Source: Muribaculum gordoncarteri
GTDB lineage: Bacteria > Bacteroidota > Bacteroidia > Bacteroidales > Muribaculaceae
Length of the DNA: 64,000 bases
Direction of reading: 5' to 3'
NCBI RefSeq assembly: GCF_004803695.1
Contig: NZ_CP039393.1
Coordinates: 1,178,001 to 1,242,000 of the forward strand
Made by a program: the position numbers and the translations under genes. The notes beneath the pieces were generated by a model, which ran no database searches, was not told where the DNA came from, and was given only the letters and a program-made list of their open reading frames with translations. Shown here in pieces: positions 1-64,000 of the stretch (positions within the stretch are counted from its first letter, which is position 1; every line of letters starts with the position of its first letter).

Positions 1-241
1 TCGACTTGGTAAATACCATTTCGAGGTCTTCGATGTTGGTGGCGTCGGCAGGAATTACTTCAGCGTTTAGTTTCTCGCCGAGTTTGCTCACGTCACCCAT
101 TCTTACAGCAACGGGGGTGTTTGACAGAGTGATGACAGCGCCTTCTTCAACAGCCTTCTCGGCGACTTTCCAGGCGATACTCATGTCGTTAAGCGCTCCG
201 AATATAATACCGCGCTTACCTTTCAATAAGTTATAACTCAT
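1..241 (-). CDS. fabI: Enoyl-[acyl-carrier-protein] reductase, 5' part only
   Basis: The N-terminal 80 codons of a minus-strand gene are present; the rest lies beyond the left edge. The protein starts MSYNLLKGKRGIIFGALND and continues with a short-chain dehydrogenase Rossmann fold. The GALNDMSIAW segment is the FabI-type nucleotide-binding motif, in which Ser replaces the usual third Gly. FabI reduces trans-2-enoyl-ACP with NAD(P)H in the last step of each fatty-acid elongation cycle in the cytoplasm. The start is chosen because it aligns with the family N-terminus and lies about 25 bases downstream of a predicted promoter. Family identification is from remembered homologues. Confidence 0.88.
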   Translation of the reverse strand, partial: MSYNLLKGKRGIIFGALNDMSIAWKVAEKAVEEGAVITLSNTPVAVRMGDVSKLGEKLNAEVIPADATNIEDLEMVFTKS

Positions 242-270
242 TAGAATCTATAAATTGTGATTTATGCCTG

Positions 271-278
271 CAAAGTTA
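271..278 (-). promoter_or_regulatory. Predicted -7 box for fabI
   Basis: On the minus strand the octamer reads TAACTTTG, a match to the Bacteroidetes -7 consensus TANNTTTG. It lies 30 bases upstream of the fabI start codon. I see no convincing -33 element. Confidence 0.5.
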
Positions 279-333
279 GCTATTTTTTCCGAAATATATA
301 GACATTCAGGGCCGTTACATAGCATTATTGGCG

Positions 334-996
334 TTATTTGGCCTTTTTTAGCTTGAATCCGGCCTGCAATCCGTCGTAGCTTTGGAGCATTGAGTTGATG
401 CTGTTTAGTGTCGAGTTGCCCGAGAATGACGCAAGTCGGTCGACAATTGTCATCAGTTTTGAAATGTCGAATGTCAATGTCAACTGGTTGCCTGCGAGTG
501 ACACGGCTGTGTTCGTGCTGCCTATGTTCACCTTGCCGGCGGCCTTGAACTTGAATATCAGAATACCTTTTTCAGTGCCTTGAGATATTGAACCCGATAG
601 TGATCCGCGTTTGAGCTTCATCGTGAAAGTGCTGTCGCTTGCCACTGTCAATACGAGATTCTCAAGTCCGGCACGTTGGTAGTAGGGCTTTATTTTGTTC
701 TCTATGGTTGCTGACGCAGCGGCGCCTCCGGCTTTCTTCAATAGATTTTCGCTCTTGAAAGTTACGGCAGGGGCGGTGTAGTTCCAGGTTCCTTCAAGAT
801 CGGCCGGTGTGACATCCGATTTTCCGAGTACATTTCCGAGAATCGAACCAAGAGCCGAGCCGGTTGAACCTTTGTCGGTATTGGTCGTGTCGTTCTTTGA
901 CGCAAGTCCTCTCAACGCCTCTTTCAGGTCGAATGACTGAGCTGAAAGTGACATGGAACACAATAATAATGCAACAATAGTGTAAATAGTCTTCAT
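334..996 (-). CDS. DUF4923 family exported protein
   Basis: A 220-residue protein with an N-terminal signal peptide (MKTIYTIVALLLCSMSLSAQ) and a mature part containing the LEGTWNYTAPAV segment typical of the Bacteroidales DUF4923 family. The family probably has a lipocalin-like beta structure; its function is unknown. The protein is likely periplasmic or outer-membrane associated. The gene starts 15 bases after the stop of the CBM9-like gene and has no -7 box in that gap, so it is probably the last gene of the lysE-like/CBM9-like unit. The family call is from pattern memory. Confidence 0.75.
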   Translation of the reverse strand: MKTIYTIVALLLCSMSLSAQSFDLKEALRGLASKNDTTNTDKGSTGSALGSILGNVLGKSDVTPADLEGTWNYTAPAVTFKSENLLKKAGGAAASATIENKIKPYYQRAGLENLVLTVASDSTFTMKLKRGSLSGSISQGTEKGILIFKFKAAGKVNIGSTNTAVSLAGNQLTLTFDISKLMTIVDRLASFSGNSTLNSINSMLQSYDGLQAGFKLKKAK

Positions 997-1011
997 TTTC
1001 GATCAAATAAT

Positions 1012-1677
1012 TTATGATAGTATAATATTCCCAAACGATTCGGGCTGGTGAAATGTTCTTTTTGTCGTGTCAAGCGGCATCCAGCTTAGGAAGTGGGGTT
1101 GCGATGTGCCTGATGCGCATTTGTAGAAGTTGCCTTTTATTGTCAGGGGAGTTCCGTCATACTTCAGTCCGAGCATATCGAGAGGAATGGCAATGAGTAC
1201 ATTCCAGGTGAAGAGTCCCTCCAGTTCGCGGAACGGACGATTGCCGCACGATGCGTAACACTTGATGCGTCCTATTGTCGACTCATCGATAAAAGAGCAG
1301 GCATTGTCACCGTCGCCCTCACAAATCATGCCTGATATGGTCCCGATACAATTTATCTCAAATGCATAGTATCGGTTGCTTTTGCTGTCAGGCTGCAGAT
1401 ATACGGCTACGCACGAATCTTCATGGACCGGTGTGTTGGGACGGTCGTTGATTGCACGCAGATAATTGCACCTGACGAAGAAGTCGATATAGAGCATGTC
1501 ATCGGAGTGGGCCATCGAGAAGGTTGTCAAGGGATGGTAGGGAAACTCCTTGTAGTCGATATTGTCGATTGGACGGCGTACACCGTTATCATCAAGAGCG
1601 TTTATAATTCCGTCGGTGCTCATTTCCCCCAAATTATCGATGCGGGGTACGATTAGATTGTCGATATTGCTGTTCAT
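1012..1677 (-). CDS. Carbohydrate-binding family 9-like protein
   Basis: A 221-residue protein starting MNSNIDNLIVPRIDN. The start is set at 1677 because that ATG overlaps the TGA stop of the upstream lysE-like gene (ATGA), a classic translational-coupling arrangement; the longer open frame into the upstream gene is not credible. The sequence has the CBM9-like beta-sandwich pattern: an early DVxMLYIDFFV-type strand, a YYAFEINCIG strand, and the closing FHQPESFGNIILS, which resembles the usual '...P..FG.L.F' ending of Bacteroidales CBM9_2 proteins. No signal peptide is visible, unlike secreted CBM9 enzymes, so its substrate and location are unclear. Confidence 0.75.
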   Translation of the reverse strand: MNSNIDNLIVPRIDNLGEMSTDGIINALDDNGVRRPIDNIDYKEFPYHPLTTFSMAHSDDMLYIDFFVRCNYLRAINDRPNTPVHEDSCVAVYLQPDSKSNRYYAFEINCIGTISGMICEGDGDNACSFIDESTIGRIKCYASCGNRPFRELEGLFTWNVLIAIPLDMLGLKYDGTPLTIKGNFYKCASGTSQPHFLSWMPLDTTKRTFHQPESFGNIILS

Positions 1678-2324
1678 TGTATAACGGTTATATAGTCTTT
1701 TATGCCCATGATTAATCCGATTATTGCCATGATCAACAGAATGCCTCCTATGATGCGGTTTATCAACCACAGTGAACGCACATTGAAGTGAGAACGCACC
1801 TTGTTTACGAAAAATGTAATGGTGAACCACCACAACAAGGCTCCCGAGAATATGGCGATATATCCCGAAATGTAGTGATAATACTTAAATTCAGGCAACA
1901 GGAAGTTGAAGCGGGCAAAAAGACCGATTATGAAAAATAGAATAAGCGGGTTGGAGAATGTGAGAAGGAATCCGGTTACGAAGTCCTTCCAGTAGGTGTT
2001 GGCTTGTTCGCTTGGAGTTGAAAGCGAGCGAGCGGGATTCTTGCGGAACAGGTAGAATGCAAATGCCGCCAGCACCAGCGAGCCGATTATCTGGAGCAAC
2101 AGTTGATTAGTTTCAACGAAGTCGGTTATGAACGACAGGCACAATCCCGTGAGCAGGCAATATATCAAGTCGCTGAGTGCGGCTCCGACGCCTGTGAAGA
2201 ATGCCGGCCACCGTCCCTTGTTGAGCGTACGTTGTATGCACAGCATGCCTATAGGCCCCATCGGTGCCGATATAAGTACACCGATAGCCATTCCGCGAAG
2301 CACTATGTATAGGAATGATGCCAT
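1674..2324 (-). CDS. LysE/RhtB family exporter
   Basis: A 216-residue integral membrane protein with about six hydrophobic segments. The early motif GVLISAPMGPIGMLCIQRTL is the signature of the LysE/RhtB amino-acid exporter family. The transported substrate cannot be told from sequence. The gene is preceded by its own predicted promoter and overlaps the CBM9-like gene by 4 bases (ATGA). Its C-terminal helix ends in IMGIKDYITVIQ. Confidence 0.85.
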   Translation of the reverse strand: MASFLYIVLRGMAIGVLISAPMGPIGMLCIQRTLNKGRWPAFFTGVGAALSDLIYCLLTGLCLSFITDFVETNQLLLQIIGSLVLAAFAFYLFRKNPARSLSTPSEQANTYWKDFVTGFLLTFSNPLILFFIIGLFARFNFLLPEFKYYHYISGYIAIFSGALLWWFTITFFVNKVRSHFNVRSLWLINRIIGGILLIMAIIGLIMGIKDYITVIQ

Positions 2325-2343
2325 ATCTCATTCTTTTATCATT

Positions 2344-2351
2344 CAAAGTTA
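2344..2351 (-). promoter_or_regulatory. Predicted -7 box for the lysE-like unit
   Basis: The minus strand reads TAACTTTG, matching TANNTTTG, 20 bases upstream of the lysE-like start and within the 76-base gap after rodA. This implies a separate transcript from the mre/rod block. Confidence 0.5.
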
Positions 2352-2400
2352 CACGAAATGAATGTAAAATGAAAGAGATTAGGGTAAAAATATATTCACA

Positions 2401-3867
2401 TTAGTAGCTCATATACTCGCGGCGCGCGGCGTCGATGCGCAGCATTATGAACAACAGGAACGTAAATCCCCATAATGAGGAGCCTCCATAGCTGAAAAAG
2501 GGCAGAGGAATGCCTATCACAGGGCATAGCCCGATCACCATTCCCACATTGATGGCGAGGTGGAAAATGAAATATGATGCGACACAGTAGGCATATACGC
2601 GCCCGAATGTAGTCGGCTGTCGTTCAGCGATGGAGAGTACTCTCAATATTAGAATCAGGAACAGCAGCAGTACGGCTGTAGTGCCTATGAAGCCCTCTTC
2701 CTCGCCGATGGTGCAGAATATGAAGTCGGTGTGCTGTTCCGGAACATATTTGAGCTTGGTCTGCGTTCCGTTCAGGAATCCCTTGCCGGCTATTCCGCCC
2801 GAACCTATGGCTATCTTGGACTGGTTGACATTGTATCCAGCACCTCTAAGGTCTTCTTCGATACCGAGCGACACCTTGATTCGCTGCTGCTGATGAGGCT
2901 TGAGGATGTCGTTGAACACCATGTTGACCGAGAACAGGAATCCTACTGCTACGATGGTGGCTCCGATGGTGACCAATATTTTTCGCGCAGGGAATTTTAT
3001 CATGAGGATAAGACAGTAGGATATAGCTACACCTATAGCCGAAAGGAAATACACCAATCCCGGTATCTCTACTTCGGCCAACGACAAAATCCATGCGGCT
3101 ATTCCTGTCACGAGAAACCATAACAACACATTTCGTGCTCCTATCATGTTTCGACAGTAGACAGCGAGCATTCCGGTCATGATCATCTCAATCATGATGA
3201 ACACCGCTACTTCGCCCGATGGAATGCCGAGTATTATTGTTTCGGTATATTTGACCGAAACGACGAAGAATACAACGGCACATAACGCGGCGGCAAGTAC
3301 AAGACCGCTCATGCCTTCACGATACAGGACGAAAAACAGTGCGAGGTAGGCAAGAGCCGAACCGGTTTCCTTCTGTGCAAGTATCAGGATGATAGGCAGG
3401 AATATTATAATCAGAGCCTTGACATAGTTGCCCGCGCTGAAATTCAGATTGAAATTGTAGGATGAGAATAGTTTGGCGAGTGCAAGAGCGGTAGCGAATT
3501 TTGCAAACTCGGCCGGTTGAAGACTCATTGGGCCGAGTACCAGCCACGACCGTGAGCCCTTGATGTCGGGGGCTACGAATATCGTGACGATGAGCAGTAA
3601 TATCATTAGCCCGTATATAGGATAAGCGTAGGCTTCATATACACGGAAATCTATCAGCAGTATTACCAATCCGGCAAAGAATGCGAGTCCGACCCATCGC
3701 AGCTGCTTGCCCGAAAATTCATCAAAAGAGAAAATGGAAGCGTTGTCGAAGTCGTAGCTTGCTGCATATATCGATACGACACCGCCCAATACAAGCAATG
3801 CATATATGACGACCGTTACCCAGTCGACATAACGTAGTATTGATGTATTAGTGTTTCTTGACTCCAC
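2401..3867 (-). CDS. rodA: Rod shape-determining SEDS glycosyltransferase RodA
   Basis: A 488-residue SEDS-family membrane protein that polymerises lipid II into glycan strands in the elongasome, working with the class B PBP encoded just upstream. Visible motifs are LQPAEFAKFATALALAKLF (early periplasmic loop/TM), VPEQHTDFIF with GEEEGF (the conserved loop) and GIPLPFFSYGGSSL near the C-terminus. It is longer than the roughly 370 residues of enterobacterial RodA because of an extra hydrophobic region in the middle, which I recall as usual in Bacteroidetes. The start codon lies 20 bases inside the PBP2 gene, indicating coupled translation. Confidence 0.93.
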   Translation of the reverse strand: MESRNTNTSILRYVDWVTVVIYALLVLGGVVSIYAASYDFDNASIFSFDEFSGKQLRWVGLAFFAGLVILLIDFRVYEAYAYPIYGLMILLLIVTIFVAPDIKGSRSWLVLGPMSLQPAEFAKFATALALAKLFSSYNFNLNFSAGNYVKALIIIFLPIILILAQKETGSALAYLALFFVLYREGMSGLVLAAALCAVVFFVVSVKYTETIILGIPSGEVAVFIMIEMIMTGMLAVYCRNMIGARNVLLWFLVTGIAAWILSLAEVEIPGLVYFLSAIGVAISYCLILMIKFPARKILVTIGATIVAVGFLFSVNMVFNDILKPHQQQRIKVSLGIEEDLRGAGYNVNQSKIAIGSGGIAGKGFLNGTQTKLKYVPEQHTDFIFCTIGEEEGFIGTTAVLLLFLILILRVLSIAERQPTTFGRVYAYCVASYFIFHLAINVGMVIGLCPVIGIPLPFFSYGGSSLWGFTFLLFIMLRIDAARREYMSY

Positions 3868-5713
3868 TGCTTATTATTGTGTTAGATTGTAACATTCGTT
3901 CCTCAAGATACTTTCGTTCAGGCGATATCTCTCCGTTGAGATACTTTTCCATCATCAGTGAACCGATGGGAACACCATAGGTTGCTCCGAAGCCGGCATT
4001 TTCGACATAGACGCATATCGCGATTTTCGGGTCGTGATAGGGTGCGAAACCTATGAATGCGGAATGGTCCTTTCCATGTGGGTTCTGAGCAGTACCTGTC
4101 TTTCCGCACACTTCTATTCCCGGAAGATTGGCAAGACGACATGTACCGCCTGTCACTGCCATGCGCATTCCTTCGGCCACATCCTCGAAGTGCTGACGGT
4201 CAATCGTCGGTATGCGCTTCTCCAGATATTGCGACGGCATTACAGTGTCCTGGATTGCCTTGACGACATGGGGAGTTATGAACCATCCTCGGTTGGCTAT
4301 TGTGGCACACAGGTTGGCTATCTGCAACGGAGTGGCAAGGATCTCACCTTGACCTATGGCTATTGATATGATCGTATTTGCGCTCCATCGTCCTTCGCCG
4401 TAAATCTTATTGTAGAATTGAGCGTTGGGGATGAAGCCTCGGCTTTCACCGGGCAAGTCGACTCCGAGCTTGTATCCGTAACCGAGTGACACGAGATGCT
4501 TTTTCCACACCTCAAATGCTTCAGCTACCGACCCGTATTTTGCGCGCTTACCGTCAAGCATGCCTTTAAGTCCCCAACAGAAGAATGCGTTGCACGATGT
4601 CTGAAGCGCCGGTTTAAGCGCTATGGGGGAGTAGTGGCCGTGACATCCTACACGCAATCCTCCTGAAATGAATCCGTGATAGCAAGGGTAGGTGGTCGAC
4701 AGCGTGATTATATCCTCTTGTCGCAATATAAGACCTTGCGACGGCTTGAATGTGGAGCCGGGCGGGTAGGCACCCATAAGGGCTCGGTCAAAGAGCGGCT
4801 TGTAGAAGTCATCCTTCAGAATACCGTAATTTTTTCCGCGCTCTCGGCCTACAAGCATCTTGGGGTCGTAAGTGGGACTGCTCACCATGGCAAGTATCTC
4901 GCCTGTTGCCGGCTCGATTGCAACTATGGCTCCGATCTTGTTGGCCATAAGTTCCTCGCCGTATTTCTGCAGTTCGATGTCGAGGCTCAATGTTAAGTCA
5001 CGACCCGAAACCGGTGCTACATCATGGGCTCCGTCCTCAAATTTTCCCTGAATGCGTCCGTAAGCGTCACGTATGAGTATCTCCACACCTTTTATGCCGC
5101 GCAGATACTCTTCGTAACTTTTCTCGACGCCGAGGTCGCCGCAATAGTCACCCGATGCGTAGTAGTTGTCACGCTCGATGTCACGCGCCGACACTTCACG
5201 AATGTTACCAAGCACATTTGCAGCGGCTGAATACATATATTGTCGCAATATGCGCTGCTGGATGAAGAATCCGGGATAACGGTAGAGCTTCTCCTGCAGG
5301 CGTCCGTAATCCTGGGCCGATATGTGGGTGATGAAGCGTTGCGGTGTATATGCCGAGTAACCGGGGTTCAATCGGCGGTCCTTCATGTCAAGCAACCGTT
5401 TCATGAACTGCTCCTTCGTTATATTCAATGTATTGCAGAAATCAACGGTGTCAAATTCCTGCACATTGCGTGGAATCATCATGACATCGTAGGCCGGCTG
5501 ATTATACACAACCAGCTCGCCGTTGCGATCGCGAATCATGCCGCGTGACGGATAAAGGGTCTTGCGCATGAATGCATTGGAATCGGCAAACTCCTTATAG
5601 CGACTGTCCATCACTTGCAGGCTGAAAAGCCTGATTATGAAAATGATTACAATCACTACTATGAATCCGCCTATTATATATTTGCGTTTCTCGAGGGTGT
5701 AGTCTTTTCTCAT
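3848..5713 (-). CDS. mrdA: Penicillin-binding protein 2 (elongasome transpeptidase)
   Basis: A 621-residue class B penicillin-binding protein. One N-terminal membrane anchor (about residues 12-32) is followed by a dimerisation domain and the transpeptidase domain, with the catalytic SxxK motif STFK at 320-323, SxN as SCN at 373-375 and KTG as KTGT at 538-541. It cross-links peptidoglycan during lateral growth with RodA. It overlaps rodA by 20 bases and follows mreD by 10 bases, so mreB-C-D-mrdA-rodA form one operon. All three active-site motifs are intact. Confidence 0.95.
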   Translation of the reverse strand: MRKDYTLEKRKYIIGGFIVVIVIIFIIRLFSLQVMDSRYKEFADSNAFMRKTLYPSRGMIRDRNGELVVYNQPAYDVMMIPRNVQEFDTVDFCNTLNITKEQFMKRLLDMKDRRLNPGYSAYTPQRFITHISAQDYGRLQEKLYRYPGFFIQQRILRQYMYSAAANVLGNIREVSARDIERDNYYASGDYCGDLGVEKSYEEYLRGIKGVEILIRDAYGRIQGKFEDGAHDVAPVSGRDLTLSLDIELQKYGEELMANKIGAIVAIEPATGEILAMVSSPTYDPKMLVGRERGKNYGILKDDFYKPLFDRALMGAYPPGSTFKPSQGLILRQEDIITLSTTYPCYHGFISGGLRVGCHGHYSPIALKPALQTSCNAFFCWGLKGMLDGKRAKYGSVAEAFEVWKKHLVSLGYGYKLGVDLPGESRGFIPNAQFYNKIYGEGRWSANTIISIAIGQGEILATPLQIANLCATIANRGWFITPHVVKAIQDTVMPSQYLEKRIPTIDRQHFEDVAEGMRMAVTGGTCRLANLPGIEVCGKTGTAQNPHGKDHSAFIGFAPYHDPKIAICVYVENAGFGATYGVPIGSLMMEKYLNGEISPERKYLEERMLQSNTIISSGVKKH

Positions 5714-5723
5714 AGTTTATACA

Positions 5724-6233
5724 CTAACGGCTTTGCGACATAATGCTGTCGAGTCCGAGCAAAAGCAAGAAAGATAAAAGTGTGCTGCACAGAATGCGAA
5801 GTGCGAGTTGCAGTACATTGAAGAATGAGAAGGCCTCGATAAGGAAAATAATCGTGCAGTAGAGCAATACGAGAGTAAACAGATACTTGACATAGACTTC
5901 CATGCCCAACGACCTGATTGATGGTTCGGGTATTGTCAATTCATCCTCACGCGGGAAATAGAGGTGGAGTATCGAACGGCGTGACATGGCGATTAGCGTG
6001 CATGCCAGGGCGTTCATGCCTTGAGTGTTGGCAAAGATGTCGACACTCAATCCTGCAAGGAACGAGAGAGTGAGTACCCAGTTGGTCGATAACGTGATCG
6101 GAAGGCTTATTATAAAATAGATGAATACAAAGGGCACGGCTACATTGAACAGGCAGATGTTGTTGAACACAATTGCCTGTGCCAAAACCAGAATGACGAA
6201 CAGTAATGAAAATTGTACTATGGACTTTGTCAT
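5724..6233 (-). CDS. mreD: Rod shape-determining protein MreD
   Basis: A 169-residue, very hydrophobic protein with about five membrane segments. It has weak motif content but the right size, and sits between mreC and mrdA with gaps of 17 and 10 bases. MreD is an inner-membrane member of the elongasome that links MreC to the RodA/PBP2 synthase. The assignment relies on position plus hydropathy, as usual for this poorly conserved protein. Confidence 0.88.
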   Translation of the reverse strand: MTKSIVQFSLLFVILVLAQAIVFNNICLFNVAVPFVFIYFIISLPITLSTNWVLTLSFLAGLSVDIFANTQGMNALACTLIAMSRRSILHLYFPREDELTIPEPSIRSLGMEVYVKYLFTLVLLYCTIIFLIEAFSFFNVLQLALRILCSTLLSFLLLLGLDSIMSQSR

Positions 6234-6250
6234 TGCCGATATTGTGGTTG

Positions 6251-7096
6251 TTAGTCGTTTTCCTCACCTGCGCTTATCGCATTGAGTTCATCTTTTATTT
6301 CATTGGTTATTACACGTACAGTGCTCAGTCGACTGAAGTCGGTGAACAGTTTTATACGCAACGCATAGAAGTTGTCGTCATGCTCCTTTTCGTGGCTTAT
6401 GATGGTTCCCACCGGTATGTCGGGGGGAAACACTGCCGAATATCCGCTTGTGACAATAGTGTCGCCTTTGCGGAATGTTTCATGTCGGGGCATCTCTTCA
6501 AGCAATGCTTCATCGGGGCTTTTTCCGTCCCACACGAGCGAGCCGAAATATTCGCGTCCCTTTACCTTACATGACAATCGCATCTTCGGGTTAAGAAGTG
6601 AAATCACCCTTGCCGTGTGATCGCCAACAATATTGACCATACCCACGACACCGTTCTGGTCGACTACTCCCATTTCGGGTCTTATAGAGTCGAGGGCTCC
6701 TTTTTCGATTGTGATGTAGTTGTGGGTGCGCGATATGCTGTTGCTGATTACATGCGCTATTATGAAGTCATAGGGCATCAATGCGCTGTCCAACTCAATG
6801 TCGGCCGCAGTAAGAGCCTCCTGATACTTCTGTATCTGCTTGCGGAGGTCGATTACTTCAAGTTCAAGGCTTGCATTGCGATGTTGCAGATCCTCGTTTA
6901 TATCGTGAAGATAAAAATAGGATGTGACATTGCTTGTGGCATTGTAGACCATTGAACTGACTTTGTTGGCCGATGTCAGATATATGTAGTGCTGATACGG
7001 GTTCTTCTGGAACAGCAGTGTGCAACTGATGACCACATAGAACAGGAATACCAGCCATGAGCTATAGCGTAATATGAAATCAAGTAGATTGCGCAT
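6251..7096 (-). CDS. mreC: Rod shape-determining protein MreC
   Basis: A 281-residue protein with an N-terminal membrane anchor (about residues 8-30), a coiled-coil stretch around residues 64-96 (HRNASLELEVIDLRKQIQ), then the paired beta-barrel domain with the conserved VVDQNGVVGMVNIVG region and VTSGYSAVFPPDIPVGTI. MreC is a bitopic, largely periplasmic elongasome scaffold that activates PBP2. It lies 99 bases downstream of mreB and 17 bases upstream of mreD. Confidence 0.93.
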   Translation of the reverse strand: MRNLLDFILRYSSWLVFLFYVVISCTLLFQKNPYQHYIYLTSANKVSSMVYNATSNVTSYFYLHDINEDLQHRNASLELEVIDLRKQIQKYQEALTAADIELDSALMPYDFIIAHVISNSISRTHNYITIEKGALDSIRPEMGVVDQNGVVGMVNIVGDHTARVISLLNPKMRLSCKVKGREYFGSLVWDGKSPDEALLEEMPRHETFRKGDTIVTSGYSAVFPPDIPVGTIISHEKEHDDNFYALRIKLFTDFSRLSTVRVITNEIKDELNAISAGEEND

Positions 7097-7195
7097 CGAT
7101 ACGTTTTACGCCCGCAAGGGATGTCGCCCGTAAGCGGCATCCCTCATAGGTCGTTATGATTTATTGATAGCGTTCTGTAATTGTAGTAGGCGTGA

Positions 7196-8215
7196 CTATC
7201 GAATAAGGAACTTGAACTTGTTGATGTTCTTAAGTGCCACACCTGTACCGCGTGCAACTGCAAGAAGGGGATCCTCGGCTATGTGGAAGGGAATACCGAT
7301 CTTGTCAACAAGACGCTTGTCAAGACCGCGCAACAATGCACCACCGCCGGCGAGCCATATTCCGTTACGCACGATGTCGGCATACAGTTCGGGAGGTGTC
7401 TGCTCAAGTGCGCTAAGCACGGCTGCCTCGATCTTGGATATCGATTTCTCGATACAATGTGAAATTTCCTGGTAGCTTACAGGAACTTCCATAGGCAGTG
7501 CCGTCATCTGGTTGGGGCCATGTACGATGTAATCCTCAGGCGGATTCTCAAGTTCGGTCAGTGCCGAGCCTACATTCATCTTGATGAGTTCGGCTGTGCG
7601 TTCACCCACTCTTAGGTTGTGGGCGCGACGCATGTGCTCCTGAATGTCGTCGGTGAGGTCGTCACCTGCAATCTGTATACTCTTGTTGCTCACGATGCCG
7701 CCGAGCGATATAACTGCGATTTCGGAGCTTCCGCCGCCTATGTCGACAATCATGTTGCCTTCGGGGGCCTGTACATCAAGTCCTATACCGAGGGCTGCTG
7801 CCATCGGCTCATATATCATGTATACATCGCGTCCGTCGGCGTGCTCCGATGAGTCACGCACGGCACGTATCTCTACTTCGGTCGAGCCTGAAGGGATGCC
7901 GACTACCATGCGGAGCGACGGTGAAAACCAATTGCTCTTGGCGCTTACCTTCTTTACAAGACCGCGAATCATCAATTCAGCGGCGTTGAAGTCGGCGATT
8001 ACGCCTTTGCGTAACGGACGCACGGTGCGTATGCCGTCGTGCTCTTTGCCTTGCATCTGCTGTGCCTCGTGACCTACGGCAATCAGTTTGCCGGTCTTTG
8101 AGTCAAGGGCCACAATCGAAGGCTCGTCGATTACGATTTTATCATTATGGATTATAATCGTATTGGCGGTACCAAGATCGATGGCTATTTCTTTAGTGAA
8201 AGAGAAAAGTCCCAT
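7196..8215 (-). CDS. mreB: Rod shape-determining actin homologue MreB
   Basis: A 339-residue actin-like ATPase. Visible motifs are the phosphate-1 loop AIDLGTANTIIIHND, the phosphate-2 loop VDIGGGSSEIAVISLGG and the adenosine motif GIWLAGGGALLRGLD. It polymerises beneath the inner membrane and orients elongasome movement. It starts 52 bases after purH on the same strand. I see no good -7 box in that gap, so it is probably co-transcribed with purH. Confidence 0.96.
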   Translation of the reverse strand: MGLFSFTKEIAIDLGTANTIIIHNDKIVIDEPSIVALDSKTGKLIAVGHEAQQMQGKEHDGIRTVRPLRKGVIADFNAAELMIRGLVKKVSAKSNWFSPSLRMVVGIPSGSTEVEIRAVRDSSEHADGRDVYMIYEPMAAALGIGLDVQAPEGNMIVDIGGGSSEIAVISLGGIVSNKSIQIAGDDLTDDIQEHMRRAHNLRVGERTAELIKMNVGSALTELENPPEDYIVHGPNQMTALPMEVPVSYQEISHCIEKSISKIEAAVLSALEQTPPELYADIVRNGIWLAGGGALLRGLDKRLVDKIGIPFHIAEDPLLAVARGTGVALKNINKFKFLIR

Positions 8216-8267
8216 TTTAAGTTTTTAAGATTTGCAATTAATGAGGAGAGGGGATGGTGTACTTATG

Positions 8268-9794
8268 TTAATGCTTGAAGTGACGGATTCCAGTGATGAC
8301 CATTGCCACACCGTTATTGTCACAATACTCTATGGTTTCGTTGTCGCGAATTGAGCCGCCGGGCTGGATTACAGCATTGATGCCGGCTTCATGCGCTATC
8401 TGAACGCAATCGGCAAACGGGAAGAATGCATCCGAAGCCATCACGGCACCGTTGAGGTCAAATCCGAATGACTGAGCCTTTGCGATAGCTTGCTTGAGTG
8501 CATCGACGCGTGATGTCTGTCCCACGCCGCTTGCATAAAGCTGACAGCCCTTTGCAAGAACTATAGCATTGCTCTTGGAGTGCTTTACGATTTTGTTGGC
8601 AAACAACAAGTCATCGATTTGTGCCGGGTCGACGGGAAGTTTTGTAACCTGCTTGAGGTCGTCCACAGTTTCTACACGCAAGTCACGTTCCTGACCGAGT
8701 GCTCCGTTCAGGCATGAGCGGAACTGCATTGTCGATGTGTTGGGACAGTGCTGAACCAGAACTATGCGGTTTTTCTTTTGCTCCAATATGGCAAGTGCCT
8801 TGTCATCGTAATGAGGAGCTATTATTACTTCAAAGAATATCTTGTTGATCTCCTCGGCTGCTGCTTCATCGACTGTTCCGTTGGTGATGAGCACGCCGCC
8901 AAATGCCGACACGGGGTCGCCGGCGAGAGCGTCACGCCAAGCTTCGGCTATGGTTGCGCGGGTAGCGATGCCACAGGCGTTGTTATGCTTCAATATGGCG
9001 AATGTGGGCTGCTCGAACTCGGCAATCAGACTTACTGCCGCATCGATGTCGAGCAGATTGTTGTAGGATATCTCTTTGCCGTGAAGCTGTGTGAACATCT
9101 TATTGAAATCGCCGAAGAAGTAGCCGCGCTGATGGGGATTTTCGCCATAACGCATTGCCTTGGCCCCGTCGATTGCAACGCGAAGTGCCGACGGACCGTT
9201 TTCTTCGTCAAAGTAATTGAAGATGGAGCTGTCGTAGCTTGAGCTTACGGCAAAAGCCTCTTTTGCAAACCAACGGCGTTGGTCGATTGAAGATTGTGCG
9301 CCGTTCTCACGAAGCAGGCTTGCAAGAGGTGCATACTGAGCCTTTGATGCTACGATGATGACGTCACGGTAGTTCTTTGCGGCTGCGCGAATCAGCGATA
9401 TGCCGCCTATATCTATTTTTTCGATAATATCCTCGTGCGATGCTCCTGAAGCAACTGTGTCGACAAAAGGATAGAGGTCGACTATTACGAGGTCAATCGA
9501 TGGAATTTCATATTGCTTTATCTGCTCGCGGTCGCTTTCATTCTCACGACGGTTAAGGATACCGCCGAATACTTTGGGATGAAGTGTCTTTACTCGTCCG
9601 CCGAGTATCGAAGGATAACCTGTAAGGTCCTCAACGGCTTGACACGGGTAGCCAAGACTTTCTATAAATGACTGAGTGCCACCTGTTGACAGGAATTGTA
9701 CACCTTCTTTGTTGAGCAACGCAAGAATCTCGTCAAGGCCGTCCTTATGATAGACAGAAACGAGAGCAGTTTTAATCTTCTTTATGTCCGACAT
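8268..9794 (-). CDS. purH: Bifunctional AICAR transformylase / IMP cyclohydrolase
   Basis: A 508-residue enzyme for the last two steps of IMP synthesis. The N-terminal MGS-like cyclohydrolase domain shows FLSTGGTQSFIESLG and KTLHPKVFGGIL. The C-terminal transformylase domain shows LKHNNACGIATR and DPVSAFGGVL. I place the start at 9794 (MSDIKKIKTALVSVYHKDG), not the more upstream ATG at 9830, because the predicted promoter box covers 9828-9835 and homologues start at this point. It heads the purH-mreBCD-mrdA-rodA block. Confidence 0.95.
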   Translation of the reverse strand: MSDIKKIKTALVSVYHKDGLDEILALLNKEGVQFLSTGGTQSFIESLGYPCQAVEDLTGYPSILGGRVKTLHPKVFGGILNRRENESDREQIKQYEIPSIDLVIVDLYPFVDTVASGASHEDIIEKIDIGGISLIRAAAKNYRDVIIVASKAQYAPLASLLRENGAQSSIDQRRWFAKEAFAVSSSYDSSIFNYFDEENGPSALRVAIDGAKAMRYGENPHQRGYFFGDFNKMFTQLHGKEISYNNLLDIDAAVSLIAEFEQPTFAILKHNNACGIATRATIAEAWRDALAGDPVSAFGGVLITNGTVDEAAAEEINKIFFEVIIAPHYDDKALAILEQKKNRIVLVQHCPNTSTMQFRSCLNGALGQERDLRVETVDDLKQVTKLPVDPAQIDDLLFANKIVKHSKSNAIVLAKGCQLYASGVGQTSRVDALKQAIAKAQSFGFDLNGAVMASDAFFPFADCVQIAHEAGINAVIQPGGSIRDNETIEYCDNNGVAMVITGIRHFKH

Positions 9795-9827
9795 GCTGTA
9801 AAAATCTTTATTATGCGATTCAGACTG

Positions 9828-9835
9828 CAAAATTA
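9828..9835 (-). promoter_or_regulatory. Predicted -7 box for the purH-mre block
   Basis: The minus strand reads TAATTTTG (TANNTTTG), 34 bases upstream of the chosen purH start. It overlaps the alternative upstream ATG, which argues against that ATG being used. The remainder of the 170-base gap up to glutamine synthetase is AT-rich and shows nothing else I can support. Confidence 0.55.
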
Positions 9836-9964
9836 TTAAAAATCTGCTTAACTACCTATCTATTTGTTCAATATTATTTACAAAAATGTTTAATACCGAT
9901 TAATGCTGTGTTTATCTGTACATAAGGACGGCCTTGCCATGATTCGGGGGTCTTAGACGGGGTC

Positions 9965-11467
9965 TTAACCGCAGTGGAAATAGCGTGTTACGAGTTCCTG
10001 CATTATCTTGGGATTGTTATTGGCATGTTTCAGCAGCTCTGTGTCATTGTATTCACGGAGCTTCTGTATTATGCCGCCGATCATGCGCGGACTGAATACA
10101 TCATATTTTTGATATATGTCACGTTGCTTCTGAAGCATGTCGGCCGATTCGGTGCAGTTGGCCGGCAGCTGGGCGAGTGACGTTAGCTTTTCTGAGTTCT
10201 CGCTGTCGTGGATGTTTACGTTTACGCAGGTCTTATCGGCGATTTCAAGAGCTTTCTCTGTCTCGAATCCGTGACGACAGGCCACTGCAAGTCCGGCGAG
10301 GAGCTGATATATGTCGGCCGATCCGTCGGGCGAGCGCATCTCCACGGTCTGTTTCTGAGTAGTGTCATAGTGGCTTGAATTGCCCTTGTGGTTGGCTATC
10401 GCGCACATGTCGACCGATGTGTTCCATCCGAGCGGTACTCTCACGAGAACTGAGCGGTTGCGATCGCCCCAGCATATATTGGTGGGAGCCTCCTGATGCG
10501 GCACGAGTCGGAAGTAGGAGGTGGGGTTGGTATTTCCGAAAGCCGTTATCGACGGTGCAAGTGTCATCATGCCGGCTATCGCCTTGCGTGCTTCTTCTGA
10601 AAGTTTTCCGTCATTCAGCATCATGTTTTTTCCGTCACGCATCAGTCGCATGTGTACATGTAGTCCCGATCCGGCTTTTCCTGTGGTGATCTTGGGCGAG
10701 AAGGTGATGTTGAATCCGTTTTTGTAACCGAGATTCCTGATGACCCATTTCGCCAACATGAGTTGGTCGGCGGCGTCTTCGGCGGGTACAGGAAGGAATT
10801 CAATCTCATTCTGCTCGTAGATGGTGTTGTTGAGCGTGAAATTTCCCACTTCTGAGTGTCCGTACTTTATTTGTCCGCCGGTCTGTGCTATGTATGACAT
10901 GCACTTTGTGCGCAGGTCATTGAATTTGGCAAAGGGTGCCGATTCGTGATAGCCTTTTTGGTCGGTAGCAGGGTAGGCTCCGTCGCGCGGGGCGATGACA
11001 TAGTATTCAAGTTCGCCCATGGCTTCAAATTCCATGCCCGTGACATCGCGGAATGCCTTGCACGCTTTGTGAAGGGTGTATTCTGGGGAGCTTTCAAGCG
11101 GCTTTCCGTCTTTGTCAAAATACGAACACAACATCGTTACCGTAGGTATCTCGGCAAACGGGTCGCGGAACGCGGTGCTGTATCTCGGCAATACGTAGAG
11201 GTCGCTGCTTCCCGCTTCGATGAAGGGGAACAGGCTTGAGCCGTCGACTCTTTCGCCACATGTCAGTATGGCGTCAAGATAGCTGAGGTTGTTGATTACG
11301 AAATTAAGTGTTTTCAGCCTCCCGTCACCTGCGGGATACATGAAGTTCACCATTTCGATTCCTTCGGTTTCGACATAATGGATTATGTCGGCTTTGGTAA
11401 ACTCCTTGTTGCTTTTTTTTAGGGTCGCAACGAGATGGTTGCGGCTCATGATTATGCTTTTGTCCAT
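9965..11467 (-). CDS. glnA: Glutamine synthetase, about 500-residue type
   Basis: A 500-residue ATP-dependent glutamate-ammonia ligase. The beta-grasp N-terminal domain is followed by the catalytic domain, with EFEAMGELEYYVIAP (metal-binding Glu residues), FNITFSPKITTGKAGSGLHVHM (the usual 'H.H' loop), NRSVLVRVPLGW and VEMRSPDGSADIYQLLAGL. It assimilates ammonium, which in this genome could partly come from the urease encoded 25 kb away (inference). An internal ATG six codons downstream (11449) is an alternative start. Confidence 0.9.
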   Translation of the reverse strand: MDKSIIMSRNHLVATLKKSNKEFTKADIIHYVETEGIEMVNFMYPAGDGRLKTLNFVINNLSYLDAILTCGERVDGSSLFPFIEAGSSDLYVLPRYSTAFRDPFAEIPTVTMLCSYFDKDGKPLESSPEYTLHKACKAFRDVTGMEFEAMGELEYYVIAPRDGAYPATDQKGYHESAPFAKFNDLRTKCMSYIAQTGGQIKYGHSEVGNFTLNNTIYEQNEIEFLPVPAEDAADQLMLAKWVIRNLGYKNGFNITFSPKITTGKAGSGLHVHMRLMRDGKNMMLNDGKLSEEARKAIAGMMTLAPSITAFGNTNPTSYFRLVPHQEAPTNICWGDRNRSVLVRVPLGWNTSVDMCAIANHKGNSSHYDTTQKQTVEMRSPDGSADIYQLLAGLAVACRHGFETEKALEIADKTCVNVNIHDSENSEKLTSLAQLPANCTESADMLQKQRDIYQKYDVFSPRMIGGIIQKLREYNDTELLKHANNNPKIMQELVTRYFHCG

Positions 11468-11575
11468 GGTAAAATTAATAATAGATTAACAACCTAAAAT
11501 TACTAATAATATTCCAAATCCAAAAAGCATATAGTTAAAATTAACACTAAATATAGGTAATTGTCATCAATTGTA

Positions 11576-13135
11576 TTATTGCAATGACTGATACACGGCA
11601 TCGGCGCAACGCTCTCCGTCGATTGCGGCTGAAACTATTCCACCTGCATAACCTGCGCCTTCACCGCAGGGGAACAGCCCGTTGAGGCGTATGTGCCGCA
11701 GACTTTCAGGATCTCGGCTTATCCTGACAGGCGATGATGTTCTCGTTTCACAACCGATGAGCACTGCATCGTTGGTGAGGAAACCGTTGGCTTTGCGACC
11801 GAAATCAATGAATCCTTTTTGGAGCCGTGACGCAACGGGGCGGGGAAGCAAAAGGTCGATTCGGGCCGTATGTATTCCCGGAGCGTAGGATGTCGGAGGC
11901 AGGTCGCGTGACGGCTTGCTTTGGGTGAAGTCAATCATGCGTTGTGCCGGAGCATTCTGTGTCTTTCCTGCATCCTCGAAAAACCGTGTTTCGATATCCT
12001 CCTGATATTTCATCATCTTCAGCGGGTCGTCGGCTTTTCCGTTGTCGATGTCTTCGGGAAGAATCTCCACAACCATTCCCGAATTGGCCCATCGGGTGCC
12101 TCGCGATGAAGGCGACATGCCGTTCACTACCAATTGGCCCGGAGAACTTGCTGCCGGAATTATGAATCCGCCCGGACACATGCAGAATGAATATACACCG
12201 CGATTGTCGACGCGTGTAAGCATCGAATATTCGGCAGCCGGGAGATACTTTCCTCGTCCGTTAGGATTGTGGTATTGTATGCTGTCGATCAATTGCTGCG
12301 GATGTTCAAGGCGCACGCCCACGGCTATGCCCTTGGCTTCCATGTCGACATTTCGATCTTTTAGCATCATGTAGATGTCACGTGCCGAATGTCCGGTGGC
12401 CAGAATGACAGGCCCTGCATATTCAGTGCCGTCGGCGGTGGTGACACCTGTTACGGTATCGCCGTCGATATTGAGGTCGGTGACGCGTGTGTTGAAGTGG
12501 ACTTCGCCGCCGTGTCGTATTATTGTCATGCGCATGGCCTTTATGACATCGGGAAGCTTGTCGGTGCCTATGTGGGGGTGTGCATCCACGAGTATCTCCT
12601 CCGATGCTCCGTGACAGTGGAAAACCGACAGTATCTTGTCGACCGATCCGCGTTTTTTGCTGCGGGTATATAGTTTCCCGTCGGAATATGCTCCCGCTCC
12701 TCCCTCGCCGAAGCAATAGTTGGAGTCGGGATTCACTATATTCTCACGTGCAATCTTTGCCATGTCCTTGCGTCGTTCGTCGACATCCTTTCCGCGTTCA
12801 AGCACAACCGGCTTTAGTCCGAGCTCGATAAGTCGCAGTGCGGCAAAAAGTCCGGCGGGACCGGCTCCTACCACAATCACCTGTTGTGCATCGTCTACAT
12901 CATGGTAAGTCGGCTTGATGCCTAATGATGTGTTTGACGGCATCTCGTCGATATATATACGCAGGGTTATGTTGACCATCACCTTGCGCTGTCGTGCATC
13001 AATCGACCGTTTTACTATTTTTGCGCCTTTTATGCGCTTGCGGTCGATGCGTGACTTAATGGCCGCTTGTGCTATCAGTGTATTCATGTCGGCCGCAATA
13101 CGCGGTTCGACACGTAAGGCTATCTCTTCAATCAT
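11576..13135 (-). CDS. FAD-dependent oxidoreductase (COG2509-like)
   Basis: A 519-residue flavoprotein. An N-terminal domain of about 85 residues with the KRIKGAKIVKRSIDAR segment precedes the FAD-binding fold VVGAGPAGLFAALRLIELG, followed by CFGEGGAGAYSDGKLYTR and a C-terminal FPCGEGAGYAGGIVSAAIDG FAD motif. This matches the 'uncharacterised FAD-dependent dehydrogenase' family; the physiological substrate is unknown. It starts 4 bases after the stop of the MATE gene, so the two are co-transcribed. Confidence 0.85.
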   Translation of the reverse strand: MIEEIALRVEPRIAADMNTLIAQAAIKSRIDRKRIKGAKIVKRSIDARQRKVMVNITLRIYIDEMPSNTSLGIKPTYHDVDDAQQVIVVGAGPAGLFAALRLIELGLKPVVLERGKDVDERRKDMAKIARENIVNPDSNYCFGEGGAGAYSDGKLYTRSKKRGSVDKILSVFHCHGASEEILVDAHPHIGTDKLPDVIKAMRMTIIRHGGEVHFNTRVTDLNIDGDTVTGVTTADGTEYAGPVILATGHSARDIYMMLKDRNVDMEAKGIAVGVRLEHPQQLIDSIQYHNPNGRGKYLPAAEYSMLTRVDNRGVYSFCMCPGGFIIPAASSPGQLVVNGMSPSSRGTRWANSGMVVEILPEDIDNGKADDPLKMMKYQEDIETRFFEDAGKTQNAPAQRMIDFTQSKPSRDLPPTSYAPGIHTARIDLLLPRPVASRLQKGFIDFGRKANGFLTNDAVLIGCETRTSSPVRISRDPESLRHIRLNGLFPCGEGAGYAGGIVSAAIDGERCADAVYQSLQ

Positions 13136-13139
13136 CTTT

Positions 13140-14528
13140 TTATACAGCCTGTTCTATTGGTTTTATATTCAAGAAACGCTTGTTAAGTATTCTGATTTCA
13201 ATAATCAGCGTTACGATTGCGGTTACAAATGCTACCAGGTCGGAGCCGCACATGCTTGCCCACACACCGTCAATGCCGTAATACTTTGGAAGTATTATAA
13301 GGAATGGTATGAGGAATAGCAATTGTCGGGTCAGCGACAGGAATATCGACAGTTTCGGCTTTCCGATTGACTGAAAGAAGTTTTGTATCACAATCTGGCA
13401 TCCTACGACAGGATAGAATATGAAGTATATCCTGAATCCGTTACGTGCCATGTCGATAAGGGTGCGGTCCTTGGTGAAGAACGAACTGATTGTGTCGGGA
13501 AACGACTCGGTTACAGCAAATCCCACGACGGTTATCGCTATGCCTATCCATATTCCCATGTAGAGCGTGTTTTTAACACGGTCCCATTTGTTGGCTCCGA
13601 AATTGAATCCGAGTATAGGCTGCATGCCTTGCGTGACACCAAACACAATCATGACGAAAAACATCGTGGTGCGGTTGATTATTCCGTAAGCACCTACAGC
13701 AAGGTTGCCGTCGGCTCCGGCATAGTCAAGGAGTGACTTGTTGATAAACACTACGACAATGCAGGCGCATACATTCATCAGGAATGGCGACAGACCTATA
13801 GCGTATATGCGTTGTATTATGGTAGGTGTGAACCAGCGGTTGTTCATCTTGAAGTGGATGAAGCTGCTCTTTGACATGAAGTGAAACAGTACCCAGATGA
13901 ATGCCGAGAATTGTCCGCATATAGTGGCAATTGCAGCGCCTGAAATGCCCCAGCCAAGTTTGAAAATGAAGATGGGGGCGAGTATGACATTTACAAGCAC
14001 TGACAGCAGTGCCGATATCATGGCCTTCTTTGGATAGCCGGTAGCTCGCATCAGGTTGTTCAAGCCTATGAATACATAGGAAATCGGTGTACCGTAAAGT
14101 ATTATTCTCATGAACTCCCTGGCATAGGGAATGGTTTCGGATGTTGCTCCGAAGAAAATCAATATATCGTCGAGGAATATAAGAGTGAGTCCTCCGAACA
14201 GTATCGAATGAATAAGACACAGCACCATTACATTGTTGACGACATCGGTTGCACGTGATTCGTTTTTCTGTCCGATGAATATTGAGCTTATCGTGGCGCC
14301 ACCAACGGCAATCAGCGTACAGAATGCAACGACAAGATTCATCAATGGAAATGTGATGGCAAGTCCGGCTATGGCCATTGGACCCACGCCTTGTCCTATG
14401 AATATACTGTCGACTATATTGTATAGCGATGTAGCCACGCTTGCAATGATTGCGGGCACGGAGTATTGAACCAAAAGCTTGCTTATGGATTTTGTTCCTA
14501 ATGTAAGCGGACTCTCTATTTTAGCCAT
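13140..14528 (-). CDS. MATE family efflux transporter
   Basis: A 462-residue membrane protein with about 12 hydrophobic segments in two homologous halves (YSVPAIIASVATSLYNIVDS in the first; PILGFNFGANKWDRVKNT in the second, the 'GQN.GA' region of MATE proteins). It probably exports cationic drugs or metabolites using a Na+ or H+ gradient. It has its own divergent promoter shared with the HAD gene and is followed after 4 bases by the FAD oxidoreductase. Confidence 0.9.
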   Translation of the reverse strand: MAKIESPLTLGTKSISKLLVQYSVPAIIASVATSLYNIVDSIFIGQGVGPMAIAGLAITFPLMNLVVAFCTLIAVGGATISSIFIGQKNESRATDVVNNVMVLCLIHSILFGGLTLIFLDDILIFFGATSETIPYAREFMRIILYGTPISYVFIGLNNLMRATGYPKKAMISALLSVLVNVILAPIFIFKLGWGISGAAIATICGQFSAFIWVLFHFMSKSSFIHFKMNNRWFTPTIIQRIYAIGLSPFLMNVCACIVVVFINKSLLDYAGADGNLAVGAYGIINRTTMFFVMIVFGVTQGMQPILGFNFGANKWDRVKNTLYMGIWIGIAITVVGFAVTESFPDTISSFFTKDRTLIDMARNGFRIYFIFYPVVGCQIVIQNFFQSIGKPKLSIFLSLTRQLLFLIPFLIILPKYYGIDGVWASMCGSDLVAFVTAIVTLIIEIRILNKRFLNIKPIEQAV

Positions 14529-14547
14529 ATACTAATTTTGGTTTTTG

Positions 14548-14555
14548 CAAAATTA
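14548..14555 (-). promoter_or_regulatory. Predicted -7 box for the MATE-oxidoreductase operon
   Basis: The minus strand reads TAATTTTG, 20 bases upstream of the MATE start codon, in the 93-base gap shared with the divergent HAD gene. Confidence 0.5.
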
Positions 14556-14590
14556 ACAAACAAAAGTGCAAGTGAGAGATGTTTTCATAT

Positions 14591-14598
14591 TAAATTTG
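14591..14598 (+). promoter_or_regulatory. Predicted -7 box for the HAD gene
   Basis: The octamer TAAATTTG matches TANNTTTG, 23 bases upstream of the HAD start codon. Confidence 0.5.
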
Positions 14599-14621
14599 CA
14601 TAAAATAATATTTAAGATATA

Positions 14622-15260
14622 ATGAAGAGAAGAGGTGTTTTGTTTGACCTTGACGGCGTTTTGATTGACAGTGAACGCTTATATAGTGAATTTTACGACG
14701 GTATAGCCGAGTTATATGATACCGGTGAGGAGAATTTCTCCCTTGCCATAAAAGGTTCTACCATAGAGAAGATTCTTGCCAAGTATTTCCCGTCACCTGA
14801 GGCGAGTGCCGATGTGCTTGAGCGTATAAACCGGTTTGAGGCCGAGATGCAATATCCTATATGCGAGGGAGTCATTGAGTTTATAACTGAACTCAAGAAC
14901 CGCAACATCCCTATGGCCATCGTGACAAGCAGCAGCGAGAATAAGATGCAGCGACTTTATGCACAGCATCCCGAACTCCCTGAATATTTTGATGCAATAG
15001 TTACCGGTTCCGATGTTACAAAGTCCAAGCCTGATCCTGAAAGTTACATCATAGGAGCTGAAAGCATAGGTTGCAATCCTGAGGATTGTTTTGTATTTGA
15101 GGACTCTATATCGGGTCTTGCTGCAGGTATGGCTTCCGGCGCCACTGTAATCGGTCTGGCCACTACGCTTCCTGCCGATATGCTTAAAGGCAAAGCCCAC
15201 GAATTGATTGATGGTTTCGCAGGCTTTACCGTTGATGCAATGCTTTCAATCGTAAAATAG
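14622..15260 (+). CDS. HAD superfamily hydrolase, beta-phosphoglucomutase-like
   Basis: A 212-residue cytosolic HAD hydrolase with all four motifs: FDLDGVLIDSERL (motif I, nucleophile Asp and acid/base Asp), IVTSSSENKM (motif II), KSKPDPESY (motif III Lys) and VFEDSISGLAAG (motif IV acid). The alpha-helical cap between motifs I and II is subfamily IA, like beta-phosphoglucomutase and phosphoglycolate or sugar phosphatases. The exact substrate cannot be read from sequence. It is a monocistronic gene converging on nadC, with 8 bases between the stops. Confidence 0.88.
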   Translation: MKRRGVLFDLDGVLIDSERLYSEFYDGIAELYDTGEENFSLAIKGSTIEKILAKYFPSPEASADVLERINRFEAEMQYPICEGVIEFITELKNRNIPMAIVTSSSENKMQRLYAQHPELPEYFDAIVTGSDVTKSKPDPESYIIGAESIGCNPEDCFVFEDSISGLAAGMASGATVIGLATTLPADMLKGKAHELIDGFAGFTVDAMLSIVK

Positions 15261-15268
15261 ACGCTTTT

Positions 15269-16114
15269 TCAGCATGCCTTGAAACTCATGTCAAGGCCTT
15301 TGACTGAATGGGTGAGTGCGCCTACCGATATATAGTCGACGCCACATTCGGCATAGTCACGCAATGTGTCGTAGGTTATGCCGCCCGATGATTCGATTTC
15401 GGTGCGACCGTTAATCAGTTTCACAGCCTCGCGTGTACGCTCGGGAGTGAAATTGTCAAGCATTATGCGGTCGACACCGGCTTCAAGCGCTTGATTGATT
15501 TCGTCGGTGTTGCGCACTTCCAGCTCTATTTTCAGATCGCGTCCCGTTTCCTTAAGATATTTCTTTGCCGCATCTACGGCCTCCTTTATGCCTCCTGCAA
15601 AGTCGACATGGTTATCCTTTATAAGAATCATGTCAAACAATCCTATGCGGTGATTGCAGCCTCCGCCTATCTTTACGGCTTCTTTTTCCAGCATTCTCAT
15701 GCCGGGTGTGGTTTTGCGGGTGTCAAGAACTTTGGTCTTAAGCCCTTTGAGCTTGTCCTGATAGCGTGCTGTAGTGGTTGCTATTCCACTCATTCGTTGC
15801 ATTATGTTGAGCATGGTGCGCTCGGTCTGAAGCAGTGATCTTACCGATCCTTCAACCTCAAATGCTATGTCGCCCGGCTTTACTCGTGCTCCGTCCTCGA
15901 TGAATACGGTCATCTTCAATGACGGATCGAATTTTTCAAATACTTTTCGTGCAATCTCTACACCAGCAAGCACTCCCGGCTCTTTTATTATAAGGCGCTG
16001 TTTGCCCATCTCATCGGCGGGAATAGTGCTGAGGGTGGTGTGGTCGCCGTCGCCTACATCCTCGGCGAATGACAGTGTCAGCAAATCATCAATCAGTTCA
16101 TCTCTCGTTTTCAT
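15269..16114 (-). CDS. nadC: Nicotinate-nucleotide pyrophosphorylase (carboxylating)
   Basis: A 281-residue quinolinate phosphoribosyltransferase that converts quinolinate and PRPP to nicotinate mononucleotide, in NAD synthesis. Key segments are LDTRKTTPGMRMLEKEAVKI, GGGCNHRIGLFDMILIKDNH, KIELEVRNTDEINQAL and the closing IESSGGITYDTLRDYAECG. Length and motif order are canonical. It is transcribed from its own predicted promoter, divergent from rlmH. Confidence 0.95.
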   Translation of the reverse strand: MKTRDELIDDLLTLSFAEDVGDGDHTTLSTIPADEMGKQRLIIKEPGVLAGVEIARKVFEKFDPSLKMTVFIEDGARVKPGDIAFEVEGSVRSLLQTERTMLNIMQRMSGIATTTARYQDKLKGLKTKVLDTRKTTPGMRMLEKEAVKIGGGCNHRIGLFDMILIKDNHVDFAGGIKEAVDAAKKYLKETGRDLKIELEVRNTDEINQALEAGVDRIMLDNFTPERTREAVKLINGRTEIESSGGITYDTLRDYAECGVDYISVGALTHSVKGLDMSFKAC

Positions 16115-16137
16115 ATCTTATATAATTTGTAACAATG

Positions 16138-16145
16138 CAAAATTA
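16138..16145 (-). promoter_or_regulatory. Predicted -7 box for nadC
   Basis: The minus strand reads TAATTTTG, 24 bases upstream of the nadC start. I see no clear -33 element. Confidence 0.45.
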
Positions 16146-16272
16146 CAAAAAATTCCTAAATAAAGGAGCGATAAGCACAAACTCCGGCCAATCGATGTAA
16201 TCAATGATTCCGCAAATGATTAAATTTTTTCATTCGCGACATTATGGGGTGAAATATTGCATGATTTTGTTG

Positions 16273-16280
16273 TAATTTTG
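16273..16280 (+). promoter_or_regulatory. Predicted -7 box for rlmH
   Basis: The octamer TAATTTTG lies 21 bases before the rlmH ATG, in the 186-base gap divergent from nadC. Confidence 0.45.
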
Positions 16281-16300
16281 CGGTATAAACACTCCATGAC

Positions 16301-16774
16301 ATGAAAATAGAACTGATGGTTATAGGCAAGACTTCGGCGCGTTATTTGCAGGAAGGCATTGACAATTATGTCAAAAGGACCAATTATTATATGCCGTTTG
16401 ACATCCGATATATTCCCGACATCAAGTCGACCAAGGCAATGACCGAGGAGAAGCAGAAGGAGAAGGAGGGCGAGCTTTTCCTTAATGCATTGACTCCCGG
16501 TGATGTGCTGGTGCTTTTGGATGAACGGGGAAAGGAGATGACTTCACGTGAATTTGCATCGTATATCGACCGCAAAAGCGTTACCGTGTCAAAGCGGCTT
16601 GTGTTTGTCGTCGGCGGCCCATACGGATTTTCTCCTGCAATGTATGAGAGGGCCGATGATAAGATTTCATTGTCCAAGATGACATTTTCGCATGAAATGG
16701 TGCGCTTGTTTTTCGTTGAGCAGACCTATCGTGCCATGACGATATTGCGTGGCGAGCCCTATCACCATGATTAG
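16301..16774 (+). CDS. rlmH: 23S rRNA (pseudouridine1915-N3)-methyltransferase
   Basis: A 157-residue SPOUT methyltransferase with the SAM-binding knot visible as FVVGGPYGFSPAM and LSKMTFSHEMVRLFFVEQ, and the conserved C-terminus ILRGEPYHHD. It methylates pseudouridine 1915 of 23S rRNA helix 69 on assembled 70S ribosomes. Its stop codon overlaps that of the convergent hemW gene. Confidence 0.96.
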   Translation: MKIELMVIGKTSARYLQEGIDNYVKRTNYYMPFDIRYIPDIKSTKAMTEEKQKEKEGELFLNALTPGDVLVLLDERGKEMTSREFASYIDRKSVTVSKRLVFVVGGPYGFSPAMYERADDKISLSKMTFSHEMVRLFFVEQTYRAMTILRGEPYHHD

Positions 16775-17880
16775 ACTATGAGGTCGCGGAATATTGAATC
16801 GGATATCAATATTGCCGTTTCCGACAAGCTTAACGATTCATCGGTTTTTATGAGCCGACCGCCGGCGATGTACCGCTTTGCCGATGACAGCAGGTTTTCT
16901 ACGGTATCGGAGCCGAAACGCAGTCGCATATCGTTGAGGTTGATTCCCTCGCGGGTACGCAATGCCGTTATTATATAGTCATTTAATATGTTTTCGGGCG
17001 ACTCTTCTTCGACTTCATAGTATGTGTTTGTGCTGTTGATCGACTTTATATAATCTTTTATGCGGTTGCCGTTGGCGCGTCTTATCTTTCCATCAAAGCT
17101 GTGGGCCGATACGCCCACCCCTATGTAGGGGGTCATATTCCAATAGTTGCTGTTGTGGCGTGCGCGATGGCCCGGCTTGGCAAAGTTGGAAATTTCATAG
17201 TGCTCATATCCGTTTTTACGGAGTGAGTCGGTTAACAGGGCATACATCGACTCGATTGTTTCATCGGAGGCTTCGTTTACCTTGCCGCTTATAAGCTGCG
17301 CGTAGAGTCGTGTGCCGGGTTCGTATGACAGATTGTAGGCCGATATGTGAGTCAGTCCGTAACCGATGAGCTTGTTGAGTGAGTAGTTCCACGATTCAAG
17401 CGATTGTCCGGGAAGCCCGTATATCAGGTCGCCGCTTATTTCGGTTATACCTCCTGACTTCAGTGTCATCAATGCCTCCTCGGCTCGGGCCGCCGAGTGT
17501 CGTCGGTTTATTGCTTTAAGCTCGCTGTCGACAAGCGATTGAATCCCTATGCTTACGCGGTTTATGCCCATGCGGGTTATTGCGTCGACCCATTCAGGAG
17601 TTACATCCTCGGGATTGGCTTCAATGGTGAACTCTTCCAATACCGGATGGCCTAACGATTCAACCAGCCTTGACAATGTCGTCACGGGTAGTATTGAAGG
17701 TGTGCCTCCGCCTATATATACAGTGCTCAACGGCTCGTTGACTTCATCCTTGCGCAATCGGTATTCTCCGATGAGGGCTGTGACATAGTTTTCGACAGTT
17801 TCTATATTGGGTGTCGAACAGAAGTCGCAATAACTGCACTTTGAGTGGCAGTAGGGAATGTGTATGTATAGTCCGGCCAT
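16771..17880 (-). CDS. hemW: Radical SAM heme chaperone HemW (coproporphyrinogen oxidase-like)
   Basis: A 369-residue radical SAM protein. The start is placed at MAGLYIHIPYCHSKCSYCDF because that ATG shares its first base with the TGA of the upstream nuclease gene (TGATG); upstream in-frame ATGs lie inside that gene. The Cx3Cx2C cluster motif is YCHSKCSYC, and YIGGGTPSIL and SGDLIYGLPGQS follow. The HemW family inserts heme into targets and is often mis-annotated as HemN; which role applies here is not decided by sequence. Last gene of the tsaB-metF-holB-nuclease-hemW operon. Confidence 0.9.
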   Translation of the reverse strand: MAGLYIHIPYCHSKCSYCDFCSTPNIETVENYVTALIGEYRLRKDEVNEPLSTVYIGGGTPSILPVTTLSRLVESLGHPVLEEFTIEANPEDVTPEWVDAITRMGINRVSIGIQSLVDSELKAINRRHSAARAEEALMTLKSGGITEISGDLIYGLPGQSLESWNYSLNKLIGYGLTHISAYNLSYEPGTRLYAQLISGKVNEASDETIESMYALLTDSLRKNGYEHYEISNFAKPGHRARHNSNYWNMTPYIGVGVSAHSFDGKIRRANGNRIKDYIKSINSTNTYYEVEEESPENILNDYIITALRTREGINLNDMRLRFGSDTVENLLSSAKRYIAGGRLIKTDESLSLSETAILISDSIFRDLIV

Positions 17881-20800
17881 CAGTTTTCTACTGCTTGTCC
17901 GCATATAAGCTTGAACTTGCAATACTTGCAGGTGTCACTATGCGGATTGGGGGTGAATGGAATTTCGGGATTGAACAGGTCGCTCAGTTTCGCTGACAAT
18001 CTCTTCTTGAACTCGTCGTTGTAAATCAGGTAGTCGGTCAACGGCTCTTTCGCTATCTTTACCGGTTGGATGCCGTTGATGCTGAATTGTCGGAAGCAAT
18101 AGAGCATCGGTTGCAAAGGCCCGTGGTAATTGTTTTTTATCGCGTAGACATTGCTGTAGATGAATAGCTGGAGCACAGCTTTTGCGCGTTTGTTGCTGTC
18201 GGTTTTTTCAAACAGATTCACGAAATCCTTGACATCGGTATTGTCGCCGCCGGTTTTATAGTCCACTATGCGCACCCGTTCTATATTGTTGTCGACGATT
18301 CGGTCGATACGGTCGATAGTTGATGTGAGATTTACGGTTACTTCATCATTCAGCTTATAGGCGCAACGATATTTCTTTTCTCCCTCCACAAAGTAGAATG
18401 GAGTCCACTGTTTTTCAAGTTCAAACAGTTTCTTCATGAAATGCACTATTGTGCGGCCTATAACCAGTGCCTGACCGAATAACGGCGTGTCATTGACATA
18501 TTCCGAATCGGGATTCGGCGAGCTGTTGGGGAGTTTGTTGTAAACTTCGTTGATTGAGCGTGTTATGAGCCTTTCGAGCTCCACCTTCTCGTTCATGAGC
18601 GAATCCAGCAGCTCGGAAGTGATTTTTATTTCCGGTTTGTCGCCTCGACAGCGCTTATACGACAACTCGGCTACACGATGGACTATGGTTCCCAACGTGC
18701 TTTCATCCATATAGTCGACGATATCGTCATCAATGTAGAGGTCACACACATATTGCAGATAGAATTGCAGGGGACAGTTTATGTAGCAGTTTATTGATGA
18801 CGGCGACAGGTAACGCTTTTCATCGCTTGACGCGAGGTATCGGTTGATACGGCTCATTATGTCAGGTGACTTCTTTATCTCAAGCGGTTTGTTCCTGCCA
18901 GTGGCGGGTATGTCGAAAAATGCGTTGCGATGACGCACATTCCCGTCGGGATATAGATAAAGGAGCTGATACAGGTAGCGTGACATTTCGCTGCTGCGGG
19001 CTCCGGTTGTGCGTGCGTCATATAACAACGTTACGTGCGACGCTCTCGAAATCAAGCGATAGAAGTAGTAGGAGTATATGCACTCCTGAAACTCGATGGT
19101 GGCCATGCCGTAGCATCGCCTCAACAGATCGGGAATGAACGATCGTGTATAGTGCTTGCGCGGAAATATGCGCTCGTTCATCGACGGAATTATGATGTTG
19201 TCAAAGTCAAGTGCACGGGTTTCGAGTACACCCATGATTTGCAGTCCGTTCAACGGTTCTCCTATGAAGTTTACACTTTCCCCCGAAACTGTCCTTTCAA
19301 TCAGATGAAAGAATGTGTTCTCCTTCATCGTTATGTTGTATTTTGCGGCAACTCGTGCGAGTTGTTCCACCGATTGCCTGTAACGTGTCAGGAATCCGTG
19401 CTCGAGTGCATGCCGCTCCTTGTCGTCGGCTGTATGCTGTAGTCCATCATCGATAAACTGAATCAATGACAATGTGTATTCAAACACTTTACCGGCCTCT
19501 TTCAGGTCATCGACAGGATAAAATATTGTCGACAGTTCGGGGAAACGCTCTCTGATGTCCTTTGCCGGTGCTGTAAACAGTCGATTGACATTCAGATACT
19601 CCTTTATCGCCTCACAACTCTTGCCGGCTATCGCTGTCAGGAGGGAGTGAGATATGACATCTTTTATGTCCTCATGGAAAAAACACCATTCGCCGCGTAT
19701 TTTCTTGGCGCGCAGGTGCATCGACACGATGTTGCGCAACAATGCCGCCATGGGAGTAAGTTTTAAAGGATAACCCATGGTGATGTTGACTGAGGTGTAA
19801 ACCGGAGGCAATGAGTGCAGCAACTCGATAAACAGCTCCTCCGAAGGCAGCACAACGGCGGTGTCGATAGCGTTGGCGGGATTTGACACTGTGCCATCGG
19901 CAGCCATGTGTTCAAGCATACGCCCAATGAGCTTCACCTGACCCACATTTGACGGAACACCGACGATCTCTATTTCGGGCAGTGTCGTGACTGGCTCCTG
20001 ATTCAGGTCGTAGCGTGACGGGAATTTCTTGATGTATTTTTTTACGAAGTGTACCGCTGAGTTGGTTTCGCGGATGAATTCGGGGAAGTTAAGGTCCCAA
20101 TAGAAATCGGCGATTCCGAGATTCCGCAGGCGCTCGAATATTTTTACCTCAGCAATCGACAGAACATTGAATCCCACGATGACTACACGGGAGTAGGGGA
20201 TGTCGTCGCGGGTAAGGTGCTTGAGATTATCGGCGGCTTCACGATATTGCATACCTGAATAGCATAGTCCGCGATTGGCAAGGCTTGTCCGGAAGTTGTC
20301 GTAAAGCGGAGCCAGCACCTGCCACAGCTTCATGAAATCGTCACGATTCTTGTGAGGCTCTCCGTCATTTGTGACATGAGTCCAGAATCGTTCGCTTGAA
20401 CCGAGAGGCAGGTTTTCACCCCAATATTCGTTTATTATCTGCTTTTGCTCATCGGTTAGATAGTCGGAGTTTATCTCTTTGAGATGCTTGACATTGGCAA
20501 ACAGCTCGTGTGCGTCGACCATGTATTTGTCAACATCGTTGAAATCATTGATGAGCATATCGCCCCAGAACACGAAACGGTCAAAATCCTCAATCTCATC
20601 GGTCAGCCGGTTGTATTCATTGTAGAGCGTGAAGAGGAGGTCGTAACGTGACGCCTCTATCTTATCGGAAAATTCGGCGATGAAATCACTGATTGTCGTT
20701 ACTTCAGGTTCAATCATCGGTTGTCCGGCAGGGGTGTGCTCGGTCAGGAATTTGCGAAAGAATGTACCGCTACGCTTATTGGGAAATATGAAGCAATAGT

Positions 20801-20882
20801 CGAGCATTGCGTCACTTTCGCGGGCGCAATACACTTGTGCTATTTTACTCAGGAACGATTGCATTTTGGGGTCGAGGCTCAA
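17880..20882 (-). CDS. AddB-like PD-(D/E)XK nuclease family protein
   Basis: A 1000-residue protein. The N-terminal half resembles a degenerate UvrD/AddB helicase-like fold with LDYCFIFPNKRSGTFFRKFL in place of a Walker A. The C-terminal nuclease domain has the catalytic VRIVDYKTGGD (D...K of PD-(D/E)XK). A Cys in INCPLQFYLQYV together with CKYCKFKLICG at the extreme C-terminus looks like the 4Fe-4S staple of AddB and Cas4 nucleases. It probably takes part in double-strand-break end processing with an AddA-type partner not in this window (inference). It overlaps holB by 4 bases and hemW by 1 base. Confidence 0.82.
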   Translation of the reverse strand: MSLDPKMQSFLSKIAQVYCARESDAMLDYCFIFPNKRSGTFFRKFLTEHTPAGQPMIEPEVTTISDFIAEFSDKIEASRYDLLFTLYNEYNRLTDEIEDFDRFVFWGDMLINDFNDVDKYMVDAHELFANVKHLKEINSDYLTDEQKQIINEYWGENLPLGSSERFWTHVTNDGEPHKNRDDFMKLWQVLAPLYDNFRTSLANRGLCYSGMQYREAADNLKHLTRDDIPYSRVVIVGFNVLSIAEVKIFERLRNLGIADFYWDLNFPEFIRETNSAVHFVKKYIKKFPSRYDLNQEPVTTLPEIEIVGVPSNVGQVKLIGRMLEHMAADGTVSNPANAIDTAVVLPSEELFIELLHSLPPVYTSVNITMGYPLKLTPMAALLRNIVSMHLRAKKIRGEWCFFHEDIKDVISHSLLTAIAGKSCEAIKEYLNVNRLFTAPAKDIRERFPELSTIFYPVDDLKEAGKVFEYTLSLIQFIDDGLQHTADDKERHALEHGFLTRYRQSVEQLARVAAKYNITMKENTFFHLIERTVSGESVNFIGEPLNGLQIMGVLETRALDFDNIIIPSMNERIFPRKHYTRSFIPDLLRRCYGMATIEFQECIYSYYFYRLISRASHVTLLYDARTTGARSSEMSRYLYQLLYLYPDGNVRHRNAFFDIPATGRNKPLEIKKSPDIMSRINRYLASSDEKRYLSPSSINCYINCPLQFYLQYVCDLYIDDDIVDYMDESTLGTIVHRVAELSYKRCRGDKPEIKITSELLDSLMNEKVELERLITRSINEVYNKLPNSSPNPDSEYVNDTPLFGQALVIGRTIVHFMKKLFELEKQWTPFYFVEGEKKYRCAYKLNDEVTVNLTSTIDRIDRIVDNNIERVRIVDYKTGGDNTDVKDFVNLFEKTDSNKRAKAVLQLFIYSNVYAIKNNYHGPLQPMLYCFRQFSINGIQPVKIAKEPLTDYLIYNDEFKKRLSAKLSDLFNPEIPFTPNPHSDTCKYCKFKLICGQAVEN

Positions 20883-22006
20883 CGTTTAAGCAGCAGAATC
20901 ATCTTTATGGCAAGGTCAAACATCACAATCTTGCCGTTGCCGTTTCCGGCAATGTCCTTGGAGGCGTTGTCAAGTTCAGTCACAATGTCGATTACATTGC
21001 GCTCGTTGATGAACCGGGCGAAATTCTTGCTGAATGAGGCCTCCTCGCGATTCAGATAGTTGAGCTGCGGAACGTTGAGATTGTAAATGAAATTCTCGCG
21101 TATAAGCCGTTGGCAATAGTCCAAAAACCGCAACTCCTGTTCGCGACCGAGCGATGCTACATCGGTGGCCCATGCTTTAAGCTCCTTGACATGGCGCTGA
21201 TAGGATTGGCGCATGAGTTCCATGAAGAGTTCAAGGAACCGATGACTCTCCTTGCTTAGGCTTATGCTGTTGATTGCCTTTATCATGTTGCCTTCGGCAT
21301 TGTGGGCGAGAGCCATTGCATCGGTTTCATCGATTGAGTAACGCGTTATGAGGCTGTTGGCTATCACATCGTCGGGCAGGCGCTTAAGCTCTATTCGCTG
21401 TGTGCGTGAATATATCGTGGGGAGTATCGCTTTGGCATTATTGCTGACCATGATGAAGAGAGTATCGCCAAACGGCTCTTCGATTTGCTTCAGCAGCTTG
21501 TTGGAAGCGTCGACATTGAGTCGTTCAGGCAACCACAGCAGCACTACCTTGTAGCGTGCCCTGTGAGCCGTGAAGCTCAACTTGTGGACAAGTTGCTCAC
21601 TTTCGCTTACATAGATGGCGGGCTGTGCATTGGGCGAGTCGAGCGACACAAGCCATTGCTGGAAATCCATGTAGGGATTGTCACGCAGGAAATCACGCCA
21701 TTCGCCTATGTAGTCGTCCGAAACTACGGCTCCGCTGCTGTTTTTGCGCTTTACGACAGGAAATACGAAGTGAGTGTCGATGTGGTTGAATGACTGATGT
21801 TGCAGGCAAGCGGCACACTTTCCGCAACTGTCACCGTCGATGCGGTTTTCGCAGTGTATGTATTGTGCGGCAGCACGTGCCAACGCAAACTTACCTATTC
21901 CCGCAGGGCCTTCAAGGAGCAGTGCGTGAGGTATGCGATTGTTGTCAATCATGTCGCGAAGGCGTTGCTTTGCTGATTCGTGTGACGGTATGTCGCTGAA
22001 TTTCAT
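20879..22006 (-). CDS. holB: DNA polymerase III delta' subunit
   Basis: A 375-residue AAA+ clamp-loader subunit. It has the P-loop GPAGIGKFALA, the zinc-binding Cys cluster CENRIDGDSCGKCAACLQH and the sensor region NNAKAILPTIYSRTQRIEL, which carries the arginine-finger-like SRT. It helps load the sliding clamp at primer termini. The gene is embedded in the operon between metF (25-base gap) and the AddB-like gene (4-base overlap). Confidence 0.92.
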   Translation of the reverse strand: MKFSDIPSHESAKQRLRDMIDNNRIPHALLLEGPAGIGKFALARAAAQYIHCENRIDGDSCGKCAACLQHQSFNHIDTHFVFPVVKRKNSSGAVVSDDYIGEWRDFLRDNPYMDFQQWLVSLDSPNAQPAIYVSESEQLVHKLSFTAHRARYKVVLLWLPERLNVDASNKLLKQIEEPFGDTLFIMVSNNAKAILPTIYSRTQRIELKRLPDDVIANSLITRYSIDETDAMALAHNAEGNMIKAINSISLSKESHRFLELFMELMRQSYQRHVKELKAWATDVASLGREQELRFLDYCQRLIRENFIYNLNVPQLNYLNREEASFSKNFARFINERNVIDIVTELDNASKDIAGNGNGKIVMFDLAIKMILLLKR

Positions 22007-22031
22007 CGTTGGTATCGTTAGGAGAGATCGG

Positions 22032-22988
22032 TTAATATATGGAAGCTGCCACGCGCTCCACGCTTCGGGTCGAGTTGAGCGAGTAGAAATGGATGCTCGG
22101 AACGCCGTGAGCCATTAAGTCGAGGCACTGGGCCTTGCACCATTCCACACCTACTTCCTTGGCATCGTTGTCGTCCTTGCATTTCATAAGTTCCGACACA
22201 AGTTGCATGGGCATGTCGACATGGAATACCTTGGGAAGGATGTTGAGCTGCCCGATTGTGGTGATGGGACGCAGTCCCGGGATTATGGGCACGTTTATTC
22301 CGGCTTTGCGACAGCGGTCGACAAAGTCGTAATACTTTGAGTTATCGAAAAACATTTGCGTCACCACATATTCGGCTCCGTTGTCGATCTTCTGTTTCAG
22401 ATAGGCTATATCCATGTCGAGATTGGGCGACTCGTCATGCTTTTCGGGATAGCCGGCCACGCCGTAACTGAATGTTTCGCCGGTTATGATGTCCATTTTG
22501 GTTCCGTCGATGAAATAGCCACGGTTGAATTCATTTATCTGAAGCTGCAACTCCGATGCGTGGGAATATCCGTTTTCATTGGGAATGAAGCGGCTTTCAT
22601 GCTTGGCCTTGTCGCCACGGAGAATCAATATATTGGTTATGCCGAGAAAATTAAGGTCAATCAAGGCATATTCGGTTTCGATTTTGGAAAATCCGCTGCA
22701 TATAATGTGGGGTACGGCCGGTATGTTGTATTTCTGTTGTATGGCCGCGGCCACAGCCACAGTCCCGGGACGGCTTCGCTCGCTGACTTTCTGGTAGAGT
22801 CCGTCGGGCGTATTTTTATATACCATCTCGCTGCGGTGGGTGGTTATGTTTATAAACAGAGGGTTGAACTCCTTGAGAATGTCGATGTTGCGAAACAGTT
22901 GTGCTATGCCTTTGCCTTTCAAGGGCGGAAGCACTTCAAAGGAGAATCCCGTCTTACCATGTGACGCGATTAGTTCGGTAACTTTCAT
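22032..22988 (-). CDS. metF: Methylenetetrahydrofolate reductase
   Basis: A 318-residue (beta-alpha)8 flavoprotein that reduces 5,10-methylenetetrahydrofolate to 5-methyltetrahydrofolate for methionine synthesis. It shows FSFEVLPPLKGKG (the catalytic Glu near the N-terminus), ITNILILRGDKAKHES (the 'LRGD' motif), FSYGVAGYPEKHDES and VVTQMFFDNSKYYDFVDRC. It starts 15 bases after tsaB, with no promoter between. I looked for a SAM riboswitch in the leader and saw none, as expected for an internal operon gene. Confidence 0.95.
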   Translation of the reverse strand: MKVTELIASHGKTGFSFEVLPPLKGKGIAQLFRNIDILKEFNPLFINITTHRSEMVYKNTPDGLYQKVSERSRPGTVAVAAAIQQKYNIPAVPHIICSGFSKIETEYALIDLNFLGITNILILRGDKAKHESRFIPNENGYSHASELQLQINEFNRGYFIDGTKMDIITGETFSYGVAGYPEKHDESPNLDMDIAYLKQKIDNGAEYVVTQMFFDNSKYYDFVDRCRKAGINVPIIPGLRPITTIGQLNILPKVFHVDMPMQLVSELMKCKDDNDAKEVGVEWCKAQCLDLMAHGVPSIHFYSLNSTRSVERVAASIY

Positions 22989-23003
22989 TGATGAATGATT
23001 TTA

Positions 23004-23699
23004 TTACAAGCCTAATTTTGATTTTGGCACGGTCGCCTGAAATTCCTTCAGATATTCAGGGGTGGAATAGGCGAGATCAAGGAAGTCGCTGCGCATGAAA
23101 GCCCTGTCGGCTAGAGCCATCATTGATGATGCGAGAGGTTTTACTCCCTTGACAAAGGAGGCATTGGGGTGGTTGATTACATCACGCGCTTTGTCGCTTC
23201 CGTTGCCGAAAAATACCACGGGACCGCGATTTAGATATTCAATATAGCTGTCATTGTCGAGAATCAACGGACGGGGCGACATGAGTGCCTCAAGAGCGTA
23301 GTCGTAGACTGCTGTATAGACCTCCATTCGACGGGCATCGATCATGGGAGCAAACATAACGTTCTCGTCGTAAAATTCACGGAACATGACATCGGCAGTC
23401 AACAGCTGCAAAGTGCTTACGCCGATAAGAGGCAAATCGAGCGCGTAGGCAAGACCTTTGGCTTCGGAAAGACCGATGCGCAATCCCGTATAGCTGCCCG
23501 GACCGATGCTCACGGCAATCGCCTCAAGCTTTATGTCGTTGAACTTTGCCTGGTCGAGAGCGTCCTTTATGAAGCCGCTCAGCATGGTTGCATGATTATG
23601 TCCCGACTCATCGTCACGCTGCATGACAACGAGTCCGTTGTAGGTGAGAGCAACCGAACACACATCGGTTGAAGTTTCAATATTTATTATGGCTGCCAT
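23004..23699 (-). CDS. tsaB: tRNA threonylcarbamoyladenosine biosynthesis protein TsaB, intact copy
   Basis: A 231-residue ASKHA-fold protein, the partner of TsaD in making t6A37 of ANN-decoding tRNAs. Hallmarks are IINIETSTDVCSVAL at the N-terminus and IGPGSYTGLRIGLSEAKGLAYAL. I use the ATG at 23699; a longer open frame to 23831 runs back into the IS and is an artefact. Bases from 23360 upstream belong to a 409-bp perfect duplication made by IS copy 1, so this complete gene has only 69 bases of native upstream sequence before the element. It heads the operon with metF, holB, the nuclease and hemW. Confidence 0.94.
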   Translation of the reverse strand: MAAIINIETSTDVCSVALTYNGLVVMQRDDESGHNHATMLSGFIKDALDQAKFNDIKLEAIAVSIGPGSYTGLRIGLSEAKGLAYALDLPLIGVSTLQLLTADVMFREFYDENVMFAPMIDARRMEVYTAVYDYALEALMSPRPLILDNDSYIEYLNRGPVVFFGNGSDKARDVINHPNASFVKGVKPLASSMMALADRAFMRSDFLDLAYSTPEYLKEFQATVPKSKLGL

Positions 23700-23768
23700 T
23701 GTCTGAAAGAAAAATTTACTTACAAAGGTACGATTTATTCTGCTAATACGGGGATTATTTGTAAATTT
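23360..23768. repeat. Long target-site duplication of IS copy 1, left copy (409 bp)
   Basis: This segment is repeated base for base at 25794-26202. It covers the first 340 bases of tsaB, its start codon, its promoter box and the AT-rich tail up to the IS. Its right end abuts the 3' end of the element (cccatctttt on the plus strand). In my base-by-base reading I found no mismatch between the two copies, implying a recent event. Confidence 0.95.
23723..23730 (-). promoter_or_regulatory. Predicted -7 box of the tsaB-metF-holB operon
   Basis: The minus strand reads TACCTTTG, matching TANNTTTG, 23 bases upstream of the tsaB ATG. The box and 38 further upstream bases lie inside the duplicated block, so the operon promoter survives the insertion. 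An identical box stands at 26157-26164. Confidence 0.6.
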
Positions 23769-23797
23769 CCCATCTTTTACAGTCCAAAAACGAGCAA

Positions 23798-23837
23798 ACC
23801 CTTTTGTACATTGGCGTGAAGCCATGTGCAAAAGGGT
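23798..23837 (-). terminator. Hairpin after the transposase gene, copy 1
   Basis: An inverted repeat with arms ACCCTTTTG and CAAAAGGGT and further inner pairing (ACAT/ATGT, GGC/GCC). It sits 35 bases after the transposase stop and faces the intact tsaB operon. It may end transposase transcripts or block read-through across the element boundary. There is no long T-tract. Confidence 0.55.
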
Positions 23838-23872
23838 CTATATATGTAGCACTGGAATGGGGTTATCTATAT

Positions 23873-25678
23873 TTAACCTTTTTTAATATTAGCAATAATC
23901 TGTTTGATTTTCTGACGAGTAACAATCTCGGTGTCGAGTCTGAAGCCGGCTTTGGCATGTAGGTCATCGGTAAGATCATCCCGTGTGAAGTTAGGCTTGT
24001 AGCCTTCTCCCTTGACTATGTTCATAGTCATTGACCGTAGTTTCTCAATTATAGCGGAGGATGTGTATTTATAGTTCAGTTCCTTTTCCATTATTCTGAA
24101 GAGCAGTAGTGTGATAAAGCAGACAATGAAGTGGGCCCTTATGTGTTCCGCCGTCCAGACGAAGACGGGTCGACCCTTGAAGTCAGTCTTGATGACCCTG
24201 AAGGCATCCTCCGACTCCCAGCGGTTATGGTTCAGTTCGATGATTTTCGTCACATTGTCAGACAGATCCGTACATATCGCATAGAAGCCGTCATATTTTT
24301 CTTCTTCTGATATGGCGTCAAGATTCAGGGAGACGGTTCTGAATACCGCAACCTCGCCGTCTTCTGTGGCGTAGGTCTCGGAAAGGAACCTGTCAGGGCT
24401 CTTATAAGATTTGGTCAATGTCCTGTTTCCACGTGCATTGCTGTCAGCCTTGTCAATCTCGCGTTGACGCAGGAATCGGAGGTAGTCGCGGTATTTGTAT
24501 GAAAATGTCACAATCAATCTTTGAGAGAACTTTGTCTTTTCATTGACAATCCAACGCTCGCGATAAAAAGTGCGGTCTCCGTAATAACGGGCAGTATCGG
24601 CATCAGTCAGGTCAAACTCCAGTTCATCCTCGTCTGCATCCCGGTACCGCTTGTCTTTTTGTACCGTGTCGGACTTTACAAGTTTCCATCCTGTCGGTTC
24701 CAGACACCAGTCCCTGAGATTATCCTCCAGTTTCTTTATTGACTGCACCGTTATGAATGATCTTTCTGCTGTGGAGTTATATGACCGGTTGCCTTCAGAA
24801 GAGAGACCTCCGTCTGTACAGACTACAATCTTGCTGACCCCCATCTTCTCAACTATAATCTTTTCAGTTGGAATCAAGGTAGTCTGTTCGTTGGCATTGC
24901 CGGGATTGATGCACATCGCAACCGGCATGCCGGAGTTGTCGATGAACATACCCATCTGTACGATGGGGTTCGGTCGATGTTCCTTGGAGACTCCGTACTT
25001 GCGTATACGTTCATGAACGTTCCCTTTTTTGTCTGTCACATAGTCCGGATCGGCAGATTCTCTCTCGAAAAAATAGTTGGTGCAGTCATAGTACATGACG
25101 GTCGTATCCCGTTCGACAACCTTTGACGAATTAAGGAAAAGTCTCTTCTGGATGTATTCACCGTGTCTGTCCAGGATATCCAGACTCCTGTAGATATGCT
25201 GTTTTTCTATATCAAAAGGCTCGATATAGCTTCCGCTCCTGCGATAATTACCTAGTTTTGAAGCCGGTCTCAAAAGCCGTTCGTAGACCATCAGCTCCAG
25301 AACTTTGTTGAAATCGAAGTCGAACTTATGTTTACGTGAGATTGCCTCGCATATCCTGTCCATCCCGACCTTATGGTACAGCCGTTTAAGAAACAGATAT
25401 CCGCTCTCGCAACTCTGAGCCTCGCCTTTTTCAATAAGCTTTGTGGGCGACAGACGTGATATTATCACCTGCCGGCCCTCCTTCTCCTGTGCCGTAAGCC
25501 TGGCGATATATTCCCTGGCCCATTCAACAGGATCTCTGTCTCCGCATCTCTGACGAACTTCCTCAAGCGTTCCAAGGCGCTCATGGATTCTTGAGGTACT
25601 TTTGCCGTTCTTGTCCCTGTATGCCTTCTGTACATAAAGGATGGAAGTCTTTTTTGTCTTGGTTATTTTCAGCTTCAT
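23873..25678 (-). CDS. IS1634-family (IS4-like DDE) transposase, copy 1
   Basis: A 601-residue DDE transposase. The DDE triad is visible as MYYDCTNYFFERE (first Asp), IVVCTDGGLSS (second Asp) and HNRWESEDAFRVIKTDF (Glu within a Y/RWxxE-like motif), followed by the family-typical AEHIRAHFIVCFITLLLFR. The N-terminal 60 residues (SRIHERLGTLEEVRQ) are the usual IS1634/IS4 lead-in. The reading frame is intact and identical to copy 2 except Glu56 versus Gly56. It reads in the same direction as tsaB, whose duplicated promoter lies upstream of it. Confidence 0.93.
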   Translation of the reverse strand: MKLKITKTKKTSILYVQKAYRDKNGKSTSRIHERLGTLEEVRQRCGDRDPVEWAREYIARLTAQEKEGRQVIISRLSPTKLIEKGEAQSCESGYLFLKRLYHKVGMDRICEAISRKHKFDFDFNKVLELMVYERLLRPASKLGNYRRSGSYIEPFDIEKQHIYRSLDILDRHGEYIQKRLFLNSSKVVERDTTVMYYDCTNYFFERESADPDYVTDKKGNVHERIRKYGVSKEHRPNPIVQMGMFIDNSGMPVAMCINPGNANEQTTLIPTEKIIVEKMGVSKIVVCTDGGLSSEGNRSYNSTAERSFITVQSIKKLEDNLRDWCLEPTGWKLVKSDTVQKDKRYRDADEDELEFDLTDADTARYYGDRTFYRERWIVNEKTKFSQRLIVTFSYKYRDYLRFLRQREIDKADSNARGNRTLTKSYKSPDRFLSETYATEDGEVAVFRTVSLNLDAISEEEKYDGFYAICTDLSDNVTKIIELNHNRWESEDAFRVIKTDFKGRPVFVWTAEHIRAHFIVCFITLLLFRIMEKELNYKYTSSAIIEKLRSMTMNIVKGEGYKPNFTRDDLTDDLHAKAGFRLDTEIVTRQKIKQIIANIKKG

Positions 25679-25715
25679 ATTATGCCGCCCTGCCGTTGAT
25701 TGCTACACAGTGCTA

Positions 25716-25723
25716 CAAAGATA
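25716..25723 (-). promoter_or_regulatory. Internal transposase promoter -7 box, copy 1
   Basis: The minus strand reads TATCTTTG, with a CTTG about 20 bases further upstream. This is a complete host-type promoter inside the element, 37 bases before the transposase ATG. Confidence 0.6.
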
Positions 25724-25782
25724 GTAATAAAATTTGACACGTGCAAGCGTGCCAGCAAAAAAGATTCATGAAAATGCAACTG

Positions 25783-26133
25783 TCAAACTACCGCGTTCTC
25801 GTCGTAAAATTCACGGAACATGACATCGGCAGTCAACAGCTGCAAAGTGCTTACGCCGATAAGAGGCAAATCGAGCGCGTAGGCAAGACCTTTGGCTTCG
25901 GAAAGACCGATGCGCAATCCCGTATAGCTGCCCGGACCGATGCTCACGGCAATCGCCTCAAGCTTTATGTCGTTGAACTTTGCCTGGTCGAGAGCGTCCT
26001 TTATGAAGCCGCTCAGCATGGTTGCATGATTATGTCCCGACTCATCGTCACGCTGCATGACAACGAGTCCGTTGTAGGTGAGAGCAACCGAACACACATC
26101 GGTTGAAGTTTCAATATTTATTATGGCTGCCAT
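25783..26133 (-). pseudogene. tsaB: 5' fragment of tsaB cut off by IS copy 1
   Basis: The first 113 codons of tsaB are identical to the intact gene up to ...FREFYDEN. The reading frame then enters the IS end and stops after three foreign codons (AVV). The fragment keeps the start codon and promoter. It contains the GPGSYTGLRIG loop but lacks the C-terminal half of the fold, so it is unlikely to be functional. It arises from the target duplication, not from decay of the gene. Confidence 0.93.
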
Positions 26134-26202
26134 TGTCTGAAAGAAAAATTTACTTACAAAGGTACGATTTATTCTGCTAATACGGGGATTATTTGTAAAT
26201 TT
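25794..26202. repeat. Long target-site duplication of IS copy 1, right copy (409 bp)
   Basis: A perfect repeat of 23360-23768 (constant offset of 2,434 bases). Its left end abuts the 5' end of the element. Its right end falls at the last T of a TAAATTTG box that is the predicted yicC promoter. yicC therefore keeps 409 bases of its native upstream sequence. Confidence 0.95.
26157..26164 (-). promoter_or_regulatory. Duplicated tsaB promoter box, now reading into the IS
   Basis: The same TACCTTTG octamer as at 23723-23730. On this side it drives the tsaB fragment and then points into the transposase gene of copy 1, which lies on the same strand about 450 bases downstream. Confidence 0.5.
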
Positions 26203-26203
26203 G
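26196..26203 (+). promoter_or_regulatory. Predicted -7 box for yicC-gmk-nadD
   Basis: TAAATTTG matches TANNTTTG, 18 bases before the yicC ATG. The target duplication of IS copy 1 ends after the seventh base of this octamer. Confidence 0.55.
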
Positions 26204-26221
26204 TGGAAAATATATTAGAGT

Positions 26222-27097
26222 ATGTTATTATCGATGACAGGATTTGGCAAATCGGTTGTCACAATCCCTAACAAGAAAATCACAGTTGAAATCAAGTCGT
26301 TAAACAGCAAGCAGCTGGATATATCAGCGCGAGTTCCGGCAATATTCCGGGAAAAGGAGCTGGAACTGCGCAACCTGATAGCCTCTGTTGTCGAGCGTGG
26401 AAAGGTTGATTTCCAGATATATTCGGAATCAATAGGCGCGGAAACCACCGTGTCATTGAACATTCCTCTTATGGCTGCATACAAGGCTCAGGTCGAAGAG
26501 ATGGCGCGTCAGCTCGGTATACCTTGGCCCGATGACTGGTACGGCGTGCTTTTGCGTTTCCCTGAAACGGTCAAGAGCGAGCTTCCTGCGGCTTTGACCG
26601 ACGAGGAGTCGGAAGCGTTGTTCAACGCAACCCGTGAGGCCATTGACGGACTTATGCAGTTCCGAGCCAAGGAGGGCAAAAAACTTGAAGAGTTCTTTAC
26701 CAAGAAAATCAGCAACATACGCGAGCTGTTGTCATCGGTCGACCCCTACGAAAAAGAGCGTGTCGTGAAGATACGCGCACGCATTGAGGAGAACCTGTCA
26801 AAAATCGATTCCGTGACATTCGACAAGAACCGATTGGAACAAGAGATGATTTTCTATATCGAGAAGCTTGACATAAACGAAGAGAAACAGCGCCTTGCCC
26901 AGCATCTTAATTACTTCATGGAAACGATGGAGCATGGCAACGGTCAAGGAAAGAAACTCGGATTCATCAGTCAGGAGATGGGACGAGAGATAAATACTCT
27001 CGGCTCAAAATCCAATCATGCCGAGCTTCAGAAGATCGTCGTAAAGATGAAGGACGAACTTGAACAGATAAAGGAACAGGTACTTAACGTGATGTAA
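26222..27097 (+). CDS. yicC: YicC family endoribonuclease
   Basis: A 291-residue protein, the usual family length. The N-terminal MLLSMTGFGKSVVTIPNKKI and EIKSLNSKQLDISARVP are diagnostic, as is the C-terminal DUF1732 part with GKKLGFISQEMGREINTLGSK. YicC proteins have been characterised as RNases acting on RNA, including small RNAs, in other bacteria; the target here is unknown. It is followed after 11 bases by gmk, the conserved yicC-gmk pairing. Confidence 0.93.
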   Translation: MLLSMTGFGKSVVTIPNKKITVEIKSLNSKQLDISARVPAIFREKELELRNLIASVVERGKVDFQIYSESIGAETTVSLNIPLMAAYKAQVEEMARQLGIPWPDDWYGVLLRFPETVKSELPAALTDEESEALFNATREAIDGLMQFRAKEGKKLEEFFTKKISNIRELLSSVDPYEKERVVKIRARIEENLSKIDSVTFDKNRLEQEMIFYIEKLDINEEKQRLAQHLNYFMETMEHGNGQGKKLGFISQEMGREINTLGSKSNHAELQKIVVKMKDELEQIKEQVLNVM

Positions 27098-27108
27098 TCG
27101 ATTACGAC

Positions 27109-27678
27109 ATGGACGGTAAGATCATAATCGTTTCAGCTCCTTCGGGATGTGGCAAGTCGACAATCATAAACGCCCTGCTTGAGCGTGGCGACATCGACAT
27201 GCAGTTCTCAATATCGGCGACGAGCCGACAGCCTCGTGAAGGTGAGGTTCACGGCGTGAACTACTACTTCCTTACCGAGGAGGAGTTTCGCAATCGCATA
27301 AACCTCGGTCACTTCGTGGAGTGGGAGGAGGTATATGCCGGACGATATTACGGAACATTGAAGAGCGAAATCGACCGAATCATTGCAGGAGGACACAATG
27401 TAGTGCTCGATATAGATGTCAAGGGCGCGATGAACGTGAAGTCGATATACGGCGACCGCGCTTTGTCGCTGTTCATCATGCCTCCGTCGATAGAGGAGTT
27501 GCGTCGTCGTCTTGAATCACGTGCCACCGATGCTCCCGAGGTCATCGACGAACGTGTCGCCAAGGCCGCTTATGAGCTCACGTTTGCTCCGCGATATGAT
27601 GCCAAGGTGGTCAACGATGAGCTGGCTACTGCCATCGATGAAACTCATGATGTAATAGCCGAATTCCTTGCAAAGTGA
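27109..27678 (+). CDS. gmk: Guanylate kinase
   Basis: A 189-residue P-loop kinase that phosphorylates GMP to GDP. It shows the P-loop VSAPSGCGKSTI, the GMP-binding SATSRQPREGEVHGVNYYFL, GHFVEWEEVYAGRYYGT and VLDIDVKGAMNVK. Its TGA stop overlaps the GTG start of nadD (GTGA), so translation is coupled. Confidence 0.96.
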   Translation: MDGKIIIVSAPSGCGKSTIINALLERGDIDMQFSISATSRQPREGEVHGVNYYFLTEEEFRNRINLGHFVEWEEVYAGRYYGTLKSEIDRIIAGGHNVVLDIDVKGAMNVKSIYGDRALSLFIMPPSIEELRRRLESRATDAPEVIDERVAKAAYELTFAPRYDAKVVNDELATAIDETHDVIAEFLAK

Positions 27679-28280
27679 CTCGTCGTGTTATAGGCATATT
27701 GGGCGGTTCGTTCAATCCTGTGCATAACGGGCACCTGATGCTTGCATCATATATAGCTCAGTTCGGACCGGTCGACGAGGTGTGGTTGAACCTATCGCCG
27801 CAGAATCCATTTAAGGAACAATCGGAGCTGCTTGACGACCGTCATCGTCTGGCAATGCTCGACAAGGCTGTCAACGGCTCAACTACGGTTAAGGTGTGTG
27901 ACGTGGAGTTGTCCTTGCCTCAGCCGTCCTACACGATAAACACCATGGAGAAACTCGAATCGATGTATCCCGATTGCGATTTCCGTATAATAATAGGCAG
28001 CGACAACTGGCCGCGTTTCCCCGAATGGCGCGATAGCGAAGCTCTTATCGAGCGATACGGACTTATCGTATATCCGCGTCGCGATTATCCGTTACCCGAC
28101 ATTGTTCCCGATAACGTGACGGTTGTAGATGCTCCGATGGTGGATATTTCATCGACATTCATAAGAGAATGCATAGCCGAGGGGCGTGACATGAACTTTT
28201 TTATGCCTCCGCAGGTATATGAATATATAGAACGAAACAAACTCTACAAAAATGATGGAAAGCAGTACGGTATTGAATAA
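27675..28280 (+). CDS. nadD: Nicotinate-nucleotide adenylyltransferase
   Basis: A 201-residue nucleotidyltransferase that forms deamido-NAD from NaMN and ATP. Motifs are ILGGSFNPVHNGHL (the HxGH-type loop) and VDISSTFIRECIAEG (the ISSTxIR motif). The start is a GTG overlapping the gmk stop. The second residue onwards (TRRVIGILGGSF) begins directly with the first beta strand, so no upstream start is needed. Confidence 0.94.
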   Translation: MTRRVIGILGGSFNPVHNGHLMLASYIAQFGPVDEVWLNLSPQNPFKEQSELLDDRHRLAMLDKAVNGSTTVKVCDVELSLPQPSYTINTMEKLESMYPDCDFRIIIGSDNWPRFPEWRDSEALIERYGLIVYPRRDYPLPDIVPDNVTVVDAPMVDISSTFIRECIAEGRDMNFFMPPQVYEYIERNKLYKNDGKQYGIE

Positions 28281-28782
28281 TAATTCTCTTGCCTTCATAG
28301 GGCTGTGCAATGAATATTGCCAGACTCTTGAATCGGCTCGTGAAACGGAGTGTGACGATTTCATCGCCGCCATGTTGCGGTTGCTCCCTCGCATCTACAT
28401 CACGGCAAGCGACCTCAAGATAGATGATTTGGGTCTGGAGGAGCCTTATATCGACGGTCGACTTGATGAGGATTATTATGATTCAATAAGACGAAGCATC
28501 GAGAATCTTCTCGGACCCGATGACACCTATCTTGAAGTTTTTGAAGAGGATATGAAGTATTCCGACACGCCTATCGCGGCATCGGTTTCGGAAGGTCTTG
28601 CCGATATATTCCAAGTACTCTACAATTTCCTTGAGGCGATAAAGGATGTGCCCAATGAATTGATTGATCAGGCATTGATTGCCGTCAAGGATGACTTCCA
28701 GTCCTATTGGAGCCGAATACTGTGCAATGTGATGAGAGCGTTGAATCACATTCGCTACAACGCTTTCAACGAGCGTGATTAA
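28252..28782 (+). CDS. DUF5063 family protein
   Basis: A 176-residue acidic, mostly alpha-helical cytosolic protein. The NNNSLAFIGLCNEYCQTLES and FIAAMLRLLPRIYITASDL segments match the Bacteroidetes DUF5063 family, of unknown function. The start overlaps nadD by 29 bases; a second Met immediately follows. It ends the yicC-gmk-nadD operon. Its stop lies within a 12-base perfect palindrome (28782-28793) shared with the convergent YccF gene. Confidence 0.8.
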   Translation: MMESSTVLNNNSLAFIGLCNEYCQTLESARETECDDFIAAMLRLLPRIYITASDLKIDDLGLEEPYIDGRLDEDYYDSIRRSIENLLGPDDTYLEVFEEDMKYSDTPIAASVSEGLADIFQVLYNFLEAIKDVPNELIDQALIAVKDDFQSYWSRILCNVMRALNHIRYNAFNERD

Positions 28783-28791
28783 GAGCCGGCT

Positions 28792-29166
28792 CTAATAGTT
28801 GATTATTGTCTTTCCGAACGGAGTGAATGCGAGTCCTGCAAGCTTGAAGTGCTGGATACCAAACGGTATGCCTATTATCGTTATGCAAAACAGCAGGCCG
28901 AATCCGAGGTGAGTCAATGCAATGGGAATGCCGCCCACAAACCACCATATAACATTCATGAGAAGACTTATGCAGCCGTTGGAAGTAGGCGATGATTCGA
29001 CTCTGGTTCCGAAAGGAGTCAGTGCCACAAGCGCAAGTTTAAGTGTCTGAAGTCCGAACGGGATGCCGATAATTGTCAACATCATGGCTACGCTCGACAC
29101 AATATATTCGATAGCAATCACAAAGCCTCCGAAAACAATCCAGATTATGTTAAGGAACAGATTCAT
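28792..29166 (-). CDS. YccF domain membrane protein
   Basis: A 124-residue protein made of two copies of the YccF domain. Each has a hydrophobic stretch (FLNIIWIVFGGFVIAIEY; LMNVIWWFVGGIPIALTHL) followed by an IGIPFG motif (TIIGIPFGLQTLKLALVAL; TIIGIPFGIQHFKLAGLAF). It is an inner-membrane protein of unknown function. It is monocistronic, with its own predicted promoter, and convergent with the DUF5063 gene. Confidence 0.88.
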   Translation of the reverse strand: MNLFLNIIWIVFGGFVIAIEYIVSSVAMMLTIIGIPFGLQTLKLALVALTPFGTRVESSPTSNGCISLLMNVIWWFVGGIPIALTHLGFGLLFCITIIGIPFGIQHFKLAGLAFTPFGKTIINY

Positions 29167-29215
29167 TTTGATAATTTAAAGGTTAAAATTACAATAAGCT
29201 ATTAAGCCAAAAACA

Positions 29216-29223
29216 CAAATATA
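29216..29223 (-). promoter_or_regulatory. Predicted -7 box for the YccF gene
   Basis: The minus strand reads TATATTTG, 50 bases upstream of the YccF start codon. Confidence 0.45.
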
Positions 29224-29292
29224 GCGAATAAAATTCATGTTGCAAGCAATATCGCGCAATAATTTGCATCACCGTTTTTATGACTTAAAAAG

Positions 29293-29324
29293 TTTGGAAT
29301 ATTCAACAATATCGCTTATCTTTG
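29293..29324 (+). promoter_or_regulatory. Promoter of the structured non-coding RNA
   Basis: A -33 element TTTG at 29293-29296 and a -7 box TATCTTTG at 29317-29324 with exactly 20 bases between them, one of the best consensus promoters in the window. No open reading frame of note follows. The expected transcription start is near 29330. Confidence 0.75.
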
Positions 29325-29330
29325 TGTTAT

Positions 29331-29604
29331 AAGACAAAGGGCAAGAGAGTCCGAGATTGATTGAAATAAACTTATACCACATCAAAGTAGATTGGGAAAC
29401 TCATCAATTACAAATGAAATACCGAGACAAGCTTAGCCGACTAATGGCGGGCCCCATCCGCTCCTTGGAGCGGAGGCTAATAACCCAGGCGGATTACAAA
29501 GGTTGGCGAGCACTCAAATCCTGTCATTCGGAGTTTCATCGCATCCTTTGATGTGGCTTTTATAAAAGTAAGCCGTTCGGGAATATCCCGAGCGGCTTAT
29601 TTTT
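29331..29604 (+). ncRNA. Structured non-coding RNA, candidate 6S RNA
   Basis: A roughly 270-nt transcription unit bounded by a strong promoter and a strong terminator, without a convincing protein. An 11-bp perfect long-range helix joins CCACATCAAAG (29377-29387) to CTTTGATGTGG (29546-29556). Inside it GAAACTC (29396-29402) pairs with GAGTTTC (29531-29537), and further in CGAGACA pairs with TGTC..TCG. TTAGCC pairs with GGCTAA around an apical hairpin CCGCTCC-tt-GGAGCGG. This nested rod of about 180 nt with internal loops is 6S-like, and the GGTTGGCGAGCA segment resembles the E. coli 6S 3' central region. It is not RNase P, tmRNA or SRP RNA by motif. RNA status is fairly sure; 6S identity is tentative. 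Confidence 0.7.
29570..29604 (+). terminator. Rho-independent terminator of the ncRNA
   Basis: Arms AAGCCGTTCGGG and CCCGAGCGGCTT (one G-T-type mismatch position) are followed by TATTTTT. It lies between the ncRNA and the convergent GH43 gene and may serve both strands. Confidence 0.85.
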
Positions 29605-29625
29605 ATCGATTATGGCTGTAACGTA

Positions 29626-30687
29626 TTACTTTGTCACAATCCAGCCTTCCTTGTCAAATGCAAGAGGACGGATGAAGAGTTTTGCTCTTCCGTTCTGATC
29701 CTTCTCATAGGCATGTGAGATGAAGTAGGGTTGACCGTCAAATTCATAGGCTGCACAGTGTCCTACTCCGAAGTATGTGTCATCGGGGCCATAGAGATAG
29801 GAGCCTCCTCCGAGTTCCATGCGCTTGCCCTCCTTGTCGATATAGGGACCTTCGATGTTCTTGGAGCGTCCGTAGACGGTCTTGTAGGTCGAATTTTGTC
29901 CTCGGCAGCAGTAGTCGAAGCTTACAAATAGGTAGTAATAGTCGCCGTGCTTGAATATGAACGGAGCTTCAATGGCGTTTTCGCCGGCTTCGATCACGTT
30001 ATTTCCCTCGGTGGTGAAATTTTCGGGGTTGTTCATCTCCTCGACAGTGACGGCACGATTGAGTCGTCGAGCTATTGTTACCGGCTTGTTTACCGGAGTG
30101 GTAAAGTCGTCTTTTGAGAGCTTTACAAGCTGTATGCCGTCCCAGAATGAGCCGAATGTGAGATAAGGAGTGCCGTTGTCGTCAACTATAAGGTTGGGGT
30201 CGATGGCGTTCCAATTATCCTGTTTGCGATGTGACGCTATGACCATTCCCTTGTCAATCCACTTGAAATCGGGTGAAGATGGGTCAAGTGTCCTGTTGAC
30301 TGCATGTCCGATTGCGCTGCCGTTCTTGCCGAATGTAGAGCAGGAGTAGTAGAGGTGCCATTCATTGTTGTGGCGGCTTATGTCGGGAGCCCATGTGTGA
30401 CCATGATAGCCCTTTACAGTGTCGACAGCCCATGCGGGAGCTTCTTTAAACACTGACGGCTCTATTTTCCACTCCTTCATGTCATCGCTCGACATGACTC
30501 CGACACCCATTCCGGTTGCGAAGATATAATAACGGCCGTCCTCTCCCTTGGCCATTACAGGATCGTGCACATCGGGATGCGTTGCATCAAATTGTGGACG
30601 GCGTGGTGCATTGTCGTCGGCCACAGCTTTGTTCTGTGACATGAGCGTACAAGCAACCAAAGCATAATAGATTAATGATTTGTTCAT
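29626..30687 (-). CDS. GH43 family glycoside hydrolase, arabinanase-like
   Basis: A 353-residue exported enzyme with a signal peptide (MNKSLIYYALVACTLMSQNK) and a five-bladed beta-propeller. The catalytic acids expected for GH43 are visible: general base Asp42 in VHDPVMAKGEDG, the pKa-modulating Asp in WNAIDPNLIVDD, and the general acid Glu in NAIEAPFIFKHG. The SFDYCCRGQNSTYK segment is typical of endo-arabinanase-type GH43 subfamilies, so arabinan is the best guess for the substrate. The start at 30687 is preferred over 30771 because the promoter box lies at 30726-30733. No SusC/SusD pair is nearby, so this is an orphan CAZyme. Confidence 0.88.
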   Translation of the reverse strand: MNKSLIYYALVACTLMSQNKAVADDNAPRRPQFDATHPDVHDPVMAKGEDGRYYIFATGMGVGVMSSDDMKEWKIEPSVFKEAPAWAVDTVKGYHGHTWAPDISRHNNEWHLYYSCSTFGKNGSAIGHAVNRTLDPSSPDFKWIDKGMVIASHRKQDNWNAIDPNLIVDDNGTPYLTFGSFWDGIQLVKLSKDDFTTPVNKPVTIARRLNRAVTVEEMNNPENFTTEGNNVIEAGENAIEAPFIFKHGDYYYLFVSFDYCCRGQNSTYKTVYGRSKNIEGPYIDKEGKRMELGGGSYLYGPDDTYFGVGHCAAYEFDGQPYFISHAYEKDQNGRAKLFIRPLAFDKEGWIVTK

Positions 30688-30725
30688 GAGTAAATACTGG
30701 TTTTGGTGGTATATCTGGTATTCTG

Positions 30726-30756
30726 CAAATTTAAGAATAAAGGATGAATCGAGCAA
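30726..30756 (-). promoter_or_regulatory. Promoter of the GH43 gene
   Basis: On the minus strand a TTG (30754-30756) and TAAATTTG (30726-30733) are separated by 20 bases; the -7 box is 38 bases before the chosen start codon. Confidence 0.6.
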
Positions 30757-30784
30757 TAATTGTGATGTCATTCTATCATAAACA

Positions 30785-30812
30785 AATAATCCCGGATGAT
30801 TCCGGGATTATT
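30785..30812 (-). terminator. Terminator after the small hypothetical gene
   Basis: A perfect 11-bp stem AATAATCCCGG / CCGGGATTATT with a 6-base loop. It is followed on the minus strand by TTGTTTATG, a weak T-run, and starts 7 bases after the stop at 30820. Confidence 0.7.
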
Positions 30813-30819
30813 GTTTTAG

Positions 30820-31116
30820 TCACATTTCAGGAAGTATCTTTACATTTCCTCCTGCATTTATTCGGTAACGCGCCGAAGTGCCTGTCGTTAGGTTTATAAC
30901 CTTGAATACGTAGTCTTCGATATTCATTTCACTACGCACGCCGTCAAATGCGTTACGTATGGCTTCATCGACTGTGTGATAACCTGAACCTTGATAGGCA
31001 TCAACCATGCCATTGTCATCATAGAGCTCTATGCGAATGTCGTCTATGGGCCTGATTCTGTTTTCCGTCATATATGTCATGCAGAGTTTATCGACCTGCT
31101 CCGGTCGTATTGTCAA
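30820..31116 (-). CDS. Hypothetical 98-residue protein
   Basis: I do not recognise this protein. It is cytosolic, with no signal or membrane segment and mixed alpha/beta content: IDDIRIELYDDNGMVDAYQG, then a helix DEAIRNAFDGV, then strands YVFKVINLTTGTSARYRINA. The start given is a TTG; in-frame ATGs at 31080 and 31071 would give 86 or 83 residues. The unit is closed by a good terminator. Codon use looks like its neighbours. It may be restricted to Bacteroidales. Confidence 0.6.
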   Translation of the reverse strand: MTIRPEQVDKLCMTYMTENRIRPIDDIRIELYDDNGMVDAYQGSGYHTVDEAIRNAFDGVRSEMNIEDYVFKVINLTTGTSARYRINAGGNVKILPEM

Positions 31117-31209
31117 GTCTATGACATAACAACGTTCCTGAATGCAAAAAGGTTAAGAGCCATTAACATTTATTGTCGAACCGGCTCTAACGCTTTGCGT
31201 TGCAGTTTT

Positions 31210-32109
31210 TCAGTTGGCTGAGGTGTTCACAACGGGCTGAGCAGCATCGTCGGCACACAGAACGACAAGCAGATTACCGATCATGGCTGCCTTGCGCTCA
31301 TTGTCAAGCTTTACAACCTCTTCCTTCTCAAGACGATCGAGAGCGAGTTTCACCATCGTGACGGCACCCTCTACAATCTTTTCGCGTGCGGTAATGATTG
31401 CCGAGGCTTGCTGGCGTCGAAGCATCACCGCTGCAATTTCGGGAGCGTAGGCAAGATAGTTGATGCGGGCCTCCACAACTTCCATACCGGCCATGGCAAG
31501 GCGCTCATTCAGCTTGTGTTCGAGCTGCTCGTTTATCTCTTCGCCTCCTGAACGGAGTGTCAACAGATGCTCGTTGTCGTTCTCGTCATCGTAGGCATAT
31601 TTTCCGGCAACCTCTCGAAGGGCGGCATCACTCTGGATTGACACGAATGTCTGGAATGCGAGGTTGTGCACGTTGTTGCCGCGTGACTGTGAGTCGAGAT
31701 CAAACACTGCTTTATAGGTGTCCTTTATGCGCCACACGAGCACAAGTCCTATCAAAATGGGATTGCCCACTTTGTCATTGACTTTTATAGGCTCTATATC
31801 AAGGTTACGGATGCGCAACGATATCTTGCGCTTGGTCATGAAAGGATTTATCCAGTGATAGCCTGTGCGGCGGAATGTTCCCGAGTAGTTGCCGAAGAAT
31901 ATCAGCACGAATGATTCGTTAGGCTCCAGCATTACGTATCCGCAGGTCATGATGACCCATAAGATACCGAGCACTATTGCTGTTACCACGGCCATTGTAG
32001 AGGCATCGATGATGAGCAACACGATGCCGGCCATTATCAACAGCTGGATGAAAAGCATGACGAATCCATTGACAATAGGTCCATGGTATTCAAATTCTTT
32101 GTTTGCCAT
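31210..32109 (-). CDS. SPFH/Band 7 domain membrane protein
   Basis: A 299-residue protein with two N-terminal hydrophobic hairpin segments (about residues 14-56), then an SPFH domain (MLEPNESFVLIFFGNYSGTF, RIRNLDIEPIKVNDKVGNPI, VVWRIKDTYKAVFDL-type core). A long helical region follows (INEQLEHKLNERLAMAGMEV, YAPEIAAVMLRRQQASAI). SPFH proteins form large membrane-microdomain cages; the partner here is unknown. It has its own promoter. A weak AGAGCC/GGCTCT hairpin (31156-31188) follows the stop. Confidence 0.87.
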   Translation of the reverse strand: MANKEFEYHGPIVNGFVMLFIQLLIMAGIVLLIIDASTMAVVTAIVLGILWVIMTCGYVMLEPNESFVLIFFGNYSGTFRRTGYHWINPFMTKRKISLRIRNLDIEPIKVNDKVGNPILIGLVLVWRIKDTYKAVFDLDSQSRGNNVHNLAFQTFVSIQSDAALREVAGKYAYDDENDNEHLLTLRSGGEEINEQLEHKLNERLAMAGMEVVEARINYLAYAPEIAAVMLRRQQASAIITAREKIVEGAVTMVKLALDRLEKEEVVKLDNERKAAMIGNLLVVLCADDAAQPVVNTSAN

Positions 32110-32140
32110 ATTTAGGATGTATTAATGATTGTGTAGATTA

Positions 32141-32171
32141 CAAATATATGTATTTAGACAATATATTCAAA
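32141..32171 (-). promoter_or_regulatory. Promoter of the SPFH gene
   Basis: On the minus strand a TTTG (32168-32171) and TATATTTG (32141-32148) are separated by 19 bases, 31 bases before the ATG. Confidence 0.65.
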
Positions 32172-32188
32172 ACAAAATCAAATAAAAA

Positions 32189-32214
32189 GCACGGTATCGT
32201 GAATGATACCGTGC
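32189..32214 (-). terminator. Terminator after gpmA (end of the urease-side transcript)
   Basis: A perfect 10-bp stem GCACGGTATC / GATACCGTGC with a 6-base loop, followed on the minus strand by TTTTTATTTG. It sits 40 bases after the gpmA stop. Confidence 0.85.
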
Positions 32215-32253
32215 AACTGATTTATATCAATGGAAGCCTTGTGGTGTAAAATT

Positions 32254-32940
32254 CTAAATGTAGTACTCCTTCAAGACGCTGAACCGGTCGTCGAGTTCAA
32301 ATATCCACGGGGCACCGGTAGGAATCTCTACTTTCATTATCTCATCAGGCGTCAGGTGCAGCAACATCATTGCAAGTGCCCGCAAACTGTTGCCGTGAGC
32401 CGCCACGAGTACGGTGTTGTAAAGATGGAGTTTCGGAGTTATTCTCTCCTCCCAGCATGGATTTACACGCTCGATGGTGTCCTTTAGCGATTCGGTTAGA
32501 GGAAGCTCTTCGTAGGCCAGTGTGGAATAACGCTCCTCATTACCGGGATATCTCGGGTCGTCGAGCGTCAGGGGCGGGGGAGCGGTGGCATAGCTTCTGC
32601 GCCAGATGTGTACCTGTTCTTCGCCATACTCTTTAGCCGTTTCGGCCTTGTTGAGTCCCTGAAGAGCGCCGTAATGGCGTTCGTTAAGATGCCAGTCCTT
32701 GATTACGGGAACCCATGCAAGGTCGAGTTCGTCGGCGGCAATCTGCAAGGTGTGGATTGCACGTTTCAGGTAGGAAGTGAAGAAGAATTGCGGCATTATT
32801 CCGGCTTCACGGAGTTTCTTGCCTGCGTTACGTGCCTCTTCGCGTCCTTTGTCGGTAAGTTCGACATCGGTCCACCCGGTGAATCTGTTCTCCAGATTCC
32901 ACTGGCTTTGTCCGTGTCTTAGCAATACGATGCGTTTCAT
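32254..32940 (-). CDS. gpmA: 2,3-bisphosphoglycerate-dependent phosphoglycerate mutase
   Basis: A 228-residue histidine phosphatase-fold enzyme that interconverts 3- and 2-phosphoglycerate. The catalytic His is in [19 protein letters not shown], with [29 protein letters not shown] and the second His in [13 protein letters not shown]. The fold and length are canonical for dPGM. It starts 15 bases after the urea transporter with no promoter visible, so it may ride on the urease transcript, an unusual partner. Confidence 0.94.
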
Positions 32941-32955
32941 GTCAGGTGTGGTTTA

Positions 32956-33945
32956 TCAGTGAGAACTCTTCTGGCGTGACATGCGCAGCTTGTACATAGG
33001 CAGCATGAACATCCATGTGGCGACACAGAACGGAGCTGTCAGTGTGGCAAGTCCCACGGGAGCGAAGAATGCATCCATACCCACCTGTACGAATACGGTG
33101 AACACCACGCCTGCGAGAGCGTAGAAGAACGACTTTACATTGGGCTTGTAGAATGTGCATCCGAGTGCGATACCGGTAAGCACGGGCGAGAAACCGTAAA
33201 GACCGTTGATGATACCTGCGTGCTCGGCATTGAACACGATTGCGACAAAGAGTGCCACAGCCGATGACAATGCGGCCCAGAATGCGGCCCAACGGCTGCA
33301 CAGTGCCAATCCTACGAGGAAGAATATTCCGGTAACCCATGAGTTTACAAGGAATACCTGGGAGATACCCTTAAGCCAATAGATTACAAGGTCGGCAAAT
33401 GTATAGGTGAGGTCGGGCGATGTAACGTTGGTGGGAAATTCAGCCACGGCTTCGCCTACGGGAGGCAATTGGCCCATGAGTCGTCCCGACAGCAGGATGA
33501 ACCATGAAACGACGATAAACGGGAATGTGTAGGATGTGGTGTTAAACGGTGCAAATACATTGTTGAAGCCTCGGCGGGCTACAACAGTCATTGCCGAGCC
33601 GAAAATCAAGGCCAACCATGCCCACACGGTGTTGCCGAGGAATGTAAATACCGCACATCCCACCAGGATGCCGTTGAATCCCCAGAGTCCCTGGTCGCCG
33701 TCGCTCTTGGACTCAAAGATATATCCCATGGCTGTCGACACTACAAGTCCCACGAGGGCACCCCATGCCACAAGAGGCATGTGTTCACCGTCGGGGCCGT
33801 AACATCCCCAGAATATACCTGCCATTATTAACAGTCCTGTCCAGGCACTACCTTGAAACATCACCTGTCCGGCACCTTTAAGTGTGCCTGAAATGTAGGT
33901 CATCAGCGTACGCTGCTTGTTTCCCGAAGTTGATTCGTTATCCAT
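32956..33945 (-). CDS. Urea transporter
   Basis: A 329-residue membrane protein with about ten hydrophobic segments and internal two-fold similarity (MFQGSAWTGLLIMAGIFWGC with LWGFNGILVGCAVFTFLGN; then QVFLVNSWVTGIFFLVGLAL with INGLYGFSPVLTGIALGCTF). This is the UT/Yut channel-like pattern. It admits urea to the cytosol, where the neighbouring urease acts. It starts 13 bases after ureD, in the same unit. Confidence 0.9.
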   Translation of the reverse strand: MDNESTSGNKQRTLMTYISGTLKGAGQVMFQGSAWTGLLIMAGIFWGCYGPDGEHMPLVAWGALVGLVVSTAMGYIFESKSDGDQGLWGFNGILVGCAVFTFLGNTVWAWLALIFGSAMTVVARRGFNNVFAPFNTTSYTFPFIVVSWFILLSGRLMGQLPPVGEAVAEFPTNVTSPDLTYTFADLVIYWLKGISQVFLVNSWVTGIFFLVGLALCSRWAAFWAALSSAVALFVAIVFNAEHAGIINGLYGFSPVLTGIALGCTFYKPNVKSFFYALAGVVFTVFVQVGMDAFFAPVGLATLTAPFCVATWMFMLPMYKLRMSRQKSSH

Positions 33946-33958
33946 AACTATGATTTAT

Positions 33959-34900
33959 TTATCGCCAAGGGAAATCGGGTAGCAATGGCTTGCCTTTTAC
34001 GACTTGACGAACTGTTGAACAAAAATTTCTTATTTTGTCTTTAACGGGCCCGGTTTCAAATCCGAGGACCTTATACAACAGTCCCGCTTCATTTGGTAAT
34101 CGGGTCAAACCCACCGCCACCTTTCCGTCATCAAGAAATCCGACTTCGGTTTTGTCGTATATCTCCTGAGCTTTTTCGGGAGGTGTCAGTACTATTACAT
34201 TGGCAAACATGTCGTATCGTCCCATTATGCCGAGGTTGCGCAGATCATATTCCTTAGGGTCGATTATGAATTTCTCACGGAACAGGCGAGTGCCGTCGGG
34301 ACGCATGGCGTTGCAGGTTACCGACAAAATGTCGTACTTGAACACCTCGTTGTCGCGATGTTTTCGTCCGCAAGTGAATACCTCGCTATAAAACATGGTG
34401 GCCGAAGGATGGCACACGATGTCGGTATAGGTGATGTAGCGTGCGTTGCTGCACGGGATTGTATGCTCGGGAATGAATTCGAGATAACTGTCCTCCTCTA
34501 ATGTGATTTTTTGATAGAGAGCCGAGAAATTATCCTTCATTTCAGCAATCTTGGTCGCTGCTCCTGTTGTGACATGGCCAAAAGAGCCTCGACGCATCTC
34601 GATATCCTGTTCGTAGCGGTCGCCGTCGACATTGGGGCCGCCCGATGATATTATATACACGACCGGCATTTCGGGCATGCCTTCATCACAATATAGCTCC
34701 TGCTGTACGATAAGCGGAGCTATGCGCTCATGGTCGCGTAATATGCTTTTACCCCAAGCGTCGATCTCGAATCCAAGACGCAGATAGCCCACCTTGCCCG
34801 GAGCGCCGATAAACATAGCTCGGGTAGGGTTGTTGTAGGGCTGCATCTCTCGCATTGATTCAAGACGCTTTATCTCGGGTGCATTTGCTACATCTTTCAT
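33959..34900 (-). CDS. ureD: Urease accessory protein UreD
   Basis: A 313-residue scaffold for nickel delivery to apo-urease (also called UreH). Recognisable segments are VYIISSGGPNVDGDRYEQDI (the usual 'L...GG...GD' region), GSFGHVTTGAATKIAEM and YLEFIPEHTIPCSNARY (the 'P..I.....R' segment). It is somewhat longer than the roughly 270 residues of enterobacterial UreD because of an N-terminal lead of about 45 residues. It sits between ureG (24-base gap) and the urea transporter, giving the order ureG-ureD-transporter. Confidence 0.9.
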   Translation of the reverse strand: MKDVANAPEIKRLESMREMQPYNNPTRAMFIGAPGKVGYLRLGFEIDAWGKSILRDHERIAPLIVQQELYCDEGMPEMPVVYIISSGGPNVDGDRYEQDIEMRRGSFGHVTTGAATKIAEMKDNFSALYQKITLEEDSYLEFIPEHTIPCSNARYITYTDIVCHPSATMFYSEVFTCGRKHRDNEVFKYDILSVTCNAMRPDGTRLFREKFIIDPKEYDLRNLGIMGRYDMFANVIVLTPPEKAQEIYDKTEVGFLDDGKVAVGLTRLPNEAGLLYKVLGFETGPVKDKIRNFCSTVRQVVKGKPLLPDFPWR

Positions 34901-34924
34901 AATTAAGGACGATTTTAAATTATA

Positions 34925-35548
34925 TCAGGCTTTGTCGTGGTCAAAAAGGGCCATGGCCTTGATAAGCGAAACGAGTTCATCGATGCCTTCGCCTGTCATG
35001 CAGTTGGTAAATACAAACGGCTTGCCGGGACGCATCAGTTTTGAATCATGGTCCATAACCTCAAGTGACGCATGAACGTAGGGGGCGAGGTCGGTCTTGT
35101 TGATTACGAGAATGTCGCTTTGCGAGATGCCGGGGCCGTCCTTGCGCGGAATCTTGTCGCCTGCCGCTACATCGATTACATAGATGAAGAAGTCAACCAA
35201 TGCCGGCGAGAACGTAAGGGTGAGGTTGTCGCCTCCCGATTCGATAAGAACTATATCGGTGTCGGGGAACTTTGCCTCCATCTCCTCAACGGCTGCGATG
35301 TTCATCGAGGGATCCTCGCGAACGGCGGTGTGGGGGCATGCTCCGGTTTCGACGCCTATGATGCGATCCTCAAGCAGGACGCCTTTGAGCATTCGACGCA
35401 CGTGCTTGGCATCCTCGGTGGTTACTATGTCGTTAGTGATAATCAACACCTTGAATCCATCGTTGAGAAGATGGGGTGTTATTGCTTCTATAAGGGCGGT
35501 TTTGCCTGATCCGACAGGACCTCCGATACCGATTCGACAAGTACTCAT
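34925..35548 (-). CDS. ureG: Urease accessory GTPase UreG
   Basis: A 207-residue SIMIBI GTPase that powers nickel insertion. It shows the P-loop [18 protein letters not shown], the metal-binding CPHT motif in [16 protein letters not shown] (Cys and His that bind Ni or Zn), [16 protein letters not shown] and the guanine-specificity motif [10 protein letters not shown]. It is canonical in length. It sits between ureF and ureD. Confidence 0.96.
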
Positions 35549-35614
35549 GTAATAAATAGTTTTTGATTTAGTTAATAAGGATGATTATGTAATTATAATG
35601 TCGCGTTACATTGT

Positions 35615-36310
35615 TTAGTTCATGAACATGCGCATGTTGCCTTTCTCATGAAGTGACGCCATGATGTCCATGCCGGGAACGAATGCCCTCATGTCCTCGA
35701 AGTCGAGATTGCGCACAACTTCATAGTCACGAGCAATCAACGGAGCCATGTTGTAGGCAATCTTCTGTGTGTCGTAGTGCGACACTCTCACACAACGTAA
35801 CGACGCGCCGAGAATCATGTTTATGACGCCGAATTGCTGTGAGGTGAACATCTCCTCCTCCGATATTCCGGCGCAGTGCATGGCGATGGCCTGTGCCACG
35901 GGGTAGGTGCCGGCAGTGCGTTCATTGCGGATATCATCGAGGAAACGTTGCATCGTCGAACAATCCATGATTTGTACAGCGAGTTCTGCGAGCTTTTTGC
36001 CCATTCGCAATACCATTTGCCTTGCTTCATCATTCATTTTGCAGAGTATCACCTCCTTGTCGGCCAGCAACAGTCGGTCGTAATCGTCGTTGCTTATGGC
36101 ACGATAGGCCTGTATTGCCGCGATTCCGTCACTGTAGGCCGATTGGAGCGATGCTGCATGGGCATACTGGCTCAGCGTGTCGGCATCATGTACTATTTTC
36201 TCGTAAGAGGCTGTTTCAAGCCCGTTGGAGAATGAAAAGTTGCCTACCGGAAATTGCGAGTCGCTCATTTCGAGTAGTCGCATACAAGATATGATTGAAG
36301 AAGCGCTCAT
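35615..36310 (-). CDS. ureF: Urease accessory protein UreF
   Basis: A 231-residue all-helical protein that bridges UreD and UreG during urease maturation. It shows the typical start LLEMSDSQFPVGNFSFSNGL (compare the '.SD..FP.G.F..S.G.E' signature) and the C-terminal YNMAPLIARDYEVVRNLDF. It follows ureE by 23 bases. Confidence 0.9.
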   Translation of the reverse strand: MSASSIISCMRLLEMSDSQFPVGNFSFSNGLETASYEKIVHDADTLSQYAHAASLQSAYSDGIAAIQAYRAISNDDYDRLLLADKEVILCKMNDEARQMVLRMGKKLAELAVQIMDCSTMQRFLDDIRNERTAGTYPVAQAIAMHCAGISEEEMFTSQQFGVINMILGASLRCVRVSHYDTQKIAYNMAPLIARDYEVVRNLDFEDMRAFVPGMDIMASLHEKGNMRMFMN

Positions 36311-36333
36311 GGTGTAAACAAATTGAGTATTGA

Positions 36334-36987
36334 TTAATGGTCGTGATGGTGTTCGTCGTCATGTACATGGGGATGGACATGTGTCGTCCCGTCGGGATGA
36401 GTGTGTACATGGGCGTGCATTCCGGGATCACCGTGAACATGAGCATGACTTTCCTGAGCGGTGCCGCCGAAGAGATTGCGTATCTCATGAGGGGCAAGAT
36501 AGGGAATCACCTCTTTTCCGGCCTGGAACTCGTAGGTCACCTCGGGAATTGCGTGAGTGTCCATGACGCTTTTCATCACTTTCTTGTCGACGGTGAGCGG
36601 GATGTAGACTTTGGTGCCCTTTATCACGGCGGGCCAGTGCTGGTTGCCTATGGCGTGACCGAGCTCGATGCAGGTCTGTATGATTTTAAGCTTATCTTCT
36701 TTTTCGATCGCCGCAAGGTCGATGACAAACACCGGACTCAATTCGATGCGTGCCACGATGGCCGAGTTGGTGTCGGGGTCATATTCAAGGACATCGCCTT
36801 CAATGAGCTGTGTGTTGCGCTTCAACGCCACTGCACATTGTGTGCCTTTGTCGCCTGTAACTATGAATCGGCTTTTCTGGGCTGTCCATTGATCGAGGTC
36901 GAGGTATTCGACCGATGCTTTTTCAATCTTTTCGGCAAGATTCTTGTCACCGTGGATGTTGCCTATTACTTCGCTGAATATCTTCAT
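36334..36987 (-). CDS. ureE: Urease nickel metallochaperone UreE with a His-rich tail
   Basis: A 217-residue protein with the N-terminal peptide-binding domain followed by the metal-binding domain (IELGHAIGNQHWPAVI, holding the conserved 'LGN.H.P' motif). The last 38 residues contain 15 His, in runs such as HAHVHTHPDGTTHVHPHVHD, a tail able to bind several nickel ions. This type of tail is known in Klebsiella UreE. A 97-base gap with a perfect 11-bp hairpin separates it from ureC. Confidence 0.94.
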   Translation of the reverse strand: MKIFSEVIGNIHGDKNLAEKIEKASVEYLDLDQWTAQKSRFIVTGDKGTQCAVALKRNTQLIEGDVLEYDPDTNSAIVARIELSPVFVIDLAAIEKEDKLKIIQTCIELGHAIGNQHWPAVIKGTKVYIPLTVDKKVMKSVMDTHAIPEVTYEFQAGKEVIPYLAPHEIRNLFGGTAQESHAHVHGDPGMHAHVHTHPDGTTHVHPHVHDDEHHHDH

Positions 36988-37026
36988 GTCGGGTATAAAT
37001 AGTTGAGTTATGCGTTGATTAAATCA

Positions 37027-37057
37027 TCACTGCACGCTCAGTGGGGGCGTGCAGTGA
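37027..37057 (-). other. Intercistronic hairpin between ureC and ureE
   Basis: A perfect 11-bp stem TCACTGCACGC / GCGTGCAGTGA with a 9-base loop, 28 bases downstream of the ureC stop. It has no T-run afterwards (TGATTTAATC follows). It could be an RNA-processing or stability element, or a weak terminator that makes more structural-subunit than accessory mRNA. Confidence 0.6.
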
Positions 37058-37084
37058 CTTTTATGAGAAAACAATGTGTTATCT

Positions 37085-38803
37085 TTAGCTGAACCAGTAC
37101 AATTGAGAGAGTGCAAGCGACGGTGCCGGCGGCACGTAGGCAAGTTCTCCGTCAACATATACATAGAATGTTTCAGGATTGATCTCAATGCGAGGCATGG
37201 CGGTGTTACGAACCATGTCGTACTTGGATATCTGGCGTGTTCCATGAACAGGATAGCATATACGCTCAAGACCAAGCTTCTCAGGTACGCCTGCATCAAT
37301 TGAAGCACGTGACATAAGGTTTACGCAAGTAGTCTTCAACGCCTTGCCGAATGCACCGTACATAGGACGCATGTAGACCGGTTGCGGTGTCGGGAGCGAA
37401 GCATTGGGGTCGCCCATTTGTGCCCAGTTGATAAGACCGCCCTTGATGACAAGTTTCGGTTTTGTTCCGAAGAATGCCGGTTCCCAAAGAACGAGGTCGG
37501 CCATCTTGCCCTTGGCGATGCTTCCGAGCAGGTCGGAGCAACCGTAGGTGATTGCGGGGTTGATGGTGATCTTGGCAAGGTAACGCAGTACACGGAAGTT
37601 ATCGTTCTCGTCGCTGTCCTCACGAAGTTTTCCGCGGACATCCTTCATGTATGAAGCCATCTGGAATGTACGCATAAACGATTCTCCTACACGGCCCATT
37701 GCCTGAGAGTCGGATGATACCATCGACAATACTCCAAGGTCGTGGAGAATGTTCTCGGCCGACTGGGTTTCGGGTCTTACACGGCTTTCGGCAAATGCCA
37801 CATCGCTCGGGATATTGGGGTTAAGGTTGTGACATACCATAATCATGTCAAACAACTCGGCCTTTGAGTTGATACCGAAAGGAAGAGTGGGGTTGGTCGA
37901 TGACGGAAGCACGTTGGCCATCGAAGCCACCTTCAAAAGGTCGGGAGCGTGACCGCCACCGGCACCTTCGGTGTGGTAGGTGTGGATTGTACGGCCGTCC
38001 ATAGCTGCGATAGAATCCTCTACATAACCCGATTCGTTAAGGGTATCGGTGTGGATTGCTACCTGAACATCAAGTCGGTCGGCTGAATCAAGACATGCAC
38101 GTATTGCGGCAGGTGTCGAACCCCAGTCCTCGTGGATTTTGTATCCGCAACTTCCTGCATAAATCTGTTCGTCCAAAGTTTCCTTAACTGAGCTGTTACC
38201 CTTGGCAAGACATCCGTAGTTGATAGGAATACCTTCAAATGACTCAAGCATCTTGTACATGTTCCATACACCTGAGGTTATGGTTGTACCGTTGGTACCA
38301 TCGGTCGGGCCGATACCACCGCCGATAAGTGTAGTGATACCGTTGGACAGACAGTTATAAGCCTGCTGAGGTGAAATGTGGTGTACGTGACCGTCGATAC
38401 CTGCAGCGGTAAGGATCAGATGCTCACCTGAGATAGCGTCGGTCGACGGACCTGTAACGAGGTCGGGCGATACACCTTCCATAGTGTCGGGGTTACCGGC
38501 CTTTCCTATGCCCGCAATCTTGCCGTCCTTAATACCTACATCGGCCTTTACTACACCGAGGATAGGGTCAAGTATCGTAACATTGGTGATTACCAGGTCA
38601 AGGGAGCCTCCCTTAACCGAATAGCGGTTAGCCAAGCCCATGCCGTCGCGCAATGTCTTGCCGCCTCCGTATACGACCTCATCGCCGTATACACGCAAAT
38701 CCTTTTCAATCTGTACATAGAGGTGAGTGTTGCCGAGTCGGATTTTATCACCTACGGTAGGACCGAAAAGATTGTTATATTCTTGTCGAGAAATAGTTGC
38801 CAT
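37085..38803 (-). CDS. ureC: Urease alpha subunit
   Basis: A 572-residue catalytic subunit that hydrolyses urea to ammonia and carbamate. Active-site features are all present: the His pair in GIDGHVHHISPQQ, the Lys to be carbamylated in CGYKIHEDWGSTPAA, His residues in QVAIHTDTLNE and IHTYHTEGAGGGHAPD, the flap MVCHNLNPNIP and the catalytic Asp in SSDSQAMGRVGE. In the flap, the Cys and the catalytic His are kept, while the next residue (usually a second His) is Asn. The start is the ATG at 38803 (MATISRQEYN); the longer frame begins with TTG. It follows ureB by 21 bases. Confidence 0.97.
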   Translation of the reverse strand: MATISRQEYNNLFGPTVGDKIRLGNTHLYVQIEKDLRVYGDEVVYGGGKTLRDGMGLANRYSVKGGSLDLVITNVTILDPILGVVKADVGIKDGKIAGIGKAGNPDTMEGVSPDLVTGPSTDAISGEHLILTAAGIDGHVHHISPQQAYNCLSNGITTLIGGGIGPTDGTNGTTITSGVWNMYKMLESFEGIPINYGCLAKGNSSVKETLDEQIYAGSCGYKIHEDWGSTPAAIRACLDSADRLDVQVAIHTDTLNESGYVEDSIAAMDGRTIHTYHTEGAGGGHAPDLLKVASMANVLPSSTNPTLPFGINSKAELFDMIMVCHNLNPNIPSDVAFAESRVRPETQSAENILHDLGVLSMVSSDSQAMGRVGESFMRTFQMASYMKDVRGKLREDSDENDNFRVLRYLAKITINPAITYGCSDLLGSIAKGKMADLVLWEPAFFGTKPKLVIKGGLINWAQMGDPNASLPTPQPVYMRPMYGAFGKALKTTCVNLMSRASIDAGVPEKLGLERICYPVHGTRQISKYDMVRNTAMPRIEINPETFYVYVDGELAYVPPAPSLALSQLYWFS

Positions 38804-38824
38804 AGTTTTAGTCAATTACAGTGA

Positions 38825-39424
38825 TTACTTTTGATATTCCGCATCGGCTTCATCTTCGCTTACGCTCTTGAATCCATATTCATTCATTTTGCGGATGGCA
38901 TGAATCTTATTGGGATAGAATGTAGGAGTATCCTGACCTCCGGTATAACCGTTGGCAAGATCGTTGAAGCCCCACACTTTGCGCTTTCCACTGTAGCTTA
39001 CAAGCTCTACTTCCTTTTCATCACCGGGTTCAAAACGGATTGCGGTAGTAGCCGGAATGTTCAAGTGACATCCATAGGCTTTGGGGCGGTCAAATTCAAG
39101 ATAACGGTTCACTTCAAAGAAATGGAAGTGTGAGCCAACCTGAACGGGTCGGTCACCGGTGTTGTGTACTGTTACCTTTACAGTGTAGCGGTCGGTGTTA
39201 TACTCTATAGGATCCGATGCTAAATCGACTCCACCTACGGGTACATACTTCGTGGGGGTAAATCCGGGCTCTTTTTTGTCGTAGATTGGCGGTACACCGT
39301 TATAAATAGTAGTCGGAGTGTCACTTGCTTTGGGTGGATTATCCTTGCTGTAACCTTCGGCATTCAACGGAGGATTACCGGGTATTTGCCCGGCAACGTT
39401 AGCCTGATTGTTGTTTGTTGCCAT
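38825..39424 (-). CDS. ureB: Urease beta subunit with N- and C-terminal extensions
   Basis: A 199-residue protein whose core (about residues 60-158) is a normal urease beta subunit: [40 protein letters not shown] and [13 protein letters not shown]. It is nearly twice the family's usual 100-125 residues. About 59 extra residues at the N-terminus are Asn/Pro-rich and low in predicted structure ([19 protein letters not shown]), and about 40 extra residues at the C-terminus end in a charged segment ([10 protein letters not shown]). It is not a fusion to the gamma subunit, which has its own gene 25 bases upstream. Confidence 0.94.
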
Positions 39425-39449
39425 GATTTTTTGTGTTTTAAAGGGTTAA

Positions 39450-39752
39450 TTACTTGATTGGGTGGTGAATACTAACAAGGCGAGAGCCATCGGTAAACAC
39501 AGCCTCAACCTGAAGCAAGGAAATCATGTCGGCTACGCCGGGCATGACATCGTCTTTAGTGAGAACATTGGAGGCTTCCACCATCACTTCCTCAACCGTC
39601 TTACCGGCACGGGCTTCTTCAAGCGCAGCCGATGTGATGTATGCAACAGCTTCCGGATAATTAAGCTTAAGTCCTTTGTTTTTACGGCGCTCAGCAATCA
39701 TTCCGAGATTGAGCAACATCAATTTGTCAATTTCTTTAGGCGTTAAATGCAT
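39450..39752 (-). CDS. ureA: Urease gamma subunit
   Basis: A 100-residue structural subunit, the standard size. It starts [20 protein letters not shown] and contains [20 protein letters not shown] and the C-terminal [18 protein letters not shown]. First gene of the urease operon ureA-B-C-E-F-G-D-transporter(-gpmA). Confidence 0.97.
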
Positions 39753-39786
39753 AATAGTAGCGAATTAAATATTCATAATATTATAA

Positions 39787-39794
39787 CAAGATTA
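39787..39794 (-). promoter_or_regulatory. Possible -7 box for the urease operon
   Basis: The minus strand reads TAATCTTG, one mismatch from TANNTTTG, 35 bases before ureA. The gap to the divergent NlpC gene is 123 bases. I see no NikR- or PacR-like operator I could defend. Confidence 0.3.
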
Positions 39795-39848
39795 ATTAGA
39801 AAAAGATTGATTGTGGGTAAACTTTTTTACAGAATGAAATAATTGGGC

Positions 39849-39856
39849 TATCTTTG
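39849..39856 (+). promoter_or_regulatory. Predicted -7 box for the first NlpC/P60 gene
   Basis: TATCTTTG, 19 bases before the ATG at 39876. Confidence 0.5.
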
Positions 39857-39875
39857 CCATAAAAGAAGCTAAACA

Positions 39876-40799
39876 ATGAATAATTCTATAATAAATAGTA
39901 TATTGACTTTGTGCGTTACGTTGGCTTCATTCTCGGCTTCGGCTCAGAATTGGGCGTTACCTCATATTTCGGTAGCAAACGTGCGCACCAATCCCTCTCA
40001 CAGTTCGGAACTGTCGACACAGGTGCTCATGGGTACGCCGTTGCGTGTGCATGACAGGATATCCGATGGCTGGTACTTCGTGGAAATGCCTGACGGATAT
40101 TGGGGATATGTGATAGACAATTCGCTGACGGTGACCGATGACGAATACATGAAAAAGTGGCGCGACGCTCCGAGGGTAATAGTGGTAAGCGATCGTGAGG
40201 TCAAGGCCTACTCGGGCGAGAAAGATAACGTGACGGTAAGTGACCTGGTGCAAGGCGACATTATGGAAGGAAGCATCAAAAACGGAAAGCGGCGTACCGA
40301 AGTGACGCTTCCCGACGGGCGTACAGCATGGGTCGACACAAAGGATGTGATGTCGCTTGACAAGTGGAGCCGGCAGAATCCCGATGCATCGCTTGTGGTG
40401 TCTACGGCTGCAGCAGTGATGGGAACACCATATCTATGGGGCGGATTGTCGTCAAAGGGAATGGACTGTTCGGGCTTGACTAAGATGTGTTACTATCGCA
40501 ACGGCTTAATATTGATGCGTGACGCATCGCAACAGGCTTTGACCGGCACTGAGGTTAATGAAGATGACTTAAAGAAGGGCGATTTGCTGTTTTTCGGAAA
40601 TATGGTCACTCGGCGCGTTAACCATGTGGGTATTTATATAGGTGACGGCATATTCATAGAATCGGCCGGACGCGTGAGATTGAACCGCCTGGATGCGGTG
40701 GATAATTTCTTTTTTGCGCGTCGAATATTGGGTGGCGGCGAGTCGAAAGGCATAACCAAGGTGATTAATCATCCTTGGTACTTCAATCAGGAGAATTAG
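39876..40799 (+). CDS. C40 (NlpC/P60) peptidase with SH3b domains, exported
   Basis: A 307-residue cell-wall hydrolase. A signal peptide (residues 1-23, ending FSASAQ) is followed by one or two bacterial SH3 domains (ISVANVRTNPSHSSELSTQV; VKAYSGEKDNVTVSDLVQG) and then the NlpC/P60 catalytic domain, with Cys in GMDCSGLTKMCYY and His in RRVNHVGIYIGDGIF. It probably cleaves gamma-D-Glu-diamino acid bonds of peptidoglycan stem peptides in the periplasm. It is convergent with the second NlpC gene, with 18 bases between the stops. Confidence 0.9.
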   Translation: MNNSIINSILTLCVTLASFSASAQNWALPHISVANVRTNPSHSSELSTQVLMGTPLRVHDRISDGWYFVEMPDGYWGYVIDNSLTVTDDEYMKKWRDAPRVIVVSDREVKAYSGEKDNVTVSDLVQGDIMEGSIKNGKRRTEVTLPDGRTAWVDTKDVMSLDKWSRQNPDASLVVSTAAAVMGTPYLWGGLSSKGMDCSGLTKMCYYRNGLILMRDASQQALTGTEVNEDDLKKGDLLFFGNMVTRRVNHVGIYIGDGIFIESAGRVRLNRLDAVDNFFFARRILGGGESKGITKVINHPWYFNQEN

Positions 40800-40817
40800 A
40801 CCCCGTTTCCCAATATT

Positions 40818-41477
40818 TTAATCGAGGAAAGAGCTGTAGATTGAATCAATTTTAGCTTCAATAACCTCGTCGAGGTCAAATTGCATCGGCTCGTTCTCAA
40901 ATTTGGGAGTTGCGGGCTTCTCCGGCTTAATCTTTTTGACGGGCTTTGAGGATGTTTTGCGTTGTACGTGACCCGATGAATGGTAGGTTGATGTGTAATA
41001 TTTCTCTTCAAGTCGGCTTACGATTACGCCGCGACTTGCTGATGAATGTATAATCTGTCCGTTTCCAACATACAGACCGACATGTGACACACGTGTTTTG
41101 TCGCGTCCCGTGCAAAAGAATACGAGGTCGCCGGCATTGAGCTTGCTTTTGTGTATCGACTTGCAGAATTGTTGCTGTTCACGTGACGAGCGAGGAAGCG
41201 CTATGCCAAGCGCTTTCATGTAAACCTGCATGGTGAGCCCCGAACAATCGGTGCCGTTATAGTCCTTGCCGCCGTATTTGTAACGTGTTCCGAGCCATGT
41301 CAACGCTTCGTCGACAAGAAGCTTCTCGTCGCCGTATAACTCGGGAATTTCAATGCGGGTGTCGGCAGGTCGATTCTTGTCATAGGACGATGTCGAACCC
41401 GTCACCGATTTTGATGATTTACATCCGGTGGCAAGCAACACTGTGACTATAGCGAATATATATAATGACCTGCGCAT
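40818..41477 (-). CDS. C40 (NlpC/P60) lipoprotein endopeptidase
   Basis: A 219-residue lipoprotein. Its signal ends in the lipobox LLATGC, so the mature protein starts at Cys19. A Ser/Lys-rich linker precedes the NlpC/P60 domain, with Cys in YNGTDCSGLTMQVYM and His in TRVSHVGLYVGNGQII, like E. coli MepS (Spr). The C-terminal tail is Lys/Pro-rich (KPVKKIKPEKPATPKF) then acidic. The start codon lies 33 bases from the IS copy 2 target duplication, whose edge falls in this gene's promoter box. Confidence 0.9.
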   Translation of the reverse strand: MRRSLYIFAIVTVLLATGCKSSKSVTGSTSSYDKNRPADTRIEIPELYGDEKLLVDEALTWLGTRYKYGGKDYNGTDCSGLTMQVYMKALGIALPRSSREQQQFCKSIHKSKLNAGDLVFFCTGRDKTRVSHVGLYVGNGQIIHSSASRGVIVSRLEEKYYTSTYHSSGHVQRKTSSKPVKKIKPEKPATPKFENEPMQFDLDEVIEAKIDSIYSSFLD

Positions 41478-41507
41478 TGTCGTTTTGGAAAATTAAGTTG
41501 ACTACAA

Positions 41508-41515
41508 CAAAATTA
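41508..41515 (-). promoter_or_regulatory. Predicted -7 box for the NlpC/P60 lipoprotein gene
   Basis: The minus strand reads TAATTTTG, 30 bases before the start codon. The target duplication of IS copy 2 begins at 41510, inside this octamer. Confidence 0.5.
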
Positions 41516-41749
41516 AATATAAAATTCATTTATTACACCATAATTCATATTTTTTAGCTTATGTAAAATGACAGTAAAAAGAGGCATCGTTGTCACATGA
41601 CAGCGATGCCTCGGTATTAACAATGAAAAAATTTTATGCTTTCTTGTAAACGTTTACTTCCGAAGGAGTAAAGTTGTTGATGAATTCGGCGTGCTTTGCA
41701 ACCTCGGCCTTGGCTATGTTATTGTAAACACGGGCCGAAGCGTCAAACT
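41510..41749. repeat. Long target-site duplication of IS copy 2, left copy (240-241 bp)
   Basis: This segment is repeated without mismatch at 43775-44014 (offset 2,265). It contains the promoter-side AT-rich sequence, the terminator of the etf/acyl-CoA dehydrogenase operon and the last codons of the dehydrogenase gene. The base at 41750 is ambiguous between IS and duplication. Confidence 0.95.
41581..41612 (-). terminator. Duplicated operon terminator (left copy)
   Basis: A 14-bp stem with a 4-base loop (GAGGCATCG...CGATGCCTC with inner TGTC/GACA), followed on the minus strand by TTTTT. It is an exact copy of the terminator at 43846-43877. Confidence 0.8.
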
Positions 41750-41750
41750 C
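41634..41750 (-). pseudogene. 3' fragment of the acyl-CoA dehydrogenase gene
   Basis: The last 38 codons and stop of the dehydrogenase are present again here (ending FTPSEVNVYKKA), cut from the rest of the gene by IS copy 2. They were created by the target duplication. The intact gene is at 43899-45605. Confidence 0.9.
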
Positions 41751-41795
41751 GGTAGTTTGACAGTTGCATTTTCATGAATCTTTTTTGCTGGCACG

Positions 41796-41827
41796 CTTGC
41801 ACGTGTCAAATTTTATTACTATCTTTG
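41796..41827 (+). promoter_or_regulatory. Internal transposase promoter, copy 2
   Basis: CTTG at 41796-41799 and TATCTTTG at 41820-41827 with 20 bases between them. A transcript would start near 41833, 32 bases before the transposase ATG. The element therefore carries its own host-compatible promoter. Confidence 0.65.
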
Positions 41828-41864
41828 TAGCACCGTGTAGCAATCAACGGCAGGGCGGCATAAT

Positions 41865-43670
41865 ATGAAGCTGAAAATAACCAAGACAAAAAAGACTTCC
41901 ATCCTTTATGTACAGAAGGCATACAGGGACAAGAACGGCAAAAGTACCTCAAGAATCCATGAGCGCCTTGGAACGCTTGAGGAAGTTCGTCAGAGATGCG
42001 GAGACAGAGATCCTGTTGAATGGGCCAGGGGATATATCGCCAGGCTTACGGCACAGGAGAAGGAGGGCCGGCAGGTGATAATATCACGTCTGTCGCCCAC
42101 AAAGCTTATTGAAAAAGGCGAGGCTCAGAGTTGCGAGAGCGGATATCTGTTTCTTAAACGGCTGTACCATAAGGTCGGGATGGACAGGATATGCGAGGCA
42201 ATCTCACGTAAACATAAGTTCGACTTCGATTTCAACAAAGTTCTGGAGCTGATGGTCTACGAACGGCTTTTGAGACCGGCTTCAAAACTAGGTAATTATC
42301 GCAGGAGCGGAAGCTATATCGAGCCTTTTGATATAGAAAAACAGCATATCTACAGGAGTCTGGATATCCTGGACAGACACGGTGAATACATCCAGAAGAG
42401 ACTTTTCCTTAATTCGTCAAAGGTTGTCGAACGGGATACGACCGTCATGTACTATGACTGCACCAACTATTTTTTCGAGAGAGAATCTGCCGATCCGGAC
42501 TATGTGACAGACAAAAAAGGGAACGTTCATGAACGTATACGCAAGTACGGAGTCTCCAAGGAACATCGACCGAACCCCATCGTACAGATGGGTATGTTCA
42601 TCGACAACTCCGGCATGCCGGTTGCGATGTGCATCAATCCCGGCAATGCCAACGAACAGACTACCTTGATTCCAACTGAAAAGATTATAGTTGAGAAGAT
42701 GGGGGTCAGCAAGATTGTAGTCTGTACAGACGGAGGTCTCTCTTCTGAAGGCAACCGGTCATATAACTCCACAGCAGAAAGATCATTCATAACGGTGCAG
42801 TCAATAAAGAAACTGGAGGATAATCTCAGGGACTGGTGTCTGGAACCGACAGGATGGAAACTTGTAAAGTCCGACACGGTACAAAAAGACAAGCGGTACC
42901 GGGATGCAGACGAGGATGAACTGGAGTTTGACCTGACTGATGCCGATACTGCCCGTTATTACGGAGACCGCACTTTTTATCGCGAGCGTTGGATTGTCAA
43001 TGAAAAGACAAAGTTCTCTCAAAGATTGATTGTGACATTTTCATACAAATACCGCGACTACCTCCGATTCCTGCGTCAACGCGAGATTGACAAGGCTGAC
43101 AGCAATGCACGTGGAAACAGGACATTGACCAAATCTTATAAGAGCCCTGACAGGTTCCTTTCCGAGACCTACGCCACAGAAGACGGCGAGGTTGCGGTAT
43201 TCAGAACCGTCTCCCTGAATCTTGACGCCATATCAGAAGAAGAAAAATATGACGGCTTCTATGCGATATGTACGGATCTGTCTGACAATGTGACGAAAAT
43301 CATCGAACTGAACCATAACCGCTGGGAGTCGGAGGATGCCTTCAGGGTCATCAAGACTGACTTCAAGGGTCGACCCGTCTTCGTCTGGACGGCGGAACAC
43401 ATAAGGGCCCACTTCATTGTCTGCTTTATCACACTACTGCTCTTCAGAATAATGGAAAAGGAACTGAACTATAAATACACATCCTCCGCTATAATTGAGA
43501 AACTACGGTCAATGACTATGAACATAGTCAAGGGAGAAGGCTACAAGCCTAACTTCACACGGGATGATCTTACCGATGACCTACATGCCAAAGCCGGCTT
43601 CAGACTCGACACCGAGATTGTTACTCGTCAGAAAATCAAACAGATTATTGCTAATATTAAAAAAGGTTAA
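41865..43670 (+). CDS. IS1634-family (IS4-like DDE) transposase, copy 2
   Basis: A 601-residue DDE transposase with Asp in YYDCTNYFFE, Asp in VVCTDGGLSS and Glu in RWESEDAFRVIK, and the IRAHFIVCFITLLLF signature of the IS1634 branch. It is identical to copy 1 except for Gly56 in place of Glu56 (WARG versus WARE). Both frames are complete, so both copies may be active. Upstream lies the internal promoter and downstream a hairpin. Confidence 0.93.
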   Translation: MKLKITKTKKTSILYVQKAYRDKNGKSTSRIHERLGTLEEVRQRCGDRDPVEWARGYIARLTAQEKEGRQVIISRLSPTKLIEKGEAQSCESGYLFLKRLYHKVGMDRICEAISRKHKFDFDFNKVLELMVYERLLRPASKLGNYRRSGSYIEPFDIEKQHIYRSLDILDRHGEYIQKRLFLNSSKVVERDTTVMYYDCTNYFFERESADPDYVTDKKGNVHERIRKYGVSKEHRPNPIVQMGMFIDNSGMPVAMCINPGNANEQTTLIPTEKIIVEKMGVSKIVVCTDGGLSSEGNRSYNSTAERSFITVQSIKKLEDNLRDWCLEPTGWKLVKSDTVQKDKRYRDADEDELEFDLTDADTARYYGDRTFYRERWIVNEKTKFSQRLIVTFSYKYRDYLRFLRQREIDKADSNARGNRTLTKSYKSPDRFLSETYATEDGEVAVFRTVSLNLDAISEEEKYDGFYAICTDLSDNVTKIIELNHNRWESEDAFRVIKTDFKGRPVFVWTAEHIRAHFIVCFITLLLFRIMEKELNYKYTSSAIIEKLRSMTMNIVKGEGYKPNFTRDDLTDDLHAKAGFRLDTEIVTRQKIKQIIANIKKG

Positions 43671-43705
43671 ATATAGATAACCCCATTCCAGTGCTACATA
43701 TATAG

Positions 43706-43745
43706 ACCCTTTTGCACATGGCTTCACGCCAATGTACAAAAGGGT
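43706..43745 (+). terminator. Hairpin after the transposase gene, copy 2
   Basis: The same ACCCTTTTG...CAAAAGGGT hairpin as in copy 1, 36 bases after the transposase stop and about 30 bases from the element end. Confidence 0.55.
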
Positions 43746-43774
43746 TTGCTCGTTTTTGGACTGTAAAAGATGGG

Positions 43775-44014
43775 AAATTAAATATAAAATTCATTTATTA
43801 CACCATAATTCATATTTTTTAGCTTATGTAAAATGACAGTAAAAAGAGGCATCGTTGTCACATGACAGCGATGCCTCGGTATTAACAATGAAAAAATTTT
43901 ATGCTTTCTTGTAAACGTTTACTTCCGAAGGAGTAAAGTTGTTGATGAATTCGGCGTGCTTTGCAACCTCGGCCTTGGCTATGTTATTGTAAACACGGGC
44001 CGAAGCGTCAAACT
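43775..44014. repeat. Long target-site duplication of IS copy 2, right copy (240-241 bp)
   Basis: A perfect repeat of 41510-41749. On this side it is continuous with the intact acyl-CoA dehydrogenase gene and its terminator. Its left end (AAATTAAATA) abuts the GATGGG end of the element. Confidence 0.95.
43846..43877 (-). terminator. Terminator of the etf/acyl-CoA dehydrogenase operon
   Basis: A 14-bp stem with one wobble pair and a 4-base loop, followed by five T on the minus strand, starting about 20 bases after the dehydrogenase stop. Confidence 0.85.
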
Positions 44015-45605
44015 CTTCGTTGCGGCTTGCATCGAGGATGAGCAGATAGCTCATGATGATGTTGCCTGCCATCTCGACAAGGCGACGGGCCATGAAGTCA
44101 AGATATTCCGAATCCTTTGCCGATGTAACTTTCTCAACTGCGGCGGCATATATGTCGGTAAGCTTAACAAGCTCGTCCTTCAACGGCAGATAAGCTTCGG
44201 CAATGTTCTCGTTCTCATAAGCGCGTATCTGGTTCAGATAGGTGCCTGTGGTCACGTGGCGTATGGCTGCCACAACCTGGAGCTGTGTAGTACCTTCGTA
44301 GATTGAGGTTATGCGTGCGTCACGATAGATGCGCTCGCAAGCGTAGTCCTTCATGAAGCCTGAACCGCCGTGTACCTGTACTGAATCGTAAGCGTTCTGG
44401 TTGCTGTATTCGCTGCCCATGCCCTTGGCCATGGGAGTGAAGGCATCGGCAAGACGTGAATACTTCTTCATCTCGGCGCGTTCGTCGGGAGTCAGTGAGC
44501 GTTCACGTGCTATGTCCTCGTAGGTCTTGTACATGTCGACAAAACGAGTGGTTTCATAGAGCAGCGAGCGTGATGCATCGAGCTTGGCCTTCATTACTGA
44601 AAGCATCTCGTAAACAGCGGGGAACTCGATAATTGCCTTTCCAAACTGACGGCGGTCACGTGCATAGTCAAGAGCTTCACGGTAAGCAGCTTCCGATACA
44701 CCTACCGACTGAGCTGCGATTCCGAGGCGGGCACCGTTCATGAGGGCCATCACATACTTGATAAGACCGAGCTTACGTGAACCGCAAAGTTCAGCCTTTG
44801 CATTCTTGAAAACGAGCTCGCATGTGGGTGAACCCTTGATCCCCATTTTATTTTCGATGCGGCGAACTGTTACGCCTCCGTCATTCTTGTCGTAAATGAA
44901 CATCGACAATCCGCGACCGTCCTTTGTGCCTTCCTCGCTACGTGCGAGTACAAGTGCTATGTCACCGTCGCCGTTGGTGATGAAGCGCTTCACGCCGTTA
45001 AGACGCCAGCAGCCGTTCTCCTCATCGGGAGTAGCCTTGAGCATAACGGCCTGAAGGTCGCTACCTGCATCGGGCTCGGTAAGGTCCATAGCCATGGTTT
45101 CGCCTGCGCACACGCGGGGAAGATAACGCTTACGCTGATCCTCATCGGCAAATTCATAGATTGTTTCGGCACAGTCCTGCAGACCCCAGATGTTGACAAA
45201 TCCGGCATCGGCACGACTAACCATGTCGGCTGCCATGATGTAGGGTACAAGCGAGAAGTTAAGACCGTTGTAGCGGCGGGGCAGTGAGATGCCCATAAGG
45301 CCTGCCTTTACAAGAGCGTCGAGATTCTTCTGAGTACCTTCGGCATATACAACTCGACCGTTTACTACGTGAGGGCCTTCGTGGTCTACGCTTTCAGCGT
45401 TGGGTGCTACGATGTCACCACTTATTTCACCGGCGATTTCAAGGACCTTTTCATAGGAGTCCATGGCATCGTCATAGTTGAAAGGAGCGTAGTCGTACTT
45501 CTCGGCGTCGGTATAGTTACGCTCTTTCAATTTGATAATCTTACGCATCAACGGATGAGTCAGATGATGCTTAAGACTGGGATTGTCGTTATAAAAATTA
45601 GCCAT
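43899..45605 (-). CDS. Acyl-CoA dehydrogenase, intact copy
   Basis: A 568-residue flavoprotein dehydrogenase. It shows MAMDLTEPDAGSDLQAV (FAD and substrate binding), RFITNGDGDIALVLA, MGIKGSPTCELVF and the C-terminal VHGGSGFMKDYACERIYRDA followed by SIYEGTTQLQ. It is longer than the roughly 380 residues of short-chain enzymes, having an extra C-terminal helical domain. It passes electrons to the EtfAB pair encoded in the same operon. The substrate is not evident. Its last 38 codons are duplicated beyond IS copy 2. Confidence 0.92.
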   Translation of the reverse strand: MANFYNDNPSLKHHLTHPLMRKIIKLKERNYTDAEKYDYAPFNYDDAMDSYEKVLEIAGEISGDIVAPNAESVDHEGPHVVNGRVVYAEGTQKNLDALVKAGLMGISLPRRYNGLNFSLVPYIMAADMVSRADAGFVNIWGLQDCAETIYEFADEDQRKRYLPRVCAGETMAMDLTEPDAGSDLQAVMLKATPDEENGCWRLNGVKRFITNGDGDIALVLARSEEGTKDGRGLSMFIYDKNDGGVTVRRIENKMGIKGSPTCELVFKNAKAELCGSRKLGLIKYVMALMNGARLGIAAQSVGVSEAAYREALDYARDRRQFGKAIIEFPAVYEMLSVMKAKLDASRSLLYETTRFVDMYKTYEDIARERSLTPDERAEMKKYSRLADAFTPMAKGMGSEYSNQNAYDSVQVHGGSGFMKDYACERIYRDARITSIYEGTTQLQVVAAIRHVTTGTYLNQIRAYENENIAEAYLPLKDELVKLTDIYAAAVEKVTSAKDSEYLDFMARRLVEMAGNIIMSYLLILDASRNEEFDASARVYNNIAKAEVAKHAEFINNFTPSEVNVYKKA

Positions 45606-45631
45606 TACTATTGGTTGTTTATTATTTCATG

Positions 45632-46312
45632 TTATTTAGGTGTCACTACAATGCCTATTACATAGTAGTGCGGTGAATTATCGACTATTTCGCTTGACAA
45701 TGAACTTATCTCCTTTTCTCCGCAGCTTCGGAATATCTTGAAATCATCATCCCACCAAAATGAGCCGGCCCACACGAGTGGAGTGAAATCATTGATACGG
45801 ATAGAATCCACTTTGAAGGGACGTGTATTATATTCAATCATAATGTCATCGCCCGTGTCGGGATTGTGTACCTTGCGCATTTTAAGGGATAGAGGCATGG
45901 TACCAATCTTGGGAATATCCATTAATACGGCTTTGGTGGAATCAGTGACTGAACGCAATCCGATGTTGACTTTTCGGCCTAAAGTGTATATGCCTTTTTC
46001 AGGGACAGCCATCTCTTCGGCCGGAATTATGGTATCTTTAAATTCGCTTGCCATAGTTCGATTATATAGAGCATAGGGTATCATGTTGGTCTTGAAATCG
46101 GTTTTCCCTGCCTCATATTCGCGAATTTGCAATTGAATGTAATAAGAACTGTCGGCAAGATCCGAAATATCAAAGCTTTCCAAATGGAAACCGGCATTCT
46201 CCAGCAGAGGGATGTAATCCTCAAATGAAGTCGTTTTCAAGTGCAATTCACGACCTCCGACAATGGAGGACATGATGCATAAGCAAGCAAATATAGAGAT
46301 AAGTCGATTCAT
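45632..46312 (-). CDS. Hypothetical exported protein in the etf operon
   Basis: A 226-residue protein with a signal peptide (MNRLISIFACLCIMSSIVGG) and a beta-rich mature part (YYIQLQIREYEAGKTDF, MIEYNTRPFKVDSIRIN, HYYVIGIVVTPK at the end). I cannot assign it with confidence; it faintly recalls Bacteroidales DUF5041-type proteins. It sits between etfA (11-base gap) and the acyl-CoA dehydrogenase (26-base gap). An exported protein inside an otherwise cytosolic redox operon is odd and may be a lineage-specific insertion. Confidence 0.7.
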   Translation of the reverse strand: MNRLISIFACLCIMSSIVGGRELHLKTTSFEDYIPLLENAGFHLESFDISDLADSSYYIQLQIREYEAGKTDFKTNMIPYALYNRTMASEFKDTIIPAEEMAVPEKGIYTLGRKVNIGLRSVTDSTKAVLMDIPKIGTMPLSLKMRKVHNPDTGDDIMIEYNTRPFKVDSIRINDFTPLVWAGSFWWDDDFKIFRSCGEKEISSLSSEIVDNSPHYYVIGIVVTPK

Positions 46313-46323
46313 TCGATCAAATA

Positions 46324-47352
46324 TTATTTTGAGTTCTTCTTGTAATATTTGATGAGTTTGGGAACGATATCTTCAACATTGCCGGTGATAACGTAGTCGG
46401 CGATGGTGTTGATGGGAGCGTTGGGGTCGTTGTTTATCGAGATGATGATAGAGCTTTCCTGCATACCTGCAATGTGCTGAATCTGTCCTGAAATACCGCA
46501 GGCTATGTAAAGCTTGGGACGAACGGTAACGCCGGTCTGACCAATCTGACGGCCATGCTCGGCAAATCCGGCATCAACGGCTGCACGTGACGCTCCGACT
46601 TCACCGCCGAGAGTGTTGGCCAATTCAAACAGAAGGTCAAATCCCTCCTTGCTTCCCATTCCGTAACCTCCGGCAACGATGATGGGTGAGTTCTTGATGT
46701 TGACTTTCGACTTCTCGATGTGACGGTCGATGATTTCAACAACAAAGTCTTCGGGGCTTACATACTTGGATGCGTCAAGATTTATGGCCTCGCCTTTGTA
46801 AGCGGGATCCTTGATCTCTTTCTTCATCACGCCTTCGCGCACGGTTGCCATCTGAGGACGGCAGTCGGGATTCACGATGGTTGCAACGATGTTACCGCCG
46901 AATGCCGGGCGAATCTGGTAGAGAAGGTCGGTGTATTCCTTGCCTGTCTTGGGATCCTTGTGGTCGCCGATTTCAAGAGCTGTACAGTCGGCGGTAAGGC
47001 CGCTGTGGAGGCATGAAGATACGCGGGGACCGAGGTCACGGCCTATGCAGGTTGCACCCATGAGGCATATCTGCGGCTTGATTTCCTTGAACAGGTTGAT
47101 CAGCACGCTTGCATGAGGATTGGAAGTATAGGGATAGAGGCGTGCATCCTCAACCTTATATACAGTGTCGACTCCATAGGGATAGAGCGTTTCTTCGATT
47201 TTATCCAACTTGTCGCCAATTACGAGGGCTTCCAACTTGACACCGAGCTTATCGGCAAGTACGCGACCCTTGGTGAGAAGCTCAAGGCTCACATCGGCCA
47301 CTTTGCCGTCTTCGTATTCGCAATATACGATTAAGTTATTATTGTCTGTCAT
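46324..47352 (-). CDS. etfA: Electron transfer flavoprotein alpha subunit
   Basis: A 342-residue protein with the N-terminal Rossmann-like domain and the C-terminal FAD domain. It shows IVAGGYGMGSKEGFDLLFEL, VGASRAAVDAGFAEHGRQIG and CGISGQIQHIAGMQESSIII. It works as a heterodimer with EtfB, carrying electrons from acyl-CoA dehydrogenase. Whether this pair bifurcates electrons, as clostridial Bcd-Etf does, cannot be settled here. Confidence 0.95.
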   Translation of the reverse strand: MTDNNNLIVYCEYEDGKVADVSLELLTKGRVLADKLGVKLEALVIGDKLDKIEETLYPYGVDTVYKVEDARLYPYTSNPHASVLINLFKEIKPQICLMGATCIGRDLGPRVSSCLHSGLTADCTALEIGDHKDPKTGKEYTDLLYQIRPAFGGNIVATIVNPDCRPQMATVREGVMKKEIKDPAYKGEAINLDASKYVSPEDFVVEIIDRHIEKSKVNIKNSPIIVAGGYGMGSKEGFDLLFELANTLGGEVGASRAAVDAGFAEHGRQIGQTGVTVRPKLYIACGISGQIQHIAGMQESSIIISINNDPNAPINTIADYVITGNVEDIVPKLIKYYKKNSK

Positions 47353-47376
47353 GATTGTGTTGATTCTTTAAGTAGA

Positions 47377-48249
47377 TTAGCCTATAGTGTGATTAGCGAT
47401 AAGTTCCTTTACGAGTTCTTCGATCTGGGCATCGTCATTGTCGAGTGTGAGGCTTTCCTTGGCAGTGAATACTACATTTTCGATAGCCTTTACCTTTGTA
47501 GGCGATCCTGCAAGACCTATCTGCTGCGGGTCGGCGTCAACGTAGGCGGCGCTCCACTCCTGAAGGTTTAGATAGGGACGGGCGTCAACTATGGCCTTCA
47601 TGTCATCGGAAAGCTTCTCCTTTTCGCTGGGAGAAACGGCATATTTGTATTTCTGAACTCGACGGGCGTTGCGGGGACGACATTCGGCTGCCGAGCCGTT
47701 GACTGTAACGACACAGGGCAGGGGAGCCTTGACGGTTTCAACGCCTGATTCAAGACGACGCTTTACAACTACATGACCATCCTTAAGCTCAAGGATCTCC
47801 TCGGCATAAGTAACCTGGGGCAAACCGAGTTTTTCGGCTATCTGAGGACCAACCTGAGCGGTGTCACCGTCGATAGCCTGACGGCCTCCGAGGATTATGT
47901 CATAATTGCCGAATTTCTTGACAGCCTGAGCGAGAGAGTATGAGGTGGCAAGAGTGTCGGCACCGCCAAGAGCACGGTCGGTAAGAACGATACCGGTGTC
48001 GGCACCGCGGTAAATAGCTTCACGAATGATTTCAGAGGCACGTGGCAGCCCCATTGTAAGCAATGTAATAGTGGACCCCGGATTAGCGTCCTTGAGGCGA
48101 AGTGCCTGTTCAAGGGCGTTCAAGTCCTCGGGATTAAAGATGGCAGGGAGAGCCGCACGGTTTATAGTGCCATCTTCCTTCATCGCATCTTTGCCAACAT
48201 TACGGGTGTCGGGCACCTGCTTTGCGAGCACAATGATGTTTAGACTCAT
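47377..48249 (-). CDS. etfB: Electron transfer flavoprotein beta subunit
   Basis: A 290-residue protein starting MSLNIIVLAKQVPDTRNVGK. It shows LNALEQALRLKDANPGSTIT, YDIILGGRQAIDGDTAQVGP and the nucleotide-binding loop PLPCVVTVNGSAAECRPRN. First gene of the operon etfB-etfA-hypothetical-acyl-CoA dehydrogenase, behind a strong promoter. Confidence 0.95.
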   Translation of the reverse strand: MSLNIIVLAKQVPDTRNVGKDAMKEDGTINRAALPAIFNPEDLNALEQALRLKDANPGSTITLLTMGLPRASEIIREAIYRGADTGIVLTDRALGGADTLATSYSLAQAVKKFGNYDIILGGRQAIDGDTAQVGPQIAEKLGLPQVTYAEEILELKDGHVVVKRRLESGVETVKAPLPCVVTVNGSAAECRPRNARRVQKYKYAVSPSEKEKLSDDMKAIVDARPYLNLQEWSAAYVDADPQQIGLAGSPTKVKAIENVVFTAKESLTLDNDDAQIEELVKELIANHTIG

Positions 48250-48296
48250 GATTAAAAGATATTAGACAGTTAATATATTATACTTTATATTGATTG

Positions 48297-48328
48297 CAAA
48301 GATAGTGTTTTCTAAGGTCTTAACCAAA
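48297..48328 (-). promoter_or_regulatory. Promoter of the etf operon
   Basis: On the minus strand TTTG (48325-48328) and TATCTTTG (48297-48304) are separated by exactly 20 bases. The -7 box is 47 bases before the etfB ATG. Confidence 0.7.
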
Positions 48329-48336
48329 AAAACGTA

Positions 48337-49740
48337 TTAATCGAAACTGCTTCCGTCGAAACAGTGGGTGCATACGCAGCATTTGGGCAAGCCTATCGAC
48401 TTCACTATGGTTTCGATGGAGTTGAACTTCAGCGATGTCAATCCAAGTTCCTCGCGAATGCTCTCAACCATCGCCTTGTATTTGGGCGAATCGGTTGTGG
48501 CATACTCCTGGAGATCTTTGTCATGACGACCCTCAAGGCGCTGTATCACGCGTCGTGTGATGAGCTCCATGTCGCTTTTGGATGCCGTAAAGTTAAGGAA
48601 CTTGCACGGATAGATGAGCGGCGGGCAGCTGATGCGGATGTGCACCTCTTTAGCTCCACAGTCAAACAAGTCCTTCACGTTGTCGCGCAACTGAGTTCCG
48701 CGCACTATCGAGTCGTCGCAGAATATGACCTTCTTGTCCTTGAGCAGAGTCTTGTTGGGAATCAACTTCATCTTGGCCACAAGCTCACGGCGTTCCTGGG
48801 TGCTGGGTGTAAAGCTTCTGGGCCATGTAGGGGTATATTTCACGATACCGCGCTGGTAGGGGACTCCTTTGCCTTGGGAATAGCCCAAAGCCATTCCAAT
48901 TCCCGAATCGGGCACCGCGCTGACGAAATCGACTTCAGTGTCATCGTTACGACCCATTTCAAGTCCTGATTCGTAACGCATGAGGTCGACATTCTTTCCT
49001 TCATACTCGCATACCGGGTAACCGTAATAGGTCCACAGGAATGCGCATATCTGCATGGTCTTTTCAGCCTCCTTGAGCTTTGTAATGCCATCGGCCTTGA
49101 CCTCTACAATTTCGGCAGGGCCGAGATTGTAGCACACATCGTAGCCGAGATTGGGGAATGCGCACGTTTCACTTGTAATGGCGTGTGCGCCGTCCTTCTG
49201 TCCCACGATTATAGGTGTGCGTCCGTATTTGTCACGCGCCGCTATGATGCTGTCCTCAGTGAGCAACAGCATTGAACATGAGCCTTTGACACGGGCATAT
49301 ACGTTCTTGATACCTGTGACATAGTCGGTTCCCTCGCTGATTAGCGCGGCTATCATCTCAGTGGGGTTGATGATGTCGTAACTGTGTTCACAGAAATGGT
49401 GTCCCTTGGCAAGCAGCTCCTTCTCAAGTTCGTTGATATTGTTGATGCGGCCTACGGTGACTATTGCAAACTTGCCGAGGTGGCAGTTTACAATTATGGG
49501 TTGTGCATCGGTGTCACTTATGACACCGATGCCTACATTTCCCCTGAAATCCTTCAGATCGCCTTCAAATTTGGATCTGAAATAGGAATTTTCAATATTG
49601 TGGATGGAGCGCGTGAACACGCCGCCGTAGCAGGTGGCTATTCCGGCACGTTTGGTGCCCATGTGGGAGTTGTAGTCAACTCCGTAGAACAGCTCGTTTA
49701 TGCATTCGTCGTGTTTTGCGACTCCGAAAAATCCTCCCAT
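48337..49740 (-). CDS. PurF-like amidophosphoribosyltransferase with a degenerate glutaminase site
   Basis: A 467-residue protein. The C-terminal phosphoribosyltransferase domain is intact: PRPP loop VIFCDDSIVRGTQLRD, and Cys residues in QICAFLWTYYG, SCPPLIYPCKF and CCVCTHCFDG that match the Fe-S cluster ligands of Bacillus-type PurF. The N-terminal Ntn glutaminase fold is recognisable, but the nucleophile Cys that must follow Met1 is Gly (MGGFFGV). The usual HRGQEGAG is HMGTKRAG, and the HNG segment is VGRIN. It may therefore use free ammonia, or have a different role. It follows purL by 21 bases. A second, ordinary PurF probably exists elsewhere in the genome (inference). Confidence 0.87.
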   Translation of the reverse strand: MGGFFGVAKHDECINELFYGVDYNSHMGTKRAGIATCYGGVFTRSIHNIENSYFRSKFEGDLKDFRGNVGIGVISDTDAQPIIVNCHLGKFAIVTVGRINNINELEKELLAKGHHFCEHSYDIINPTEMIAALISEGTDYVTGIKNVYARVKGSCSMLLLTEDSIIAARDKYGRTPIIVGQKDGAHAITSETCAFPNLGYDVCYNLGPAEIVEVKADGITKLKEAEKTMQICAFLWTYYGYPVCEYEGKNVDLMRYESGLEMGRNDDTEVDFVSAVPDSGIGMALGYSQGKGVPYQRGIVKYTPTWPRSFTPSTQERRELVAKMKLIPNKTLLKDKKVIFCDDSIVRGTQLRDNVKDLFDCGAKEVHIRISCPPLIYPCKFLNFTASKSDMELITRRVIQRLEGRHDKDLQEYATTDSPKYKAMVESIREELGLTSLKFNSIETIVKSIGLPKCCVCTHCFDGSSFD

Positions 49741-49761
49741 ATTATTACGAGATTGATTGTT

Positions 49762-52700
49762 TTACTTCACTCTTTTTTCAATCCACTTGCGAGCATTGAC
49801 AAATGCGTCAATCCATGGCGTAACTTCGTCGTTGCGATGGCTGTCGGGATAGAATCCGCACTGCCACGGGAATATGGCGCGTTCGAGGTGGGGCATCATT
49901 GCGAGGTGACGACCGTCGGCCGATGCTATACCTGCTACAGCTCCACGCGAGCCGTTGGGATTGCCGGGATAAGCCGAGTAGTTGTACTTGGCCACAATGT
50001 TGTATTTGTCAAGCGATTCGGGCAAGTTGAAGCGTCCTTCGCCGTGAGCAACCCATATACCGAGCTTTGAGCCTGAGAGCGAGCCAAACATCACGGAGTT
50101 GTTCTGCGGTATTGTTACGCCGAGGAACTGTGACTCAAACTTATGTGAGATGTTATGCTCCATGACAGTTTTGCGCGAATGCTCGGGATTGATAAGGTTG
50201 AGCTCAATCATCAGCTGACATCCGTTGCAGATACCGAGGCTGAGAGTGTCGTCGCGCTTGTAGAAGTTGTCAAGCGCTGCTTTTGCCTTTTCATTCCAGA
50301 GGAATCCTCCTGCCCATCCCTTGGCTGAGCCGAGTACATCGGAGTTGGAGAATCCGCCGCAGAATACGATCATGTTGACATCCTCAAGCGTTTCACGACC
50401 CGACATGAGGTCGGTCATGTGGACATCCTTTACATCAAATCCGGCAAGGTAGAGTGAATAGGCCATTTCACGGTCGCCGTTCACACCCTTTTCACGGATG
50501 ATTGCTGCGCGTATGCCCGACTTGTTGTCACGACGCAAGGAGAGTCCGCGTGACTTCAGCGAGCCGTTGTAATCCTTGGGAAGACGGTAGCGTATGGGTT
50601 GTTTCTTGTAATTCTCAAATCGCATTGCAGCGCACTTCTCACCGCTCTGTACGGCATCCATTAGGTAAGATGAACGGAACCACACATCACGCAGATAGTC
50701 GATGAAGAGCATCTGCTCGTTTCCGTCGTGATTTATGACGAGGGTGCGTTCGCTCTGAGGCTGACCTATGGCGCAGAAGCGAGCTCCGGCTTTTTCAAGT
50801 ACCGATTCAACCTTGGCGGTCTTTGCGTCGGCAACTTGTATTACAAGCGCGGGGTTCTCGGCAAAGAGAATCTTGACGAGATTGGTTTCTCCCATCGAAG
50901 CGAAGCCTTCGGTCGACATGGCTATACCTCCGTCGACATTGGCAAATGTCATTTCAAGAAGGGTAGTGACAAGACCTCCGGCTGAGATGTCGTGAGCTGC
51001 CATGATGGCTTTGTCGTTGACAAGGCTTTGTACGGCATTGAATGTCTTCACAAACTGTGCTGCGTCGGTAACTGTGGGGGCGTCGCTTCCAAGTCGGTTC
51101 AATGACTGGGCAAGTGCCGAACCGCCGAGCTTCAGCGAGTCGCTTGAGAAGTCTATATAATATAATGTGGACTTCTTATTGCGGAGCACGGGTGAAACGG
51201 TCTTTTTGACATCGCTGACCTCGCCGGCGGCCGAGATGATTACGGTGCCGGGAGCAAATACTTTGTCGTCGCCGTATTTCTGGGTCATTGAAAGGCTGTC
51301 CTTTCCTGTGGGAATGTTCACACCTAATGCGCAAGCGAAATCGCTGCAGGCTTCCACTGCACGGTAAAGAGCTGCATCCTCTCCGGGGTTCTTGCACGGC
51401 CACATCCAGTTGGCGCTTAACGACAGGCTCTTTATGCCTTCGCTCAACGGAGCCATGACGATGTTGGTCAGTGCTTCGGCAACTGCAACTACCGAACCCT
51501 TGGCGGCATCTACCAATGCAACCTGAGGAGCGTGACCTATAGAGGTGGCGATACCGGCCTTGCCTTGATAGTCGAGTGAAACGACACCGCAGTCGCTCAA
51601 CGGAAGCTGAGTCTCGCCCTGACACTGCTGACGGGCGATTTTGCCGGTAACCGAACGGTCGACCTTGTTGGTCAACCAATCCTTGCAGGCTACGCCTTCA
51701 AGGCTCAGCACATCGCGTAGATAATCCTCGATGTGTGCTGCATCGTATTCAACATCCTTATAGGTGGTGGTAACGGTTGAGTCCTTCATTACGGTCTTGG
51801 GCGAATTGCCAAACATGTCGGCCATTGCCAGGTCGATAGGCTTCACGCCGTCCTTCTGCTCAAATACGAAGCGGTCGTCGCCGGTAGTTTCTCCTACTAC
51901 ATAGAAGGGTGCGCGTTCGCGGTCGGCTATTCGTTTAACGTATTCGATATCGTCCTGCTTGAGAACCATACCCATGCGTTCCTGACTCTCGTTGCCCACG
52001 ATTTCCTTGGCCGAGAGAGTCTTGTCGCCTATAGGCAGTGCGCTGATGTCGATCTTGCCGCCGGTAGCTTCAACGAGCTCCGACAAGGCGTTGAGATGAC
52101 CGCCTGCGCCATGGTCGTGAATCGATATTATGGGGTTGTCGTCGCTTTCGGCAAGTGCGCGGATTACATTGCTGACGCGTTTCTGCATTTCGGGGTTGGC
52201 GCGCTGAACGGCATTAAGCTCGATTGAGTTGTCATATTGTCCGGTTTCAACCGACGATACGGCACCACCGCCCATTCCGATGCGATAGTTGTCGCCGCCC
52301 ATCACTACAACCTTCTCGTTGGCAACAGGCTCGCCCTTGATTGCATCCTTCTTTGCGGCGAATCCAACACCTCCGGCAAGCATTATCACTTTGTCATAGG
52401 CATATTTCTTACCGTTCTCCTCATGCTCAAATGTGAGCAGTGAGCCGCAGATAAGAGGTTGTCCGAATTTGTTTCCGAAGTCCGAAGCTCCGTTTGATGC
52501 CTTTATAAGGATGTCGCACGGGGTCTGATATAGCCATGCGCGGGGATCCATCATCATTTCCCATCGATGTTCGGGTGACATGCGGGGATAGGATGTCATG
52601 TAAACGGCGGTACCTGCGATGGGAAGACTTGCCTTACCACCGCCGAGGCGGTCGCGTATCTCACCGCCGGTACCTGTAGCAGCACCGTTGAAAGGCTCAA

Positions 52701-53463
52701 CTGTCGTGGGGAAGTTATGGGTTTCGGCTTTAAGCGAGATGACCGTGTCGAGAGGCTTTACCTCGAAGAAATCGGGACGGTCGGGATTTACCGGATAAAA
52801 TTGGTCAACCTTAGGGCCGTCGACAAATGCCACATTATCTTTGTAGGCTGAAACGAGCTTGTTAGGGTTGACCTGCGATGTTTTCTTGATGAGCTTGAAT
52901 AGTGACAGCGGTTTCTCCTCACCGTCGATTATGAACGTGCCGTTGAATATCTTGTGGCGGCAATGTTCGGAATTCACCTGTGAGAAACCGAATACTTCGC
53001 TGTCGGTAAGGGGGCGTCCGAGCTTTTTGCTCAGGTCGCGAAGATACTGCTCTTCGTCCTTGCTCAATGCGAGTCCTTCGGCTTTATTGTACTCCGATAT
53101 GTCGTCGATGTAGACGATGGGGGCCGGAGTTTTTGCAACTGTGAATATCTTGCTGTTCAGTCCGTCGTAGACACGCTGCAGCATTTTGTCAAATCGGGGC
53201 TTCTCCTCGGTCGTGCGGTCAAACTCCTCGATTCGGGTTATGCCTTCAAGGCCCATGTTTTGGGTAATCTCTACTGCATTTGTACTCCAGGGTGTGATCA
53301 TTTCACGACGCGGTCCAATGAATCGACCTTTGAGTGATGTACTTGTGAGGGGGGTGGCACCACCGAAAAGCCATGATAGCTTATCGCTTTCATTTTCGTT
53401 GAAACGATGATCGGTTTCAACTGCGATGAAATGATTGGCGCCTTTTTTAAAGAAAACAACCAT
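49762..53463 (-). CDS. purL: Phosphoribosylformylglycinamidine synthase, large single-chain type
   Basis: A 1233-residue enzyme. The N-terminal PurS-like and linker region is followed by two AIR synthase-like ATP domains (FSQVNSEHCRHKIFNGTF; KAETHNFPTTVEPFNGAATG; GGGAVSSVETGQYDNSIE) and a C-terminal class I glutaminase with the nucleophile in LSLGICNGCQLMIEL and the His/Glu pair in MPHLERAIFPW. It converts FGAR to FGAM using glutamine and ATP. It has its own promoter and is followed by the PurF-like gene. Confidence 0.96.
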   Translation of the reverse strand: MVVFFKKGANHFIAVETDHRFNENESDKLSWLFGGATPLTSTSLKGRFIGPRREMITPWSTNAVEITQNMGLEGITRIEEFDRTTEEKPRFDKMLQRVYDGLNSKIFTVAKTPAPIVYIDDISEYNKAEGLALSKDEEQYLRDLSKKLGRPLTDSEVFGFSQVNSEHCRHKIFNGTFIIDGEEKPLSLFKLIKKTSQVNPNKLVSAYKDNVAFVDGPKVDQFYPVNPDRPDFFEVKPLDTVISLKAETHNFPTTVEPFNGAATGTGGEIRDRLGGGKASLPIAGTAVYMTSYPRMSPEHRWEMMMDPRAWLYQTPCDILIKASNGASDFGNKFGQPLICGSLLTFEHEENGKKYAYDKVIMLAGGVGFAAKKDAIKGEPVANEKVVVMGGDNYRIGMGGGAVSSVETGQYDNSIELNAVQRANPEMQKRVSNVIRALAESDDNPIISIHDHGAGGHLNALSELVEATGGKIDISALPIGDKTLSAKEIVGNESQERMGMVLKQDDIEYVKRIADRERAPFYVVGETTGDDRFVFEQKDGVKPIDLAMADMFGNSPKTVMKDSTVTTTYKDVEYDAAHIEDYLRDVLSLEGVACKDWLTNKVDRSVTGKIARQQCQGETQLPLSDCGVVSLDYQGKAGIATSIGHAPQVALVDAAKGSVVAVAEALTNIVMAPLSEGIKSLSLSANWMWPCKNPGEDAALYRAVEACSDFACALGVNIPTGKDSLSMTQKYGDDKVFAPGTVIISAAGEVSDVKKTVSPVLRNKKSTLYYIDFSSDSLKLGGSALAQSLNRLGSDAPTVTDAAQFVKTFNAVQSLVNDKAIMAAHDISAGGLVTTLLEMTFANVDGGIAMSTEGFASMGETNLVKILFAENPALVIQVADAKTAKVESVLEKAGARFCAIGQPQSERTLVINHDGNEQMLFIDYLRDVWFRSSYLMDAVQSGEKCAAMRFENYKKQPIRYRLPKDYNGSLKSRGLSLRRDNKSGIRAAIIREKGVNGDREMAYSLYLAGFDVKDVHMTDLMSGRETLEDVNMIVFCGGFSNSDVLGSAKGWAGGFLWNEKAKAALDNFYKRDDTLSLGICNGCQLMIELNLINPEHSRKTVMEHNISHKFESQFLGVTIPQNNSVMFGSLSGSKLGIWVAHGEGRFNLPESLDKYNIVAKYNYSAYPGNPNGSRGAVAGIASADGRHLAMMPHLERAIFPWQCGFYPDSHRNDEVTPWIDAFVNARKWIEKRVK

Positions 53464-53501
53464 ACTCTTTACCTTACTTATTATTGATTGGTTTATGGGT
53501 G

Positions 53502-53509
53502 CAAATTTA
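53502..53509 (-). promoter_or_regulatory. Predicted -7 box for purL and the PurF-like gene
   Basis: The minus strand reads TAAATTTG, 39 bases before the purL ATG. The whole gap 53464-53804 is 341 bases. Besides this box and the tig promoter it is AT-rich, and I see no riboswitch-like structure. Confidence 0.5.
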
Positions 53510-53664
53510 GTAAAAATTTAGATATTACTTCGGCTGTCCATCCTTATTTTTGTTAATAAATCATTATAATGCAGCCGGTGTGTGACTGCTTGCCGGTATA
53601 AAGATTAATTTGGCATAAAATTTGCTATAATTGCATGTCGTATCGGTAAAAAAGTTGACTTGAA

Positions 53665-53696
53665 ATTGTTTAATACAATATTAAAAGTTAATTTTG
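53665..53696 (+). promoter_or_regulatory. Promoter of trigger factor
   Basis: ATTG at 53665-53668 and TAATTTTG at 53689-53696 with 20 bases between. This predicts a 5' leader of about 100 bases ahead of tig, longer than for most genes here. I see no strong hairpin in the leader. Confidence 0.6.
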
Positions 53697-53804
53697 TGGC
53701 TGAATTTTAGGCCCCGACTTCACGTATTTTAGCTTAATCGGCTGGACGTGACGGCGTTAACTCCGATTTTGAACTATAAAGAAATTAAATATTAATACAG
53801 TCTT

Positions 53805-55166
53805 ATGAACGTATCGATTGAGAAGACCGGCAATGTGAGCGCAATACTCACCGTGTCGATTGAGGAGAATGACTACAAGGAAAAGGTGACCAAGGAACTT
53901 AAGGAGATTGGCAAGAAGCACAATATCCCCGGATTCCGTCAGGGTCATGTACCTTTCGGCGAACTTAACCGCCGTTTTGGAAAGCAGGTTACAAGCGATG
54001 TTATCAACAATGAAGTTTACAATGCAGTTGTAGGTTATATCCGCGACAACAAGCTTGGTGTGCTTGGCGAACCGCTTCCCGTGGATGTAGTAGAGCTCGA
54101 CCTTAAGAACAAGAAGGACTTCACGTTCCAATATGAACTCGCCCTCGTTCCTGAACTCAACATTGAGGCAGGTAAGGACACTACCGTTCCTTATTACACC
54201 ATCGAAGTTACCGATGAGATGATCAATGAGCAGGACAAGAACTTCCGTGAGCGTTTCGGCGCACAGGTGCCCGGCGAGGAAGTTGAGCCCAACGCACTTG
54301 TAAAGGGTTCGATCATGGAGCTTAACGAGGACGGCACTGTAAAGACCGAAGAGGATGCCATCCAGATGCTTAACGGCATCGTAGCTCCTATGTATTTCAA
54401 GGATAAGGAGCAGGCCGACAAGTTCATCGGAAAGAAGGTTAACGACAAGGTTGTGTTCAACCCCTGGAAGACTTGCGAAGGCAATGCCGCCGAGCTCTCA
54501 TCAATGCTCGGAGTTGACAAGGATAAGGCCGCTGACATAAAGGGCGACTTTGAAATGTCAATTTCTGAAATCATAGTCGTTCGTCCCGCCGAACTCAATC
54601 AGGAACTCTTTGACAACGTGCTCGGTAAGGACAAGGCGAAGAATGAAGAGGAGTATCGCAACGGTGTCAAGGAGATGATTGCCCGCGAGCTCGCACGTAA
54701 CAGCGAAATGCTTTTCCGCGTTGATGTCGAGAAGGCCATGATGGCAAAATACGGCGACATGGAACTTCCCGCCGAGGTGCTTAAGAAGTGGCTCGTGCGT
54801 CGCAACGAGGGCGTAACCGCTGAGAACGTTGACGCTGAATACGTTAAGATGGAGCCGTCGCTGAAGTGGCAGCTCGTGAAGGAGCGTCTTGCCGACATCT
54901 GCCAGGTTAAGATCGAAGAGCAGGATCTCATAAATCACGCCAAGATGATTGCCCGCGCACAGTTCGCTCAGTACGGCATGACAAATATGGATGACGACAC
55001 GTTGACCGACTATGCCCGCCGCATTCTCGCCGACAAGAACTACCGTCCGCGTATCGTTGAAGAGGTAGGCGATGTCAAGCTGTTTGACGCCATTAAGGAT
55101 AAGATTACAGTCGATAATAAGACCGTTTCTCTCGACGAATTTAAGGAAATTGCTACCAAGGAATAA
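53805..55166 (+). CDS. tig: Trigger factor
   Basis: A 453-residue ribosome-associated chaperone. It starts MNVSIEKTGNVSAILTVSIE and the N-terminal ribosome-binding loop contains GFRQGHVPFGELNRRFGK. A divergent FKBP-type PPIase region follows (PGEEVEPNALVKGSIMELNE), then the long helical C-terminal arms (ELARNSEMLFRVDVEKAMM). Bacteroidetes trigger factors are divergent, and this one has the expected length. It is followed by a terminator and then clpP. Confidence 0.92.
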   Translation: MNVSIEKTGNVSAILTVSIEENDYKEKVTKELKEIGKKHNIPGFRQGHVPFGELNRRFGKQVTSDVINNEVYNAVVGYIRDNKLGVLGEPLPVDVVELDLKNKKDFTFQYELALVPELNIEAGKDTTVPYYTIEVTDEMINEQDKNFRERFGAQVPGEEVEPNALVKGSIMELNEDGTVKTEEDAIQMLNGIVAPMYFKDKEQADKFIGKKVNDKVVFNPWKTCEGNAAELSSMLGVDKDKAADIKGDFEMSISEIIVVRPAELNQELFDNVLGKDKAKNEEEYRNGVKEMIARELARNSEMLFRVDVEKAMMAKYGDMELPAEVLKKWLVRRNEGVTAENVDAEYVKMEPSLKWQLVKERLADICQVKIEEQDLINHAKMIARAQFAQYGMTNMDDDTLTDYARRILADKNYRPRIVEEVGDVKLFDAIKDKITVDNKTVSLDEFKEIATKE

Positions 55167-55192
55167 TTCAACAGCATATTCTTGAATGATAA

Positions 55193-55226
55193 CGGGGCGG
55201 TGCGGAAGCATCGTCCCGATTTTTTT
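55193..55226 (+). terminator. Terminator of tig
   Basis: A GC-rich stem CGGGGCG...CGTCCCG is followed by a run of seven T, 26 bases after the tig stop. Confidence 0.85.
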
Positions 55227-55283
55227 GACAAAAAAAGAAAAACATCACCGTTATTTTTTTGCAGTAATCTAATATTTATTTTG

Positions 55284-55291
55284 TATCTTTG
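55284..55291 (+). promoter_or_regulatory. Predicted -7 box for clpP-clpX-recQ
   Basis: TATCTTTG, 29 bases before the clpP ATG. A TTTG about 22 bases upstream (55258-55261) may be the -33 element. Confidence 0.6.
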
Positions 55292-55320
55292 AATAGTAAA
55301 CTAAAATGTAACGTACTTAT

Positions 55321-56010
55321 ATGAACAACGACTTTAGAAATTACGCCGTAAAGCATTTGGGCATGAACGGACTTGCTCTCGACCAATATGTCGCAGCCAC
55401 AAATGCTTCCAACATCACCTCAAGCTACATTTCACCTACCATCATAGAGGAACGCCAGCTAAATGTGGCACAAATGGATGTTTTCTCACGACTGATGATG
55501 GATAGAATCATATTCCTTGGTACCGATGTCAATGACTATACCGCCAATGTCATACAGGCTCAGCTTCTGTACCTCGACTCGGCAGATCCCGGTAAGGATG
55601 TGTCGATATACATCAACTCACCCGGCGGCTCGGTATATGCCGGTCTTGGCATATATGACACTATGCAATACATTTCAAGCGATGTAGCTACTATATGTAC
55701 AGGCATTGCCGCTTCGATGGCTGCCGTGCTGCTTGTGGCCGGTACCGCCGGCAAGCGATTTGCGCTTCGTCATTCAAGAGTCATGATTCATCAGCCCATG
55801 GGCGGCGCTCAGGGTCAGGCTTCCGATATCGAGATTACTGCCCGTGAGATTCAAAAATTAAAGAAGGAATTATATACGATAATTTCCGAGCACTCAGGCG
55901 TGCCGTTTGAAAAAGTCGAAAAGGATTCCGACCGCGATTATTGGATGACGGCTGAGGAAGCCAAGGATTACGGCATGATCGATAAGGTCCTTGTAAAGGC
56001 TAAACATTAA
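55321..56010 (+). CDS. clpP: ATP-dependent Clp protease proteolytic subunit
   Basis: A 229-residue serine protease subunit forming the ClpP tetradecamer. The catalytic Ser132 lies in [17 protein letters not shown], His157 in [13 protein letters not shown], and the acid is expected in KDSDRDYWM. An N-terminal extension of roughly 30 residues precedes the conserved [16 protein letters not shown] core start. It is followed after 19 bases by its ATPase partner clpX. Confidence 0.95.
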
Positions 56011-56029
56011 CCCTACGGTCCTGTGATAT

Positions 56030-57271
<1,242 letters not shown>

Positions 57272-57330
57272 AACCGGAAGCTGAAAAAGACAAGATAAAG
57301 ATTGACAGAAACCATCAAAATCTTACAACC

Positions 57331-59511
57331 ATGGCAAAGAATATAGTTCTTACAGAAGAGCTTAAGAAGCACTTCGGATTTGACACCTTCAAAGGTAATC
57401 AAGAGGCAATCATTTCCAGCCTTCTTGCGGGGAATGATACATTTGTCTTGATGCCTACGGGCGGTGGCAAGTCATTATGCTATCAATTGCCATCGTTATT
57501 GATGGAGGGTACGGCCATTGTCATTTCACCGCTAATTGCATTGATGAAAAATCAAGTCGATGCCATGCGCAATTTCAGTGAGGATGACAATGTGGCCCAT
57601 TTCCTGAACTCCTCTCTAAATAAAACTGCAATCGATCAAGTCAAGAGCGATATAATAGCAGGGAAGACCAAGCTGCTCTATGTGGCACCTGAATCGCTCA
57701 CCAAAGAAGAAAATATTGAATTCCTTAAAACAGTTCCCATCTCGTTTTATGCCGTTGACGAGGCACACTGTATTTCGGAGTGGGGTCATGACTTCCGCCC
57801 TGAATACCGACGCATACGCCCGATTATAAACGAGATAAGTCGTCGTCCTGTAATAGCTCTTACTGCGACGGCCACACCGAAGGTTCAGCATGACATACAG
57901 AAGAATCTTGGTATGCAGGATGCCGCTGTGTTCAAGTCGTCGTTCAATCGCACCAACCTATATTACGAAGTGCGACCCAAGACGGCCAATGTCGACCGCG
58001 ACATAATCAAGTTCATTAAGGCCAATCCCGACAAGAGCGGAATAATCTACTGCCTGAGTCGAAAGAAGGTCGAGGAACTTGCCGAGATTCTGAAGGTAAA
58101 CAACATCAAGGCTCTTCCTTATCATGCCGGTATGGATGGAGCCACCAGGTCGGCCAATCAGGATGCATTCCTTCTCGAGAAAGTGGATGTAATCGTTGCC
58201 ACTATCGCGTTTGGCATGGGTATTGACAAGCCCGATGTGCGATTTGTAATCCACTACGATATCCCCAAGTCGCTCGAAGGTTACTACCAGGAAACCGGTA
58301 GAGCCGGAAGAGATGGCGGAGAGGGGCAGTGCATAGCGTTCTACATCAACAAGGATCTCTTGAAGATGGAGAAGTTCATGCAGGGAAAGCCTTTGGCTGA
58401 ACAGGAGATAGGAAAGCAATTGCTTATTGAAACCGCCTCTTATGCCGAATCGTCGATATGTCGTCGAAAATCGTTGTTGCATTATTTCGGAGAAGAGTAC
58501 AATGAGGACAACTGCGGGAACTGTGATAATTGTTTAAATCCCAAAAAACAAGTGGAAGCTAAAGATGAATTGTGTGCCGTGATTGAAACTGTCGCCGCAC
58601 TTAAAGAAAAATTCAAGTCCGACCAAGTAATCGACGTTATGCTGGGAAACAATACGGCTACCGTCAAGTCTTACAATCACGATGACCTGGAAGTATTCGG
58701 TTGTCTGCAGGGTAGTGACGCTCGCACTGTCAATACAGTGATACGACAAGCCATAATAGCCGGATACCTTGACCGCGACATCGAGAATTTCGGACTATTG
58801 AAAATCACCGCTAAAGGTAAAGCGTATTATAAGAAACCTACTTCGTTCAAGATTGTAGAGGACAATGAATTCAACGAAGAGGAGGAAGAGATGGTTGTGA
58901 AGAGCGGAGCCGCTTGTGCGGTCGATCCGGAGTTGTATAACATACTCAAGGATTTGAGAAAGAAGCTGGCCAAGCGACTCGAACTGCCTCCCTACGTGAT
59001 ATTCCAGGATCCGTCGCTGGAAGCCATGGCCACTACCTATCCTATAAGCATCGAAGAGCTGCAGAACATCCCGGGTGTGGGAGCCGGCAAGGCAAAGCGA
59101 TATGGCGAAGAGTTCATAAAGGTCATAAAGACCCACGTGGAGGAGAATGAAATCGAGCGCCCCGAGGATTTGAGGGTGCGCAGCGTCGCCAACAAGAGCA
59201 AGCTTAAGATATCGATAATCCAGGGTATCGACCGTAAGATAGCACTTGATTCGTTGGCTGAGAGCAAGGGCCTTGAATTTGGCGAGCTTCTCGACGAGAT
59301 AGAGGCTATAGTCTACTCGGGTACGAAGATAAGCATCGACTATTTCCTTAACGAGATTATGGACGAAGACCGTCAGCTCGATATATTCGAGTACTTCAAG
59401 GAGAGCGAAAGCGACGCTTTGGAGGATGCCATAAACGAACTCGGCTCCGAATATACGGAAGAAGAGATAAGGCTTATGCGAATAAAGTTCCTCTCGGAAT
59501 TGGGCAATTAA
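57331..59511 (+). CDS. recQ: ATP-dependent DNA helicase RecQ
   Basis: A 726-residue superfamily 2 helicase. It shows the motif I P-loop LMPTGGGKSLCYQLP, motif II VDEAHCISEWGHDFRPEYR (DEAH plus the aromatic-rich loop), motif VI YYQETGRAGRDGG, the RQC zinc ligands in SSICRRKSLLHYFG and CGNCDNC, and a C-terminal HRDC domain (ELPPYVIFQDPSLEAMATTY). A further C-terminal tail of about 100 residues extends beyond the HRDC. It acts in recombination and replication-fork repair. A strong terminator follows. Confidence 0.95.
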   Translation: MAKNIVLTEELKKHFGFDTFKGNQEAIISSLLAGNDTFVLMPTGGGKSLCYQLPSLLMEGTAIVISPLIALMKNQVDAMRNFSEDDNVAHFLNSSLNKTAIDQVKSDIIAGKTKLLYVAPESLTKEENIEFLKTVPISFYAVDEAHCISEWGHDFRPEYRRIRPIINEISRRPVIALTATATPKVQHDIQKNLGMQDAAVFKSSFNRTNLYYEVRPKTANVDRDIIKFIKANPDKSGIIYCLSRKKVEELAEILKVNNIKALPYHAGMDGATRSANQDAFLLEKVDVIVATIAFGMGIDKPDVRFVIHYDIPKSLEGYYQETGRAGRDGGEGQCIAFYINKDLLKMEKFMQGKPLAEQEIGKQLLIETASYAESSICRRKSLLHYFGEEYNEDNCGNCDNCLNPKKQVEAKDELCAVIETVAALKEKFKSDQVIDVMLGNNTATVKSYNHDDLEVFGCLQGSDARTVNTVIRQAIIAGYLDRDIENFGLLKITAKGKAYYKKPTSFKIVEDNEFNEEEEEMVVKSGAACAVDPELYNILKDLRKKLAKRLELPPYVIFQDPSLEAMATTYPISIEELQNIPGVGAGKAKRYGEEFIKVIKTHVEENEIERPEDLRVRSVANKSKLKISIIQGIDRKIALDSLAESKGLEFGELLDEIEAIVYSGTKISIDYFLNEIMDEDRQLDIFEYFKESESDALEDAINELGSEYTEEEIRLMRIKFLSELGN

Positions 59512-59531
59512 TCGCGGCCGAATAAAGCATT

Positions 59532-59565
59532 AAAGGGCTGTCCTCATTGTGTAGGACGGCCCTTT
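59532..59565 (+). terminator. Terminator of recQ
   Basis: A 13-bp stem AAAGGGCTGTCCT / AGGACGGCCCTTT (one G-T-type position) with an 8-base loop, then ATTGTAAC. It starts 21 bases after the recQ stop. Confidence 0.8.
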
Positions 59566-59645
59566 ATTGTAACAATTGCCTGCAAAGGAGCATGTCGCGG
59601 GTGAATTTTTTGGCTCATAGTGCCGATTATTAGCATGTTTTGGTG

Positions 59646-59653
59646 TAACTTTG
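59646..59653 (+). promoter_or_regulatory. Predicted -7 box very close to the porin start
   Basis: TAACTTTG ends only 7 bases before the ATG at 59661. If real, the mRNA leader would be just a few bases long. I see no good -33 partner. Confidence 0.4.
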
Positions 59654-59660
59654 CGTTACA

Positions 59661-61616
59661 ATGAAGAAAACTATCTTTATAACAGGCCTTGTCGTTGCCG
59701 CTATTGCGGTAATGCAGGCAAAGGACCCGGTAATAGCACCGTCCTATGCATGGAAAATGCTTCCCCCGTTGGGATTGAGGGAGCCGTCAACCATCGACAC
59801 CACACTCTATAACTACGCGCAGGAGTCGGTGCCGTCGGCAGTGTCGTCGGCTTATGCCACTACCGGCAATCTTGGTGCGGCGGGACAGAACATGATATTC
59901 TTTGACCGAGAGCCAATGGGCGAATTCTTCTTCAAGGATGCGCTTTATGCTTGGCTGCCTTCGCTGTCGACCCACAAGTTCTACAACACCCGAATACCTA
60001 TGACTCTGCTCTCCTACAATACGGGCGGAGGCAAGGAGAATGTTCAGGACCGATTGAAAACGACATTTTCAGGCAACGTGAACAAGAAGGCCCAGATAGG
60101 CGCAATGATTGACTACATATACTCGAAGGGTAGTTATGACTATCAGGCCACCAAGGATCTTATCTGGGGATTGTCGGGATCGTACATGGGCGATCGATAT
60201 GAGATGCAAGCGTTCCTTAACCACTGGAATATGCTTGGTCAGGAGAACGGAGGAATAACCGACGACCTCTATATAACCGACCCGGCACAGCTTCAGGCCG
60301 GCCAGAATAAGATTGAGCCTAAGGCTATCCCTACCAATCTTACAGGTGCGTTCAATCGTGTAGTAGGCGCACAGTTTTATGTCAATAATGCCTATAAGGT
60401 GGGATTCTGGAAGGAAGAGGAAATCGACGACTCCACTACGGTTGAAACGTTTGTACCCGTGTCGAGCTTTATATGGACGCTCGACTACAAATCGGGCCGT
60501 CATACATTCAAAAACAAAGTGGCTTCGGAACGTGACTATTGGGAAAACACCTATCTCAATCTTGACGGAACCGACGACCACACTAAATATTGGTCATTGA
60601 CCAATACACTTGGAGTGTCGCTGCTTGAGGAGTTTAACAAGTTTGCCAAATTTGGAGCAGCAGCATTTGTAACTCACGAAATACGCAGCTATACTCAGAC
60701 GACCGATACTATCGACCGATTGCCTTCGCTGCCTGAGGGATTGTCGCCTTACCCCGTAAATAAGGTGCCTGAGAGCGCTAAACAGAATCTGCTGTGGGTA
60801 GGGGGCCAGTTGACCAAACAGTATGGCTCGTTATTGACCTATGAGGCAACGGCTCGTTTCGGTCTTATCGGAGATGTGGTAGGCGATCTCGACATCGACG
60901 GCAGTGTGTCGACACGATTCAAATTGCTTGGCGATTCAGTTACGATAACCGGATACGGTCGTTTCAGGAATGAAGCGGCTCCATATCTGATGAACCATTA
61001 CGTGTCAAATCACTTCATCTGGGATAACGATTTTGGCAAAACTCGCAGCTTCAGGGTGGGCGGTCGCCTGTCGATTCCGCACACCGGCACTTTCCTGACG
61101 GCAGGTGTTGAAAATATTCAGAATTACATCTATTTCAATAAAAACTGCATGCCGGTGCAGCATGGTGGAAGCGTGCAGATATTCAGTGCCACGCTTAACC
61201 AGGATCTTTCATTCGGCCCCTTTAACTGGAACAACAAGGTGACTTATCAGACATCGTCGGAGCAGGACATAATTCCGCTCCCCAAGCTGGCGATCTACTC
61301 CAATATGTTCCTTTCGTTTAAGGTGGCTCGCGTGCTTGATGTGCAGCTCGGTGTCGACTGCGACTACTACACCAAGTACAAGGCTCCCGGTTATCAGCCT
61401 GCGACTATGACATTCTATAATCAGGATGAAATCGATTGCGGAGGATATCCGTTCATGAATGCCTATGTCAACATGAAGTTGAGCAAGACACGCTTTTATG
61501 TCATGTTCAGCCATTTCAACCAGGGTATGACGAGCAACAACTATTTCTCGATGCCTCACTATCCCCTTAATCCCCGCAAATTCCAGATAGGACTTTCAAT
61601 AGACTTTGCTAACTGA
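59661..61616 (+). CDS. Putative outer-membrane porin (Porin_10 family)
   Basis: A 651-residue protein with a signal peptide (MKKTIFITGLVVAAIAVMQA) and many alternating amphipathic beta strands ending in an aromatic/hydrophobic terminus (KFQIGLSIDFAN), as expected of an outer-membrane beta-barrel. The early RIPMTLLSYNTGGGKENVQD segment matches the Bacteroidetes 'putative porin' family. Its substrate is unknown. Its TGA shares a base with the ATG of the next gene (TGATG), so it is coupled to the solute-binding protein. Confidence 0.83.
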   Translation: MKKTIFITGLVVAAIAVMQAKDPVIAPSYAWKMLPPLGLREPSTIDTTLYNYAQESVPSAVSSAYATTGNLGAAGQNMIFFDREPMGEFFFKDALYAWLPSLSTHKFYNTRIPMTLLSYNTGGGKENVQDRLKTTFSGNVNKKAQIGAMIDYIYSKGSYDYQATKDLIWGLSGSYMGDRYEMQAFLNHWNMLGQENGGITDDLYITDPAQLQAGQNKIEPKAIPTNLTGAFNRVVGAQFYVNNAYKVGFWKEEEIDDSTTVETFVPVSSFIWTLDYKSGRHTFKNKVASERDYWENTYLNLDGTDDHTKYWSLTNTLGVSLLEEFNKFAKFGAAAFVTHEIRSYTQTTDTIDRLPSLPEGLSPYPVNKVPESAKQNLLWVGGQLTKQYGSLLTYEATARFGLIGDVVGDLDIDGSVSTRFKLLGDSVTITGYGRFRNEAAPYLMNHYVSNHFIWDNDFGKTRSFRVGGRLSIPHTGTFLTAGVENIQNYIYFNKNCMPVQHGGSVQIFSATLNQDLSFGPFNWNNKVTYQTSSEQDIIPLPKLAIYSNMFLSFKVARVLDVQLGVDCDYYTKYKAPGYQPATMTFYNQDEIDCGGYPFMNAYVNMKLSKTRFYVMFSHFNQGMTSNNYFSMPHYPLNPRKFQIGLSIDFAN

Positions 61617-62437
61617 TGGGACCGATTAAACCTGCATCACGCGGACATGTGGTGTTATACCTGATTCTGCTTATCGTGATAGTCGGATTGTTTTATTCGC
61701 TTCGCAAATGCAATCGCAGCTATCTTTCCGATGAGCTTCGCCCGTCGGGAGGTGACACTCTCGATGTCGCTATCGAGTATTCGCCGATTTCGTTCTATAC
61801 AATAGAGGATACCCTTGGCGGATTCAATTACGACCTTATGCGCATGATTGCGGAGCGTCACGGTCTTAAGTTGAAGTTTCATCCGGTGGTCACGCTTTCC
61901 AAGGCTCTGCAATATATAGAAAACGACACCTACGACATATTGGCCGCCGACATCCCTCTCACCGCCGAATTCAAGGAGCGTTACGCTTTCCTTGAACCCG
62001 TTTTGCTCGACAAGCAGGTGCTGGTGCAGCTGCGCGACTCCTCGGGTAACGCAAGGGTCAACAATCAGCTTGATTTGGCGGGCGACACGGTGTGGATTGT
62101 CGACGGTTCGTCGATAGAGAGTCGCATAATCAATCTGGGCCATGAGATAGGCGACACAATATACGTGGAGCATGAGAAGCTTTATGGTCCTGAGCAGTTA
62201 TTCCTGATGACAGCTCTTGGCGAAATAAAGCAGGCCGTAATAAATGAGCGTGTGGCTGAAGCCATGGCAAAGGACTATCCCGATGTTGACATATCGACCG
62301 ACATCTCATTCACCCAATTCCAATCGTGGATAGTGAGCAATAAGCGTCCCGAGATGCGCGACAGCATCGATAAATGGATAAAGGAGATAAAGTTCACTCC
62401 CGAATACAAGGAACTCGAAAATCGATATTTGAAATAG
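61616..62437 (+). CDS. Membrane-anchored periplasmic solute-binding protein (SBP_bac_3 type)
   Basis: A 273-residue protein. An N-terminal signal anchor (about residues 11-28, hydrophobic, without a lipobox or clear cleavage site) is followed by a family 3 extracellular solute-binding domain: VAIEYSPISFYTIEDTLGGF, NYDLMRMIAERHGLKLKFHP, YDILAADIPLTAEFKERYAF and a final FQSWIVSNKRPEMRDSIDKW. It resembles the ligand-binding half of MltF but lacks a lytic transglycosylase domain. No ABC permease or ATPase is nearby, so it may be a sensor or a partner of the coupled porin (inference). Confidence 0.82.
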   Translation: MGPIKPASRGHVVLYLILLIVIVGLFYSLRKCNRSYLSDELRPSGGDTLDVAIEYSPISFYTIEDTLGGFNYDLMRMIAERHGLKLKFHPVVTLSKALQYIENDTYDILAADIPLTAEFKERYAFLEPVLLDKQVLVQLRDSSGNARVNNQLDLAGDTVWIVDGSSIESRIINLGHEIGDTIYVEHEKLYGPEQLFLMTALGEIKQAVINERVAEAMAKDYPDVDISTDISFTQFQSWIVSNKRPEMRDSIDKWIKEIKFTPEYKELENRYLK

Positions 62438-62456
62438 TATTTGTTATAATAATATG

Positions 62457-62495
62457 CGCGGGGCGAAGTGTTCTAAATGAATCCTTCGCCCCGCG
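62457..62495. terminator. Bidirectional terminator between the porin unit and pyrD
   Basis: A perfect 12-bp stem CGCGGGGCGAAG / CTTCGCCCCGCG with TTATTTTAT on one side, lying between convergent genes. Confidence 0.85.
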
Positions 62496-62516
62496 TTATT
62501 TTATAAGGACAGGAAT

Positions 62517-63422
62517 TTATATCATTCCCACTATGTCGTTGATGTCATCGACTCCGTGTCGCTCACAGTAGTCGTTCATGTAGTCGATTATCTTAATCGT
62601 CACTGCGGGGTCGATGAAGTTGGCCGTACCTACCTCTATGGCACGAGCACCGGCAAGCATGAACTCTATAGCGTCACGACCGTTCATGATGCCTCCAAGG
62701 CCCACTACGGGGATTTTGACTGCATGGGCTACCTGCCATACCATACGCACGGCTACGGGGCGTACAGCGGCTCCAGAGAGCCCTCCGGTGATGGTTGACA
62801 GATGCGGACGCTGTCGTTCAACATCAATCGACATTCCGAGCAGGGTGTTGATGAGCGATACCGAGTCGGCGCCTTCCGCTTCAACAGCTTTTGCAATTTC
62901 GGCGATGGATGTCACGTTGGGTGACAATTTTACTATTACGGTCTTTGGATAGGTGCGTCTTACGGCACGCGTCACCTCGGCGGCTCCCGAGCAGCTGGTG
63001 CCGAATGCCATACCGCCTTGCTTTACATTGGGGCATGATATGTTTACCTCGATGGCGTTGATGGCATCGAGCGGAGCGAGTTTTTCGCAAACGGCTACAT
63101 AGTCGTCAACTGTAGCACCGGAAACATTCACGATTACTTCGGAGCCGGCATCCTTTATGCGCGGATAGATGTGCTCGATCATGTAATCGACGCCTTTGTT
63201 TTGCAGTCCTACCGCATTCAACATTCCCGAGGGGGTTTCAACCATGCGGGGATAGGGATTGCCTTCACGATGATTGAGTGTCGTGCCCTTTATTATGAAG
63301 CCTCCAAGTCGGCTTAAATCGATAAAATCGGCAAACTCCTCGCCGTAGCCGAATGTTCCCGATGCGGTAAGCACGGGATTTTTCAGCTTGAGTGCTCCTA
63401 TGTTTACATTCAATCTTGCCAT
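62517..63422 (-). CDS. pyrD: Dihydroorotate dehydrogenase, class 1B catalytic subunit
   Basis: A 301-residue FMN enzyme that oxidises dihydroorotate to orotate. It shows [72 protein letters not shown] and the closing [20 protein letters not shown]. Class 1B is inferred from the coupled electron-transfer subunit gene upstream, which overlaps it by 13 bases. Confidence 0.95.
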
Positions 63423-64000
63423 GTCAGACTATTTATATTAAATATGGGACCTTCAGTACATACACATACATTGCCTTTCACAGTGTTCTCGACACAGCAC
63501 AGGCAGGCGCCGAGGCCGCAGGCCATCATGTTTTCCAATGACACCTCGCATTCGGCATTTATTGATCGTGCAACTTTTGCAACGGCTTTCATCATCGGAG
63601 CCGGACCGCAGCAATATATCATATCCCAATGTTGCGACAGGGCGCTGTTGGTGGTGACGAGGCCTTTCTCGCCGAGAGTGCCGTCCTCGGTTGAGATGTT
63701 TACTTTTCCGATTGCCTTGAACTCCTCCAGCTCAAGGATGTCGCCGGCCGAACGGGCTCCAAGTAGGAACTCAGGCATGGTTCCATGTTCCTTAAGACAT
63801 TTTCCCCAATAGAGCATCGGGGCTACACCTACGCCTCCGCCGGTCAGAAGAACCTTCTTGCCGGGAGCGGGGACGGTGAATGAGTTGCCCAGCGGCAATA
63901 CCAAATTTACAATGTCACCGCTCTCTTTTTCTATAAGAGCGGCTGTGCCGTCGCCGGCTTTACGAATAAGCAGCCACAGATGGTTCTGCTCGTAATCCAC
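63410..64000 (-). CDS. pyrK: Dihydroorotate dehydrogenase electron-transfer subunit, 3' part
   Basis: The C-terminal 196 residues are present; the gene continues past the right edge, so the apparent first codon (GTG, in WLLI context) is internal. It shows [20 protein letters not shown], the NAD-binding [12 protein letters not shown] and the 2Fe-2S ligands in [14 protein letters not shown] and [11 protein letters not shown]. PyrK carries FAD and the cluster and passes electrons from PyrD to NAD+. It overlaps pyrD by 13 bases. Confidence 0.93.

Follow-up and report, generated by a model that had tools for sequence, protein, structure and literature searches.

Long and variable target duplications of an IS1634-family element in Muribaculum gordoncarteri, with one end apparently joined to promoter-like sites

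How an insertion sequence (IS) comes to be flanked by direct repeats of several hundred bases is the question raised by a locus of Muribaculum gordoncarteri, analysed here within a window of 64,000 nucleotides (contig NZ_CP039393.1). The original prediction, made from the letters alone, described a 409-bp perfect direct repeat abutting both ends of a 2,025-bp element, and alignment of the two blocks bears this out: 409 of 409 bases are identical, the identity ends at once on both sides, and the enclosed element measures exactly 2025 bp (Table 1). The site joined by the right IS end, termed X, lies between positions 26202 and 26203; the site joined by the left end is termed Y. The 231-aa PF00814 gene beside this copy is presumably tsaB. 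For a second copy in the window, X is at 41509/41510, an NlpC/P60 gene (40818-41477, minus strand) starts 32 bp away, and the acyl-CoA dehydrogenase-like gene at its other end is whole because the right repeat copy restores it.

Table 1. Features of the two IS copies and their surroundings in the window
Feature	Position	Strand	Remarks
tsaB-like gene	23004..23699	-	231 aa, PF00814; left whole by the duplication
Copy 1, direct repeat beside tsaB-like gene	23360..23768		contains the gene's 5′ part and the promoter-like box CAAAGGTA at 23723
IS copy 1, IS1634 family	23769..25793	-	2025 bp; ends CGGTAGTTT... and CCCATCTTT...
Transposase of copy 1, IS1634 family	23873..25678	-	601 aa; D198, D289, E490
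Second, truncated copy of the 5′ end of the tsaB-like gene	25783..26133	-	reads into the IS left end
Copy 1, direct repeat beside yicC-like gene	25794..26202
Candidate promoter box TAAATTTG	26196..26203	+	matches Bacteroidetes -7 box TAnnTTTG; 5′ of yicC
yicC-like gene	26222..27097	+	promoter side of target; whole
Candidate promoter box at copy 2 site X, CAAAATTA (plus strand)	41508..41515	-	reverse complement of TAnnTTTG
Copy 2, left direct repeat	41510..41749		240 bp; perfect match to right repeat
IS copy 2	41750..43774	+	2025 bp; 2 substitutions relative to copy 1
Transposase of copy 2	41865..43670	+
Copy 2, right direct repeat	43775..44014		240 bp
Acyl-CoA dehydrogenase-like gene	43899..45605	-	IS left end joined within 3′ part

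Assignment to the IS1634 family, also predicted originally, is supported by a score of 316 bits against the family model NF033559 (cut-off 100) and by residues D198, D289 and E490, which are invariant in 15 aligned rows. The YREK motif is incomplete in the window protein, in which R486, E490 and K497 are kept and residue 483 is N. According to the available parts of the 2008 family review (PMC2266710), the R of this motif occurs in only 5 of 32 members, so that keeping R486 is unusual, and the family size range is about 1500-2000 bp, just below the size found here. Both IS ends fit the family pattern C-----YT, which is present at both ends of 41 of 47 other elements when a boundary shift of up to 3 bases is allowed. 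The DDE chemistry and the R(3)E(6)K spacing are shared with the IS4 family (for instance its IS10 and IS50 subgroups), whose members, unlike this element, are described in the same parts of the review as having 7-13 bp duplications and a complete YREK motif.

Across the whole genome, 19 full-length and 2 partial IS matches were identified; one full-length copy (L019), redundant within the chimeric, duplicated contig start, was left out, giving 18 distinct copies. All 18 carry perfect flanking repeats, with lengths of 58, 90, 106, 124, 128, 199, 204, 219, 240, 272, 388, 396, 398, 408, 409, 489, 509, and 511 bp, a pattern that cannot be due to chance. The long and variable duplications of the original prediction are thus found genome-wide, and the uniformly short duplications that it had named as contrary evidence were seen at none of these copies. 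The 106-bp repeat (L008) encloses one partial and one full IS, while the 272- and 509-bp repeats (L003, L010) are nested at one place, with the identical base as X and different Y. The empty site, which the prediction had proposed to seek in related genomes, was found in six of nine fetched congeneric loci, where the copy 1 target is single-copy and the alignment runs straight through.

In contrast to these 58-511 bp, the general rule for the family in the available review text (PMC2266710) is a duplication of 5-6 bp, with IS1549 and IS1634 named as exceptions that have long, variable direct repeats (8-514 bp), for which that text proposes no mechanism. IS1549 (Mycobacterium smegmatis) and IS1634 (Mycoplasma mycoides) share with the present element its family and its long, variable, exact repeats but come from different phyla. 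ISGka5 and ISPfe2, although members of the same family, are reported in the accessible portions of their sources (PMC8024623, PMC3281130) to form 6-bp duplications rather than ones of tens to hundreds of bp. As part of the model favored below, it is probable that the element has recently spread and is of the same long-duplication kind as IS1549 and IS1634. A near-identical copy with an 80-bp repeat is present in Muribaculaceae bacterium Isolate-036. No Bacteroidales long-duplication case is described among the literature matches listed. A search of 392 other genomes of Bacteroidales gave no match at E 1e-60, and further Bacteroidales copies were just weak homologues, in 12 of 98 relatives; long repeats were absent at the 12 examined of 26 loci with distant Bacteroidales homologues, several of them fragments or short-flanked. 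Searches for the element returned three plasmid records, 0 viral contigs, and 0 phages.

Among related elements, long repeats flank 49 of 77 complete copies in a first set, and repeats of at least 20 bp flank 17 of 23 copies in a hold-out set of fresh genomes, for which the scoring rule was fixed before the genomes were examined; both totals exclude elements with <84% of the transposase or <400 bp on either side. The 77 include distant homologues, three of them (L031, L151, and L194; 26-31% identity) without a long repeat and others (L191-L193, L195, and L196; 27-28% identity) with repeats. Dropping two repeat-bearing copies, L149 (Ns) and one L195 entry (tandem array, 1568), left 47 sites, among which the irregular sites L109, L121, L118, L141, L192, and L195 were retained. 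The repeat is absent in 28 of the 77 and 6 of the 23; in the 28, the ends that could be placed show no short repeat (4 bp or longer), and for 6 copies no right end could be located. One case, L138/L156, suggests an exchange of flanks between copies, and the other repeat-less copies, unexplained, could include deletions.

While long variable repeats are already known from IS1549 and IS1634, what is apparently new is an asymmetry of the ends, the right IS end being joined to sites that resemble core promoters and share one orientation. In the first set, ATTATA (the reverse of TATAAT; up to one mismatch, ±1 base) lies at X in 31 of 47 sites versus 3.8% by chance (p = 6e-33). The hold-out, which has no X in common with the first set, gave 13 of 17, and its six copies without a repeat provided five readable right junctions, all of which also fit. 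ATTATA directly follows the IS end in 30 of 49 further right junctions (no repeat found, cut flanks, or fragments), or 29 of 48 when one that repeats a used site is discounted. Of the 47 sites, 16 also have a TATAAT-like sequence (up to one mismatch) overlapping X, TATAAT and ATTATA looking alike when shifted. A reverse -35 box, TGTCAA (up to two mismatches) at 16-18 bp spacing, accompanies 15 of 30 ATTATA sites versus 269 of 1566 intergenic ATTATA controls (p = 5e-5), 14 of 24 versus 15.5% in a separate count, and 9 of 13 in the hold-out; boxes that are perfect or have one mismatch, taken alone, number 2 of 24 (p = 0.14, not significant). A Carnobacterium plasmid provides an annotated example: X there carries AATATA-17-TGTCAA, and a PTS IIA gene starts 55 bp away.

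In M. gordoncarteri itself, the motif associated with X is CAAAnnTA, the reverse of the Bacteroidetes -7 box, whose consensus is taken here to be TAnnTTTG. It occurs at X in 13 of 17 copies versus 2-4% of intergenic positions (2.2% on the same strand, 3.5% on the opposite strand) and on the opposite strand at X in 0 of 17; L010, whose left flank is another IS copy, was excluded from the X tests. The offset between CAAAnnTA and X varies (start -12 to -1), and the association persists. A Bacteroidetes -33 box was found in 5 of 13 versus 6 of 39 (p = 0.09, not significant). Leftward gene starts accompany 26 of 30 ATTATA X sites versus 827 of 1566 intergenic controls (p = 1e-4), and when the first set and own genome are combined, 58 of 64 sites have one no more than 300 bp from X (left-only 28, right-only 3); in the hold-out, however, the count was 9 of 17 versus 53% of intergenic controls (p = 0.59), and this line of support failed to replicate, whereas both promoter boxes did replicate. 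Promoter-like sequence at one IS end had not been noticed in the original prediction, and promoter anchoring of one end, proposed here for this element and its relatives, is not mentioned for IS1549 and IS1634 in the available parts of PMC2266710.

Site Y, to which the left IS end is joined, shows weak specificity and in most cases falls 30-800 bp upstream of the promoter-like site at X. At 29 of 47 sites the first base to the right of the cut is C (p = 2e-10), position Y-2 is a pyrimidine in 18 of 18 own-genome copies, and both IS ends are base-precise in those copies. Helical phasing of duplication length was considered and rejected, there being none at 10.5 bp (p = 0.58 for 65 lengths; p = 0.09 when just the 18 from the own genome are taken); a scan of the latter peaks at 11.3, which is not put forward as phasing.

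The reading that probably accounts best for these comparisons of sequence is one of two separate strand transfers, one of them promoter-anchored, with the intervening stretch copied by displacement synthesis. Two transfers by the transposase are indicated by the precise IS ends together with the base preference that each junction has of its own; they would fall far apart on opposite target strands. The right end would be joined at or beside the core promoter, on its would-be template strand (in Bacillota at the -10 box, in this Bacteroidales genome around the -7 box), such that transcription from the promoter would lead away from the stretch that is duplicated, and the left end would be joined to the other strand at Y. 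Host synthesis from the exposed 3′ ends would then proceed through X-Y with strand displacement, so that one copy of the stretch is kept on each side of the IS. The strands named here are the presumed targets; the right end may join first, an open promoter or RNA polymerase may help, and synthesis from X may part the strands before the left end joins. Every insertion compared has survived selection, which limits this reading. The original prediction, which had suggested cuts hundreds of bases apart as one of two options, is supported as to joints of that spacing; as a whole, its interpretation is partly supported.

A more specific and rather doubtful proposal is that transcription initiation guides transposition: in an open complex of RNA polymerase, the right end would attack the template strand where it is melted, strand-displacing synthesis would lengthen the freed 3′ end in the upstream direction, and closure by the left end on the other strand would follow. 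With the same two-cut, long-stagger chemistry, the transposase might instead simply favor an AT-rich strand motif, promoters being hit for containing it and RNA polymerase being uninvolved. This is quite possible, if somewhat disfavored: the bases at X resemble a fixed motif within each host group, the gene-start criterion failed in the hold-out, and short-duplication family members target AT-rich 5-6 bp tracts (available parts of PMC2266710), but a correctly spaced -35 box is present at half of the ATTATA X sites versus 17% of intergenic ATTATA sites and at 9 of 13 in the hold-out, and the association with CAAAnnTA in the own genome survives its varying offset.

Insertion at a replication fork or into sister chromatids, in which the IS ends would join two daughter arms near a fork and the distance between them would set the duplication, is unlikely. 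At 13 of 18 sites the transposase is co-oriented with the fork as estimated from GC skew (hand count), but this is not significant (p = 0.10), origin and terminus are placed approximately from 20 GC-skew samples, and two of the sites are close to the terminus; moreover, free choice of sister chromatid should also yield deletions, whereas all 18 events are duplications. It is very improbable that the transposase joins the right end, with end joining or break repair capturing the left one afterwards, which would suit the variable duplication length and weak specificity at Y but not the base-precise left IS end of the own copies or the preference at Y; on these grounds, the repair-based insertion that the original prediction had offered as an option has become less likely. 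The chimeric contig start at one IS copy might point to assembly error, or the repeats to an older, tandemly duplicated target, but either is scarcely credible: with 18 resolved repeats, a single-copy target in six of nine congeneric loci, and the same pattern in unrelated assemblies, the repeats cannot be put down to misassembly of a single locus.

For the host, the open frame that spans Y remains intact in 31 of 39 cases (12 of 12 for the own genome), against 58% expected from random lengths (p = 0.004), and the own-genome frames so kept include the tsaB-like gene; tsaB is usually essential. The placement of X at a promoter and Y upstream hints at low-harm insertion. With repeats on both sides, the insert could undergo exact loss or amplification, the latter suggested by a tandem array with a 1532-bp repeat. 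How DDE transposases give rise to duplications of hundreds of bases is a matter for which the available text of the 2008 family review (PMC2266710) holds no model, and the combination of a promoter-anchored joint with a free one makes the puzzle testable with respect to the role of the -35 box, the role of RNA polymerase, and the order of the ends. If transposition is indeed guided by transcription initiation, the long duplication would record the synthesis that took place between two strand transfers not coupled to each other, and would make insertion beside important genes nearly harmless, as well as reversible through recombination of the repeats.

The 409-bp direct repeat of the original prediction is confirmed at IS copy 1: its two blocks agree at 409/409 bases, identity ends abruptly on either side, and an insertion sequence of 2025 bases fills the gap between them. 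Copy 2 has a perfect flanking repeat of 240 bp. The whole genome (3.43 Mb, 3 contigs) contains 19 full-length and 2 partial copies; one full copy was left out, since the contig start containing it repeats two other places of the same contig, and all 18 remaining copies are flanked by perfect repeats of 58–511 bp. No full copy departs from copy 1 at more than 2 positions, so the spread of this element looks recent. Its 601-aa transposase belongs to the IS1634 family (NF033559, 316 bits); its YREK motif is incomplete, and D198, D289, and E490 do not vary across 15 relatives.

Coordinates of the features (G000:C1 is a contig of the M. gordoncarteri genome)
Feature	Sequence	Position	Strand
tsaB-like gene	window	23004–23699	
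Left repeat block, copy 1	window	23360–23768	
IS copy 1	window	23769–25793	−
Right repeat block, copy 1	window	25794–26202	
IS copy 2	window	41750–43774	+
Partial and full IS (L008, L020)	G000:C1	592240–595254	
Nested repeats (L025)	G000:C1	2166997–2171555	
Chimeric contig start (L022)	G000:C1	1–27800	
Place repeated by first ~15 kb of L022	G000:C1	580.2–595.3 kb	

In transposase orientation, the empty target reads left flank, X (joined by the IS right end), duplicated stretch, Y (joined by the IS left end), and right flank. Copies L003 and L010, at L025, are nested: these two IS copies used the identical X base, and their nested repeats measure 509 and 272 bp. At the L008, L020 locus, a 106-bp repeat encloses a partial IS (bases 1–990) followed by a full one, an arrangement that could result from a later insertion into the X already in use, with recombination afterward. 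The remainder of L022 repeats the contig end, the two duplicated parts meeting at an IS copy; a circular contig left untrimmed or wrongly joined is the probable cause. Transposase direction matches the estimated replication fork direction at 13/18 own sites on this contig (hand count, p 0.10).

With its two flanks rejoined around a single repeat, the copy 1 target gave a single collinear alignment through the repeat in 6/9 fetched congeneric loci (69–71% identity), the alignment stopping short of the repeat in the other three. For copy 2, relatives span just part of the repeat and are not decisive.

Long repeats also accompany relatives elsewhere. A copy 99.8–99.9% identical, interrupted and with an 80-bp repeat, occurs in Muribaculaceae bacterium Isolate-036; the interruption (~9.6 kb) holds frames that look, by eye, recombinase-like and relaxase-like. 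Searching a single genome of each species yielded 73 related places, many in Lachnospiraceae (35–44% identity), and additional copies were drawn from 16 whole genomes that contain such places, from 40/397 genomes of one such genome's family, and from fetched stretches. Among 77 complete, non-redundant copies flanked on each side by 400 bp or more, 49 have an exact repeat of at least 20 bp and 28 have none of that length. After two of the 49 were dropped, the 47 sites show repeats of 35–807 bp (median 97; 120 with the 18 own copies), and in a tree of 15 transposases, long-repeat elements occupy both deep branches. A Carnobacterium plasmid carries a repeat of ~309 bp, whose left copy seems to hold a ~115-bp insert with a 10-bp duplication. 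According to the accessible text of one review, the usual IS1634-family repeat is 5–6 bp, while IS1549 and IS1634 have repeats of 8–514 bp, for which that text offers no model (PMC2266710); the 14-bp repeat of a Ligilactobacillus salivarius plasmid copy, with ATTATA at its start, falls inside that range. ISGka5 and ISPfe2 are reported to have 6-bp repeats (PMC8024623 and PMC3281130).

The sequence at X resembles a promoter. ATTATA (at most one mismatch, ±1 base) lies at X in 31/47 sites outside the own genome, versus 3.8% of positions. Reverse-complemented, ATTATA gives the −10 box TATAAT, so a promoter at X would read leftward, with the duplicated stretch extending upstream of it. A reverse −35 box, TGTCAA (at most two mismatches), follows 16–18 bp on in 15/30 ATTATA sites, versus 269/1566 intergenic ATTATA controls. 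ATTATA is also found immediately beyond the IS end in 30/49 other right junctions, or 29/48 (8 of the 48 being fragments) once one overlapping the 47 sites is removed. Bacteroidales promoters carry TAnnTTTG; in the own genome, the start of the reversed box, CAAAnnTA, lies between −13 and +2 relative to X in 13/17 sites, and the box is on the other strand at X in 0/17, against intergenic backgrounds of 2.2% (same strand) and 3.5% (other strand). In 58/64 sites, the start of a leftward ORF of at least 75 codons lies no more than 300 bp to the left of X (median 53 bp). At Y, C stands directly past the cut in 29/47 sites, and a pyrimidine two bases ahead of it in 18/18 own sites.

A rule fixed in writing before inspection was then applied to 47 hold-out loci in 391 genomes drawn at class level, with further stretches of the same genomes, which yielded 23 complete non-redundant copies sharing no X site with the first set. 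Repeats of 30–271 bp flank 17/23 copies; ATTATA is at X in 13/17, nine of which also have a −35 box, and the motif occurs in 5/5 readable right junctions of the six copies without a repeat. Leftward gene starts (9/17) do not exceed the 53% background (p 0.59). Repeats and both promoter boxes replicate, but the gene-start criterion does not.

Exact own IS ends and the base preferences at X and Y suggest that the transposase made both joints by strand transfer. Duplications alone are seen at own IS copies, suggesting that the polarity of the two transfers is fixed, and the absence of helical phasing in duplication length argues against a tightly looped target. In the simplest account, the right IS end would be transferred at a promoter, the left end would be transferred, loosely placed, onto the other strand, and synthesis would run through the stretch between both joints. 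RNA polymerase may open the target site for insertion, as the −35 enrichment favors; the failed hold-out gene-start criterion points instead to sequence alone, which may be read at the site with no such opening, a reading that the −35 enrichment in turn disfavors. Target choice is not addressed in the accessible part of PMC3053259, and the literature covered on promoter, open-complex, or long-duplication targeting, in which subscription papers are mostly missing, yielded no report of promoter choice by the IS1634 family.

Y falls within an ORF of at least 80 codons in 39/64 sites, and in 31 of these 39 (12/12 in the own genome) that ORF lies entirely right of X and is kept whole, versus 58% expected for random repeat lengths (p 0.004). 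At copy 1 the IS left end joined within the tsaB-like gene, which is nonetheless whole because the repeat supplies its 5′ part and promoter-like box; yicC retains its own promoter-like box. The acyl-CoA dehydrogenase-like gene at copy 2 is likewise whole, the repeat supplying the missing part. In a Lachnoanaerobaculum genome, a 1532-bp repeat alternates in tandem with IS copies (repeat-IS-repeat-IS-repeat), and a separate 3615-bp contig holds one such IS, perhaps reflecting amplification or a circle; in Catonella, exchange of flanks between copies is probable. The flanking repeats may feed rearrangement.
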